Assembly (NCBI GenBank): GCA_003558985.1
Contig: PWNJ01000018.1
Location: 1-51,756, forward strand
Length of the DNA: 51,756 nucleotides
DNA from: a candidate division CSSED10-310 bacterium
Lineage (GTDB): Bacteria; CSSED10-310
Direction of reading: 5' to 3'
How positions within the stretch are numbered: the stretch's first letter is position 1; every line of letters starts with the position of its first letter. Under the pieces are notes generated by a model. The model worked only from the letters and a program-made list of their open reading frames with translations, did no database searches and had not been told where the DNA came from. This document shows, one piece after another, positions 1 through 51,756 of the stretch. The position numbers were made by a program, and so were the translations under genes.

Positions 1-3000
1 GCCCAGCCGATAGGTTTCCTCAAGCACATCCAATTGTTTTTGAATCAGGTTCAGTGAGCGATCACTTTTTCGTAACTCTACCAGATTTCGTTCAATTTGC
101 TGCTGAATCTGCAACTCCAGCCCCTTGACTGTATGTTCAGCGATTCGTATATCCGATTGTTTACGCAAATTTTCAGCCCGGCGAAAACCTCCGTCCAGAA
201 TCGACCAGCGTGCCGACAGCTCAATATTCCATGAGCTGTTATCAGCGCCAAGACCACCGCTTGAACGCCACTGGTTCGCATAGCGCAGATCGAATGTGGG
301 AAGCCATTGTGCCTGTATTTCACGGAGCAGATATTCATTCATTCGAATATCAAGCCGTGATGCCTCAAGGTCTTTTCGGTTTTGCCATGCCTTGTGCAGC
401 AACTCATCCAGATCAGTTGACACCGGTTCATATTTTGGAGGTGTTACGATATCGAATTGTCCGACATGATCAGTCAACGCTGCCAAAGCAGTTTTTGACA
501 TATCAACCGCGTCGTGCGCTGCTGCCAGCATATTCTGTGCATCAATCACTTCGCTTTCAGCCCGCAAGACATCAATGCGAGTCGCTTGACCAACATCACT
601 CAGACCTTTGCTTAAACGCAAAAACTCTTCAGCGTTAGCCAGCGCCTCGGAGGCTACAATCACTGCGTTTTTAGCTGATTCTATCTGGTAATATACTCCG
701 ACTACAGCTACAAGCAAATCGTTTGATGCATGCTCCTGGTGCAATTCAACCGCATCTCGTCCGGCATAGGCATATCGCAGTAACGGAAACGCCCGTGGAT
801 TAAAGACGGCAATAGACGCATTCAATACCGCATAACCCACATCCTGTTTTTGAATATCCAGTTCCATAAACTCATCATTTTCACCGGGCAGAGTTATAGA
901 AACTCCCCTGTCGTGATGAATCCATCCGGCATTTACGGATATATGAGGCATCAGCATTGACCAGGCCTGTTGTATCAGATAATCCGACTGTTTCAGACGT
1001 TCATTCAGTGTTTGTATTCCAGGATTGTACATCAAAGCCATATCAATCGCCTGCTCAAGAGTAATGACCGGAAGATCATTATCTTCATTATCATTTGCGC
1101 GGGTTATTGACGGTATGGCCAACATGGTAACAAGAACACATGCAGCCACTGTTTTACGTTTTGATAGAATACTTTTTACTCGCACCTTAAACCGTTCCTG
1201 TAACAAATACAGCACCGGTACAACAATTAGCGTCAAAAGTGTTGCGAATAACAATCCGAAGATCACTGCCTGAGCCATTGGGCCCCACCACTGGGTATTT
1301 TCAGAGCCAATATCCAGAACCATATTCTTGAAATCAATGCTAACGCCGATTGCCATCGGTGTCATACCCAGCATCGTTGTAATGGCGGTAAGAAACACGG
1401 GTCTGAAACGGACGGAACCGGCTTTGACAAGGGCTTCTATAATTGGCAGACCCTGTGCGCGCATTCGGTCAATGTAATCTATCAGAACGATCGAGTTATT
1501 AACGACGATACCGGCCAGTGAAATAATACCCATTCCCGTCATCATGATACTGAAGTTTGATCGTGTTATCAGCAGTCCTAGCAGCACGCCGTTAATTGAC
1601 AGCACGACAGATGCCAGAATAATGAACGGACGAATAACCGAATTAAACTGGGTTGTCAGAATCAGAAATATCAACAATATGCCGATTCCGAACGCTCTTT
1701 GTAAAAATTCAGCCATTTCATCCTGCAATTCGTTCTCACCGGTAAAATGGAATTCATATCCGGGCGGTAACTGAATATTTTCACGTATAATACGTTCCGC
1801 TTCAGCCATAACCTGAGAACTTGGTCTACCCTCAACTTCACCGCTGATTTTAACAGATCGATTTCCGTCAATCCTTTTTATACTTCCCAGCCCTCCAGCG
1901 GTACGAACGACAGCAACATCTCTGAGCGGAATCTGGACATTGTCCATACCAGTTACACGGATATCCAGAATATCAGTTATGGAATCTCGGAAAGAATGAT
2001 CATATTTAACAACGATATCGTATTCCTCGTCGCCTTCCCGAAGCACCGCCGCTACAGTTCCATTGACTGCTGTGCTGACAGCCATTGCGATAGATGCTGA
2101 ATTAACTTTACGCTGCATGGCTTTTTCCCGGTCAACTTCAATCTGTATTTCCGGGCGCGACCCATCAAAATCGCTTTCAATTTCAATAGCGCCGGGTATC
2201 TGAGCTACCAGAGGTATTACTTTCAAGGCAAATTCGTTCAATTTCTGATAATCCGGTCCTGATATTTCAATCGATATTGGATCACCGGTGGGAGGTCCCA
2301 TTTCTTCAAGTCTCATTCTAACTTTGCCGCCAACAATTGAGTCAAGCTGGTCACGAATGGAGTTGACTGTTTCCCATGTGCTTTGTTTTCGAAGCCGTCT
2401 ATCTTTGAACTCGATATCGACAACACCCATATTTGAACGGCCGCCGCTGCCCGGAAACCCGCCGAAACTTGGACTGAATCCACTATTTCCGATAACAGAT
2501 TCCGAATTTTCTTCCGCCAGGCAAATCGCTTCAATTTGACGAATTACCTCGTCCGTACGATCAAGCGCCATACCCTGAGGACCTTCAAAACTGACCTGAG
2601 CACGCCGGGGTTCGGACGGCGGAAAAAACTCAACACCCGTCCCAATGTTGACAAACAAAACAATTGTAAACACAAGGAAAGAAAAAGCTCCAATCACAAT
2701 AAGCAAGGGATGACGTAATGCTTTGCGAAGCAGAGATTGATACGTTCGTAAAATTTTACCGTTTTTTGTGCCACTTTCATCAAAGATTTTTCCGCGGGAC
2801 GGATTAAGAAAATCGCCGGCAATGACCGGATTAATAAAGGCTGCAACAAACAGCGTGGCGATCAGAGCCGTCATAACGGTCATGGGCAGATAAATCATAA
2901 AATCACCGGAAATACCCGGCATAAAAAGCAGCGGAAAAAAAGCGGCAACGGTTGTTGATGTTGATGCGACAATTGGCCAGATCACTTCTTTTGCGCCGTC

Positions 3001-4263
3001 AATTGCAGCCGTTCTGACATCCTTTCCGCTGGACGCATGCCTGTATATGTTTTCAATCACGACAATTGAGTTGTCAACAAGCATTCCCAGGGCAAGAATC
3101 AGTGAAAACAACACGACAAAATTCAGCGTTACCCCCATCAGTTCCAGCACAATAAATGTAATCAGTATTGACAGTGGAATAGCAAATGCTACAAACGAGG
3201 CATTTCGGAAACCCAAAGAAATGCACAACACAATCAATACCATCAGCAATCCGGAAATAATGCTGTTTTCGACATCGTTTACCTGATCCCGAATCATTTC
3301 ACTGGCATCCTGAACAATGCGTATTTCCGTTCCGGGAGGTAAAAACGGTATGGACTGTTCAAGAACAGTGTTTATGGACTCGGCTACATCAACAATATTG
3401 GCTCCAGACTGTTTGCGTATTCGCAACGTAATACAGTTTGTGCCATTCAGTCTGCTGTATGTTTCACGTTCTTTGAAACTGTCGGAGATACGTCCAATAT
3501 CGCTTATCTTGACTGCTTTACCTTGCGGAGCTTTGATAACAATATCTTCCATCTGATAAATATCGCGATATTCACCGGGAATACGCACTGAATATCTGCT
3601 GCCGCCAAGCTCAAGACTTCCGGCTGGTGTTGTCCGGTGTTCCTGCTGTATTCGTCCAATAATCTGTTCAACACCGATTTTATAAAACTCCAGCCGTTCA
3701 GGATCCAGATAAACATAAATCTCACGATCCTGACCACCCAGCAAATCAACCCCCAGAACACCGCTGATCTGCTCAATTTTCTCCTCAAGTTCTTCCCCGA
3801 CTTTTTTCAGTCGCCTCTCACCATAATCTCCCGATACAATGATCTGCATAATTGGGAAATCAGTCGTATTGATTTCAATAATTCTGGGTTCTTCAGCATC
3901 AGAAGGCAATCGCGCCTTTGCCTGGTCAACTCTGTCACGTACACGCTGATACGCATCAACAGTACGAACGGTCGTTTCAAATTCAATCGTTACCGTGGAT
4001 ATCGACTCAAGACTGGTTGAGGTAATTTGCTCGATATCCTGTAAATCATTCAGCTCGCGTTCGATGACATTGGTCACCAGACGCTCTATATCTTCTGGTG
4101 ATACCCCGGGATAAACGGTATGTACCAGTATAAATGGTATTTCTATCTCCGGAGCTGCTTCCAGCGGCAGCCGACGATACGCACCGATACCCATAATGAC
4201 AATACCTGCCAGCAATACATACACCGATGTTTTGAAACGCATCATAATTTCTGAGATAAACAT
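1..4263 (-). CDS. RND efflux permease fused to TolC-like outer-membrane factor (partial, 3' end outside window)
   Basis: One uninterrupted frame of 1421 codons runs off the window edge. Residues 1 to about 1025 are an RND proton-antiport permease of the HAE1/SwrC-like type. They start MFISEIMMRFKTSVYVLL, carry YPGVSPEDIE, a TM4 motif LGMLVDNSIV (D397, one Asp where AcrB has two) and VNNSIVLIDYID in the second half, and end with TM12 (about 1003-1021). A basic linker, a hydrophobic segment (about 1039-1052) and SITRA (1052-1056) follow, which together resemble a signal peptide. Residues from about 1062 are a TolC-type outer-membrane factor (TLEQAIDMALMYNPGIQ, GQATRIDVLRAESEV, SARWSILDGGFR). 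I read every codon across the junction (1 to about 1320) and found no stop or frameshift. The start ATG 4263 follows CCGGAG. It lies just downstream of the membrane-fusion lipoprotein, so the locus encodes a whole tripartite pump. The substrate cannot be told. Confidence 0.9.
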   Translation of the reverse strand, partial: MFISEIMMRFKTSVYVLLAGIVIMGIGAYRRLPLEAAPEIEIPFILVHTVYPGVSPEDIERLVTNVIERELNDLQDIEQITSTSLESISTVTIEFETTVRTVDAYQRVRDRVDQAKARLPSDAEEPRIIEINTTDFPIMQIIVSGDYGERRLKKVGEELEEKIEQISGVLGVDLLGGQDREIYVYLDPERLEFYKIGVEQIIGRIQQEHRTTPAGSLELGGSRYSVRIPGEYRDIYQMEDIVIKAPQGKAVKISDIGRISDSFKERETYSRLNGTNCITLRIRKQSGANIVDVAESINTVLEQSIPFLPPGTEIRIVQDASEMIRDQVNDVENSIISGLLMVLIVLCISLGFRNASFVAFAIPLSILITFIVLELMGVTLNFVVLFSLILALGMLVDNSIVVIENIYRHASSGKDVRTAAIDGAKEVIWPIVASTSTTVAAFFPLLFMPGISGDFMIYLPMTVMTALIATLFVAAFINPVIAGDFLNPSRGKIFDESGTKNGKILRTYQSLLRKALRHPLLIVIGAFSFLVFTIVLFVNIGTGVEFFPPSEPRRAQVSFEGPQGMALDRTDEVIRQIEAICLAEENSESVIGNSGFSPSFGGFPGSGGRSNMGVVDIEFKDRRLRKQSTWETVNSIRDQLDSIVGGKVRMRLEEMGPPTGDPISIEISGPDYQKLNEFALKVIPLVAQIPGAIEIESDFDGSRPEIQIEVDREKAMQRKVNSASIAMAVSTAVNGTVAAVLREGDEEYDIVVKYDHSFRDSITDILDIRVTGMDNVQIPLRDVAVVRTAGGLGSIKRIDGNRSVKISGEVEGRPSSQVMAEAERIIRENIQLPPGYEFHFTGENELQDEMAEFLQRAFGIGILLIFLILTTQFNSVIRPFIILASVVLSINGVLLGLLITRSNFSIMMTGMGIISLAGIVVNNSIVLIDYIDRMRAQGLPIIEALVKAGSVRFRPVFLTAITTMLGMTPMAIGVSIDFKNMVLDIGSENTQWWGPMAQAVIFGLLFATLLTLIVVPVLYLLQERFKVRVKSILSKRKTVAACVLVTMLAIPSITRANDNEDNDLPVITLEQAIDMALMYNPGIQTLNERLKQSDYLIQQAWSMLMPHISVNAGWIHHDRGVSITLPGENDEFMELDIQKQDVGYAVLNASIAVFNPRAFPLLRYAYAGRDAVELHQEHASNDLLVAVVGVYYQIESAKNAVIVASEALANAEEFLRLSKGLSDVGQATRIDVLRAESEVIDAQNMLAAAHDAVDMSKTALAALTDHVGQFDIVTPPKYEPVSTDLDELLHKAWQNRKDLEASRLDIRMNEYLLREIQAQWLPTFDLRYANQWRSSGGLGADNSSWNIELSARWSILDGGFRRAENLRKQSDIRIAEHTVKGLELQIQQQIERNLVELRKSDRSLNLIQKQLDVLEETYRLG

Positions 4264-4293
4264 GTGTCTTCTCCGGAAAATTTATTGCAATTG

Positions 4294-5352
4294 TTAACGG
4301 TTCATGATCTGAACCGACTGGCCATCGATAAGATCACGGTGGCCTTCAGTAATAAGCATATCGCCGGGATTCAGACCGGATTTAATAACGACAGAATGTC
4401 TTTCCGACGGCCCGGATTCAACTTGTCTTCGCTTCGCAATCGTATCTTCGGCAACAAAGACAAATTGTCCTTCCGGCAATTCAACAACGACATCTTGCGG
4501 TATGACAATGACATCAACATGTTCTTTGAGATTGATTGTCAGTCGCGTAGCCATTCCGACCAGAATACGTCCGGATTCATTGGGTGTTCGTACCCGGATT
4601 GTAAACGTTCGACTTTCAGGATCAGCATTTGGCAGCACGACATCCACTTTTCCGGGAAATGTTTCGTCAAGAGCATTGATAAACACACAGACATCAAGTC
4701 CGGGACGAATATGCGCAATACGTGTTTCCGGCGCCTGAGCTGTAATAATGATTTCAGAATAATCAATTACCCTCAAAAGAGGCGATCCGGGCATGATGTA
4801 TTCACCAACCCGTGCGTAACGACCTGAAACAACACCGTTAATCGTAGACCTGATCTCACTTTGACGCAATCGGCTGCGAGCTTGCCTGAGTTGCGCTTCT
4901 GCCTGCACAAGCGCTGTCCGGGCTTCATCCAGATGCTGTTGAGTCACCAGCTCATCCTGACGAAGTGTTTCCAGGCGCTCAAACGTCTTTTTAGCCAGGT
5001 CATGAGCTGCCAGAGCCTGTTCCGCCTGAGCCGTCAGCATTTCATAATCAACGCGAGCCAGGACTTGTCCTCGCTGCACCGTGTCACCATAATCAACTGC
5101 CAGATATTCCAATCGGCCAGCAACTTCAGCAGAATAGGTCAAGTCTGCATCAGCGCCGGTCACACCAAGCAATCGCAATGTCTCGGTAAATGTCGTTAAC
5201 TCTATCATCGAAACCCTGACATTTGCCGGAATTACACGGTTTTCATTGTTATGTATTACCGATGCCGGAGAACTTTCAGAACACCCCGATACGCCAACAA
5301 ACATTAAAACAATAATTATTCCAGCAACAAAAAACACAACAGATTGTTTCAT
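4294..5352 (-). CDS. HlyD/AcrA-type periplasmic membrane-fusion lipoprotein
   Basis: This is the 352-residue adaptor of an RND efflux pump. The N-terminus is a lipoprotein signal with lipobox VSGC, lipid-accepting Cys24. A lipoyl-like half (AEVAGRLEYLAVDYGDTV) leads into an alpha-helical hairpin (about 110-168, rich in Ala, Gln, Arg and Leu). The second lipoyl half (INGVVSGRYARVGEYI), a beta-barrel and a membrane-proximal domain (LPEGQFVFVAED) follow. The length is usual for the family. The gene ends 30 bases before the permease-TolC fusion start, so the two are almost certainly co-transcribed and form one pump. Confidence 0.93.
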   Translation of the reverse strand: MKQSVVFFVAGIIIVLMFVGVSGCSESSPASVIHNNENRVIPANVRVSMIELTTFTETLRLLGVTGADADLTYSAEVAGRLEYLAVDYGDTVQRGQVLARVDYEMLTAQAEQALAAHDLAKKTFERLETLRQDELVTQQHLDEARTALVQAEAQLRQARSRLRQSEIRSTINGVVSGRYARVGEYIMPGSPLLRVIDYSEIIITAQAPETRIAHIRPGLDVCVFINALDETFPGKVDVVLPNADPESRTFTIRVRTPNESGRILVGMATRLTINLKEHVDVIVIPQDVVVELPEGQFVFVAEDTIAKRRQVESGPSERHSVVIKSGLNPGDMLITEGHRDLIDGQSVQIMNR

Positions 5353-5574
5353 TTAATACCACTCATTCAGCATTGTGCCAGATGTCTGTACCCTTCTTGT
5401 TGCAACGTCAATTTGACAATCAGTCACGCTTGTCGGCGTGTCACATTTGCCAAGCAGGCTTATATCATTTTTTTCTATAATCAACAAAGAACTATGAAAA
5501 ATTAATCTATTGTTTGGCGAAACATATGGCGTAACGGTGTTTGGTGATTTACCTGACATGTCCCGAAGCTGCAA
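5353..5574 (-). other. Gap with an unsupported 73-codon frame and a small inverted repeat
   Basis: These 222 bases lie between the outer-membrane protein gene and the adaptor gene. A TTG-initiated frame fills the gap exactly, but I recognise no family and see no convincing ribosome-binding site. An imperfect inverted repeat (CACGC, 6-base loop, GCGTG) lies near 5427-5442. The stretch may be the leader/operator of the efflux genes rather than coding. Confidence 0.35.
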
Positions 5575-6765
5575 TTATTGCCTGACAAAGAATGTAAGGT
5601 TTAATCCCAATCGTTGCTGATCGATCTCAAAGTCTTTTTCTTCCTGAGTGCGATGAAAAAACCTGTAAAAACCTTTAACTCGACACCATGAGAACAGGTC
5701 ATATCCCAGCATAATATTTGCTTTTGTCGAGTGAGTTTTCAACAGAGGTTCCTGGGCATGGTAATCCAGTTTGGAATAAGCCACATCTGCCTGGAACGTA
5801 AACGGACCATCGTAGTGAACCATTGCTGAAGCATATTCGTTGTAAAAATATTTTCTAACCCCGCGCTCCGATAAATCATATTTTGATCCTGCTTTGATAC
5901 TCAGTGTCCATTCGTCAGTAATTGGTATAGCGCTTTTGAGAGAAACACCATAATTCGTATATTGGGGATTCATTCGTCTTGGAACGTCTCCATCAAATTC
6001 ATATCGAAACAAATGAGCTTGTACCGTCACCTCCGCTCCAATTTTCAGACTGGATGTAAACCCGACAGTTGCTTCAACACGCTGATGCCCCGGACTGATG
6101 TCATTCATGGAATAATTTCTGAATATATAGTCCATATTTGAAAAGAAAACCATTTCCGGAAGCAGTATATACGATCCTGAAACAGAAATACCCCAATCCT
6201 GCCAGTTAACTCCGTGAACAAACTCGTTGTTAAACAAATTGATATCGGAACGATACCTTTTATGAGCCCATATCCCGGCGACTTCCAGTTCGTACCAATC
6301 ATCCATAACGAATTTCATACCCGATCGAAACGCATAACTGGCTGTTTTACCCATGAACTCAGGAACGTCATCGTTTTGTGCTCCAAAACTGGACCAATCC
6401 AGGTTTGACCGGGCAAAAAATGTCATGGTATCCGAATATGAATACAGCCAGTCCACAGCGCTATCAAATTGATATCTGCTATTGATCTCCGGTGAGCCCT
6501 GAAACCGGTCCTGAACATAATTTAAATGGAGTTTGAGAATATTATTCAAAAAAATGTTTTCCATTTTTAGAAATGGATTAATGGAAAACAGCGAAGATTC
6601 TTCATATTCCAGCATATCAAACGCAAGTTCCGGATTGCTATCATGCGCCCACCCTATTGTAAGTCCGGCTTTGTTTTGGCCGATAGCTAATGGAGGACAC
6701 AAGCAAGCCGCAAAAACTGTAAAAAACAGTAATCCAGTATTGAATTTGGTTGGTATATCTATCAT
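5575..6765 (-). CDS. Outer-membrane beta-barrel protein
   Basis: The 396-residue product starts with a Sec signal peptide (hydrophobic core TGLLFFTVFAACLCPPLAIG, about 10-29). The rest is alternating polar/aromatic strands rich in Tyr, Phe and Trp with short turns, ending in LGLNLTFFVRQ, as expected of an outer-membrane barrel. ATG 6765 is preceded by GGGGAG at good spacing. It resembles the barrels often encoded in exopolysaccharide clusters, but I cannot name a family. It sits between the FHA-GGDEF gene and the efflux genes on the same strand, so it may act in polysaccharide export or as part of the envelope system. Confidence 0.75.
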   Translation of the reverse strand: MIDIPTKFNTGLLFFTVFAACLCPPLAIGQNKAGLTIGWAHDSNPELAFDMLEYEESSLFSINPFLKMENIFLNNILKLHLNYVQDRFQGSPEINSRYQFDSAVDWLYSYSDTMTFFARSNLDWSSFGAQNDDVPEFMGKTASYAFRSGMKFVMDDWYELEVAGIWAHKRYRSDINLFNNEFVHGVNWQDWGISVSGSYILLPEMVFFSNMDYIFRNYSMNDISPGHQRVEATVGFTSSLKIGAEVTVQAHLFRYEFDGDVPRRMNPQYTNYGVSLKSAIPITDEWTLSIKAGSKYDLSERGVRKYFYNEYASAMVHYDGPFTFQADVAYSKLDYHAQEPLLKTHSTKANIMLGYDLFSWCRVKGFYRFFHRTQEEKDFEIDQQRLGLNLTFFVRQ

Positions 6766-6875
6766 ATATATCTCCCCGATCAGAATAAGCCAAGGCCCAT
6801 GATGAGCTTATTCATACAGTCTTTCGAAAAATTTTTCAAAACTATTTGTTTGAATAGCAAAAGCTGAATGCAATT

Positions 6876-7847
6876 TTAAAAAGCAGATATATTGTTTTGA
6901 AAAATACAGGTGGTGTTTCGACCTTTTTGTTTTGCCTGATACAAAGCTACATCCGCACGTCTGTATAATTCCGTTGTTTTCAGTTGAGCTCCGCAATCAT
7001 CAGATATCCCTATGGATATTGTCATATTCAGCGGTTTATCTTCATCAGTCTTCAAGTTTCGTATAACACATAACATCCTGTCAGCCAGTTCTTTTGCTTT
7101 ATCAGCGTTTAAGCCTGGAATAATAACAGCAAACTCATCTCCACCCAATCGCGCCACGATATCCTCAGCACGAAGACAGTTAGCGATCGTTTCAGCAAAA
7201 AGCTTGAGAATTCTATCACCGTACGGATGGCCAAACTGATCATTTATCTTTTTGAAGTGGTCAATATCAATTAGCAGCAGTGAATAGGGGGAGTTGGAAT
7301 TTAGAAACTTGTCACGAATATGAATGATCAATTGATCAAAAGCACGACGATTATAAACTCCGGTTAACGAATCCTGGGCCACCATACTCAAAACAACATT
7401 TCGATCGTTGATACACTTGATCGATTCGATTCGAAACAACAATATTGTTTCTGAACCAATTTCTATGGTTTCACCCGGATTTAGCCATTCACTTGTAATT
7501 CGTTTTCCTTTGGAAAATGTTCCATTGGTACTTTCAAGGTCTTTTACCAGGATAGAGTAGCTGTCTTTATGTTGTTTAACTTCGGATATTTCTATATGAG
7601 TTCTTGATATCAAGCGATCGTTTAACGTCAGATTACTGGAAGAATCCCTGCCAACAGTCAGGTTATTTTGGCAAAGGGGAAGCATGCGTCCTACATCCAG
7701 CAGATTTCCGGACACTACAACCAGAACCGGTACCCTGGAAATGTCATCAGCAAAATTATCAACACTGAGCAGTTTGGTTTTGCCAGGTTCATGCTTCGAA
7801 TCAGTATCTGTTGTCAGATGTTTATCTGTATTTCTTTTTTTGCTCAA
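6876..7847 (-). CDS. FHA domain-diguanylate cyclase (GGDEF) protein
   Basis: The 323-residue cytoplasmic protein has an FHA phosphopeptide-binding domain at about 63-125 (TVGRDSSSNLTL, ISRTHIEIS, DLESTNGTF, the usual Arg, Ser and Asn positions). A GGDEF domain follows at about 155-318 (DSLTGVYNRRAF, LLIDIDHFKKINDQFGH, GGDEF at 235-239). An RxxD inhibitory site (R226-D229) lies five residues before GGDEF, so feedback by c-di-GMP is expected. Only a TTG at 7847 is available as start. It overlaps the end of the epimerase gene by 26 bases, implying translational coupling. It likely makes c-di-GMP in response to Ser/Thr phosphorylation. Its place among polysaccharide and export genes suggests control of envelope or biofilm functions. 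Confidence 0.92.
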   Translation of the reverse strand: MSKKRNTDKHLTTDTDSKHEPGKTKLLSVDNFADDISRVPVLVVVSGNLLDVGRMLPLCQNNLTVGRDSSSNLTLNDRLISRTHIEISEVKQHKDSYSILVKDLESTNGTFSKGKRITSEWLNPGETIEIGSETILLFRIESIKCINDRNVVLSMVAQDSLTGVYNRRAFDQLIIHIRDKFLNSNSPYSLLLIDIDHFKKINDQFGHPYGDRILKLFAETIANCLRAEDIVARLGGDEFAVIIPGLNADKAKELADRMLCVIRNLKTDEDKPLNMTISIGISDDCGAQLKTTELYRRADVALYQAKQKGRNTTCIFQNNISAF

Positions 7848-8754
7848 TATAATACCGTACAGCCCTTTTTACCCCTGCTGGAAATGTTATTTCCGGCGAC
7901 CAGTTTAACGATTGAACAGCACGATCAGAATTCAACGCAATACGATTGACCTCTCCGGGTCTGGGTAAAGAATAATTTGGTTTACGATTAAACTCAAGCG
8001 CTTTTGATACACAGTCATAAACATTCTGATCAGAAACTTCCTGGCCCCATCCCAGATTAAGGGTTTCACAACTACCTTTTTCCAATGCCAGAATGTTGGC
8101 TTGAACAACATCGCTGATGTAAAGATAATCACGAGTTTTTGTTCCGTCACCGAAGATTGTCGGTGTTTTTTTGCTCAGCATCTGTAAAGCAAATATTGCA
8201 ATAACACCAGCTTCGCCTTCAGGATTTTGTCTTGGGCCATAGACATTTGGATATCGGAATATTGTATAATCAAGTCCATGTAGCAGATGCCAGATACGGA
8301 TATAATGTTCAACAGATAATTTTGCGGCGCCATATGGAGACAGTGGAACAGCGGGTGTCTTTTCAGAAACCGGCAATGAATCCGGTTCCCCGTAAATAGC
8401 TCCACCAGTTGACGAAAATATTATTTTTTTTGTTCTGTATTTGACCGCGTTTTTTAAAAGATTTAACGATCCAATTATGTTGTTTTCGGCATCATAGATC
8501 GGATTAACCACTGAATGACGCAAATTTATATGCGCTGCATGATGATTGACTACATCCGGCTGAAACCTGAAAAAAATGTTATCAAGCGCTTCGTCCTGAA
8601 TTCTGCAGTTATAAAACACAGCTTTTTTATTGACAAAGGAATGATCCCCTGTTGAAAGATCATCTACAACAGCAACATCACATCCGTGATCAATATATGC
8701 ATCAACAATATTTGAACCTATAAATCCAGCGCCACCTGTAACAAGTATCTTCAT
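7822..8754 (-). CDS. NAD-dependent sugar epimerase (GalE-like, extended SDR)
   Basis: The 310-residue extended short-chain dehydrogenase has an N-terminal Rossmann motif TGGAGFIG, Asp pair VVDDLSTG for the NAD ribose, the catalytic Ser/Thr region FSSTGGAIYG and the YxxxK motif (YGAAK). This is the UDP-glucose 4-epimerase-like family that interconverts nucleotide sugars. The exact substrate cannot be read. ATG 8754 directly follows the sugar-transferase gene and AGG lies six bases upstream. It likely supplies a nucleotide sugar to the neighbouring initiating sugar transferase. Confidence 0.9.
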   Translation of the reverse strand: MKILVTGGAGFIGSNIVDAYIDHGCDVAVVDDLSTGDHSFVNKKAVFYNCRIQDEALDNIFFRFQPDVVNHHAAHINLRHSVVNPIYDAENNIIGSLNLLKNAVKYRTKKIIFSSTGGAIYGEPDSLPVSEKTPAVPLSPYGAAKLSVEHYIRIWHLLHGLDYTIFRYPNVYGPRQNPEGEAGVIAIFALQMLSKKTPTIFGDGTKTRDYLYISDVVQANILALEKGSCETLNLGWGQEVSDQNVYDCVSKALEFNRKPNYSLPRPGEVNRIALNSDRAVQSLNWSPEITFPAGVKRAVRYYIEQKKKYR

Positions 8755-8761
8755 GTTTAAC

Positions 8762-10279
8762 CTATACTCCTTTTCCTTTTATACCTAAAGCTATTGTTTT
8801 GGCAATTACAACAATATCAAGTAAAAACGACTGATTTTCAGTGTAGTAAAAATCATAATCAAGATTTTCATGTATTTCACCGGTTCTGTCCGAGCTGATT
8901 TGCCATATGCCGGTAATTCCCGGTCTGAGCGACAGTCTTCGTCGCTGCATTGGTGTATATGTATCAACGACAAACGGCATTTCAGGTCTGGGCCCTACAA
9001 CACTCATTTCACCTCGTATAACATTTATAAATTGCGGTATTTCATCCAGATTAAATCTTCGCAGCCAGCGTCCAACACGTGTTATTCTGGGATCATAATG
9101 ATTTTCCGGCGAGCGTTGGTATTGACTTGCCGATATATGCATGGACCTGAATTTCAGCATATTAAACAGTCGTCCATCTTTGCCTACACGTTGCTGAGAA
9201 AAGAATACCGGCCCGGCAGAATCCACTTTGATAAGCAATGCTATCGAAAGTGTTAATGGCAATGTAAGTAAAAGCAGCAAACACGCAAAACAAACATCAA
9301 AAACACGTTTAACAGCAAGATAAATATAGCTTTTACGAATTCCTTTCATTCGTAAAAGCGGAATACCTTCGATTTCATCGAAATGCACCTGCTGAATAAA
9401 CATGTCAAACAAATTCGGCACAAAACTGAAGCGCACACCTGTTTTAATACAACTGTTGATTATTTCGTAAATCCTGGCTGTACTCGCAGTGGGTATGGCA
9501 ATTATTATTTCATTTATCTGCCATGATTCAACCAGGTCTGACAGGGATAATCCAGTCCCAAGAACCGGAATTGCTGTTTCAGCGCGATCTCTGATGGCCT
9601 GAAATGTCCGACCTACTTTTTCAAGATCATCATCAATAAAACCTATCGGTTTTAGTCCGATACGCGGATTTTCAAACAAACGTCTTTGCAATTGAAGACC
9701 AACTTTACCAGCGCCATAGATAAGTACCCTGTTCAGTCCCGGACCGGACACATGCAGTTTTAGTAATATCCGATTCAGAAAATGTCGCTGAATGTTTATC
9801 AGAATAAACAGTATGACCAGTGAGTAAAACAGTATCAAACGTGAATAAAGTAATGGGCCCTGTATATCCAGCGGGGCTCCATTGTTTATAAAAAAAGGTA
9901 TAGGTTCTGAAGTCTCAATTGGACGTATCAAAAAAGTAAACGAAACAAGAATCAGGCTTCCTATCAGCAATGATTGTAAAATTCGCTTCATTTCATCAAC
10001 ATTAAGAATACCGACTTTTCGTGAATACAAACCAAAACGCTCAAATATAACAAGAAACAAAACACCGGCACTGAATGCCAGTGTTTGATAAATGCCTATT
10101 GGCTGAACTCCAGCGCCGATATTAAATGCATTCAGCAGAACATGATATAATCCGTAACCAAGAAACACCGAGATTACTACTGTAAAATAGTCCAATACAA
10201 TCTGGACGAAGGTATATACTCTAAGATAATTACTTTTGGAAAATGCATTGTTCGATTCAGTATTCACGATTAACCACAT
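8762..10279 (-). CDS. Polyprenyl-phosphate sugar-1-phosphate transferase (WcaJ/WbaP family)
   Basis: This membrane enzyme starts exopolysaccharide or O-antigen assembly by moving a sugar-1-phosphate from a UDP-sugar to undecaprenyl phosphate. The N-terminal part has about four membrane segments, then a CoA-binding-3/Rossmann-like cytoplasmic domain (RVLIYGAGKVG). The C-terminal third is the bacterial sugar transferase domain: membrane helix, GPVFFSQQRVGKDGRLF, MLKFRSM, MSVVGPRPE and RPGITGIWQ. The start is uncertain. The frame opens at 10297, I chose ATG 10279, and GTG 10267 is also possible. All overlap the end of the GT9 gene, so the genes are coupled. Confidence 0.92.
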   Translation of the reverse strand: MWLIVNTESNNAFSKSNYLRVYTFVQIVLDYFTVVISVFLGYGLYHVLLNAFNIGAGVQPIGIYQTLAFSAGVLFLVIFERFGLYSRKVGILNVDEMKRILQSLLIGSLILVSFTFLIRPIETSEPIPFFINNGAPLDIQGPLLYSRLILFYSLVILFILINIQRHFLNRILLKLHVSGPGLNRVLIYGAGKVGLQLQRRLFENPRIGLKPIGFIDDDLEKVGRTFQAIRDRAETAIPVLGTGLSLSDLVESWQINEIIIAIPTASTARIYEIINSCIKTGVRFSFVPNLFDMFIQQVHFDEIEGIPLLRMKGIRKSYIYLAVKRVFDVCFACLLLLLTLPLTLSIALLIKVDSAGPVFFSQQRVGKDGRLFNMLKFRSMHISASQYQRSPENHYDPRITRVGRWLRRFNLDEIPQFINVIRGEMSVVGPRPEMPFVVDTYTPMQRRRLSLRPGITGIWQISSDRTGEIHENLDYDFYYTENQSFLLDIVVIAKTIALGIKGKGV

Positions 10280-11369
10280 ACTTTTTAACAACATCAAAAA
10301 CTGTCTCTGGTTTTATAAAAGACATACAACTGATATTGTGACGACAATGTTTTCGGTAACATGGTGAACAATCATGCTGTATAATTACCGGTTCACCTCT
10401 GTCATAAAAATCGATTTCCTGATAGCACGTCGGTCCAAATAAACCGACTACCGATGTGCCAACAGCCAGCGCCAGATGCAATGCCATCGTATCACCAGTC
10501 ACCACAACATCCATTTGGTTTAAAAGACCTGCAAACACCGGAATCGTATGAGAGCCGGCATTAACCGCCAGAAAACCGGATTCGGATGCAATACTATCAT
10601 TCGTTTGAATTTCAGCAGTTCCCCCTAACAAATATATCCTTGCATTCAAATGGTTTTTTAACAACCTGATTAAATGAAGAAAGTGGCTGTCCGGCCATTT
10701 TTTTGTCGCAAAAATATTTCCACAACCGGTGTTAAGGCCGATTTTCGGGCCCGTGCCAACAGTTTTTAATGATTCAATTATTCTTATAGCAGCGGTTCTG
10801 GGTTCATCTGGCAGATTGAATATATACTCATCACGCATATATGGCAGATCAGCCATTTCATAAACAATTTCCTGATACGTTTTTTTATTTTGAAAAAATT
10901 TCAGATTGTCATCCAACCCTAAAGCCAGCGAATATCTGGAAGATTCGTTAAATATATCAAGAGTCCCGTAACGTGTCATAGAAAAACCCTTTTTGACAGC
11001 GGCATCCAGACAGACTGCAAGTGATGTCACTGTCGGATGCTTATCCAGGCAAATCAGAAGGTCAAATCGTCTGGCCATTAAGGGTAAAACGGATTCCGGA
11101 TGGTTTATCAGCAATTCATCAATTAAATGATTATGCTCCAATACAGAATAAGACTCTGAATCCGTAATCCATGTAATATAACTGCATGAAAATTTTCGTT
11201 TCAACGCTTTCAACAAAGGTGTGGTTCGCAAAGCATCTCCCATGGCGCCTAATTTCAGAATGAGAATTGTAATGCCACGGGACTCATACCTCGGGCAATC
11301 ATTGCATAAACGCCGTGCTTTACACGGTTTTTCACCAATATAATGTTTGCAGTCTGTTCGTAGATTCAT
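10257..11369 (-). CDS. Glycosyltransferase family 9 (heptosyltransferase-like) with N-terminal four-Cys motif
   Basis: The 370-residue GT9 (ADP-heptose:LPS heptosyltransferase-like) shows ITILILKLGAMGDALRTTP at the start of the first Rossmann fold, and VVVTGDTMALHLALAVG and VVGLFGPT in the nucleotide-sugar domain. Before the catalytic fold is a short segment with Cys at 7, 16, 22 and 25, a likely metal-binding knuckle. Further Cys-rich sequence (CSPCYRKHCRHNISCM) lies near the C-terminus. It heads the minus-strand envelope cluster and likely adds a sugar to LPS core or another envelope glycan. The ATG at 11369 is followed 140 bases upstream by the divergent PC4-like gene. Confidence 0.9.
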   Translation of the reverse strand: MNLRTDCKHYIGEKPCKARRLCNDCPRYESRGITILILKLGAMGDALRTTPLLKALKRKFSCSYITWITDSESYSVLEHNHLIDELLINHPESVLPLMARRFDLLICLDKHPTVTSLAVCLDAAVKKGFSMTRYGTLDIFNESSRYSLALGLDDNLKFFQNKKTYQEIVYEMADLPYMRDEYIFNLPDEPRTAAIRIIESLKTVGTGPKIGLNTGCGNIFATKKWPDSHFLHLIRLLKNHLNARIYLLGGTAEIQTNDSIASESGFLAVNAGSHTIPVFAGLLNQMDVVVTGDTMALHLALAVGTSVVGLFGPTCYQEIDFYDRGEPVIIQHDCSPCYRKHCRHNISCMSFIKPETVFDVVKKYVVNREY

Positions 11370-11429
11370 TTACAATCTCCCCATGCAGCCAGGATAGTAA
11401 ACAGCAGATTATAATTTATACCTTGCGTC

Positions 11430-11458
11430 TTGACAACCGTTCTATTAATCGGTAAAAG
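11430..11458 (+). promoter_or_regulatory. Candidate sigma-70 promoter of the PC4-like gene
   Basis: TTGACA (11430-11435), a 17-base spacer and TAAAAG (11453-11458) lie about 60 bases before the ATG. The -35 is perfect and the -10 weak. Confidence 0.4.
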
Positions 11459-11516
11459 CGTCCTTTGACGATCCGGTCTGGACTACCGGTAAAACGTAAT
11501 TCAGGGAGAGGCAACG

Positions 11517-11747
11517 ATGTCGGATAAAAATATTCATGTAGGTTCGATACCCAAAAAAGATGGATTGGAAATTCGCGCAACGCTAACAGAATATCGCAAG
11601 GAAATGTATGTAGATATTCGTGAATTTATGACGAGTGAGGATTATGAGGGGCCAACAAAAAAGGGAGTTCGATTTCATGCAGAAAATTGGGAATCTTTTT
11701 TCAAATTGATAAAAAAACTTGATCAGGAGATAAAAAAACGCGCTTGA
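11517..11747 (+). CDS. PC4-like single-stranded DNA-binding protein
   Basis: The 76-residue protein matches the transcriptional coactivator PC4/Sub1 C-terminal fold. It has a beta-rich first half, the signature YVDIREF, a turn with PTKKGVRF and a final helix ENWESFFKLIKKL. Bacterial members bind single-stranded DNA as dimers and are thought to act in transcription, replication or repair. ATG 11517 follows GGGAGAGG. It precedes the HU gene, so two small nucleoid/ssDNA-binding proteins are adjacent, although HU has its own promoter. Confidence 0.88.
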   Translation: MSDKNIHVGSIPKKDGLEIRATLTEYRKEMYVDIREFMTSEDYEGPTKKGVRFHAENWESFFKLIKKLDQEIKKRA

Positions 11748-11782
11748 GCGCAAAAAAAAACCATTTTTTTTGTTTTTAACCC

Positions 11783-11810
11783 TTGACAACCTGTGTTTTC
11801 TCTTCATAAT
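11783..11810 (+). promoter_or_regulatory. Sigma-70 type promoter of the HU gene
   Basis: TTGACA (11783-11788), a 16-base spacer and CATAAT (11805-11810) match consensus at 11 of 12 positions. It lies 64 bases before the GTG start of HU, in the gap after the PC4-like gene. Confidence 0.7.
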
Positions 11811-11874
11811 TAAAAGTTGTGGTACTTGTTTGATCTATTTAACTCGAACCTTAAATTAAAGGGAGGTTTAGGAC

Positions 11875-12147
11875 GTGACAAAGAAAGAATTGGTTCAAAA
11901 CATTGCTGAAGACGCTGGCATCTCAAAAACAGTAGCCGAAAAAGTATTGAATGCTGTTATCGGCGAAATAACTGGCGCTCTGTCAAACCGGGAAAAAGTT
12001 ACTTTTGTGGGATTCGGCACCTTTTCGGTAAACGAACGCCCCGCACGCAAGGGACGTAATCCAAAAACCGGTAAAGAAATTAACATCCCCGCCAGCTTTG
12101 TTCCGAAGTTTAAACCCGGAAAAACACTTAAAGACGCAGTCGCCTGA
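11875..12147 (+). CDS. hup: HU family nucleoid protein
   Basis: The 90-residue HU/IHF-type DNA-binding protein has an N-terminal helix pair (ELVQNIAEDAGISKTVAEK), VTFVGFGTFSV, the beta-arm segment RPARKGRNPKTGKEI, and PASFVPKFKPGKTLKDAV at the C-terminus. It bends and compacts DNA as a dimer. The start is GTG 11875 with GGGAGG upstream. It has its own promoter and is followed by an intrinsic terminator. Confidence 0.97.
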   Translation: MTKKELVQNIAEDAGISKTVAEKVLNAVIGEITGALSNREKVTFVGFGTFSVNERPARKGRNPKTGKEINIPASFVPKFKPGKTLKDAVA

Positions 12148-12176
12148 TTACGGTTTTAAAAAGTAAACTGCATTTT

Positions 12177-12209
12177 AGAGCAGCTCAAAAGGGTTGCTCT
12201 TTCTTTTTA
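12177..12209 (+). terminator. Intrinsic terminator after HU
   Basis: AGAGCAGC pairs with GTTGCTCT (one mismatch) around an 8-base loop and is followed by TTCTTTTT. Confidence 0.7.
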
Positions 12210-12222
12210 TAAACTCGAAATT

Positions 12223-12981
12223 ATGATTGATACGCATGTACATCTAACTGATCCTGTTTTTGGAACAGATTTGGACAGAGTTATCGAAGCAGCTCATACT
12301 ACAGGTGTCCAGAAAATAATTACTGTTGCCATTAATGAAAAAGACAGTTTGAAATGTATTCACCTGTCCCAAAATTTTCCGGGGATACTGGCTACAACCG
12401 GAGTTCACCCACACGAAGCGAACACATGGACTCAGAATTCTTTAGCCAACATTCGTCAGTTATCACAATCAACCGTTGCGATCGGCGAGATTGGATTGGA
12501 TTATTTCTACAACTATGCCGAACCGGAACATCAAAAATCAGTTTTCAGACAGCAGCTTCATCTTGCTAACGATATATCAAAACCTGTTGTCATTCACTGT
12601 CGTGATGCGTTTGCTGATCTGAAGCATATTTTGAAATCTTTCAGACCTGGCAAACCTGGGGGTGTTGTGCACTGTTTTAGTGGAAGCTATGAAGATGCGT
12701 CATTTCTTGTTGATCAGGGATTTTATGTTTCTTTTACTGGGATATTAACCTTCAGGAACGCTGAAGAAATTCGTCAAACAGCGCTAGCAATACCTGAAGA
12801 CAGGATTTTTTTTGAAACTGATAGTCCCTGGATGTCTCCCCATCCTTTCAGAGGTAAACGTAATACCCCCGATAAAGTCAGGTTTGTTTACGAAAAGTAC
12901 GCTGCATTGAAAGGAATCCCGACTGACAGTATTGTTCGCAAGATACGCCATAATGTTGTTCAGTGCTTTAGCCTTGAATAA
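12223..12981 (+). CDS. tatD: TatD family metal-dependent deoxyribonuclease
   Basis: The 252-residue TIM-barrel metallohydrolase has N-terminal MIDTHVHL (HxH metal ligands), TTGVHPHEA, the metal-bridging Glu in AIGEIGLDYF, VIHCRDA, VVHCFSG, and the final Asp in FFETDSPWMSP. TatD proteins are 3'-5' DNA exonucleases acting in repair and DNA turnover. It starts 14 bases after the HU terminator with no clear Shine-Dalgarno sequence. Confidence 0.95.
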   Translation: MIDTHVHLTDPVFGTDLDRVIEAAHTTGVQKIITVAINEKDSLKCIHLSQNFPGILATTGVHPHEANTWTQNSLANIRQLSQSTVAIGEIGLDYFYNYAEPEHQKSVFRQQLHLANDISKPVVIHCRDAFADLKHILKSFRPGKPGGVVHCFSGSYEDASFLVDQGFYVSFTGILTFRNAEEIRQTALAIPEDRIFFETDSPWMSPHPFRGKRNTPDKVRFVYEKYAALKGIPTDSIVRKIRHNVVQCFSLE

Positions 12982-13041
12982 TTTGGACAAAATTTGTTTG
13001 GTAATTCAGGTGATTTAAAGGTGCTGGCCAAATAGCCACAA

Positions 13042-13695
13042 CTATTGATATTCATCTGATTGACGCCAGTTAAAGTATTCCTGATAGGCTTTCAGTTTTC
13101 TATGTCGTTTGACAATAATACCCTCCGGTGTTTGAATGGCAAGGTCTTTCTTTTCAAGTTCCTGGATAATTTGCTGGATCTGTTTTATTCCGATTGCTGT
13201 TTCGCGTGATATATCATCAATAGTGACGGGGAGCAGGATTTCCTTTGATTCGGAATGGTTACTGACATTATGAAACATAACGCGTTTTACCAGATCGGCA
13301 ATGACCAGACCGGTGTTTTGACCCAATAACAGAAGATTTATCAGATTATCTGCATCTCGAAGTCGTCGGCTGAATCGGCTTAACACTTTCATGGCTATTT
13401 CAGGATGTTCCTGAATCAAACATTTGAAATCGTCTTTTTCAATAGCTATCAGGCAAACATCCTCCAAAGCTGTAGCTCCCGCAGAACGCGGCAGATCCTC
13501 CAACAAAGCCATCTCACCAAAAAAATCACCACGCTGCAAAACTGCTAACGTTAACTCCCGGTCTTCAGCAGTTAAAAATATACGGACCCTGCCAGATTCA
13601 ACCACATACATATCACGCCCGGATTGTCCTTCAGAAAAGATGAGCTCACCTGGCTTGTAAAGCATTCGCCGACCGATTTCTCCGGATGACTTCAT
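13042..13695 (-). CDS. Crp/Fnr-family transcriptional regulator
   Basis: The 217-residue protein has a cyclic-nucleotide-binding-type beta-roll (about 10-125, GRDMYVVESGRVRIFL, GDFFGEMALLEDLPRSAGATA with the phosphate-binding cassette pattern). A dimer helix (VLSRFSRRLRDADNLI) and a C-terminal winged helix-turn-helix (VTIDDISRETAIGIKQIQQIIQ, partly degenerate) follow. No Fnr-type Cys cluster is seen, so cAMP, c-di-GMP or another small ligand is more likely than an Fe-S cluster. GAAGGG precedes ATG 13695. It is divergent from the ECF sigma gene, so control of that operon is possible. Confidence 0.9.
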   Translation of the reverse strand: MKSSGEIGRRMLYKPGELIFSEGQSGRDMYVVESGRVRIFLTAEDRELTLAVLQRGDFFGEMALLEDLPRSAGATALEDVCLIAIEKDDFKCLIQEHPEIAMKVLSRFSRRLRDADNLINLLLLGQNTGLVIADLVKRVMFHNVSNHSESKEILLPVTIDDISRETAIGIKQIQQIIQELEKKDLAIQTPEGIIVKRHRKLKAYQEYFNWRQSDEYQ

Positions 13696-13883
13696 TGTTT
13701 ATCCCTTCAGAATATCTTCGGTAAAAACAAATCAAACAATTATGTTATCAGGACACTTCAGCGCAAACAATATAAAAACTTTTCCAACGCAGGATATTTT
13801 CACAAAATAGTCTTTATCAAATTAAAAAGTTCGTATATATTAACAACAACGGTTGGCTGATATATCTGGAAAGGTTATTCATC

Positions 13884-14444
13884 ATGTCCGATGCCCATGA
13901 AAAAATTAAACTGACACTGGAACAGGAAAAAGAGAAAATGTTTCGTATAGCCTGGAAAATGTGTGGCAACCAGGATGAGGCTGAAGAAGTGCTTCAGGAA
14001 ACAGCGCTGAAAGCATTAAAAAACTGGAAGCAATTTCGTGGTGATTCGCAGGTTTCAACGTGGCTTTATCGAATAGCTTCCAATACCTGTCTATCCAAAA
14101 AACGGAAAAAGTCGGTTATTTCAGTTGACCCGTCTGTGTTGGAAGAAGTTGTTCACGAAACCGGCTCTCGCGCTATGGCGAACGATGCTGACTGGAGTAA
14201 AGACCCGTTAGCCCGAACTTTGAACGATGAGCTTCGGCAAGTTCTTGACAATGCAATACTAAAACTTCCTGACTCGTATCGTCTGGTTTTCATTCTTAGA
14301 GATATCGAAGGGTTAAGTGGCGAAGAGACTGCCAAATCTTTGGATTTGTCGGTTACCAATATTAAAGTCAGACTTCACAGAGCCAGAGTATTTTTACGAA
14401 ACGAACTGGATGATTATATCCGCTCGGAAAGAGGTAGAAAATGA
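13884..14444 (+). CDS. ECF RNA polymerase sigma factor (sigma-70 family)
   Basis: The 186-residue sigma factor has only regions 2 and 4. Region 2 includes MFRIAWKMCGNQDEAEEVLQ and STWLYRIASNTCLS, and region 4 includes LPDSYRLVFILRDIEGLSGE and the helix-turn-helix LDLSVTNIKVRLHRAR. It redirects RNA polymerase to a stress regulon. AAGG precedes ATG 13884. Its TGA overlaps the ATG of the anti-sigma gene (ATGA), the typical coupled sigma/anti-sigma pair. Thioredoxin and a selenoprotein follow, so an oxidative or thiol signal is likely. Confidence 0.95.
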   Translation: MSDAHEKIKLTLEQEKEKMFRIAWKMCGNQDEAEEVLQETALKALKNWKQFRGDSQVSTWLYRIASNTCLSKKRKKSVISVDPSVLEEVVHETGSRAMANDADWSKDPLARTLNDELRQVLDNAILKLPDSYRLVFILRDIEGLSGEETAKSLDLSVTNIKVRLHRARVFLRNELDDYIRSERGRK

Positions 14445-14692
14445 ATAAGGAATGCTCATGTGAGGAGCTTCTTGAAATCATAAATGAACTCATCGATGGT
14501 GAGTTGGAAGGTGAAAAGCTTAAACATGCGGAATCACTGATTGAAAATAATCCGCAATGCCGGGCCATGTTTGAAACTGTATCCCGGACAATAGCTTTAT
14601 ATCGGGCAAGACGAAATGAGCTTGAACGCCAGAATATTCCTCAATTAGACTGGGACAAACTCGAAGATAAAATTAAAACAAATCAGATGTAA
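14441..14692 (+). CDS. Anti-sigma factor, ZAS-like with degenerate zinc motif
   Basis: The 83-residue soluble protein is translationally coupled to the ECF sigma gene. It aligns with the zinc-binding anti-sigma (zf-HC2) fold: N-terminal CSCEELLEIINELIDGEL, then AESLIENNPQCRAMF. In canonical members this second part reads H-x3-C-x2-C. Here the His is Leu and the first Cys is Asn, leaving only C40, with C5, C7 and H29 nearby. Zinc binding is therefore either unusual or lost. There is no membrane segment, so it would act in the cytoplasm. Confidence 0.8.
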   Translation: MNKECSCEELLEIINELIDGELEGEKLKHAESLIENNPQCRAMFETVSRTIALYRARRNELERQNIPQLDWDKLEDKIKTNQM

Positions 14693-14744
14693 CCTCCGGT
14701 GTCCATTGACGACTAATATTCGATTTTCGGATAAGGAGGTTTAC

Positions 14745-15083
14745 ATGACAAATCAAACATCGGTTAAAGAGTTAAATGACAGCAACTTTCACGACGAAGT
14801 AATAAAAAGTAACACGCCTGTTCTGGTTGATTTTTGGGCTCCCTGGTGCGGACCCTGCAAAATGATGACACCAGTATTGGACGAAATTTCCAATGAGTTT
14901 TCAGATAAACTGAAAGTGGTCAAAGTCAATATTGATGACAATCCATTGATAGCCGAGAAAATGAGTATTCAGGCTATTCCCACACTAGCGGTATTTCGAA
15001 ACGGTAAAATTTTAACAAGACTTACAGGCGCCCGGCATAAAAATGATTTGGTTTCGCTGTTGAAAAACGAAGAAATTATTTGA
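14745..15083 (+). CDS. trxA: Thioredoxin
   Basis: The 112-residue thioredoxin has the active site WCGPCK (C35, C38), FWAPW before it, VNIDDNP and the cis-Pro loop IPTLAVF. It reduces disulfides of cytosolic proteins. I chose ATG 14745 because AAGGAGG lies at ideal spacing; the frame opens slightly earlier at a TTG. It is 52 bases after the anti-sigma gene and 13 bases before the selenoprotein gene on the same strand, so it is part of that operon. Confidence 0.97.
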   Translation: MTNQTSVKELNDSNFHDEVIKSNTPVLVDFWAPWCGPCKMMTPVLDEISNEFSDKLKVVKVNIDDNPLIAEKMSIQAIPTLAVFRNGKILTRLTGARHKNDLVSLLKNEEII

Positions 15084-15096
15084 ACAGGATAAAGAA

Positions 15097-15396
15097 ATGA
15101 ACTCAGACATTATTTTGTTAAGCGAATCAGCAAAAGCGGAATTGTCATCGGTCAGGGATGTCAGGATTTTTGTTGAAGGATACAGTTGAGGTCGTCCGAT
15201 AATCGGAGTAGCTCAGGATGAGACTGCAAAAACAAACCAGACGGTCACAATTGATACGATTAACTTCTACATTGAGGACTCGGTAATCCAGTTAATTAAA
15301 CGATATGGTTCGTTGAATATTGATTATCAAAAAAGTCATTGGTTCGGTAAATCATTCAGGTGTTCATTTGGCCCTGGGCGTATAACGGGCTGTTAA
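15097..15396 (+). CDS. HesB/IscA-like selenoprotein (Sec31, in-frame UGA)
   Basis: ATG 15097 (AGGA upstream) opens a frame that runs to TAA 15394-15396 and is broken only by TGA 15187-15189. Read as selenocysteine, the product is 99 residues. The region around it is VEGYSUGRPIIGVAQDE, which aligns with the first metal-ligand Cys loop of HesB/IscA scaffolds. It is followed by a HesB-like second half (VTIDTINFYIEDSVI) and a Cys-containing tail (SFRCSFGPGRITGC). HesB-like proteins with Sec at this loop are a known bacterial selenoprotein family. A SECIS-like hairpin lies downstream of the UGA. Sequence similarity of this kind continues on both sides of the UGA in one frame, which argues against a truncated gene. 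Function is unknown, probably redox or Fe-S/metal related. No selA, selB, selC or selD lies in the window. Confidence 0.85.
15208..15227 (+). promoter_or_regulatory. Bacterial SECIS-like hairpin
   Basis: GTAGCTCA pairs with TGAG-(A bulge)-CTGC (one G-U pair), closing an apical GGA loop at 15216-15218. The loop starts 26 bases after the UGA, and a G occupies its first positions. Both fit bacterial SECIS rules for SelB binding. Confidence 0.65.
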
Positions 15397-15397
15397 A

Positions 15398-16726
15398 CTA
15401 CAGAATTTCAGCAGCAGTTTGAGCCAGAGGTGAACGTTCACCTCTGGTTAAAGTTACATGACCTGAAAGACCGGAAGATTTAAACCTTTCAACCAGATGC
15501 GTCAATCCCGAAGATTCAGAATCCAGATACGGATTATCAATTTGATAGGGATCGCCAGTAAGAATAATTTTAGTACCATGACCAACACGTGTCACAATTG
15601 TTTTTATTTCGTGCAGTGTTAAGTTCTGAGCTTCATCAACAATAAAATACTGTTTTGCTATAGATCGGCCGCGTATGTATGTCAATGCTTCTATTTCAAG
15701 CATGTTTTGCTCAATTAAATCATAAGCTGAAGCTCGATATTGAAACTCCTGCTCCGATTCATCCGAGTGTAATAACATTTCCAGATTATCGAAAATGGGT
15801 TGCATCCATGGTTTGAGTTTGTCTTTTATTTCACCGGGAAGATAACCCAGATCACGACCTAAAGGAAAAATTGGCCGTGACACAAGAAGTTTATGATACA
15901 CACCTTCATCAAGAGATTTGCATAACCCCGCGGCTAACGACAAAAGCGTCTTCCCCGTTCCAGCTTTTCCAATTAGGGTAACAAGCTGAATTTTGTCGTC
16001 CATCAGCAATGATAACGCAATTTTTTGCTCAAGATTACGCGGTTTTATTCCCCAAACATCCAAAGTTTTCAAATGAGCCACCCGAATGGAGTCCATTGAC
16101 GACGTCACCTGACCCAAACCGGTATGTGAAGGGTCGGTATCATTTCGCAACAGAATATATTCATTGCTGTACAAGTCTTGCTCTAATAATGGAATTTCAC
16201 CTTTTTGGTACAAATCAGCGATAACATTTTCAGGAACCATCAGTTCTTTGATTCCTGAATATAATGTATCAATGTTTGTGTGGTCAGATATATAATCCTC
16301 AGCGATCAGTCCTATGGCATCAGCTCGAATACGCAAATTCGTATCCCGGGTCAGAAAAACTACCGGCAATGATTCAGCTCGACGTTTAACAAGCAACGCT
16401 ATAGCCAATATTCGATCGTCATTTGTCAGTTCACCATTTTGATGAGGATACTCCGTCATGGCCTCCAATCCGATTTCAACACGTATGCTTCCACCCTTCT
16501 CCGTTGGCACACCATCAGATAACCGTCGATGCGATTCCCGTCTTATCCGGTCAAGATGACGACCAACCATTCGAGCGTTCCTGCCACGCTCATTCTGATC
16601 TCGCTTGAATTTGTCAATTTCCTTGATACAGATTATCGGTATGACCACTTCATTGTCTTCAAACGAAAATATCGAATTTGGATCATTTAGCAAAATATTC
16701 GTATCAAGCACAAAAATTTTTTTCAT
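15398..16726 (-). CDS. PhoH-family ATPase with N-terminal PIN domain
   Basis: The 442-residue protein joins an N-terminal PIN ribonuclease-like domain (FVLDTNILLNDP, acidic residues in LTNDDRILAIALLV and LTRDTNLRIRADAIG) to a PhoH ATPase domain (Walker A LIGKAGTGKTLL, Walker B YFIVDEAQN, ILTGDPYQIDNPYLD). PhoH2-type proteins couple an RNA helicase/ATPase to RNase activity. I chose ATG 16726 (MKKIFVLDTN); the frame opens earlier at 16759. It is convergent with the selenoprotein gene, their stop codons one base apart. Confidence 0.93.
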   Translation of the reverse strand: MKKIFVLDTNILLNDPNSIFSFEDNEVVIPIICIKEIDKFKRDQNERGRNARMVGRHLDRIRRESHRRLSDGVPTEKGGSIRVEIGLEAMTEYPHQNGELTNDDRILAIALLVKRRAESLPVVFLTRDTNLRIRADAIGLIAEDYISDHTNIDTLYSGIKELMVPENVIADLYQKGEIPLLEQDLYSNEYILLRNDTDPSHTGLGQVTSSMDSIRVAHLKTLDVWGIKPRNLEQKIALSLLMDDKIQLVTLIGKAGTGKTLLSLAAGLCKSLDEGVYHKLLVSRPIFPLGRDLGYLPGEIKDKLKPWMQPIFDNLEMLLHSDESEQEFQYRASAYDLIEQNMLEIEALTYIRGRSIAKQYFIVDEAQNLTLHEIKTIVTRVGHGTKIILTGDPYQIDNPYLDSESSGLTHLVERFKSSGLSGHVTLTRGERSPLAQTAAEIL

Positions 16727-16745
16727 GATTATAATTTCCCGGATT

Positions 16746-16784
16746 GAAAAAGAAAGCATCGAACCCGTTTGGATTCGATGCTTT
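16746..16784 (-). terminator. Intrinsic terminator of the peptidase gene
   Basis: AAAGCATCGAA (16753-16763) pairs perfectly with TTCGATGCTTT (16774-16784). On the minus strand the stem is followed by a T-rich run (CTTTTTC). It separates the C1A peptidase gene from PhoH. Confidence 0.75.
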
Positions 16785-16867
16785 TATCGTTAACTTTGCT
16801 ATTCCTTTTGTAAGTCCCATAAATCGGATTGTATCAAAAAAATCCGATGTGGTGAACAAACTTCCAG

Positions 16868-18496
16868 TTATTGGCTTCTGAACCCCACATAATTTACATC
16901 TGACAACAGGTGCCACGAATCAGCTTCCATGATTGCCGCCCAGAAATACATGTAATCCGACTGAATAGACTCATTGGGCCAAACAAAAGCTAGCAGATTT
17001 CTGGTTGATTGTCCCGAATCCAGAATATGAAGAGTTTTTTGAGGAGTTTCTGTCCATGTCGGATAAAACCAGAAACTGTTCTCCACCTGAAGAGCCACCA
17101 TAATTTCAGTAAACATCGGGTTACCTGAATTATCAAAATGAAGGTCCAGAATAAATGGATCACTCGGACCATAAACGTCATTGTTTAATGAAATATCAAT
17201 ATTTATTCCTGTGTCGGGAATTGGTGTGGATGTGGGGGGTTCCGGTGTTGGATTATCTGGATCTGGTGTTGGTGTATTGGGTCCGGGTGTAAACGTTGGA
17301 AAGGGAGTATTCGTTGGTAGCGCTGTTGGCGTATTGGGTCCGGGTGTAGGCGTATTTTGTCCGGGCGTCCATGTTGGCATTGGTGTATGGGTCGGAACTG
17401 GAGTTTGCGGTGTTGGTGTAGCAGTATGAACCGGAGTATTGGTTGCAGGTGATGCAGGAGTTGGTGTCCAGGTTGGAATCGCGGTATGTGTTGGCGATGG
17501 TGTTCCTGGAGTAGGTGTTGGTGTCGCCGTCGAAGGTGGAGTATTGGTGGTTTGTGGAGTTGCGGTATGTGCGGGAGTATTCGTCGGTTGAGGCGCATAG
17601 GTAATCCGGGTAGCGCCATATCCGACATTACAGGTCCCGTAGCGCATCCAGGCATAACCTCCAAGACCCCATCCGGTTCCCCATGAGTTTTCTATCAGCC
17701 ATGCGCCATTACCACTGCATTGATTGTCATCATATCCTACAATCAAGATTCCATGATTAACGCTACCACCGCTATGGTTTCTGCTGTAACACCCGCCAGT
17801 GTAACTGTAAAAGTCATTATACACATACATGGCCGCTGCAACAGGACCATCCTGCAATGCGTTTTTGATTGAGTTAACACTGGAATTTATCTGGTTATAC
17901 GAAATAATAAATGCAACTTTGTCACACTGATTCTGAATACAGGGCGGCCAATCAGCAGCCCTATACGGCATACAACTGGCTGATACACCACCTGGATTAA
18001 CGAATATTTGCGGATAAAACCAGCCACCATTGCAACCATAACCCTGGCTATTGCAGGATATCAATTGCTGTTCTGATAAATCCAAAACAATATCATCATA
18101 AATCCTGGCATGGGATTCAACCATCGCCGTTGTGGCAAACGCCCAGCAACTTCCACAGTTCCCCTGAGCTTTGACTGGCGTCGTTCCACCCATCTCAACC
18201 CAGTTTAAATAACCACGACTCTCAAGAAAATCCTCATCATATCTGCCAGGTTCAGGCTCAACATACCACTCCGGTACTACAAGACCCAGCAAATTCTGTT
18301 TCTCCTCATCCGATAATACCGAGACTGTCGTTTCACCAGCAATCCACTCAAGATCATTGTCAATTATATACTGCTGAATCTCCTCAAGTGTCATACTATG
18401 ACCCGATGGCGCTATGAAAGCAAACATGATGCAAGCCATAAATACCAAAGTGTTGTAATTGAAGCTAAAAATTTTAGAAAAACTTGAATAACTCAT
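16868..18496 (-). CDS. Secreted papain-like (C1A) cysteine peptidase with Thr/Pro-rich linker
   Basis: The 542-residue exported protease has a signal/anchor segment (about 14-33), a propeptide (about 36-95) and a C1A catalytic domain with Q111, C117 (QGNCGSCWAFA), H248 (VNHGILIVGYDD) and N270 (IENSWGTGWG). All active-site residues are present, along with paired Cys for disulfides. A Thr/Pro-rich tract (about 303-432, TNTP/TPTP units) links to a C-terminal beta-rich domain of about 110 residues that may anchor it to the surface or to a substrate. I chose ATG 18496, with GGAGG seven bases upstream; the frame opens ten codons earlier. Confidence 0.93.
   Translation of the reverse strand: MSYSSFSKIFSFNYNTLVFMACIMFAFIAPSGHSMTLEEIQQYIIDNDLEWIAGETTVSVLSDEEKQNLLGLVVPEWYVEPEPGRYDEDFLESRGYLNWVEMGGTTPVKAQGNCGSCWAFATTAMVESHARIYDDIVLDLSEQQLISCNSQGYGCNGGWFYPQIFVNPGGVSASCMPYRAADWPPCIQNQCDKVAFIISYNQINSSVNSIKNALQDGPVAAAMYVYNDFYSYTGGCYSRNHSGGSVNHGILIVGYDDNQCSGNGAWLIENSWGTGWGLGGYAWMRYGTCNVGYGATRITYAPQPTNTPAHTATPQTTNTPPSTATPTPTPGTPSPTHTAIPTWTPTPASPATNTPVHTATPTPQTPVPTHTPMPTWTPGQNTPTPGPNTPTALPTNTPFPTFTPGPNTPTPDPDNPTPEPPTSTPIPDTGINIDISLNNDVYGPSDPFILDLHFDNSGNPMFTEIMVALQVENSFWFYPTWTETPQKTLHILDSGQSTRNLLAFVWPNESIQSDYMYFWAAIMEADSWHLLSDVNYVGFRSQ
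17212..17592. repeat. Degenerate repeat coding for the Thr/Pro linker
   Basis: Low-complexity DNA, with G/T-rich units such as GGTGTTGG and GGAGTATTGG on the plus strand, codes on the minus strand for the TNTP/TPTP tract of the peptidase. Units vary in length and sequence, so it is a decayed tandem repeat and not an array with spacers. Confidence 0.8.
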
Positions 18497-18672
18497 AGTA
18501 AAACCTCCGACTCTGAAATTATGCAATATTTATACCGGCTGGGCTTTGAAAATACACTAACAAGAATCTTTCGTATAAATTCAATAGACTGATTGTGTTT
18601 TGAAAAACGGCTAACTGCATGATAAAAGTAGTAAATGATAGAATTGATTCGGCAACCTTCAAGGAGTTTATT

Positions 18673-19062
18673 ATGAACCAAACTGATAAAGAATTCAAAC
18701 TTCTCTGGACGGGGGAAGATGCAATTCGTACTGATATTCTTGATACATTCATTTATTCAGGTGAAAAGCAAAGTATTTCATACGTAACACATGAATTTTC
18801 TGCAGTTTGCCCATTCTCTGGGCTGCCAGATATTGCATCAGTTGAAGTTTCATATGTCCCCGCTGACAAATGTCTGGAACTGAAAAGTCTGAAACTCTAT
18901 TTTGTGTCTTTCAGAAACGTCGGAATGTTTCAGGAACACGTCACCAATCGTATATATCGTGATTTGCATGCCGTTTTAAAACCCGCTTATTTAAAGGTTG
19001 TTACAAAATATGCAACACGTGGCGGAATAGATTCTGTTTGTGAAATTACCAGTGATGCCTGA
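18673..19062 (+). CDS. queF: 7-cyano-7-deazaguanine (preQ0) reductase
   Basis: This 129-residue unimodular QueF reduces preQ0 to preQ1 with NADPH in queuosine synthesis. Catalytic Cys46 and Asp53 lie in SAVCPFSGLPD. The substrate-binding segment CLELKSLKLYFVSFRN follows. ATG 18673 has AAGGAG upstream; the frame opens 18 codons earlier. No other queuosine gene is in the window and I see no preQ1 riboswitch in the 150 bases before it. Confidence 0.95.
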   Translation: MNQTDKEFKLLWTGEDAIRTDILDTFIYSGEKQSISYVTHEFSAVCPFSGLPDIASVEVSYVPADKCLELKSLKLYFVSFRNVGMFQEHVTNRIYRDLHAVLKPAYLKVVTKYATRGGIDSVCEITSDA

Positions 19063-19150
19063 GATGATAAACTCTTTCTTCTTCTTCCCGATGTGTTCTG
19101 CATGCCGTTGAAGAGAGCATAGACGTAACATCTACCTTTGGGGACAGGAT

Positions 19151-19963
19151 CTAATCAGTTGACAACTTGCTGTGACTGTCGCTATTACACTTGCAGGGAT
19201 TATATGGTTGTGAAAAATCAAACTTTCGACATTTCCACACGCGGGTTTTATGCAGCATATATCGTAACAGAGTCCATAAGACACCGATTCCATATTGAAT
19301 TGAAGACAGGAACGAAACTGTGGAGGAATCTTTTTCATATCGGGTTTCCACAGGAATTTCTGCAAATCGGGCTCCGGCTATAACAAACTGTGCAATTATT
19401 TCGTTATCAAAAACAAAATCTTCTGAATTGCGTTCATAGGGTATAGCTTCAAGAATTTGTTTTGAGTATGCTCTGTATCCTGTATGACACTCCGAAAATG
19501 ATGTACCCTGTACCAGGTTCTGGAGCGTTGTTAATGTGCGGTTCGCAATATACTTGTATAAAGGCATGTTTCCTTTTAGCGGGTTACCAAGAAATCGTGA
19601 TGCAAACACGACATCGGCTTTGTTTTGAATGATTGGTTGGATCAGATCCGGTATTATTTTCGGATCATACTGATAGTCCGGATGCAACATTATGATGATG
19701 GCAGCGCTGGATTCAAGCGCTGCGTTATAGCAGGTTTTCTGATTGCCGCCATAACCTCTGTTCCAACGATGCGTAAAGACCTTCAGTTTCAGATTTCTGG
19801 CAACATCAAGAGTGTTATCATAACTGCAGTCATCAACAAGAATAACCTCATCAACCCAGTCGGTTGGTATATCTGAATGGGTTTTATAAAGTGTTGCTCC
19901 CGCATTGTAAGCGGGCATGACTACCACAACCTTCAACTTATCTGTTTTAATAACTTCAACCAC
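19151..19963 (-). CDS. Family 2 glycosyltransferase (dolichyl-phosphate mannose synthase-like)
   Basis: The GT-A fold enzyme shows VVMPAYNAG, EVILVDDCSYDNT, the donor-site region IIIMLHPDYQYDP (normally DADxQ) and ASRFLGNPLKGNMP. It resembles polyprenyl-phosphate sugar synthases that pass a sugar to a lipid carrier. There is a Cys-rich C-terminal tail (WKCRKFDF, NPCKCNSD). The start is uncertain: I chose GTG 19963 with GAGG upstream over TTG 20017, which lacks a ribosome-binding site. It lies downstream of the nucleoside transporter on the same strand. Confidence 0.87.
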   Translation of the reverse strand: MVEVIKTDKLKVVVVMPAYNAGATLYKTHSDIPTDWVDEVILVDDCSYDNTLDVARNLKLKVFTHRWNRGYGGNQKTCYNAALESSAAIIIMLHPDYQYDPKIIPDLIQPIIQNKADVVFASRFLGNPLKGNMPLYKYIANRTLTTLQNLVQGTSFSECHTGYRAYSKQILEAIPYERNSEDFVFDNEIIAQFVIAGARFAEIPVETRYEKDSSTVSFLSSIQYGIGVLWTLLRYMLHKTRVWKCRKFDFSQPYNPCKCNSDSHSKLSTD

Positions 19964-20035
19964 AGCGTCATCCTCATTAAACGAAGGAATGCTATACAAA
20001 ACAATCAAAAGACTCAATATAAAAAAAGATCATTA

Positions 20036-21349
20036 TCAATTAATCATAAACAACAACGATGACTCATTATAAAAAGATCCTGCAATACAGGCCGTCATCA
20101 AACATGCAAGAGTTGCAGCAATGAGCGCTCTGATACCTGATTTGGCAATATCCTGTGTTCTGTCAGGAGCCAGCGCTGAAACGCCGCCTACAAATATTCC
20201 TATTGACGCAACATGCGCAAATCCGCATAAGGCATACGTTGCGATAACGACTGATCGCCCATGTACCAGTACATTTTGTTCAATTAGAACAGCAAGATTC
20301 TGATATGATATGAGTTCAGTAACAATGGATCGTTCACCGATGATTTGAGCGATATGGCGGGCATCCTGCCAGGGGACACCGATTATCAGTGTAGGTACAT
20401 AGAAAACGTAACCAAGAATACCTGTCAGACTTAAATCCATACTGGTATTGAACATTGAATTCAGCCATTCGCTTAAAGACGTCAGTCCCAAATCGGCCAG
20501 AGCAGCCAGGCCCAGTATAGCAATAAGCAGAGCGGCAATATTGAACACAAGTTGAAGTCCTGTCTGAGAGCCTTGAATGACCGCTGAATAAATCGATTCA
20601 GGTTTATCGTAGTTAAATACAATGTCCTCGCCCATCGTTACGGGTTTCTGAGTTTCCGGATATAGTATTTTGGCAATAACAAGCGCTGCGGGCGCCGAAA
20701 GAATAGATGCAGATATGAGGTGTGCTGCAATCATCGGAAAGCTGTCACGCAGGAAAAAAACATAAACTGCCAGAACGTTGGAGGCAACTGTGGCCATTCC
20801 GCAGGTAAGAATTGTACACAGTTCGGACCGTGTCATTTTCTTTATGTAAGGTTGAACAGTTAATGCAGACTCAACTCCAACAAAAATATTACTTGCGGCA
20901 CACAAGGATTCCGCTCCTGAAATCCTCATCAGCGTGCTGAACACTTTGGCAAACTTTTTGATAAGCCAGGGCAAGATATCGTAATAGTATAGAATAGATG
21001 TAATTGCAGAGAAGAATATTATTGCTGTCAGTCCCTGGAATGCCAGAAAAAATCCCAGACTTTCCTGGCCGGAAGCATCAGTTGTGCCTGGAGGGAGCGC
21101 TAATCTGCCGAATACAAACTCTGCTCCCGCATTCCCGCATTCCAGTATTTTAATAACGATGGTGTTCAGCCAGTTGAACACAGTACTGACACCCGGAACC
21201 CAAAATATTATGACTGCAAACATCAATTGAAGACTTAAACCCCAAAAGACTACTCGCCAGTTAATACTTTTACGTGAATTTGAAAACAACCAGGCAGCAA
21301 TTATGATAACAAATAATCCGATAAAACTTGTCAAATTATACCATTCCAC
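20036..21349 (-). CDS. Concentrative nucleoside transporter (CNT/NupC family)
   Basis: This multi-spanning inner-membrane protein of about 437 residues has CNT signatures ISGAESLCAASNIFVGVESA (substrate/cation site; many members have GQTEAP here) and LCGFAHVASIGIFVGG near the C-terminus. It imports nucleosides with Na+ or H+. I chose GTG 21349 because AAAGG lies seven bases upstream; the frame opens nine codons earlier at ATG 21376. Confidence 0.93.
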   Translation of the reverse strand: MEWYNLTSFIGLFVIIIAAWLFSNSRKSINWRVVFWGLSLQLMFAVIIFWVPGVSTVFNWLNTIVIKILECGNAGAEFVFGRLALPPGTTDASGQESLGFFLAFQGLTAIIFFSAITSILYYYDILPWLIKKFAKVFSTLMRISGAESLCAASNIFVGVESALTVQPYIKKMTRSELCTILTCGMATVASNVLAVYVFFLRDSFPMIAAHLISASILSAPAALVIAKILYPETQKPVTMGEDIVFNYDKPESIYSAVIQGSQTGLQLVFNIAALLIAILGLAALADLGLTSLSEWLNSMFNTSMDLSLTGILGYVFYVPTLIIGVPWQDARHIAQIIGERSIVTELISYQNLAVLIEQNVLVHGRSVVIATYALCGFAHVASIGIFVGGVSALAPDRTQDIAKSGIRALIAATLACLMTACIAGSFYNESSLLFMIN

Positions 21350-21499
21350 ATTACAACCTTTCTTTTTAAGTGTCATTCAGACATTCATGTCATCCATATA
21401 ATATCGTCGGGGATCGATCTCTTGCAATGCCATTTTAATGGAATTATACCCTTTGATTTGCTATTTATTAACAGGTGCTTGTTTTTAGGGAGAAAACAG

Positions 21500-22240
21500 A
21501 TGCAAATAGATATCAGCATAGTAGTGCCGGCTTATAATGAAGAAAACGATATAGAGAACTGCATTAAGGTAATTACAGATTTTTTTCAAAGCAAACAATT
21601 GTCATTTGAGATACTGGCAGTTGATGATGGTTCCAGTGACAGAACGTTGCAGATAATACGAAAGCTGGCACAACAGTGTACGCATCTGAAAGCATTAACA
21701 AACGGTGAAAACAAAGGCAAAGGATATACTGTTAAGCACGGTGTATCTGAAAGCACAGGTAACTATTTACTGTTTACTGATGTTGATCTGTCAACCCCGA
21801 TTTTCGAGTATGATAATCTGAAAAACTGGCTTGACAAGGGATTTGATGTCGCATTTGGTTCGCGGGCTCTTGCAAAATCACTCTTGAAAAAAAAGCAACC
21901 ATGGTATAGGGTATATATGGGGCGTTTGGCTAATAAGGCCATACAGTTGGTTGTCCCTGCCTTGCGCGGTATCAAGGATACGCAGTGCGGGTTTAAGTTA
22001 TTCCGGGGTGATGTGGCCCGGAGCATATTTCCATTGCAAAGAAATGAACGTTGGGGATTTGATTTTGAAATCCTCCATATTGCCAGGAAATATGGATACA
22101 AGGTCGTGGAAGTGCCTGTTGAATGGAGTCATTCCGGAGATAGCAGAATAAGCATGCGGGATTATCCGCGAACCTTGCAGGAATTGATCAAGGTAAGAGT
22201 GTACGAAACAAGAGGTTTGTACGACAAACAAGACGACTGA
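21500..22240 (+). CDS. Family 2 glycosyltransferase (dolichyl-phosphate glucosyltransferase-like)
   Basis: The 246-residue GT2 enzyme has VVPAYNEENDI, LAVDDGSSDRT, the DxD motif in TDVDLSTP, FGSRAL and GIKDTQCGFKLFRGD, typical of Alg5/DPG-synthase-like enzymes that load a sugar onto a polyprenyl phosphate. No C-terminal membrane helices are present. ATG 21500 follows AGGGAG; the frame opens 26 codons earlier without support. It is divergent from the nucleoside transporter. Confidence 0.92.
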   Translation: MQIDISIVVPAYNEENDIENCIKVITDFFQSKQLSFEILAVDDGSSDRTLQIIRKLAQQCTHLKALTNGENKGKGYTVKHGVSESTGNYLLFTDVDLSTPIFEYDNLKNWLDKGFDVAFGSRALAKSLLKKKQPWYRVYMGRLANKAIQLVVPALRGIKDTQCGFKLFRGDVARSIFPLQRNERWGFDFEILHIARKYGYKVVEVPVEWSHSGDSRISMRDYPRTLQELIKVRVYETRGLYDKQDD

Positions 22241-22342
22241 CATTTGTTGGATACAATTTTCACATTGAATATGAATTTTAATTTATAACAAAAATCGTAT
22301 CTTTCAAAGCTGATAAACCGTACCATAACAGGAGGATATACT

Positions 22343-23203
22343 TTGGCATCACGAAAGAAAAACTATCGTAATCGTAATGCACCCGTCAATCGATATGATG
22401 ACAACAAACACCCGAAATACTCGGGTAGCAAACGTGGAGGGAGTTCTTCGAACCGCGACAATCACTATTTTTGCGACATATGCGGATATACAATACCACA
22501 ATCCGGCAACGTTTCACCAATGTGTACCCGTTGTATGATTCCTATGAGTGTGATGAGAAAAAGCTCGATTCCACGTTCAAAGAACGGTAAAAAGCCTTCA
22601 TTTGATTATAGTTCACGCATATATTTTCAAACAGAAGGGCATCCACAATACAAAGGGTTACCTCTGGATCACCCTGACCCTGAAGATCCGGAAGCTGTAA
22701 ATGCATATAAAATGCGTGTTCAAAGCAAAAGAAAACGGGCTGGGAAACCGCCCGATCGAGATCATAATCCACGCCATAAATCATCTAAACAAAAGCACCC
22801 CAGACCATCTTCAAATAAAAATGAACTGAATGAGAAACAGGAAATGCCGGAACCCGAAAAAACTGATCGTAAGCCAGACTCTCGCGTGAAACAGGCCAAA
22901 CCTGAAAGCCCCACTAAATCCCCCTCAGCACCCAAAAGGAGGGTTGTAGTAAAGAAAAGCGCCGATCGGTCAACCAAAGCTGACAAACCCGTAAATCCAA
23001 AAGAAGAGGATTATGCTGGCACAGCTCTGACAAATGATCGCTCCGCAGCAACAATACTCAGCGATACAATTAAAATGAACTCTGATGTTGCCACAGGCGA
23101 TTTGAAATCTGATTACAATTATAAAAAGGAAACACCTGATAAACCTAAAAAAACAATAAAAAAATCTGCTAAATCAAAAACCACTGCCAAATCGTCTGAA
23201 TAA
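22343..23203 (+). CDS. Unknown zinc-knuckle, Lys/Pro/Ser-rich protein
   Basis: I do not recognise this 286-residue protein. A basic N-terminus (ASRKKNYRNRNAPVNRYD) is followed by a possible zinc knuckle FCDICGYTIPQ...MCTRCM (two CxxC pairs, about residues 47-66). An acidic/basic middle follows, and from about 130 onward a low-complexity tail rich in Lys, Pro, Ser and Asp that ends in a histone-H1-like run (KPKKTIKKSAKSKTTAKSSE). It starts with TTG 22343 behind a perfect AGGAGG at seven bases, so it is translated. It may bind nucleic acid. It follows the GT2 gene by about 100 bases. Confidence 0.75.
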   Translation: MASRKKNYRNRNAPVNRYDDNKHPKYSGSKRGGSSSNRDNHYFCDICGYTIPQSGNVSPMCTRCMIPMSVMRKSSIPRSKNGKKPSFDYSSRIYFQTEGHPQYKGLPLDHPDPEDPEAVNAYKMRVQSKRKRAGKPPDRDHNPRHKSSKQKHPRPSSNKNELNEKQEMPEPEKTDRKPDSRVKQAKPESPTKSPSAPKRRVVVKKSADRSTKADKPVNPKEEDYAGTALTNDRSAATILSDTIKMNSDVATGDLKSDYNYKKETPDKPKKTIKKSAKSKTTAKSSE

Positions 23204-23408
23204 GCATATATTCAGATTCATTATAAACTCTTGATTATCAATTCTGTATTGAACTATGTACGTCGCTATGAATCCATATCAATATGACAGTCACGATTAT
23301 TCCCGTTTCTTTTCCGACAAATTTATGTATAAGAATAGGTAGCTGCTGAAACAATCAGCAGCGTTTACAAATAAACTCAGACAGGTGTTTTTATGAAAGG
23401 AGAAACCC

Positions 23409-24389
23409 ATGGCTTTTAATCTTAAGGGACGAAGTCTGCTGACTCTGCTGGACTATACACAAAAAGAAATACAGTTTTTAATTCAGCTCTCAGCTCAACT
23501 TAAAATCGATAAATATGCCGGACGCAGCAACAGAAATCTTGAAGGCAAAAATATTGCGCTGCTTTTCGAAAAACCATCAACTCGCACCCGATGCGCTTTC
23601 ACCGTAGCCGCTATAGATGAAGGAGCACACCCTGAATATCTGGGCGCTAATGACATTCAGCTTGGCAAAAAAGAAACAGTCAAAGACACCGCCAGAGTGT
23701 TGGGACGCATGTTTGACGGTATGCAGTTCAGAGGTTCTGCTCATAAAACTGTTGAAGATTTGGCTAAATATGCCGGAGTTCCGGTCTGGAACGGTCTGAC
23801 GGATTCATACCATCCTACTCAGGCGCTGGCTGATTTTCTGACAGTTTACGAAGAGTTCGGACGCTTTGACGGCATATCTGTAACCTATGCAGGCGATGGC
23901 AGAAACAATGTTGCCAACTCACTTATGATAGCATCAGCAAAACTGGGTATTGATTACCGTGTGGTAACGCCTCAAAAACTCAATCCCGATAAAAAGCTTG
24001 TCGACCTATGCCTGACTATCGCGAAAAATACCGGAGCAAAAATAACCATTACCGATGATGTTAAAACCGGAGTTACAAATACTGATGTCATTTATACCGA
24101 TGTGTGGGCATCTATGGGTGAAGAAAACCTTATTGCTGAACGAATTGCGCTATTGAAACCCTATCAGGTTAACAAGGCAATGTTTGATATGACTCAAAAA
24201 TCAAACACGATATTTTTGCATTGTTTGCCCTGCTTTCATAACCAGGACACAATAACATCCAGCCAATATCCGGATATTTGTGAAGCAACAGAAGAAATTT
24301 TTGAATCGGATGCAAGCCGAGTTTTTGATCAGGCAGAAAATCGGTTGCATACGATCAAAGCAGTCATGGTTGCAACTCTTGGAAAGTAA
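23409..24389 (+). CDS. argF: Ornithine carbamoyltransferase
   Basis: The 326-residue cytosolic enzyme of arginine synthesis makes citrulline from carbamoyl phosphate and ornithine. The carbamoyl-phosphate site is [12 protein letters not shown] (57-61), followed by [31 protein letters not shown] and [10 protein letters not shown]-like [10 protein letters not shown]. The ornithine loop is [10 protein letters not shown], Cys-containing as in the family but with C where A is common. ATG 23409 follows AAAGGAG. No other arg gene is nearby. Confidence 0.96.
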
Positions 24390-24449
24390 CAAAATCAGAA
24401 AGCTTGACTGGCTTTCCGACTAATGATATTTTCTGATTGATTTTTGAGC

Positions 24450-24522
24450 GGGCGCTTAGCTCAGTCGGGAGAGCGCTGCTTTCACACGGCAGAGGTCGGC
24501 AGTTCAAGTCTGCCAGCGCCCA
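24450..24522 (+). tRNA. tRNA-Val (CAC)
   Basis: A 73-base cloverleaf: acceptor GGGCGCT/AGCGCCC with discriminator A, D-arm AGCTCAGTCGGGAGAGC, anticodon stem CTGCT/GGCAG around loop TTCACAC (anticodon CAC), T-arm GGCAGTTCAAGTCTGCC. The 3' CCA is not encoded. Confidence 0.95.
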
Positions 24523-24528
24523 TGCAAG

Positions 24529-24552
24529 CTCCGGTACGCCGGAGTTTTTTTT
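24529..24552 (+). terminator. Intrinsic terminator of tRNA-Val
   Basis: CTCCGG-TACG-CCGGAG followed by eight T residues. Confidence 0.9.
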
Positions 24553-24605
24553 ATCGCCGCTTGATTTTCGCCATAGTTTCGCCTTATACTGTAGTTGAGG
24601 TGATG

Positions 24606-25817
24606 ATGAGTTCATCTATTTTGCATTTTGATGGTGATGATTTTTATGCCAGTGTTGCCCGGCTGGAGCAGCCGAAGCTTCTCAAACGCCCTTTGATAAT
24701 CGGACACTTGCACAGTCGCGGTGCAACCGTTGCAACATCGCGGGATATTCGCGACCTGGGGATTGTTCCTGGTGTTTCCATGACTCGAGCGAAACAGTTG
24801 TGTCCGGAAGCGACGCTGGTACAAATCAACTGGCCGTTGGTTCACAAGCTGTCGAAAACATTTGTTGATCTTGTGTCCCGGTTTTCACCGGCGGTAGAGC
24901 CGGCGGGTCTTGATTCGTTGTTTGTTGACTATACGGGTTCAGAACGCCTTTTCGGCTCAGCCGATTCATTTGCTGTCAAGCTGCAGAAAGAGATTAAACG
25001 CCAGACCGGCTTCAGTATATCTGCCGGACTGGCTGCAGACAAAGCGGTCAGCGTTGTTGCCTGCAGAGCAGCGAAGCTTGGTGGTTTGGAATCTGTCAAG
25101 GCCGGTTCTGAAAAGTCTTTTTTGTCGACTTGCCCCCTTTCATGGCTTCCTTCGATAACCGGCAATCAGGTGTCTTTCTTTTCGAGTTTGGGAGTACAAA
25201 CAATTGGAGATATTGCGCGGATTCCTATCGAAACGCTTGAGTATCTTTTCGGGAAAACCGGTAAAATCATTGCTCTTCAGGCCAGAGGATCTGAAAGGTC
25301 GCGCATTCGTGCGTCACATAGTGATACCGGTTTGTTTTCGCAAATTGATTTTGCTGAAGACCTGATTTCAACCGAAATTATCATCTCAAAACTGGCATCC
25401 CTGTCTTCAGATTTGTGCCGGAAACTGCGTCAACAGCATAAATCGGCAAAACGAATTCACGTTGCTGTCAGATATTCCGACCAGCGTCTGTACAGTATTT
25501 GCAAGTCACTGATTGTGCCCAGCAATCGTGATCATGAATTGTTCAGAACAGTTAAAGAATTATTTCTAAAACTCTATCAGCGCCGCGTCAGAGTTCGTAG
25601 CATTTCAATTCATGCCAGTTCTGCTATCAGTATTACAGGGGAACTCCCGTTTGGCGAAGCTGAACAACGGAACAAATGGAACAAAGCGCTGCTGTCAGTT
25701 GACAGGGCATGCAGCAAATTCAGTCCGAATGCGATTCAACTTGCCGAATCACTGGTTTCGACTAAGAATCAAGACTTTCAGAAACGTAAAGAAACACACC
25801 ACATTTATCGCAATTAA
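24606..25817 (+). CDS. Y-family DNA polymerase-like protein (DinB/ImuB-type) with altered active site
   Basis: The 403-residue protein has the Y-family layout: palm/fingers with HFDGDDFYASVARLEQP (metal ligand D9), CPEA, RFSPAVEPAGLDSLFVDYTG, SAGLAADKAVSVVACRAAK, a thumb helix-hairpin-helix (LGVQTIGDIARIP) and a little-finger domain. In Pol IV the second catalytic motif is D103-E104; here it is D103-S104. The nucleotide-contacting Tyr-x-x-Arg (NYPAR) is replaced by SRDIR. It may be a weak lesion-bypass polymerase or an ImuB-like non-catalytic partner. I chose ATG 24606, with GAGG five bases upstream. It converges with the zinc-ribbon gene and overlaps it by 56 bases. Confidence 0.85.
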   Translation: MSSSILHFDGDDFYASVARLEQPKLLKRPLIIGHLHSRGATVATSRDIRDLGIVPGVSMTRAKQLCPEATLVQINWPLVHKLSKTFVDLVSRFSPAVEPAGLDSLFVDYTGSERLFGSADSFAVKLQKEIKRQTGFSISAGLAADKAVSVVACRAAKLGGLESVKAGSEKSFLSTCPLSWLPSITGNQVSFFSSLGVQTIGDIARIPIETLEYLFGKTGKIIALQARGSERSRIRASHSDTGLFSQIDFAEDLISTEIIISKLASLSSDLCRKLRQQHKSAKRIHVAVRYSDQRLYSICKSLIVPSNRDHELFRTVKELFLKLYQRRVRVRSISIHASSAISITGELPFGEAEQRNKWNKALLSVDRACSKFSPNAIQLAESLVSTKNQDFQKRKETHHIYRN

Positions 25818-26475
25818 CCAAATTTGAGTTTCCAAAAACTCTTGCGACAATCTGCGGCTGCACTTTTACATAACAGTTTCCGCAAGTATTCTTATCAAGC
25901 CTTGAGACCGCTCGACCGTTCTTTCTTACAAGTTTGTCATACTTTTCAAGCAATTCTTCAGGAAGAGCAGTCCTTTTTTTCGTGTAACCTGCACGGGTCT
26001 CATGTAAACGTCGCTGGTTTTCCTGATCTTCAACATTCAGCTTTTCTTTCTCAGAAGCAATACGCGTTTCTTCATCCTTAAGATGACTTTCAGACTTCTT
26101 CAAACTTTCTTTCGCTTCGTCGATTAAATCAAGAGTTTCAATGATGTCTGTCTCATATTGGGATATTCTGTCATTCAGCGCGTTGATTTCAGAGTTAAGC
26201 GTCTGATACTCACGATTCGACTTGGTTGTAAACATTTGAGTGCGATACTTTGCCTGCTGGTCCTTCGCATCTTTGATTAAACCCTCACATTTTCTAATAC
26301 GCATTTCATTGGCCTGAATTTCATCTTTTATGGCATCACGCTTTTTTTTGGATGTCTTTAATTGAGCATCCAGTCTGGCAATCAGTTCTGGAGTCTGTTT
26401 ACACAATTTTTCAAGACGCGAAAGCTCATCTGATAAAAACTGTACTTCCATCAATATTTTTAACAACGGATTCAA
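25762..26475 (-). CDS. Coiled-coil protein with C4-type zinc ribbon (DUF164/CdsZ-like)
   Basis: The 237-residue protein has a long antiparallel coiled coil (about 1-175, rich in Glu, Lys, Leu and Gln). A C-terminal zinc ribbon has CxxC pairs in NTCGNCYVKV and NCDKCGVFLY. Related proteins are widespread bacterial zinc-ribbon proteins proposed to act with nucleic acids or the translation machinery. GGGAGG precedes ATG 26475. A strong terminator lies directly upstream of that ribosome-binding site. Confidence 0.9.
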   Translation of the reverse strand: MNPLLKILMEVQFLSDELSRLEKLCKQTPELIARLDAQLKTSKKKRDAIKDEIQANEMRIRKCEGLIKDAKDQQAKYRTQMFTTKSNREYQTLNSEINALNDRISQYETDIIETLDLIDEAKESLKKSESHLKDEETRIASEKEKLNVEDQENQRRLHETRAGYTKKRTALPEELLEKYDKLVRKNGRAVSRLDKNTCGNCYVKVQPQIVARVFGNSNLVNCDKCGVFLYVSESLDS

Positions 26476-26489
26476 AAAAACCTCCCATT

Positions 26490-26524
26490 AAAAAAAAACA
26501 GGGTGTATCTTGCGATACACCCTG
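26490..26524 (-). terminator. Strong intrinsic terminator between the CAU tRNA and the zinc-ribbon gene
   Basis: On the minus strand an 11-bp perfect stem CAGGGTGTATC / GATACACCCTG closes a GCAA tetraloop and is followed by nine T residues. The ribosome-binding site of the zinc-ribbon gene begins within about ten bases after the T run. Confidence 0.9.
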
Positions 26525-26585
26525 CTAAACCGTCAACAGCATAAGCTGTAATAACATTCAATAACCCTCCATACCAAAAACGTTG

Positions 26586-26659
26586 TGGGCCCAGTAGGAC
26601 TCGAACCTACGACCAACCGGTTATGAGCCGGTAGCTCTAGCCAACTGAGCTATGGGCCC
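26586..26659 (-). tRNA. tRNA with CAU anticodon (probably tRNA-Ile2, alternatively elongator tRNA-Met)
   Basis: A 74-base cloverleaf: acceptor GGGCCCA/TGGGCCC, discriminator A, D-arm AGCTCAGTTGGCTAGAGC, anticodon stem CCGG/CCGG around CTCATAA (CAT), T-arm GTAGG TTCGAGT CCTAC. Its body resembles bacterial tRNA-Ile2, whose CAU becomes lysidine-AU through TilS, more than elongator Met. CCA is not encoded. Confidence 0.9.
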
Positions 26660-26675
26660 TGGATTTGGTAATCTA

Positions 26676-28514
26676 TCATTGGTTATCTTTTTCGTCAAGA
26701 GATGAATAACTGTTTATTTCATTTAAAAGTTCGAGTTTTCGTTTCAAAAGCATTTCTATTTTTTGGGGACTTACATTAGAGCTTTGAATTTCTTTTTTAA
26801 TAAATCTTAATTCTTTACGAAGCTCATTCTCTTTGAAGCTATCAACAATTGACTGAAACGTAGTATGCGGATCAATATTGATCAAGCGCTGATTCATGTC
26901 CGGATCGTCAAACAACTCTATCATTATCTGTTGCATCATCGGATTGTCCAATCTTGACAGAATTCTGTCCAGCGCCAATGAGTTGTTTTTTACAAACTCT
27001 TTTTTTAACAATGAGTATATGATTTTTCCTGTTTCTGTAATCATTGATTCGGCGTTGATCGGGTTGTTTTCCCATTGAATATATTTGGGATGTTGTATAA
27101 GAAAACAAAACAACTCTTGTTCCCGACAGCATATTTTTTCAACGTCCGGCGATATGCCAGGTTTGGTATTCTTATATGAATCTGCGCTGTGATCGCTGTA
27201 TTGCTGAGTTTTTATCTTTGACAGCCGTCGTCTGCACAATTCCAGTACAGATGTTGGCGGCACACCGATAAGATCGGCAATTCTTGCAACATAAGACCCT
27301 CTGTCTATACTGTTTTTCACATCCAGCAGAAATGGAATCAGTTCCTCAACAACACTTCGTCTGCCACGTGAATGATTCAGGTTATGTCGATTTGAAGCAG
27401 TTTTAATTAAAAAATCAATGCCGGGCAACGTTTTGATTAAACAGTTCTTCAGAGCATCCGAGCCTTCCTGAACAAGAATATCGTCCGGATCCCTGCCGGA
27501 GGGTAGTGGCACGGCAAAACATTCCACTCCTTCAGCAAGACATAATTCCAATGCTCGTTGCGCTGCTTTTATTCCTGCATCATCCGAATCAAACAAAACG
27601 ATTACCGAATCTGCATAACGTTTAACCAGTTTTACCTGAGATGAAGACAAAGCCGTACCGCATGGCGCTACCGTGTTTGGAATACCGGCAATATCCATTG
27701 CAATACGATCAAAGTATCCTTCCACCAAAATCGCTGACCTGTTTTTTCGAATAAAGCTTCCCGCTTCATACAATCCGTATAGTGTGCTGCTCTTGTGATA
27801 AACTATGGTTTCCGGAGAGTTTATATACTTGGCAGGATCATCACCCAGTGTTCGACCTCCAAATCCAAGAATATCACCTGTTCGATAATGCTTTATCGGA
27901 AATATAATCCGGTTTCGAAAACGATCATACATTTTGCCTGAATCTTTATGTTTTAAAACGAGGCCGGACATTATCAGGTATTTACCGGTATGATTCAGTG
28001 TTTTCGTCAGAAAATCCCATTGATCCGGCGCATACCCCAGTCCATATTTCTGAATATGGCTTCTGTTGATACCTCTTTTTAAAAGATATTTCCGCGCATA
28101 ATCAGCAGAAGAGCTGTCGAGAAGAAATTTCTGGTATGCTTTTTGAGATTGCTTTAGTATTTCATGTACATGATGACGCTCATTTTTCTTTTCAACTGTT
28201 TCAGGTTCAGATTCAGGCAAACTGATACCTGCCACAAGCGCCATTTTTTCAACAGCTTCTGGAAAAGTAACATTTTCATATTTCATCAGAAAACTGAAAA
28301 CATTGCCGCTTTCTCCACACCCAAAACACTTGAATATCTGCAAATCCGTGTTAACTGTAAACGACGGTGTTTTCTCCTGATGAAATGGACAAAGTCCCTT
28401 GAAATATTTTCCCTGGCGTTTTAAAGGTACATACTCAGCAATAACATGTTCAATTGAAACTCTTTCACGAATCATTTCCAGGATGTTGTCAGGAATCTTT
28501 TTATACGCTGCCAT
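26676..28514 (-). CDS. dnaG: DNA primase
   Basis: The 612-residue primase makes RNA primers at the replication fork. It has the CHC2 zinc domain (C42, H45, C63, C66; LCPFHQEKTPSF, FKCFGCGESG), the catalytic Toprim domain (SAILVEGYFDRIAMD, VIVLFDSDDAGIKAA) and a C-terminal helicase-binding region. The length is typical. It is 16 bases downstream of mutS2 in the long minus-strand housekeeping run. The usual rpoD neighbour is absent; the CAU tRNA follows instead. Confidence 0.97.
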   Translation of the reverse strand: MAAYKKIPDNILEMIRERVSIEHVIAEYVPLKRQGKYFKGLCPFHQEKTPSFTVNTDLQIFKCFGCGESGNVFSFLMKYENVTFPEAVEKMALVAGISLPESEPETVEKKNERHHVHEILKQSQKAYQKFLLDSSSADYARKYLLKRGINRSHIQKYGLGYAPDQWDFLTKTLNHTGKYLIMSGLVLKHKDSGKMYDRFRNRIIFPIKHYRTGDILGFGGRTLGDDPAKYINSPETIVYHKSSTLYGLYEAGSFIRKNRSAILVEGYFDRIAMDIAGIPNTVAPCGTALSSSQVKLVKRYADSVIVLFDSDDAGIKAAQRALELCLAEGVECFAVPLPSGRDPDDILVQEGSDALKNCLIKTLPGIDFLIKTASNRHNLNHSRGRRSVVEELIPFLLDVKNSIDRGSYVARIADLIGVPPTSVLELCRRRLSKIKTQQYSDHSADSYKNTKPGISPDVEKICCREQELFCFLIQHPKYIQWENNPINAESMITETGKIIYSLLKKEFVKNNSLALDRILSRLDNPMMQQIMIELFDDPDMNQRLINIDPHTTFQSIVDSFKENELRKELRFIKKEIQSSNVSPQKIEMLLKRKLELLNEINSYSSLDEKDNQ

Positions 28515-28530
28515 TTACATAATCCCGTTG

Positions 28531-30957
28531 TCAGGTGATATCCATTTCAACAACAGTAACGCCTCCCCCACCTTCAGATGACTCACCCCGTCTGGCCCGT
28601 ATCACTTTTGGAACGGTTTTCAGATAGGATACAACAGCATTTTGCAATCGTCCGGTTCCAAAACCGTGAATAATAGTTACCTGTGAAACTCGATGCTGTA
28701 TGACACGATCCATATATCGTTGCAGTTCATCTTGTGCTTCATCAGTCGTTTTACCAATCAAATTCAATCGGAGTACAGGAGCATTTGATTCATCCAGATC
28801 ATAGGTTATACCTTCCGACACTGGTTTTAACTTATCTGATGCTGAATTTGTTTTTTCGGCTTTTCTTTTTAATACAATATCATCACAGGCAACACGAATT
28901 TTTTTGCCTTTCATTTCAACAAGATAACGATTATCACTTTCTTTTTGTATCACACGCGCTTCTGTACCAAACCGGCGAAATTCAACAATATCGCCTTTTG
29001 TAATCAATACATTTTTATCCCTGTCGATATCCGGTTGAATCGATTCCGCCATGTCCATTATGCGACTCTCAAGATCGGTATATTTTTTACTGCTGACTGG
29101 TTTTTGAGGTTGAGCGGATTTCAGGGATTTTTGTAATGATTTCATTTCTTTTTTCAATAAATCCCGTTCTTTATATAACTCTGAAAGAATACTCTGTGAA
29201 TCGTTAACGGCTTTTTCAATAATTTGCCTGGCTTCATTGTTTGCTTTTCTTAAAACGTCTTCCCGGGCCTGACGAAGCTCTTTTACCCGGACTTTTTCGC
29301 TTTTTGTTTGAGCTATTCGTTTTTCAGCATCCATTCGTCGTTGCTCAACAACATCCAGCATTTTTTGCAAATCATTCGTTTTGCCTGATAAATATTGCTG
29401 CACTTCCTTTATCAAATATTTCGGGAATCCAAGTTTTTCAGCAATATACAGCGCATTGGATTGTCCGATACGCCCCTGTAGAATTCGATACGTGGGCTGC
29501 AGGGATTTCATATCAAATTCCATGGCGGCATTCTGAACTCCATCAGTCGTAAAAGCAAACGCCTTTATTGAGTTATGATGTGTGTTTACGACCGCAAAAA
29601 CTTTTTTTCTTAACAATTCATTAATTATCGTAATACCTATCGCCGATCCTTCTTCCGGATCGGTACCTGCGCCGAGTTCATCCAGCAGCACCAGAGAATT
29701 TTCATCAGCGTTTTCCAATATTGTCACGATATGTCTGACATGAGATGAAAACGTTGACAGACTTTGCTGAATGCTTTGTTCATCGCCAATATCAGCAAAC
29801 AAATTTTTAAACAAACCGATCCTTGAAAACTCACTGCATACCGGATGCAGGCCGGATTGCACCATCAGGACAGATATTCCGATGGTTTTCAAAGCTACTG
29901 TCTTGCCACCGGTGTTCGGTCCGGTTATCACCAGTATTCTATCATTCTGATTCAATTGAATATCAACCGGGACAACCGGTTTAATTCGTTCTTCGTGATC
30001 AAGTGTATTTAATCGATGAATTATCAATGATGGATTTTTACATTCCTTTAAATCAATACAAGGTTCTTGCAAAATAGTTATTGCGTTCGCTTTTATTTCA
30101 TTACAAAAGCGTGCTTTAGCCCTCAAAAAATCCAATTCGATCATTATGTCGTAATTTTTAGATATTGCGTCGCTTTTCTGGCCTATTGCCTGCGTTAATT
30201 CTTTCAGCACCAGATTGATTTCCTGGCGTTCTTCCGCTTCAAGTTTACTCAGCGCATTGGAATCTGAAACTGATACATTGGGTTCAATAAAAAATGTTGC
30301 GCCGGAAGCGGACTTGTCATGAACAATTCCCGGAATGTTTCTGACAGAGCCCGATTTGACTGGCAGCACATATCGTCCCTGTCTGAATGAAACAACCGGA
30401 TCCTGTAAATATCCTTTTTTATAATTGGATTCCGCCAATTCCTCCATTCTGGTTCGCATGCGTTCAAGGTGTTTTCGCATGCTTCGCCGTATACGACCAA
30501 GATTCTCGGACGCACGATCCAGAACCTGCCCATTTGCATCAATTGATTTCAATATGCGGTTTTTCAGTTCACTGAAAACGGTTATTGAGAATGTTTTATT
30601 TTTAATCAGAGGTATCGATTCGAGTGTTTGAAATCCCTTTTTAGTCATTTCAGAGTGATGTAATAGATCGCCTATGGAGGCTATATGTTCCGGTAAAAGT
30701 TGCCATCCTTTTTTCTTTGATGATGCCAACAACTGTTTCAGGGAACTTTTCGGCGCCTCAAAATCAGGTATGGTAAAACCTGACAAGATTAAATTACGGT
30801 ATTCATCCAGTTCGTCAGCCCAAAACCGGACGGTATCATAGTCAAATGATGGTTGAAGATTCAGTATAGTTGTACGCGTCACATCCGAGTCAGTATACTG
30901 TGCCAGATATTCCAGCAAAATATCATACTCCAAAACTTGTAACGCATGCTGGTTCAC
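28531..30957 (-). CDS. mutS2: Endonuclease MutS2
   Basis: The 808-residue MutS homologue has a core/lever region, the ABC-type ATPase (Walker A ITGPNTGGKTVALK, signature LSTFSSHVRHI, Walker B LVLLDELGAGTDPEEG), a coiled coil and a C-terminal Smr nuclease domain (LNLIGKTTDEAQDEL, VTIIHGFGTGRL). MutS2 suppresses recombination and acts in ribosome collision rescue. It overlaps the end of murA by ATGA. Confidence 0.97.
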   Translation of the reverse strand: MNQHALQVLEYDILLEYLAQYTDSDVTRTTILNLQPSFDYDTVRFWADELDEYRNLILSGFTIPDFEAPKSSLKQLLASSKKKGWQLLPEHIASIGDLLHHSEMTKKGFQTLESIPLIKNKTFSITVFSELKNRILKSIDANGQVLDRASENLGRIRRSMRKHLERMRTRMEELAESNYKKGYLQDPVVSFRQGRYVLPVKSGSVRNIPGIVHDKSASGATFFIEPNVSVSDSNALSKLEAEERQEINLVLKELTQAIGQKSDAISKNYDIMIELDFLRAKARFCNEIKANAITILQEPCIDLKECKNPSLIIHRLNTLDHEERIKPVVPVDIQLNQNDRILVITGPNTGGKTVALKTIGISVLMVQSGLHPVCSEFSRIGLFKNLFADIGDEQSIQQSLSTFSSHVRHIVTILENADENSLVLLDELGAGTDPEEGSAIGITIINELLRKKVFAVVNTHHNSIKAFAFTTDGVQNAAMEFDMKSLQPTYRILQGRIGQSNALYIAEKLGFPKYLIKEVQQYLSGKTNDLQKMLDVVEQRRMDAEKRIAQTKSEKVRVKELRQAREDVLRKANNEARQIIEKAVNDSQSILSELYKERDLLKKEMKSLQKSLKSAQPQKPVSSKKYTDLESRIMDMAESIQPDIDRDKNVLITKGDIVEFRRFGTEARVIQKESDNRYLVEMKGKKIRVACDDIVLKRKAEKTNSASDKLKPVSEGITYDLDESNAPVLRLNLIGKTTDEAQDELQRYMDRVIQHRVSQVTIIHGFGTGRLQNAVVSYLKTVPKVIRARRGESSEGGGGVTVVEMDIT

Positions 30958-32216
30958 GGGTTGGGTCCTTCGGTCCTTTTTATGTCAGCTCCGAGTTCAG
31001 CCAGCTTTTTATCCATGGAATCATATCCGCGATCCAGATGATAAATACGTAACACTCGAGTTTCATCTTCGGCAACAAGCCCTGCCAGCACGAGTGATGC
31101 GCTGGCTCGCAAATCGGATGCTGTAACAATGGCTCCTGTCAATGAGTTGACACCACGCACAATCGCATTTCTATCTTTAATTACAATATCCGCCCCCAGA
31201 CGATTCAGTTCAGGAACATGCTTGAAACGGTCTTCAAAAATGTTTTCAGCAACAACGCTTTCACCGTTGGACAAACACATCATAGCCATAAACTGCGCCT
31301 GAAGATCAGTTGGGAAGCCCGGATATTCCGCTGTGCTTATATCAACAGGCATAAAGGGAGGTTTACCGGACACGGTTATGGAATTGTCTGTTTCAGATAC
31401 AGTGCATCCTGCTGCGCGAAGTTTTGACAATAAGGACGATATCATTTCAGGTTTCATATCTGTTAATGACACTTCACCGCCGGTCATTGCAGCAGCAACG
31501 GCATAGGTGCCTGCTTCGATTCGATCCGGAATAATTTTATGACTCGTGGGAACAAGGGTTTGAACGCCTTCAATGACAATCTTATCAGAACCGGCTCCGG
31601 TGATTTGAGCTCCCATTTTGGATAACATTTCAGCCAAATCCACAATTTCCGGTTCCCGCGCCGCATTCTCCAAAACAGTTTTGCCGTCAGCTTTTACAGC
31701 GGCCATCATAACATTCTCAGTGCCAGTTACAGTCGGCCGGTCGAAGTATATATGGGTTCCGGAAAGTCTTTTTGACACAAGATGGGTATCCCCTTTTACA
31801 AGTGATACTTCAGCTCCAAGTTTTTTCATAGCTGCGATATGCAAATCAATGGGTCGATTTCCGATTGTGCATCCTCCCGGCAAAGATACTTCGGCTTTTC
31901 CAAATCGGGCTAACAAAGGTCCCATGACCAGCACTGAAGCACGCATTTTTCTGACCAGTTCATGAGGAGCATTCCATTTATTCACCATACGTGTATCAAC
32001 ACTGATGGAGTATTCCTGACGTTTAATCCGCGCTCCCAGCGCCTGAAGCAGTTTGCACATGCTGTCAATATCCCTGACATCAGGCATGTTGGACAATGTC
32101 GTGACTCCATCAGTAAGTAACGTCGCCGCCAAAGCCGGCAATGCGGCATTTTTAGCTCCAGAAATACGGACGCTTCCATATAAAGGCTTACCACCAATTA
32201 TTTTTAACTCCTGCAT
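30954..32216 (-). CDS. murA: UDP-N-acetylglucosamine 1-carboxyvinyltransferase
   Basis: The 420-residue enzyme makes the first committed step of peptidoglycan synthesis, adding enolpyruvate to UDP-GlcNAc. The catalytic loop [15 protein letters not shown] keeps Cys116, the fosfomycin target. The N-terminal [10 protein letters not shown] (Lys22, Asn23) and PDVRDI are present. It lies between prmC and mutS2. Confidence 0.97.
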
Positions 32217-32256
32217 AATTTTATCTTTTCTCCATTAACATAAGCGCAGATAAATG

Positions 32257-33126
32257 TTACTTGATACAAGCTGAAACAACGCGATCAACGCCAGCCAGAT
32301 CACTCGTAATCATAATAGATTTGAATGATGATTTTGATAAAATCTCTTTGACCGGTTCTGCCTGATCATATCCGATTTCAATTATAATCCATCCGTCAGG
32401 TTTTAACCAGAGAATCGCATCCCGAATCAGTATTGTGATTGCGTCCAGACCTTCTTCTCCGCCATCCAGAGCGATATGCGGTTCATATTTGGACACTTCA
32501 GGTTGGAGTTGTTTTAATTCAGATGATCTGATGTATGGTGGATTAGAAACTATGATATCCAGAGAATTCTGATTGATAACCTTTTTCAACGGTGAGTAAA
32601 ACGATCCTTTCAGAAGTTTGAAACGTGAGTTGTGAATCAATTTCCTTGCATTCATGTTTGCCACATCCAGCGCATCCCGGGATACATCAGTTGCGTAGAC
32701 AAATGATTCAGGAAACTCCAAAGCCGCAGTTATTCCCAAACAGCCCGAGCCAGCGCCAATATCAGCCATTACCGGGGCGCAGTCTTTGGTATATTTGGTT
32801 TTTAGAACTTCAATAATGGTCTCTGTATCCGGACGAGGAATCAAAACGCGTGAATCTACACAAAAACTGCGGCCATAAAATTCCCTGGTACCAATAATAT
32901 ATGCTATGGGTTCTCTTGCAGCTCTACGCTTGATATACGTTTTGAACACATTTCTTTCATTGTCAGTTAATGGCTTGTCAGGAGCTAAATACAAGTCAAT
33001 ACGTTCAACTCCAATCGCTTTCGCCAAAAGAATTTCAGCATCCAGACGCGCTGATTCAATGCCGTGCTGATTAAACCATGATGTTGTCCATGCCAGAATT
33101 TTTCGAATTGTCCAGATGTCTTTCAC
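32257..33126 (-). CDS. prmC: Release factor glutamine methyltransferase
   Basis: The 289-residue SAM-dependent enzyme methylates the GGQ glutamine of release factors. It has an N-terminal helical domain (ESARLDAEILLAKAI, YIIGTREFYG), the SAM site DIGAGSGCLGI and the catalytic VSNPPYI. Two bases separate it from prfA, its substrate's gene. Confidence 0.97.
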   Translation of the reverse strand: MKDIWTIRKILAWTTSWFNQHGIESARLDAEILLAKAIGVERIDLYLAPDKPLTDNERNVFKTYIKRRAAREPIAYIIGTREFYGRSFCVDSRVLIPRPDTETIIEVLKTKYTKDCAPVMADIGAGSGCLGITAALEFPESFVYATDVSRDALDVANMNARKLIHNSRFKLLKGSFYSPLKKVINQNSLDIIVSNPPYIRSSELKQLQPEVSKYEPHIALDGGEEGLDAITILIRDAILWLKPDGWIIIEIGYDQAEPVKEILSKSSFKSIMITSDLAGVDRVVSACIK

Positions 33127-33128
33127 GA

Positions 33129-34214
33129 CTATTCCCGGACTTTTTCAGTCCCGGCATTTTCAATAGCCAAAACTCTGAAATGATCGTGAAGTGATTCAAT
33201 AATTTCATCCAGTTCACCCTGCATAACGCTGTCAAGGTTATATGTAGAGTAATTGTTTCGATGATCAGTAATGCGGTTTTGAGGGTAATTATAGGTTCGT
33301 ATTTTTGCACTTCGGTCGCCTGTTGAGACCATTTCGCGACGTTCAGCCGATATTTTTTCTTCCTGTTCAGAGCGTCTTAGATCAAGCAAACGTGAAAAAA
33401 GAATTTTCAAAGCTTTAGATTTGTTTTTCAGTTGGCTTTTTTCGTCCTGGCAACTGACCACAAGTCCTGTTGGCACATGAGTAATACGGACTGCTGAATC
33501 AGTTGTATTCACACTTTGTCCACCGGGGCCACTGGATCGAAAAACATCTATGCGCAGCTCATGCGGATCGATTTCAACTTCCACCTGTTCAGCTTCCGGT
33601 AAAACAGCAACCGTCACGGCTGATGTATGGATTCGTCCACTGGCTTCTGTCTGGGGAACCCGCTGTACTCTGTGCACACCACTTTCGTGTTTTAAGGTTC
33701 CATATACACGATTACCGGAAATAACAGAAATAATTTCTTTAAACCCGTCCAGTTCACCGGGTGATTGACTTAATACTTCAAGTTTCCAGCGGTGTCTTTC
33801 TGCATATCTTGCATACATTCTGAATAAATCAGCCGCAAATAATCCTGCCTCATCACCCCCTGTTCCGGCCCGTATCTCAAGAATTATATTCTTTGCATCG
33901 AACGGGTCCGGGGGATTCAGAAGAACTTCAGCCTGCTTTTCATAATCTGCAATCTGTTTTTCCAATTGCTGAATTTCACTCCGCGCCATATCCTGTAAAT
34001 CCATGTCATCTTCTTCAGCCAAAATCTCGCGAGCTCCTGCCAGATTGTCATACGCTTTTTTTAACTTGTGATACAAATCACAGAACTCCTGAACAGAAGC
34101 AAATTCTTTGGTGATAGTCTGATACAACTGGCGATCGTTTATCACCTCCGGATCCATCAGCCGTTTTGATATTTCATCATATTTATCCAGATAGGTTGCC
34201 AGTTTATCCAGCAT
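33129..34214 (-). CDS. prfA: Peptide chain release factor 1
   Basis: This 361-residue RF1 terminates at UAA and UAG. It has the codon-recognition domain with an anticodon-like tripeptide region and the catalytic GGQ in SSGPGGQSVNTTDSA. RF1 does not read UGA, which fits use of UGA for both stop and Sec. It overlaps the DUF1385 gene by 11 bases. Confidence 0.97.
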   Translation of the reverse strand: MLDKLATYLDKYDEISKRLMDPEVINDRQLYQTITKEFASVQEFCDLYHKLKKAYDNLAGAREILAEEDDMDLQDMARSEIQQLEKQIADYEKQAEVLLNPPDPFDAKNIILEIRAGTGGDEAGLFAADLFRMYARYAERHRWKLEVLSQSPGELDGFKEIISVISGNRVYGTLKHESGVHRVQRVPQTEASGRIHTSAVTVAVLPEAEQVEVEIDPHELRIDVFRSSGPGGQSVNTTDSAVRITHVPTGLVVSCQDEKSQLKNKSKALKILFSRLLDLRRSEQEEKISAERREMVSTGDRSAKIRTYNYPQNRITDHRNNYSTYNLDSVMQGELDEIIESLHDHFRVLAIENAGTEKVRE

Positions 34215-35154
34215 AAGGATTATCCTTTCCCGAATAATCAGCCAGGGTTACACCCGGATCAAGTGACGCACGGATTGCATAAATAGCGGTTTCCAACTGT
34301 TCATCAGTTGGTTCGCGGGTTGTTAATAATTGAAACAATCTTCCAGGCGCCAGAATCGGTTGCAAAATCCACAACGGTATTCGGTCAATATGTCTAAAAA
34401 CTTCAAATGACAATCCGGTAATGATCGGCAAAAGCAGAATCCGTATCATCACTTGATGGGTTAACGGCATGTTTGCAGGAATCAGTGAAAATATAATCAC
34501 TGTGACAAGGGCTGCGAATACCAGGAACATCGTACCGCATCTGGAATGATACTTTGAACACATCCGAACGTTATGAACAGACAGTTTGAGACCTTTTTCA
34601 TGTGTGTGCACAACTTTGTGTTCAGCGCCATGATACTGAAATACACGCTCAACTTCCGGAATGCATGACAAAAGGAAAATGTATGCGGCCAACATCACCA
34701 TTCGAATACCTGATTCCAGAACCTGGGGTAGAAAAAAAGCAGCGTTGTATTCCGGGTGAATCAGATGCAGTATGAAGTATGGCATCACGATAAAGATGGC
34801 TGTTCCAACCATAACAATCGTTAGTACGGCGATAGTATTCAATAATGATTCGGGTTTAAAATTGTTACTGTGCGTTGTATCAAGCTTTTTATACGCATCT
34901 GTCATATCATTTTTGGCTATTTGAAATGAATAATCCAACGCTTGGTACCCAATTTTCAAAGCTGAGAAAACAGCGGTGATTCCTCGAACAAACGGAATAT
35001 CAGCCGCAACTGGACATGATTCCCTGTAAGTTAATGACCGTTTAAACAATCCGATTGAACCATCTGTCCGACGCACTGCAACCGCGATGGTTTCCGGGGA
35101 TCGTATCATTAGCCCTTCAAGAACAGCCTGACCGCCAACAGTAACTTTTGGCAT
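34204..35154 (-). CDS. DUF1385 family membrane protein (YqhQ-like)
   Basis: The 316-residue protein starts VTVGGQAVLEGLMIRSP, the family signature. It has several membrane segments (about 105-135, 155-175, 210-250) and YHGAEHKVVHTHEKG, a His/Glu-rich motif suggesting a metal site, plus CGTMFL. The function is unknown. It stands between rpmE and prfA, a conserved position in several phyla. Confidence 0.9.
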   Translation of the reverse strand: MPKVTVGGQAVLEGLMIRSPETIAVAVRRTDGSIGLFKRSLTYRESCPVAADIPFVRGITAVFSALKIGYQALDYSFQIAKNDMTDAYKKLDTTHSNNFKPESLLNTIAVLTIVMVGTAIFIVMPYFILHLIHPEYNAAFFLPQVLESGIRMVMLAAYIFLLSCIPEVERVFQYHGAEHKVVHTHEKGLKLSVHNVRMCSKYHSRCGTMFLVFAALVTVIIFSLIPANMPLTHQVMIRILLLPIITGLSFEVFRHIDRIPLWILQPILAPGRLFQLLTTREPTDEQLETAIYAIRASLDPGVTLADYSGKDNPYAG

Positions 35155-35171
35155 GATAAACCGGTGGTGTG

Positions 35172-35384
35172 TTAATCAGATTTTTTGTCCAGATTATATT
35201 TTCGTTTGAATTTTTCAACACGACCGGCAGTGTCGACAATTTTTTGTTTACCGGTAAAGAAAGGATGACATGCTGAACATATTTCAACTTTCACATCTTT
35301 TCTTGTGGAACCGGTTTTTATAACATTACCGCATGAACATGAGATTACTGTTTCATGATAATCGGGATGAATTTCTTTTTTCAT
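35172..35384 (-). CDS. rpmE: 50S ribosomal protein L31 (zinc-binding type)
   Basis: The 70-residue L31 starts [11 protein letters not shown] and has zinc ligands CSCGN and [14 protein letters not shown], then [10 protein letters not shown] chose ATG 35384, with GGAGG at seven bases; the frame opens six codons earlier. It follows rho. Confidence 0.97.
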
Positions 35385-35486
35385 GTTAACCTCCATCACC
35401 AAATAAAAATACCTTTTTTATGCGCACAGGCGCGATACCGTTCGCAATATAAAACAAATTTCCTGTGAATAGCAAGTCACAGATTA

Positions 35487-36740
35487 TCATGTGTTCATTA
35501 TTGCAAGAAAATCATTGTTGGAATCAGTTCTACTCATTTTTTCCAACAAGAATTCCATGCTTTCGACACCGCCCATTGGATTAAGCAGTTTTCGAAGTAT
35601 CCAGATTCTTTGCAGCATTTCCGGTGGCAGCAATAACTCTTCTTTTCGGGTTCCGGAGCGCTTAATATCAATAGCTGGAAATACTCGCCGATCAACCAGT
35701 CTGCGGTCAAGATGCAGTTCCATATTGCCTGTGCCTTTGAACTCTTCAAAAATAACATCGTCCATTCGGCTTCCGGTATCGATCAATGCTGTAGCAATAA
35801 TTGTCAGACTACCACCTTCTTCAGTATTTCTGGCTGCGCCGAAAAAGCGTTTTGGCCTGTGAAGCGCATTGGAGTCAACGCCGCCTGAAAGTATTTTTCC
35901 GGACGGTGGCACAACAGCATTATACGCCCTTGCCAGGCGTGTTATGGAATCCAATAGAATAACGACATCCCGCTTGTGTTCAACCAGTCGTTTGGCTTTT
36001 TCGATTACCATATCCGCAACCTGAACATGTCTTGAAGCGGGTTCGTCGAACGTTGAACTGATAATTTCGCCTTTTACATTCCGTTCCATATCGGTCACTT
36101 CTTCCGGCCGTTCATCTATTAACAGTACTATAAGATACACGTCTGGATGATTGGCGGTTATTGAATGAGCGATAGACTGAAGCAGCATTGTTTTACCTGT
36201 TCGGGGCGGCGAAACAATCAGGCCGCGCTGTCCCTTTCCTATTGGAGTCATCAGAGCCATGACTCTGGTGGACATTTCAGATTTGTCACGTTCAAGCATA
36301 AACGCCTGCTCAGGATACAGCGGAGTCAGATTGTCAAAAAAACTTTTATCTTTGAACACTTCTGGACTCTCAAAATTAATAGCTTCGACTTTTAACAGAG
36401 CAAAATACCGTTCATTATCTTTTGGAGGTCGAATCTGGCCTGATACGGTATCACCTGTACGCAGATCAAAACGACGGATTTGGGACGGTGATACATAAAC
36501 ATCATCCGGTCCCGGAAGATAATTGTAATCCGGTGATCTAAGAAATCCGAATCCATCGGGCAGACACTCAATCACGCCCTCGGCAAAAATTAATCCATCT
36601 TTTTCTGACTGAGCCTGAAGTATCCTGAAGATCAACTCCTGTTTTCGGAGTGTTGAGCCCAAATCCAGCCCAAGTTCATTAGCAAGCTGATGCAGTTCAG
36701 CAGGGTTTTTTTCTTTCAATTCGGTAATATTCATTATCAT
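35487..36740 (-). CDS. rho: Transcription termination factor Rho
   Basis: The 417-residue hexameric RNA helicase has an N-terminal Rho_N helix bundle ([16 protein letters not shown]), a cold-shock-like RNA-binding domain ([20 protein letters not shown]), Walker A ([13 protein letters not shown]), Walker B ([15 protein letters not shown]) and the Q/R loops ([23 protein letters not shown], segment split by known motifs). AAGGAG precedes ATG 36740. A promoter and a leader of about 130 bases lie upstream. Confidence 0.97.
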
Positions 36741-36876
36741 TTAGGTAATCTCCTTTTAAATAAATACGTTGCGTCCGCGTTTGCCAACGCAGGCAGGTGA
36801 CGCTGTTAACAGATTAGACATACGGTAAGAACTAAAACTCAATCCAGAAAGACACTTCTGTTCCTGAGTCTTACCA

Positions 36877-36906
36877 TATATACAAGCGCTGAACCATATT
36901 TGTCAA
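36877..36906 (-). promoter_or_regulatory. Sigma-70 type promoter of rho
   Basis: On the minus strand, TTGACA (36901-36906), an 18-base spacer and TATATA (36877-36882). It lies about 135 bases before the rho start and implies an untranslated leader, which in many bacteria serves rho autoregulation. A short stem (CGTTG...CAACG) is in the leader. Confidence 0.65.
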
Positions 36907-36964
36907 CCCAATCCATAAACAAATTGTTCAGACAGGTATTTGTATCTAAAGACCGTTATCACTC

Positions 36965-38047
36965 TTAAGGGATTTTCTGAGCTCCGGTATCCGCAAAAAC
37001 TCTGATATGTCGAAGTCTGACGTACACCTGAGTTCCAGGCGTCAGGTCCATGGTTGCAAATCGTTCCTGGGAAATCTCGGATACCAGTCGCTGATCGGTG
37101 GATGTTTTAAGCTCAACCCGCACCAGCGGGCCAGCGGCATGAACATGTACCACTTCGGCTTCAATAGCCGGCAGTCCATGTGTTTTGGTGTCCAGCGTTA
37201 CATCATATGGCCGGATGAACACTTTGGCATCGCCTTCAACCGGTTGTGTTTCTTCCGGATACGGCAGTTCAAGTGATCCCAGGCGCAACCCGTGCGTATC
37301 ACCCCTGCCATGAAATGCATTGACTTCACCCAGAAAATGCATCACAAATTCTGTTTTCGGATTATGAAACACTTCATCAGGCGTTCCGGTCTGTTCAATA
37401 CGGCCCTGATTCATCACAACAATACTGTCAGACACTTCCAGTGCTTCATCCTGATCATGCGTTACAAAGACGCTGGTGACATGGATTTCTTCATGCAAAC
37501 GACGCAGCCAGCGTCTGAGTTCCTGTCGGACCTTTGCATCCAGCGCACCAAAAGGTTCATCCAGAAGCAAAACTCGAGGTTCCACAGCCAACGCCCGTGC
37601 CAATGCAATACGCTGACGCTGACCTCCCGATAACTGATGTGGCCTTCGCCCGGCCATGTTTTCAAGTTGCACCAGTTTCAACAGTTTCATAACACGCGCT
37701 CTAATATCGCGCCGTGACGGTCGTAATGCAGCCGGTCGTACCCGAAGCCCAAATGCAATATTCTCAAATACTGTCATGTGCCGAAACAGGGCATAATGCT
37801 GAAACACAAACCCGACTCCCCGATCACTGACTCGCTGATTGCCGACATCAACATCGTGAAATTTTATGTCACCACTCCCCGGATCCGGTTGTTCCAGTCC
37901 TGCCATAATACGCAACAGTGTCGTTTTGCCAGACCCGGACGGACCCAGCAATGCCATCAGTTCACCCGTTTTTATTAATAACGTTACATTGTCCAGCGCC
38001 TTGAATGAACCGAATGATTTAGTAATATTGGTGACTTCAATACTCAT
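36965..38047 (-). CDS. cysA: Sulfate/thiosulfate ABC importer ATPase
   Basis: The 360-residue ATP-binding subunit has Walker A ([13 protein letters not shown]), Q-loop, signature [15 protein letters not shown], Walker B ([12 protein letters not shown]), the H-loop [10 protein letters not shown] and a C-terminal TOBE-like domain ([11 protein letters not shown]). It powers import with CysT and CysW. Its ATG overlaps the cysW stop (TAATG). Confidence 0.95.
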
Positions 38048-38949
38048 TATTGTGTCTCCCCGCCGATCTCCACATCAGCCAATCGTGTTTCACGTGCTAT
38101 CTTCCATTCAACAAGACTTTTTACAACCAGCGTTAATATGGCCAGCAATGTCAGTAACGACGCTACCGCAAACGCTGCTGCCAACTGATAATCGTTGTAA
38201 AGAATTTCTATATGCAGGGGCATTGTGTTCGTCAGTCCTCGAATATGGCCCGATACCACAGAAACAGCTCCGAATTCGCCCATCGCTCTGGCATTACACA
38301 AAATAATTCCGTATATCAGTCCCCAGCGAATATTCGGCAATGTGACACGGCGAAATATCTGCCATCCGTTGGCTCCCAGCGTCAGCGCCGCCATTTCTTC
38401 CTCGTTGCCAAGCGACTGCATCAGAGGTATCAGTTCACGCGCTACAAATGGGAATGTGACAAACAATGTCGCCAGGATAATACCGGGGGTTGCGTAGATA
38501 ATCCGGATATTAAACTGCTGCAACAGCGGACTGAACCAGCCCTGTGCTCCAAACAACAACACAAACATCAGTCCGGCGATAACCGGTGACACAGCGAATG
38601 GCAAATCCAGTAATGTTATCAGCAGATTTTTGCCGCGAAATTCAAATTTTGCGATAGCCCATGCCGCAGAGACGCCAAAAATTGTGTTAAGCGGTACGAC
38701 AATAATTGCTGTCAGCAATGTCAGGCGGATTGCAGACAATGCATCCGGTTCCCGGAAAGCGCGAAAATACGCATGTATTCCCTGGCTGAAAGCGTAGGTA
38801 AACACCAGAACGACCGGTAAAAACAGGAATAGCGCCAGAAATATCAATGCTGTGGCAATCAGCAAACGTCGGGTGAGCTTCGATTCGCCCATTGCATTGG
38901 CAATGGATCGTCTGGATGTTTGCATTGCTGACGTGTTAATATCTGCCAT
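38047..38949 (-). CDS. cysW: Sulfate ABC importer permease CysW
   Basis: This inner-membrane permease of about 300 residues has six membrane segments and the EAA loop ([21 protein letters not shown]), the contact site for CysA. CysW signatures [19 protein letters not shown] are present. I chose ATG 38949; GTG 38952 is adjacent and in frame. Only a few bases separate it from cysT. Confidence 0.94.
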
Positions 38950-38953
38950 CACG

Positions 38954-39883
38954 TTATCCCTGAGCTGTCCGTTGTCGCCACCATTGCAGCATATTGATGA
39001 TTAACAGCATGATAAAAGCAGCAACCAGCATCACAATCCCGATCGCGGTAGCGGCAGCGAAATCATATTGTTCCAGTTGCATCAGAATAAGAAGCGGGGC
39101 GATTTCGGTCCGATACGGCAGATTTCCCGAGATAAAATACACCGATCCGAACTCCCCCAGAGCGCGGGCGAAAGCCAGAGCAAATCCAGTTAGTAATGAT
39201 GGCATGACACCAGGAAGAATCACACGCAGAAATGTTTGTCTGCGTGTTGCGCCCAATGATGCCGCGGCTTCTTCGCTTTCACGTTCCAGCGCTTCAAGAG
39301 CCGGTTGCAGAGTTCGCACCATAAACGGCAATCCAATCAATGTCAGCGCGATAACGATACCCGGAAATGCATAGGCAATCCGTATTCCGATCAGGTCAAA
39401 CGGACGTCCGAGCCAGCCCGTATGCGCATACAGGGTTGTCAGCGCGATACCTGAAACAGCGGTCGGCAATGCGAACGGCAAATCCACAATCGCATCTATA
39501 AAACGGCGGCCGGGAAATTCATAGCGTACCAAAACCCATGCAACGATAAATCCGAAAAAAGCATTGATCAGCGCCGCAGTAAACGACGTAATAAAACTAA
39601 GTCTGTAGGCCGCCAGAACACGGGGGTTTCTTAATGCTGCAGAAATAAACTCGTCAAAACTCATGCGGGTTGCATACAGGATCAAGCCTCCCAGCGGAAG
39701 CAGGGCAACCAATCCCATATACATCAATGTGAATCCCATTGTCAGACCAAAACCGGGAAGCACGCTGCGCTGTTTGCGGTGAAACAGGCTACCGTTTTTT
39801 GATGCTTTTGCTGATAACCCCGAGACCGTGACGGATGTTTCCGTTACCGGCGAATCCTGGTTGTTGCGTTCTGCGGGAGCCAT
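38954..39883 (-). CDS. cysT: Sulfate ABC importer permease CysT/CysU
   Basis: The permease of about 309 residues has an N-terminal cytoplasmic extension rich in polar residues, then six membrane segments, the EAA loop (SLGATRRQTFLRVILPGVMP) and FARALGEFGSVYFISGN. I chose ATG 39883 (MAPAERNN); the frame opens four codons earlier at TTG 39895. It partners CysW and lies directly after the binding-protein gene. Confidence 0.94.
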   Translation of the reverse strand: MAPAERNNQDSPVTETSVTVSGLSAKASKNGSLFHRKQRSVLPGFGLTMGFTLMYMGLVALLPLGGLILYATRMSFDEFISAALRNPRVLAAYRLSFITSFTAALINAFFGFIVAWVLVRYEFPGRRFIDAIVDLPFALPTAVSGIALTTLYAHTGWLGRPFDLIGIRIAYAFPGIVIALTLIGLPFMVRTLQPALEALERESEEAAASLGATRRQTFLRVILPGVMPSLLTGFALAFARALGEFGSVYFISGNLPYRTEIAPLLILMQLEQYDFAAATAIGIVMLVAAFIMLLIINMLQWWRQRTAQG

Positions 39884-39891
39884 GCGTTCTT

Positions 39892-40038
39892 TCAACGAGT
39901 CGGCTGATAGATACGGTCAAATGTGCCGCCATCGGCAAAATGAACCGCCGCGGCAGTCTGCCAGCCACCGAATACCTGGTCAATTGTAAACATTTCGATC
40001 TGTGGAAACCGGTCGCGATATGTTTCACGGACAGATTC
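39892..40038 (-). pseudogene. C-terminal remnant of the sulfate-binding protein, beyond an in-frame TAA
   Basis: In the same frame as the binding-protein gene, directly after its TAA, 48 codons read as the conserved family C-terminus (YRDRFPQIEMFTIDQVFGGW, then FADGGTFDRIYQ) and end at TGA 39892-39894, just before cysT. The frame is intact and only the one stop intervenes, so a single-base change converts it back to a full gene. Confidence 0.85.
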
Positions 40039-41004
40039 TTAAATGGCGGGGCGATAAAAGTGTTTTGCGACAAAGGTCTGTCCCTGTTCGGTATACAGAA
40101 AATTCAGATACGCTTCCGCGACAGCCCGCGTGCCTTTTCGGTCAACGTTTTTATCTACAATGCTGACGACCGGTTCTGCCAGCATGCTGACCGGTGGAAT
40201 GACAATTTCAAGACCGGCCTTGTCAAGTTCGGCGGCGCCTAAAAGTATTTCATTTTCCCAGTTAATCAAAACATCTCCGATACGACGTTGAACAAACGTG
40301 TTTGTCGCAGCCCGAGCGGCCGGGTCCAAAACCGGAACGCGCCTGTACACTGTGGCGACGAACTCCTGAGCGGTTTCCTGCGCCACCGCAACCCTGTCGG
40401 CATGCTCCGGATCATTCAGAATGCTGACAAAATCCTCTCCAAGTTCACGGCGCAAAACATAACCCCACATCGCCAGATAATTCCAGCGCGCCACACCGGA
40501 TGTTTTTGGATTCGGCGTGATAACCTCCACATCATCACGAACCAAATCTTCCCAGTTTGTGATGTTTTCAGGATTCCCCTTCCTCACCAGAAATGCCAAA
40601 GTTGAAACATAGGGAGCGCTATTGTTCGGAAAACGTTCCTGCCAGTTTGTATCAATCAAACCGGCATGCTCCACAATGGCATCCACATCAAACGCCAGCG
40701 CCAAAGACACCACATCAGCATCCAAACCGCCAATAACTGCACGAGACTGACTCCCCGAACCGCCGTGTGATTGACGGATTGTTACGTTCTGACCAGTGTT
40801 CTGATACCAGTAATCAGCAAAGGCGCTATTGAAATCGCGGTATAACTCACGCGTTGGATCATACGAAACATTCAATATGGAAATTGACGAACGGTCACCA
40901 TCGGAAACCCGCGAAGAGTCGCCACAACCGGTTAACAAACCGGATAATGAAATAATACTGATAAGCAAACAGGAAAATAAAACTGCATACACCTTCATTT
41001 TCAT
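40039..41004 (-). CDS. sbp: Sulfate-binding lipoprotein, truncated by an in-frame TAA
   Basis: The 321-residue periplasmic solute-binding protein feeds the Cys importer. It has a lipoprotein signal (lipobox LTGC), ILNVSYDPTRELYRDFN, the sulfate-site loop SHGGSGSQSRAVIGGLDADVV (shortened here as two pieces of the family motif), ITPNPKTSGVARWN and VLINWENE. It stops at TAA 40039-40041 after FYRPAI, about 48 residues short of the family's usual end, which is encoded in frame beyond the stop. I chose ATG 41004 (GAGG upstream). Either a fresh nonsense mutation, readthrough, or a base-calling error. Confidence 0.9.
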   Translation of the reverse strand: MKMKVYAVLFSCLLISIISLSGLLTGCGDSSRVSDGDRSSISILNVSYDPTRELYRDFNSAFADYWYQNTGQNVTIRQSHGGSGSQSRAVIGGLDADVVSLALAFDVDAIVEHAGLIDTNWQERFPNNSAPYVSTLAFLVRKGNPENITNWEDLVRDDVEVITPNPKTSGVARWNYLAMWGYVLRRELGEDFVSILNDPEHADRVAVAQETAQEFVATVYRRVPVLDPAARAATNTFVQRRIGDVLINWENEILLGAAELDKAGLEIVIPPVSMLAEPVVSIVDKNVDRKGTRAVAEAYLNFLYTEQGQTFVAKHFYRPAI

Positions 41005-41115
41005 TAAATAATACCTCAGGTAACTTAAAATAATAATCCAAAACAATTAAAACCAGTTGAAGTTATGTCATGTTCAACGAAATCTTTCAAGATTTTAATT
41101 ACCTTTGACAGGAAT

Positions 41116-41138
41116 TTTCGTGCCCGACAGGCACGAAA
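41116..41138. repeat. Perfect inverted repeat
   Basis: TTTCGTGCC-CGACA-GGCACGAAA, a 9-bp stem, lies upstream of the sulfate-binding protein gene and abuts the heptad array. It may be a terminator-like or repeat-associated hairpin; no T run follows. Confidence 0.6.
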
Positions 41139-41215
41139 GGCTTAGGGCGTACGGCTTAGGGCGGAGGGCGTAGGGCGTAAGGCGTAGGGCGTAAGGCATA
41201 GGGCGTAGGGCGGAA
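41139..41215. repeat. Degenerate tandem heptad array (GGCGTAG), about 11 units
   Basis: Eleven 7-base units in register: ggcttag, ggcgtac, ggcttag, ggcggag, ggcgtag, ggcgtaa, ggcgtag, ggcgtaa, ggcatag, ggcgtag, ggcggaa. It sits in the 290-base gap between the divergent sulfate-binding and GT4 genes; the rest of that gap shows nothing I can name. Confidence 0.9.
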
Positions 41216-41298
41216 GGGTTGCGAACTCGTAATTTTTAGCCGGGCGAAGAGCAAGAGAATTGCGTAAATCGTCAAATCCTGATAATTAGTGCGGTGTG

Positions 41299-42612
41299 AT
41301 GAAACTGGCAGTACTCGATCAATCATTTCACTGGCCTCCAACAGGCGGCAGTTGGGTTGATCTGCGAGAGACCGCTCTGCGGCTTCCCGGACATGGTATT
41401 GAGCCAAAAATATTCGTTCCGGGCTGGGAACGCCATAACATTCCAGGCGGCCGAATGGATGTCAATCCCGGAGTACCATACGAGATCTTTCCAATACGCC
41501 GTAAAGATCACAATTTTTATTCGTTGGCAAAGCTTTTCAAGCAGCATGTTACCGCGTGGAACCCCGATGCAGTAATGATCACCAATACGTTTTATCTTGC
41601 CCCGTATATTTTTCGACAGTTTCAGAATCTGCCGGTATATCTTCGAATATACGCTCACGAACTGATCTGTCTGAATTACATGTCCCTGAATACCTGTGAT
41701 GTTTTCAAATGGTATCAGCAAAATCCTTATGGTGAACTGTGCGGTAATAATAATCTGGATACTCCGTTTCGCTGTTGGAGGTGTGGACTTCGGCGTATGG
41801 GCGGCACATTGATCGGTCCGCGATTGAATCCGGTAGCTGAAGAATACTGGACCGGTCTTGCATGGACACCGTTTTATTCCGGATATGTCAGAAAATCACT
41901 GAACATGCTAAAGGGTATCATTGTCTATAATCCATTTATAAAAGATCTTCTGAAATCTGTTCAATGCCCGGTGCATGTCGTTCCGGGCGGTATCGACACC
42001 AGCCGGTTCACTCCTTCCCCGCGACTCGATGATGGAATCGTCCGGATTTTATTGCCGGGACGACTGGATGATCAGCGAAAAGGACTGCAATCCTTCAAAG
42101 AATGTATACAGATACTCAAATCACGCAATCTGCCAGTCGAAGGATGGATAACCGATGTAAGAACCGTTGAATCCGATGAGCTGTTGCACAACACTGGCTG
42201 GATACCATGGAATAAACTGCCCGGGTTGTATCAATCGGTTGATATCGTTGTCTGCCCGTCAATATGGCCTGAACCCTTCGGAATGACAGCTCTGGAAGGC
42301 ATGGCTTCCGGTCTTCCGGTCGTTGCATCCCGAATTGGCGGGTTTCAGTTCACTGTTGTTAACAACGTTACAGGATTACATTTTTCACCCGGGAATGCAC
42401 TGGAAATGGCTGACTGTATCGAAACCCTTGTTAAAAACCCGCAGATGCGCCACACAATGGGAATTGCCGGCCGTGAACGAGCTGAATCACATTTTGATTG
42501 GGATACCGTTGTTGAACGCCATACGGCTGGAATTCTTAAAGGGGAAAAGGAAGGGCCGAATGGGAGAAAGGGAGAACAGGGGAAAAGGAGAGATTTTTCG
42601 ATTTTTTTGTGA
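41299..42612 (+). CDS. Family 4 glycosyltransferase (GT-B), paralogue of the gene at 43295
   Basis: The GT-B enzyme of about 437 residues has an N-terminal acceptor domain (DQSFHWPPTGGSWVDLRET) and a C-terminal nucleotide-sugar domain (LLPGRLDDQRKG, CPSIWPEPFGMTALEGMASG, the EPFG Glu pair). A Cys cluster (ELCGNNNLDTPFRCWRCG) lies in the middle. ATG 41299 is used; GTG 41296 is in frame. Its last 24 residues are encoded by purine-rich repeat DNA, so the natural end was probably near HTAGILK. It likely builds an envelope glycan with the two GT4 genes on the other strand. Confidence 0.92.
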   Translation: MKLAVLDQSFHWPPTGGSWVDLRETALRLPGHGIEPKIFVPGWERHNIPGGRMDVNPGVPYEIFPIRRKDHNFYSLAKLFKQHVTAWNPDAVMITNTFYLAPYIFRQFQNLPVYLRIYAHELICLNYMSLNTCDVFKWYQQNPYGELCGNNNLDTPFRCWRCGLRRMGGTLIGPRLNPVAEEYWTGLAWTPFYSGYVRKSLNMLKGIIVYNPFIKDLLKSVQCPVHVVPGGIDTSRFTPSPRLDDGIVRILLPGRLDDQRKGLQSFKECIQILKSRNLPVEGWITDVRTVESDELLHNTGWIPWNKLPGLYQSVDIVVCPSIWPEPFGMTALEGMASGLPVVASRIGGFQFTVVNNVTGLHFSPGNALEMADCIETLVKNPQMRHTMGIAGRERAESHFDWDTVVERHTAGILKGEKEGPNGRKGEQGKRRDFSIFL

Positions 42613-42690
42613 TGAACGGTCCCCCTTTCACCTATTCACCTTTTCCAACTATCCACGGCTGCGAAGCAGCCCAGCGGCCAGCGGCCGCGC
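42541..42690. repeat. Composite repeat, copy A (purine heptads, pyrimidine heptads, GC palindrome)
   Basis: In order: purine-rich heptad-like run (42541-42593), T-rich spacer, pyrimidine-rich run (42620-42655), perfect palindrome GGCTGC-GAA-GCAGCC (42657-42671), then GCGGCC-A-GCGGCCGC. It covers the 3' end of the GT4 gene and reaches the stop of the smr gene. The same palindrome with matching flanks occurs inverted at 50524-50640. Confidence 0.8.
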
Positions 42691-42692
42691 TT

Positions 42693-43298
42693 TCACACCA
42701 GGTATGCTATCGTGGCGCCCTGGCCGCCTTCTACAGCTTTTGCGATATGAAACCGTTTAACGGCGTAATGACGTTTAAGATAAGACTGCACAATCTGTCT
42801 TTGTACTCCAACACCTTTTCCGTGAATGATACGAACACGTTTGAATCCTTTTTCGCGAGCCGCCTCTATATAGGCCTCAAGGACATCCTCGGTTTCATCC
42901 GGAGCAAACATATGCAGATCAATGAATGGTTCTATTGGTATTTGCACCGCCCTGCCATCAAACGGATCATCCCAAACCGCGGCTTCTTCAGGATCCACTT
43001 CATCTGAATCATCGTAATTGATCAGATAGTCATCCGGGGCCGTGCGTAGCCGGTATTCCTCATCGCTGTCCCAACTGGTTCTGTCCACAACATCATCAAT
43101 ATATGGATCTTCAGTATCGCTCGCTTTTGAGCGTGTGTAACCAAATGAGGTTTTTCTTTCGGTTTCAGCATAGTGGTTCGATTTTTGATCAGAATAAATA
43201 ATGTCGTCCGGATTATCTGGAAATGCAGTCGTTTCGGTTAAATCAATTTCTCCTGTCAAGCGTCGTATCAATTTTTTCAGTCGTCGAAACATGGTCAT
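42693..43298 (-). CDS. Smr-domain protein
   Basis: The 201-residue protein has an acidic, disordered N-terminal half (rich in Asp, Glu and Ser) and a C-terminal Smr domain (about 125-200): IDLHMFAPDETEDVLEAYI and VRIIHGKGVGVQRQIV, with the usual Gly-rich loop and LDLH-like start. Smr domains nick or cleave nucleic acid, including collided-ribosome mRNA. Its ATG overlaps the GT4 stop (ATGA). Confidence 0.9.
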   Translation of the reverse strand: MTMFRRLKKLIRRLTGEIDLTETTAFPDNPDDIIYSDQKSNHYAETERKTSFGYTRSKASDTEDPYIDDVVDRTSWDSDEEYRLRTAPDDYLINYDDSDEVDPEEAAVWDDPFDGRAVQIPIEPFIDLHMFAPDETEDVLEAYIEAAREKGFKRVRIIHGKGVGVQRQIVQSYLKRHYAVKRFHIAKAVEGGQGATIAYLV

Positions 43299-44605
43299 TC
43301 CCTTTGGTAATCGTCAAGCCAGTTGATCGATTCACGTATTTCACCACGCAATATCGGTCCTGAATAACATCGCACAATTCTATCCCAATTGAACACCTGC
43401 ACCGCACGTGCCCGACCTTCAATACCCATATTGTGGCGCATGTCGTTGTTTTTAACCAGTGTTTCCAGACACTCCGCCAATTGACAAGAATCACCGGTTT
43501 TAAATACCAATCCGGTTTTTCCGTGAACAACTGTATATTTCATGCCACCAGTATCTGAAACGACCGCCGGAACTCCGGTAGCCATTGCCTCCAGTGGCAC
43601 AATACCGAACGGTTCCGGCCAGATAGACGGCGTTGTTATGATGTCGGCAGAACGATATAAATCCGGCAGATCGTTTGCGCTCACCCAGCCGGTTGATTTG
43701 ATAACGGCATGCTCATACGATTCACGTGGCTCAGTTATCAGCGCCTCGAAGCTCAATCCACTGGATTGCAGTTTTTCGACAGCTCCCGCAAAAACAGAGT
43801 ATCCTTTTCGCGGATCATCAACTCGTCCCGGAAACAGTATCCGTATTGTCTTATCCGGTGTGTCTTTATTATCTGATGTCGCCGGTGTAAACACCGATGT
43901 ATCAACTCCAGCCGGAACAACGTGAACCGGAACCCCGAACGGCGTAACAAGGTCACGTATAAATGGATTGTAAACCAATATACCCGCTACCCCGGCCAAT
44001 GTGCGTCGAAGCTTGCGAAACCAGGCTGGAAGAAATGCACGGCACGCAAAATACTCCCATGCAACCTCGTTCAAACGCGGTCCGATCAGCGTCGGTAACA
44101 TTCGGCGAAACCCGCAGCGCCAACACGTCAGAGGTGTCTTCGGAATGGAACATCCGCACAACTTGCCTGACGGATTGAAGCGATCGCACTTGAATACGTT
44201 TCCACGCATCATTCCCATGTAGTTGGCACACACCATTTCATGAGCGTATATTCTTAAATAAAGTGGACAACCAATCGGTTTGAGCGCTGCCAGAATATCC
44301 GGCGCCATAAAAAACGTGTTGCCAACCATGATACTGTCAGGCCGCCATTGTGCCACTTCGCGCGAAATCATGGCGGGCGCGGTGCGATAATTGAACTGCT
44401 TCAGCTTCATTGGAATCGCTGTAACTGGAATGCCGGGATCACTGTCAATTCTGCCCGACGGAACATGCCATCGCTCCAGCGCTGGAACAAATATCCGGAC
44501 AGAATCACCTCCGGCTTGAAGGCGCAAGGCCGTTTCGCGCAAATCCACCCATGAACCACCGCGAGGAGGCCAATGAAACGATTGGTCAACAAACGCTATT
44601 TTCAT
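43295..44605 (-). CDS. Family 4 glycosyltransferase (GT-B), paralogue of the gene at 41299
   Basis: The 436-residue enzyme opens KIAFVDQSFHWPPRGGSWVD, nearly identical to the paralogue's start. The mid-protein Cys cluster is KLCGCSIPKTPLTCWRCG. The donor domain shows LFPGRVDDPRKGYSVF and TPSIWPEPFGIVPLEAMATG. Its start overlaps the stop of the next GT4 gene by one base (TAATG). Duplication and inversion of one of the pair is likely. Confidence 0.93.
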   Translation of the reverse strand: MKIAFVDQSFHWPPRGGSWVDLRETALRLQAGGDSVRIFVPALERWHVPSGRIDSDPGIPVTAIPMKLKQFNYRTAPAMISREVAQWRPDSIMVGNTFFMAPDILAALKPIGCPLYLRIYAHEMVCANYMGMMRGNVFKCDRFNPSGKLCGCSIPKTPLTCWRCGFRRMLPTLIGPRLNEVAWEYFACRAFLPAWFRKLRRTLAGVAGILVYNPFIRDLVTPFGVPVHVVPAGVDTSVFTPATSDNKDTPDKTIRILFPGRVDDPRKGYSVFAGAVEKLQSSGLSFEALITEPRESYEHAVIKSTGWVSANDLPDLYRSADIITTPSIWPEPFGIVPLEAMATGVPAVVSDTGGMKYTVVHGKTGLVFKTGDSCQLAECLETLVKNNDMRHNMGIEGRARAVQVFNWDRIVRCYSGPILRGEIRESINWLDDYQRE

Positions 44606-45729
44606 TATTGTATCGCTGCCAGATGTCGGTAGATTTTCATCAGTTCCGTGACGTGCCGTTCGGACGAAAACTCATTCAGCAAACGGTCACGGCCCGCGTC
44701 ACCCATTTGACATGTCAGCTTATAGTCATCCAGCAACTGCTTAATCCGATGCGCGAATTGTTGCTTTTCGTATGCCGGGATACAGTAACCGGTTCGACCG
44801 GAATCCAGCCAGTCCGGCACACCACCGACATCGAATGCCACGACCGGGCGGGCGGCTCCCATCGCTTCCAGCCCAACAATACCAAACGGTTCGGGATAGG
44901 TGCTGGGAAACACCACCAGCCGGCTCCATGAGTAGTGTTCTGCCAGTTTGTCCGCTGATAAATAGCCCAGAAATGTGATGTTCAGATTCAGTTGTTCGGC
45001 TTTACTTTCCAGAGCTGCCTTTTCCGGGCCGTCACCGGCAATACGCATCTCAAACGGCATTTCAATCTTTGCCAGAATATCCAGCAGAACATCAAACCCT
45101 TTCCCTTTTACCAGTCTGCCAGCCGTAAACAATCGAGGTTCTTTGGGTAAGGGCGTCGGAGTGTTGTCAGGTGGATCATAAAAATATGGTATCACATTCA
45201 AAACCGACGAATCGGACACCAACGGTCGGATCATGTCTGCCATGAATTGACTCATAACAAGAATTGATGGATAACGGCCGATAATTTTTGACGCATATCG
45301 GTCAACCAGAAACCGGTACACATCACCGGGTTTGTATGAGAAGCATCCGGTTTTGAAGCAGTTTTGCGATAAATGTTCAGTACAGGGCATACCTGTGTCC
45401 GGTCTGATTCGAAGCGTCGTACAGAACGGCCGAAACTCATGAACACTTTTAAGACATGGACGCTGCCGGTTCAGAAAATGCAGAATTTCGAAATTGTTAA
45501 TATTATGTACGTGGATTATATCGGGATTGTAATTTTCAATAATTTTGCGAAGACGTTTTATATTTCGCCAGGTATTTTTCAATGCGCGAACAGGATGATT
45601 GCCCGGCGAAAATTTTTGAATAAACAACAGATTATCATGCTGTCTGTCATCAAGACACTGAATGATTCTGTGTATATATGTTTCAGTGCCGCCGCCTTCA
45701 GGTGAGTTATTCACATGCAATATTTTCAT
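44605..45729 (-). CDS. Family 4 glycosyltransferase
   Basis: The 374-residue GT-B enzyme has the N-terminal KILHVNNSPEGGGTETYIH, HVHNINNF, and a donor site with AGRLVKGKGFDVLL and FPSTYPEPFGIVGLEAMGAA. A Cys-rich segment (CTEHLSQNCFKTGCFSY) is typical of one GT4 subgroup. It is the first of the coupled GT4-GT4-smr run. The 148-base gap upstream holds no gene I can support. Confidence 0.94.
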   Translation of the reverse strand: MKILHVNNSPEGGGTETYIHRIIQCLDDRQHDNLLFIQKFSPGNHPVRALKNTWRNIKRLRKIIENYNPDIIHVHNINNFEILHFLNRQRPCLKSVHEFRPFCTTLRIRPDTGMPCTEHLSQNCFKTGCFSYKPGDVYRFLVDRYASKIIGRYPSILVMSQFMADMIRPLVSDSSVLNVIPYFYDPPDNTPTPLPKEPRLFTAGRLVKGKGFDVLLDILAKIEMPFEMRIAGDGPEKAALESKAEQLNLNITFLGYLSADKLAEHYSWSRLVVFPSTYPEPFGIVGLEAMGAARPVVAFDVGGVPDWLDSGRTGYCIPAYEKQQFAHRIKQLLDDYKLTCQMGDAGRDRLLNEFSSERHVTELMKIYRHLAAIQ

Positions 45730-45877
45730 GGTTCCTGAATTCCTGTTTTCATGGTGGTGTCCCTTGTTTTGTATTCGCTCAACAATGTCTCAAAGCCGTT
45801 CACACCGATTTATTCGTCACCATGCCGCCGCAGTTCAGCAGCGCGCTTCACAAGTTTAGGAGGGTGTGTATTTCAAG

Positions 45878-46861
45878 TCAAACGGACTTAATCTGATCGG
45901 TGCAATCTCTGTCCAGCGCACCAGATGTTTTTGCTTCCAAATACAATGCTTTCAGGGCTTTGTCGGCTGTCCTGTAATGAAACCGGTAAGATTCATCCAG
46001 CAATTTTGCGGGTTTTACATGCTGTGAGGCCAACAGCAATTCATCCACCATTGGTCCAATAGCCAGCCGGAGGATCGCGGCAGGCGGAGTGGGCATCACG
46101 GGTTTTCGCAGGTTTTTGGCCATTGTTCGAATCAACTCATCATGGCGCACGGGTTCAGGAGCAGTGACATTGTATATACCTGCGGCAGATTCATTGGTAA
46201 TCATCCACTCAATCACGCGCACCAGGTCGGCAATGTGTATCCATGATATCCAGTTTTTGCCGTTTCCAACAATACCGCCCATATAATGTCTTAGAAGACA
46301 AGATATTCTTCTGTACAGACCGCCGTCAACGCCCAGGACCACTCCGAATCGAGCTATGACAGCTCGAGTTTCAGGGTGTTTCACCAGCGGAACTGCCGCG
46401 CTTTCCCAGTCTCGTGTAACATCTGCCAGAAATCCTTTTCCGGACGGTGTCATCTCATGAGCATTCATCGGTGATTGTCTGCCATAGTAGCCAACTGCGG
46501 AGGCCTGTATTACACAACGCGGTTTTACATCAACAGCGGCGACTGCTTCAGCAATAGCACTGACAGTTTTGACACGACTGTCACGTATGTCGTCCTGCAC
46601 ACGCTTTGTCCATCGGCCCTTGGTTAGATTTCGACCACTCAGATTGATCAGACAATCAACACCTTTTATCGCGTCATACCATTTATTGTCTGCTGGCGAC
46701 CATTCCACGGCCGAAGTTTTTTTAAACACCGGATCGGTTTTAATCGCGTCCGGATCCCGAGTCAGTATCGTTACCAGACATCCACGTTTTAATAAATAGC
46801 GAGTCAGGTGCCGCCCTATAAACCCGCTTCCACCGGCAATAACGACGGTTTTACCCTTCAT
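45878..46861 (-). CDS. TIGR01777-family NAD(P)-dependent epimerase-like protein
   Basis: The 327-residue extended-SDR-like protein has N-terminal IAGGSGFIGRHLTRYLL, LINLSGRNLTKGRWT, VIQASAVGYYG, RFGVVLG, SWIHIADLVRVI and a C-terminal DUF1731-like tail (PAAILRLAIG, ELLLASQHVKPAKLL). The function is not established. I chose ATG 46861, with GGAGG upstream. It overlaps the end of cinA by 11 bases. Confidence 0.93.
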   Translation of the reverse strand: MKGKTVVIAGGSGFIGRHLTRYLLKRGCLVTILTRDPDAIKTDPVFKKTSAVEWSPADNKWYDAIKGVDCLINLSGRNLTKGRWTKRVQDDIRDSRVKTVSAIAEAVAAVDVKPRCVIQASAVGYYGRQSPMNAHEMTPSGKGFLADVTRDWESAAVPLVKHPETRAVIARFGVVLGVDGGLYRRISCLLRHYMGGIVGNGKNWISWIHIADLVRVIEWMITNESAAGIYNVTAPEPVRHDELIRTMAKNLRKPVMPTPPAAILRLAIGPMVDELLLASQHVKPAKLLDESYRFHYRTADKALKALYLEAKTSGALDRDCTDQIKSV

Positions 46862-48131
46862 GGTCAACCTCCTTTTGAGCCAACGTCCGATATTTTTGGG
46901 GCAACTGTTTCCACAAAAGGTTCAAGGATGCCTGTGCAAAACGCTTCTTATTGTGCTGTCTATCAACATTAAACAACACTTTTTCTGAGACAACACCGTT
47001 GGGGCCTGCGACTGCGACAAATGCCAATCCGACAGGTTTTTTTTCTGTGGCGCCGCCGGGACCGGCAATTCCCGTTGTAGCCACTCCATAATCGGTTTTC
47101 ATGCGTTTTCGAACTCCTTCAGCCATCGCTTCAGCAACTTCTGCGCTCACCGCCCCATAAGAATTCAGCAGCTCAGCGGGAACATTCAGCAAACTGTGTT
47201 TTATTTCATTGCTGTAACATACAGCTCCGCCGATAAAATATTTGGAACTGCCTGGAGTATTGGTCAACCGGTTCGCTACCAGCCCTCCGGTACAGCTTTC
47301 AGCAACAGACACTGTCATATTCATGTGTGTCAAAGCTGCTCCAATGACATCCTCAAGCATGACATCACCAACCGCTACAATCCATTGTCCGATATCCTCG
47401 CGAGTGATCCTGACGGCACGTTCCATAATCTGATGCGCCTGTTCTCTGCTGTCATGCGAAACGGTCAGCCGCAGTTCAACACCGGTCAATTTTGGCAAAA
47501 CTGCAACTCCGGCCAGTTGGCGAACCTCATCCAGGCGACGAAATTCTGTTACCAGTTTCGATTCAATAATTCCGGCTGTTCGAATTGATTTCATCAGAAT
47601 TGTGTGCTCCCCGGAAAAGCGTTTCAAAAACGGTATGACCGAATCAACCATCATTCGCTCCATTTCAAACGGCACTCCGGGTAGAGCTATCAGAACTTTG
47701 CCGTTACGATTAAATATCAACCCGAATGCAGAGCCAAGTTCATTACGTATCAATTCAGCTCCTGCCGGTATTAAACCCTGGTTGTTGACAATCTTCGGCA
47801 TTTCCATTTCACGTGCTTTATATCGAGTTTTCATTTCGGCGACAATTTCGGGATGAAACGTCATATCAACATTGAAAAACCGGCATAATGCATCTTTGGT
47901 AATATCGTCATGCGTCGGGCCCAGACCCCCCGTCATAAGCACTATATCCACGCGATTCCATGCCGTTTCAATCGCTGACACCAGCCGCTCCATCTGATCA
48001 CCGACCGATGTAAGCCACTGCGTTTCAATCCCTGTTGCCGCAAGCAGTTTTCCCATGAACGCCGCGTTATTGTTTACAGTGCGTCCAATCAGCAATTCAT
48101 CGCCGACGGACAAAATTTCCGCGATCATCAT
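46851..48131 (-). CDS. cinA: CinA: nicotinamide-nucleotide amidohydrolase / ADP-ribose pyrophosphatase
   Basis: The 426-residue protein has an N-terminal MoCF-like COG1058 domain (ILSVGDELLIGRTVNNN, MTGGLGPTHDDITKDAL) and a C-terminal amidohydrolase domain (VAESCTGGLVANRLT, GGAVCYSNEIK, TTGIAGPGGATEKKPVG). It recycles pyridine nucleotides. It starts 16 bases after the asparagine-synthase-like gene. Confidence 0.96.
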   Translation of the reverse strand: MMIAEILSVGDELLIGRTVNNNAAFMGKLLAATGIETQWLTSVGDQMERLVSAIETAWNRVDIVLMTGGLGPTHDDITKDALCRFFNVDMTFHPEIVAEMKTRYKAREMEMPKIVNNQGLIPAGAELIRNELGSAFGLIFNRNGKVLIALPGVPFEMERMMVDSVIPFLKRFSGEHTILMKSIRTAGIIESKLVTEFRRLDEVRQLAGVAVLPKLTGVELRLTVSHDSREQAHQIMERAVRITREDIGQWIVAVGDVMLEDVIGAALTHMNMTVSVAESCTGGLVANRLTNTPGSSKYFIGGAVCYSNEIKHSLLNVPAELLNSYGAVSAEVAEAMAEGVRKRMKTDYGVATTGIAGPGGATEKKPVGLAFVAVAGPNGVVSEKVLFNVDRQHNKKRFAQASLNLLWKQLPQKYRTLAQKEVDHEG

Positions 48132-48147
48132 ACTTAGTTACCCCAAA

Positions 48148-49647
48148 TTATTTTTTGAACAATTCGTCCACCATAACCGGAGTCAGCAGTCTGCATATCA
48201 CACGATGGTGATCCACCCCGGACTGATGCTCCGCCCACAGTTTTTTTACCATATCCTGTCTGATAAAACCGCAAAAATGTTCATGTGCTTTTTGAATCAG
48301 GGGTTCAAGAAAATCAGAATCCTTGCGCAACCATTCTGCGTAGTTGTGAGCTCCCTGTCTGCCGTGTTTACCATTTAACTGTCTGCGAAGCGTATTGCCG
48401 GCAAAATCATACCATCGATTTGTTAATGGTTTTCCGGACGGAAACAACGGTATACGCAGAAGTTTTGGCTTAAGTTTCTGAATTATCCGGATATGTATGT
48501 TCGGTTTGGAGCGCAGTTTGGGAGGCAACGTTCTTACAGATTGAATATAATCATTTTCCAAAAACGGTGTTTCTGTTGTAAAAAATGCAGACCAGATTAC
48601 TGCTCCAAACGACGAAAATGAGCGCACCCGTTCACGTAGATAAAACTCGTCGTTCCAGGCCAAAGGATGCGCATAACAGGCACATTCAGCCGCATCACAA
48701 TAACGCCGTACCCAGTTTTCAAAAATGGTTTCAATCATTGGTAAAGCATCACGCTCAAACAAATCTTCGTATCGGCTGTCACGAGTCAGTATCTGATTAA
48801 GAAACAGGTTTTTTGCAGCTTCTTCAACTGAAATTCCAGCGGTTTGCTCACCGGGCATTGCCCAGAAAGCACGACCGTATTCTCCGTTGATACCCGGTAC
48901 AATAATCCCGGGGGACAATCGTTTCAGTTCGCTTAGCGGATGAATGGCGTGCCCGTGATCAAAACTGACCATTCCACCGGTATACCTGACTATTGATTTG
49001 CTCATATTTGAAATATATCGATCATTGAACGGAATCGGATAATGGTTCAGGTTGAGTTTAGATGCAATTTCTGCCGCATACTGAACTTCGGGATGCGTTT
49101 TTTGACCTCGAGTATATGTTCGAATACCTTTTGCATTCGACAATACCGCCGCAATAGTTCGCGAATCGACTCCACCCGTCAGCGGAAGCCAACCGGCCGG
49201 GTTTTTATCAACACGCCGACGAGTGCAATTAATAAAAACATCTGCGGTTTTATCCGGCGTATTCGGACCGGACTCACATATCCGATCTCTCCACTCGCTG
49301 TGTATGCCGTTAGAAGTTAACTTATGATGGTCACCCGGAGGAACACGACGGATTTCATCGAAAAGTGTATTCATTCCGGAGGTATGCCCGAACAACAGCA
49401 TTTCCATTCGACCTTCTGCGCCGGGTGTCAAAGCGGGAGGTTTTTCAAGCATGTCACTTATCTTTGAACCGACAATACACATATTGTTTTGACGATATAT
49501 ATAAATCGGACGTGTTCCCAAACCTCCCTGAACAATTGTAACCGCTCCATTCCAGTTGTTTCTTTCAATCTTTACAGACCACGGGTGGCCATCCGGATAA
49601 GGATCATTAACAAGTTCGTCGGCCAGTATTATTTCAGTATCATTCAT
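48148..49647 (-). CDS. Asparagine-synthase-like protein without the N-terminal glutaminase Cys
   Basis: The 499-residue protein has a degenerate glutaminase-like N-terminal half (MNDTEI, so no Cys at residue 2) and a C-terminal asparagine-synthase ATP-pyrophosphatase domain with LPLTGGVDSRTIAAVL (PP-loop, TGG for the usual SGG). Similar proteins sit in polysaccharide clusters, where they may modify sugars or amidate substrates; the reaction here is unknown. GAGG lies five bases before ATG 49647. It is divergent from the RluA-type gene. Confidence 0.85.
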   Translation of the reverse strand: MNDTEIILADELVNDPYPDGHPWSVKIERNNWNGAVTIVQGGLGTRPIYIYRQNNMCIVGSKISDMLEKPPALTPGAEGRMEMLLFGHTSGMNTLFDEIRRVPPGDHHKLTSNGIHSEWRDRICESGPNTPDKTADVFINCTRRRVDKNPAGWLPLTGGVDSRTIAAVLSNAKGIRTYTRGQKTHPEVQYAAEIASKLNLNHYPIPFNDRYISNMSKSIVRYTGGMVSFDHGHAIHPLSELKRLSPGIIVPGINGEYGRAFWAMPGEQTAGISVEEAAKNLFLNQILTRDSRYEDLFERDALPMIETIFENWVRRYCDAAECACYAHPLAWNDEFYLRERVRSFSSFGAVIWSAFFTTETPFLENDYIQSVRTLPPKLRSKPNIHIRIIQKLKPKLLRIPLFPSGKPLTNRWYDFAGNTLRRQLNGKHGRQGAHNYAEWLRKDSDFLEPLIQKAHEHFCGFIRQDMVKKLWAEHQSGVDHHRVICRLLTPVMVDELFKK

Positions 49648-49695
49648 GATAACCTCGCAAACAGGTGTTATATCAGTTTTCGGGCACAGTATACG

Positions 49696-50562
49696 ATGAA
49701 ACGCTTGTATATTACAATAAAAAAAGAAGACGACGGATATCGGCTGGATAAAACCATTCCAAAATATCTTCCGGAAATCAGCCGTACACGAACGCGTAAA
49801 CTGATTTCATCCGGAGCTGTCAGTATTGACCGGAAACGAATTCGTAAACATTCGTATAGTGTTAAAACCGGCCAGACCATAGTAATACATGATGTAAAAA
49901 CAGAGTCGTATACGGATGAACCATCTGCTAAACTTCCGATTATTTTTGATGATCCGTGGTATGCAGTGGTATGCAAACCGTCCGGTATGCCTGCTGATGA
50001 TACGCAGGCAGGCAGCGTCGGAACTGTAACGGAACTTCTTTCCCGGATCTATCCCGACAAAAAAATTCAAACCGTTCATCGGCTGGATTTGGGTACATCC
50101 GGGCTTATGGTTGTAAGCAAAACTCCAGCTGCAACTAAAGAACTGAATCGTCAGTTCAGGAATCGACTGGTAACAAAAATATATACGGCCCTGGTGCACG
50201 GCAAACCGCCACTCCACTACGGTCGTATTGTTACCGGGTTTGAGCGTGATCCTGACGATACAAGAAAATTCAGGATTACGAATAATCGATCGCATGAAGC
50301 GATCAGCGAATACCGGGTGGTGGAGTTACTTGAGGAACATTCTATTCTTGAAATCAAAATTCTGACTGGAAGAACTCATCAGATTCGTGTTCACTTGAGT
50401 TCAATCGGCATACCGATAGCCGGTGATCGCCTGTATGGTCGATCGAACGATCCATTTAAACGGCTGATGCTGCATGCCACAATTCTGGAGTTTGATTGTC
50501 CCCGAACAGGTGAGCGCAGGCGGTTCGCGGCCTGCGGCCGCGGGCTGCTTCGCAGCCGATAG
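49696..50562 (+). CDS. RluA-family 23S rRNA-type pseudouridine synthase
   Basis: The 288-residue enzyme has an N-terminal S4 RNA-binding domain (ISRTRTRKLISSGAVSI), the catalytic Asp in VHRLDLGTSGLMV, KIYTALVHG and ILTGRTHQIRVHL. It isomerises uridine in rRNA or tRNA; the site cannot be told. I chose ATG 49696; the frame opens far upstream inside the divergent gene. Its last 11 residues are encoded by composite repeat copy B, so the natural end may have been replaced. Confidence 0.93.
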   Translation: MKRLYITIKKEDDGYRLDKTIPKYLPEISRTRTRKLISSGAVSIDRKRIRKHSYSVKTGQTIVIHDVKTESYTDEPSAKLPIIFDDPWYAVVCKPSGMPADDTQAGSVGTVTELLSRIYPDKKIQTVHRLDLGTSGLMVVSKTPAATKELNRQFRNRLVTKIYTALVHGKPPLHYGRIVTGFERDPDDTRKFRITNNRSHEAISEYRVVELLEEHSILEIKILTGRTHQIRVHLSSIGIPIAGDRLYGRSNDPFKRLMLHATILEFDCPRTGERRRFAACGRGLLRSR

Positions 50563-50640
50563 GGCGAGAAGAAGAGAAGAGGAAAGGAGGAGAAGAGGAA
50601 AATATAAGACCCTTCAACCTTCTACCTCTTGAATTTCCGG
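50524..50640. repeat. Composite repeat, copy B (inverted relative to copy A)
   Basis: GCGGCC-T-GCGGCCGC, then the palindrome GGCTGCTTCGCAGCC (50543-50557), GATAGG, a purine-rich heptad-like run (50560-50600) and pyrimidine heptads (CCTTCAA CCTTCTA CCTCTTG). The palindrome block is near-identical to the reverse complement of copy A. It covers the stop codon of the RluA-type gene. Confidence 0.8.
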
Positions 50641-50887
50641 AACAACTGCGTTCTCTCCTGTGAGGAGAGATTTTAAAATATTGCGTTTACAATAGTTTAA
50701 CCTGCCCTTGCCCGTCGTGGCCGTCGTGGGCACGCGACTACAAATAAACTAAAACACGGTTATGCTTGACAACTCAGTACTTTTCATGGGAATAAATTCA
50801 TGAGGGGTTTTCATGAAACAGAATTTTCAGAATCATTTCAATATTGTCGTGGATATGTTAATACGCGTCTTAATGAGGAGGGATTTA
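50641..50887. other. Gap with a terminator-like hairpin and a short direct repeat
   Basis: With copy B, this makes a stretch of about 325 bases without a gene. TCTCTCC-TGTGA-GGAGAGA followed by TTTT (50652-50674) may terminate the RluA-type transcript. CCGTCGTGG occurs twice in tandem at 50712-50729. A TTGACA at 50766 has no good -10 at normal spacing. Nothing else is seen. Confidence 0.5.
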
Positions 50888-51756
50888 ATGAAATTTCTTT
50901 TGATTATGGTCGTTTTTATGTCGACTGCAGCTGGGCAGGTATCTTCTCAGAACTATTTATTTATCGGCGAAGGTGGTGCAACCAATTCAAATGAGCACAG
51001 TCCAGCGCCCACGCGTCAGTATGGTTTTAACCAGACCATTTATCTTTCGCAAGAGATGGGGCCTGCAAAAACAATTACAGGAATTGCCTGGCAAGCACAT
51101 ACAAATCATAACTGGAACAATCAGGCAACTTTTTCGGTTTATATGGCTCATACCGATGAAACGGTTTTTAATGACACAAATGACGTTATTGAGGGTTTGA
51201 CGCTGGTAGCAGAAAATCTTGTATTTCAGGGAAATTATCCGACAGGATCACAGTGGCTTGAATTCAGTCTGACAACACCATTCGTTTATAACGGCCATGA
51301 TAATCTGGTCGTACAGATATGTCAAACCGCCTTTACCTGCACAGTTTGTGCATTTCCCGTCAATTGGCACACTACAGCAATTGGAGAAAACCGGTATGGA
51401 TTTCGAAACGGCGCCGCTGGCTGTCCTCCGGCAACCAATTTTGCCAATTTGCGGTCATGGCGGCCAAATACCCGCTTCACGTTTGAAGCTGCTGTGGGTC
51501 CGGTTGAATGTGGTGTCATTCCGGAAGCCATTATTCCTGGTCAGTCCGCAATTCTGTCCGCTACACCCTTTAATCCGACACATCAGATACGCTGGTATAC
51601 CGGAACTCCGCCTTATGGCGATGTTTTCATCTCTGCTGTTTCAGATCCATGGGAGTTAACTGTCAGTCCTGACACTTCAACGACATATTTTGCACGCACA
51701 TGGGACGGTGTGAATGAAAGCCATGAGGTTTGCATTGTTACATTAACCGTTGGTCC
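50888..51756 (+). CDS. Secreted beta-rich protein (partial, runs off window)
   Basis: ATG 50888, with GGAGG upstream, opens a frame to the window edge (289 codons visible). A short Sec signal peptide (KFLLIMVVFMSTAAGQVSS) is followed by a beta-rich region with several Cys (CQTAFTCTVC, GCPPATN) and Ig/PKD-like strands (ECGVIPEAIIPGQSAILSAT). The repeated threonine-rich strands suggest a cell-surface or secreted protein. I recognise no family. Confidence 0.8.
   Translation, partial: MKFLLIMVVFMSTAAGQVSSQNYLFIGEGGATNSNEHSPAPTRQYGFNQTIYLSQEMGPAKTITGIAWQAHTNHNWNNQATFSVYMAHTDETVFNDTNDVIEGLTLVAENLVFQGNYPTGSQWLEFSLTTPFVYNGHDNLVVQICQTAFTCTVCAFPVNWHTTAIGENRYGFRNGAAGCPPATNFANLRSWRPNTRFTFEAAVGPVECGVIPEAIIPGQSAILSATPFNPTHQIRWYTGTPPYGDVFISAVSDPWELTVSPDTSTTYFARTWDGVNESHEVCIVTLTVG

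Follow-up and report, generated by a model that had tools for sequence, protein, structure and literature searches.

A very probable HesB-like selenoprotein gene adjoining a thioredoxin gene in the candidate phylum CSSED10-310

HesB-like selenoproteins form a known family, represented by the models TIGR01911 and NF038090 (IscA_HesB_Se). The HesB-like protein of Methanococcus maripaludis is a 75Se-labelled selenoprotein whose function is unclear (PMC11097638). For bacteria, a survey published in 2006 recorded two Sec-to-Cys conversions and no Cys-to-Sec conversion among such proteins (PMC1794560). Their motif is listed as UxGP, and bacterial SECIS elements (bSECIS) are recognized by an apical loop of 3-9 nt, a G within the first two loop positions, a distance of 16-37 nt from the UGA and a minimum free energy (MFE) of at most -7.5 (PMC13188914). 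Here, we describe a locus found in a window of 51,756 nucleotides (the whole stretch of DNA that was analysed) and conclude with high confidence that it is a genuine gene of this family. The family had already been described, as the original prediction recognized; what is new is its member in the undersampled candidate phylum CSSED10-310.

A reading frame continuing past an in-frame UGA

The frame consists of 99 codons followed by a TAA, and its single interruption is a TGA (Table 1). With this TGA read as selenocysteine (U), the product is MNSDIILLSESAKAELSSVRDVRIFVEGYSUGRPIIGVAQDETAKTNQTVTIDTINFYIEDSVIQLIKRYGSLNIDYQKSHWFGKSFRCSFGPGRITGC. A Shine-Dalgarno-like AGGA precedes the ATG, directly behind the stop codon of a thioredoxin gene. 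Downstream of the TGA, the frame contains a single ATG, GTG or TTG codon, the TTG at 15313; since no start codon lies near the TGA, the part behind it is probably not a gene in its own right. In a normal annotation the gene is split because its internal UGA, as we read it, inserts selenocysteine: SelB bound to a hairpin starting 19 bases 3' of the UGA would bring Sec-tRNA to this codon, giving one 99-residue protein. A general reassignment of UGA to sense was ruled out, since UGA terminates seven of 18 genes of the window. When the frames of the window with TGA read as Sec were inspected by eye, no other UGA-spanning gene was conspicuous.

Table 1. Features of the selenoprotein locus and its gene cluster (positions in the window)
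Feature	Position	Strand	Remarks
ECF-type RNA polymerase sigma factor, first gene of the cluster	13884..14444	+	PF04542, PF08281, TIGR02937; 83%/78% identity to G002/G001
Small Cys-containing protein, candidate anti-sigma factor	14441..14692	+	Conserved position; 65%/51% identity to G002/G001
Thioredoxin (WCGPC), directly 5' of the HesB gene	14745..15083	+	PF00085, 7.4e-35; TIGR01068 above cut-off
HesB-like selenoprotein gene (very probable)	15097..15396	+	99 aa including Sec31; stop TAA 15394-15396
In-frame UGA, Sec residue 31	15187..15189	+	TGA in 38 other loci at the same column; TGC/TGT in Cys homologues
Bacterial SECIS hairpin	15208..15227	+	GUAGCUCA-GGA-UGAGACUGC, one bulged A; apical GGA loop 15216-15218
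PhoH-like PIN/ATPase protein, convergent	15398..16759	-	Stop just past the selenoprotein TAA; PF02562, PF13638

The genome of the window (G000) was compared with two genomes of the same family (G001 and G002) and one of the same order (G004), all from CSSED10-310. A search of 60 genomes recovered homologues interrupted by TGA in each of the two family members (G002, 1.5e-19; G001, 3.1e-17). The match in G004 spans only residues 32-92, i.e. the part that follows the TGA (E = 1.9e-9), and the codon just before it is TGA. Wider searches followed by extraction added 35 loci to these three, all with TGA at the Sec column; the Sec gene set used below thus comprises 39 genes, including those of the window and of G004. 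Cys-type homologues carry TGC or TGT at the column of Sec31. The original prediction, that a single frame runs across the UGA, holds: alignments with relatives cover the sequence before and after a TGA located in the same column, the protein homology runs past the TGA in G001 and G002, and the homologues have either Sec or Cys at position 31.

Public relatives are found in JAFGEQ and JAFGMN, two members of candidate division CSSED10-310 in the same family as the window genome, which originate from Zodletone Spring (PMC8248873). A search for related loci with the alignment as query matched solely the contigs of these two CSSED10-310 MAGs, and the same search with the single window protein gave zero matches.

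The best NCBIfam models for the window protein are TIGR01911 (1.5e-6) and NF038090 (9.6e-6), and no Pfam family matched it. Its scores lie under both curated cut-offs (28.7 vs 66.35 bits and 25.8 vs 85 bits, respectively), as do those of its relatives, although the homologue from G002 matches NF038090 at 1.4e-16 across residues 1-94. TIGR01911 is passed in none of eight genomes of the phylum and NF038090 in none of 80 genomes of the class of G032. Since clear UGA-containing members also score under these cut-offs, both models look narrow. Concerning the motif, the window protein has UGRP, in which Pro34 is retained and Gly33 replaced by Arg, whereas G001, G002 and G004 have UGGP; this is a one-residue deviation in an otherwise clear member of the family. 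In a tree of 53 rows, the Sec proteins all fall in one clade, from which canonical IscA-type and distant Cys proteins are separated with 98/95 support; within it, the proteins of the window, G001 and G002 cluster together (94/85).

Nucleotide conservation of the SECIS hairpin

The hairpin spans positions +19 to +38 past the UGA, with the GGA loop at +27 to +29; the bulged A lies on the 3' side of the stem, in its lower part. Folding of the UGA and the 41 following bases returned, as the exact minimum-energy structure, the hairpin that had originally been predicted. It fits the bSECIS criteria by its GGA loop, its distance of 26 nt from the UGA and an MFE of -12.3 for the UGA plus 41 nt; this energy comes partly from a second hairpin, and the SECIS hairpin alone reaches -7.4, which is marginal against the limit of -7.5. 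Furthermore, the folding energy by itself lacks significance: z is -1.58, and 17 of 200 shuffles are as stable. Since hairpins from CSSED10-310 are not clearly better than shuffles, nucleotide conservation was used rather than folding energy.

Across the 39 Sec genes, codons 8-11 past the UGA almost invariably read GCT-CTG-GAT-GAG, and the apical half of the hairpin, GCTC-nGGAn-GAGC, is conserved at the nucleotide level. For instance, GCT accounts for 34 of the 35 Ala codons at position 8, against 13/199 (6.5%) elsewhere in those genes. Likewise, Asp at the SECIS is encoded by GAT (29/34 vs 76/273 elsewhere) and Glu by GAG (35/36 vs 84/185), keeping in mind that the Sec genes are kin and that P values for such biases therefore overstate independence. 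The window retains GCT, GAT and GAG as well as the GGA loop. In its own genes, GAG represents only 20% of the Glu codons, yet GAG is used at the SECIS; GCT (35%) and GAT (73%) are both common in these genes and thus less telling. Moreover, among 23 distinct sequences, pairing in the five-pair stem reaches 89.6%, versus 21.7-40.9% for slid versions. At three of the five pairs, changes on both sides are compensatory, as in G004 (ACTC/GAGT) and G086 (TCTC/GAGA) compared with GCTC/GAGC. The hairpin is absent in this register from three distant members (G087, G228 and G242). Judged from these codon and pairing patterns, the nucleotides of the hairpin are conserved beyond the needs of the protein.

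Three genomes carry Cys and Sec HesB-like copies in tandem: G032 (L005, 866-1761), G422 (L075) and G030 (L063). The Cys copies are nested in the Sec clade and have lost the SECIS codons, those of G032 and G030 reading GCG-CTC-GAC-GAC and GCC-CTG-GAC-GAA, respectively. These nested Cys paralogues agree with the Sec-to-Cys direction reported previously (PMC1794560).

Gene cluster, fold and possible function

The order of the sigma factor, the anti-sigma-like protein, thioredoxin, the HesB-like protein and the convergent PhoH gene is common to G000, G001 and G002. Further upstream lie genes for HU, TatD and a Crp-like regulator, each matched in G001 and G002. Outside the phylum, thioredoxin, sigma factor and PhoH genes are absent within about 1.5 kb of the sampled Sec members. 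The small protein encoded behind the ECF sigma gene has no Pfam or NCBIfam match; its position makes it a candidate anti-sigma factor, possibly of an undescribed type. On the other side of the cluster, a gene located at 16868-18526 on the minus strand encodes what looks by eye like a papain-like cysteine peptidase, which also has a C-terminal domain and a long linker rich in Pro and Thr (TPTPTP); its relatives occupy a similar location in G002 (L043) and G001 (L044).

The predicted model of the selenoprotein has an IscA fold (pLDDT 87.4), with a disordered C-terminal tail (pLDDT < 50). The best PDB matches found by Foldseek are IscA, HI1723 and SufA, and a sequence profile search matched HI1723 at 1e-18. 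Sec31 is located in a turn between strands 21-30 and 33-40 and aligns with the first ligand Cys of IscA-type proteins. Of the IscA CxC pair, the first Cys has its counterpart in Cys99 and the second has none, since the chain ends there. In an alignment of 28 rows, Cys99 is invariant, whereas a Cys at the place of Cys89 occurs only in the three proteins of the CSSED10-310 family. Therefore, Cys99 is the better candidate as partner of Sec31, and the putative selenenyl-sulfide chemistry, originally suggested from the tail with both Cys residues, would more likely involve the terminal one.

Sec31 may thus substitute for the first ligand Cys, and Cys99 would be what is left of the usual CxC pair. 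A Sec31-Cys99 pair would be kept reduced by the adjoining thioredoxin, the likely electron donor, within the ECF-sigma-linked cluster. Both a putative thioredoxin-reducible selenenyl-sulfide between Sec31 and Cys99 and a putative metal site with two ligands per subunit are plausible. Most probably, the protein serves in thiol/selenol redox reactions or in the handling of Fe-S clusters or metal; of the two, we tentatively favor a redox role, to which we give a chance just short of even. A broader proposal is rather unlikely: the short-tailed Sec-HesB proteins, in which one Sec is combined with a lone terminal Cys, would have ceased to be Fe-S carriers and be distinct Sec-Cys redox proteins. In CSSED10-310, such a protein would have been joined to a thioredoxin of its own and, controlled by an ECF sigma factor, would form with it a dedicated stress/redox module.

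The alternative function, a carrier of Fe-S clusters or metal similar to A-type proteins, in which Sec31 and Cys99 would serve as dimer ligands and not as parts of a redox enzyme, would still make the protein a selenoprotein. It agrees with the IscA fold and with the alignment of both residues with ligand Cys, and we consider it a tenable possibility, somewhat below an even chance. However, the third ligand Cys is missing from the chain, several other Sec members likewise have a single terminal Cys, and in this family the neighboring thioredoxin gene points to thiol chemistry.

Selenocysteine machinery and comparison with known systems

The Sec machinery of G000, an assembly 60% complete, was judged by family searches. 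They detected selB (1.7e-114, 382 bits) and selD (1.3e-102, above cut-off), the latter with its own in-frame UGA (GUASK) and therefore a second selenoprotein gene in this genome. Of the sel genes on which the original prediction depends, selB and selD are thus present; selA and selC (tRNA-Sec) were not found in the 60%-complete draft. Both tRNA-Sec and selA score above cut-off in each of the seven other genomes of the phylum. The best tRNA-Sec match of G000 proved to be a tRNA-Ser. An Rfam search of the window at gathering thresholds returned two tRNAs only. Formate dehydrogenase was not found in the 60%-complete G000, and G001 and G002 have UGA-containing ones. The selD gene is located on the minus strand of L042 (contig C94), adjoined upstream by the frame CGTCLEYYNLKEVIEVGTVSNMYDIAETM, which we take to resemble the YedF family.

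The selB gene of G000 contains one internal amber codon (TAG, 3235-3237 on the minus strand of L017, contig C192), at about residue 54 of SelB, which may reflect either an erroneous base or a mutation that arose recently. Together with the missing selA and tRNA-Sec, this amber would suit a lineage that is losing Sec decoding, in which the HesB-like gene looks intact and its translation now stops at the UGA. Divergence and the Arg in the motif are the basis of this explanation. In the tree, the window protein has a longer branch than its homologues from G001 and G002, and its identity to either of them is about 40%, against 60% between the two. No such imbalance affects G000 in the sigma factor, the anti-sigma-like protein or PhoH, and thioredoxin has a smaller one. 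The long branch and the deviant UGRP therefore leave some room for relaxed constraint. However, two absent genes are unsurprising in a draft 60% complete. Apart from the amber, SelB is intact for some 640 residues, with 57% identity to G002; the affected codon belongs to a variable loop and corresponds to Asp in G002, Gly in G001 and Ser in G003. The UGA frame of selD is kept; the SECIS stem, GGA loop and frame of the HesB-like gene are all preserved; and thioredoxin, encoded in the same cluster, is also somewhat diverged. Recent decay is thus very unlikely. A truncated pseudogene, or a sequencing error in an ordinary Cys-type gene, deserves hardly any credence: the TGA is one base away from the Cys codons TGC and TGT, but relatives whose genomes were assembled independently share this TGA, the UGA-linked SECIS is conserved and the frame has no second disruption. 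The reading first proposed, a HesB-like selenoprotein whose first metal-ligand position is occupied by Sec, is supported by TGA-containing homologues, a conserved bSECIS, selB and the UGA-bearing selD.

A selenoprotein family with no known function now reaches a phylum in which every one of the other genomes examined has selA and tRNA-Sec, and the conserved neighborhood makes the function of Sec-HesB testable. Moreover, the SECIS of HesB-like genes is conserved enough at the nucleotide level to reveal members that score under the cut-offs of the curated protein models.

Among described proteins, the A-type Fe-S carriers IscA, SufA and ErpA (PF01521, TIGR00049) resemble the window protein in fold and overall alignment. 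Unlike them, it lacks the C-terminal CxC, has Sec in place of the first Cys, belongs to a separate clade and matches no Pfam family; of the three ligand Cys of these carriers (one in the loop and the C-terminal CxC), it has counterparts in Sec31 and Cys99 only. The Sec-containing SelD is likewise UGA-encoded in G000 but is an unrelated enzyme; it is evidence that this genome uses UGA for Sec. The closest systems are the HesB-like selenoproteins (PMC11097638; bacterial set, PMC1794560), with which the window protein shares the IscA/HesB fold, Sec at the first ligand Cys, a Pro three residues past Sec, a C-terminal Cys and the existence of Cys-type homologues, and its bSECIS fits the published constraints on loop, G and spacing (PMC13188914). 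It differs from them by UGRP instead of UxGP, scores under the curated cut-offs, a short tail ending in a single Cys, a gene adjoining that of thioredoxin in an ECF sigma cluster, and its occurrence in the phylum CSSED10-310.
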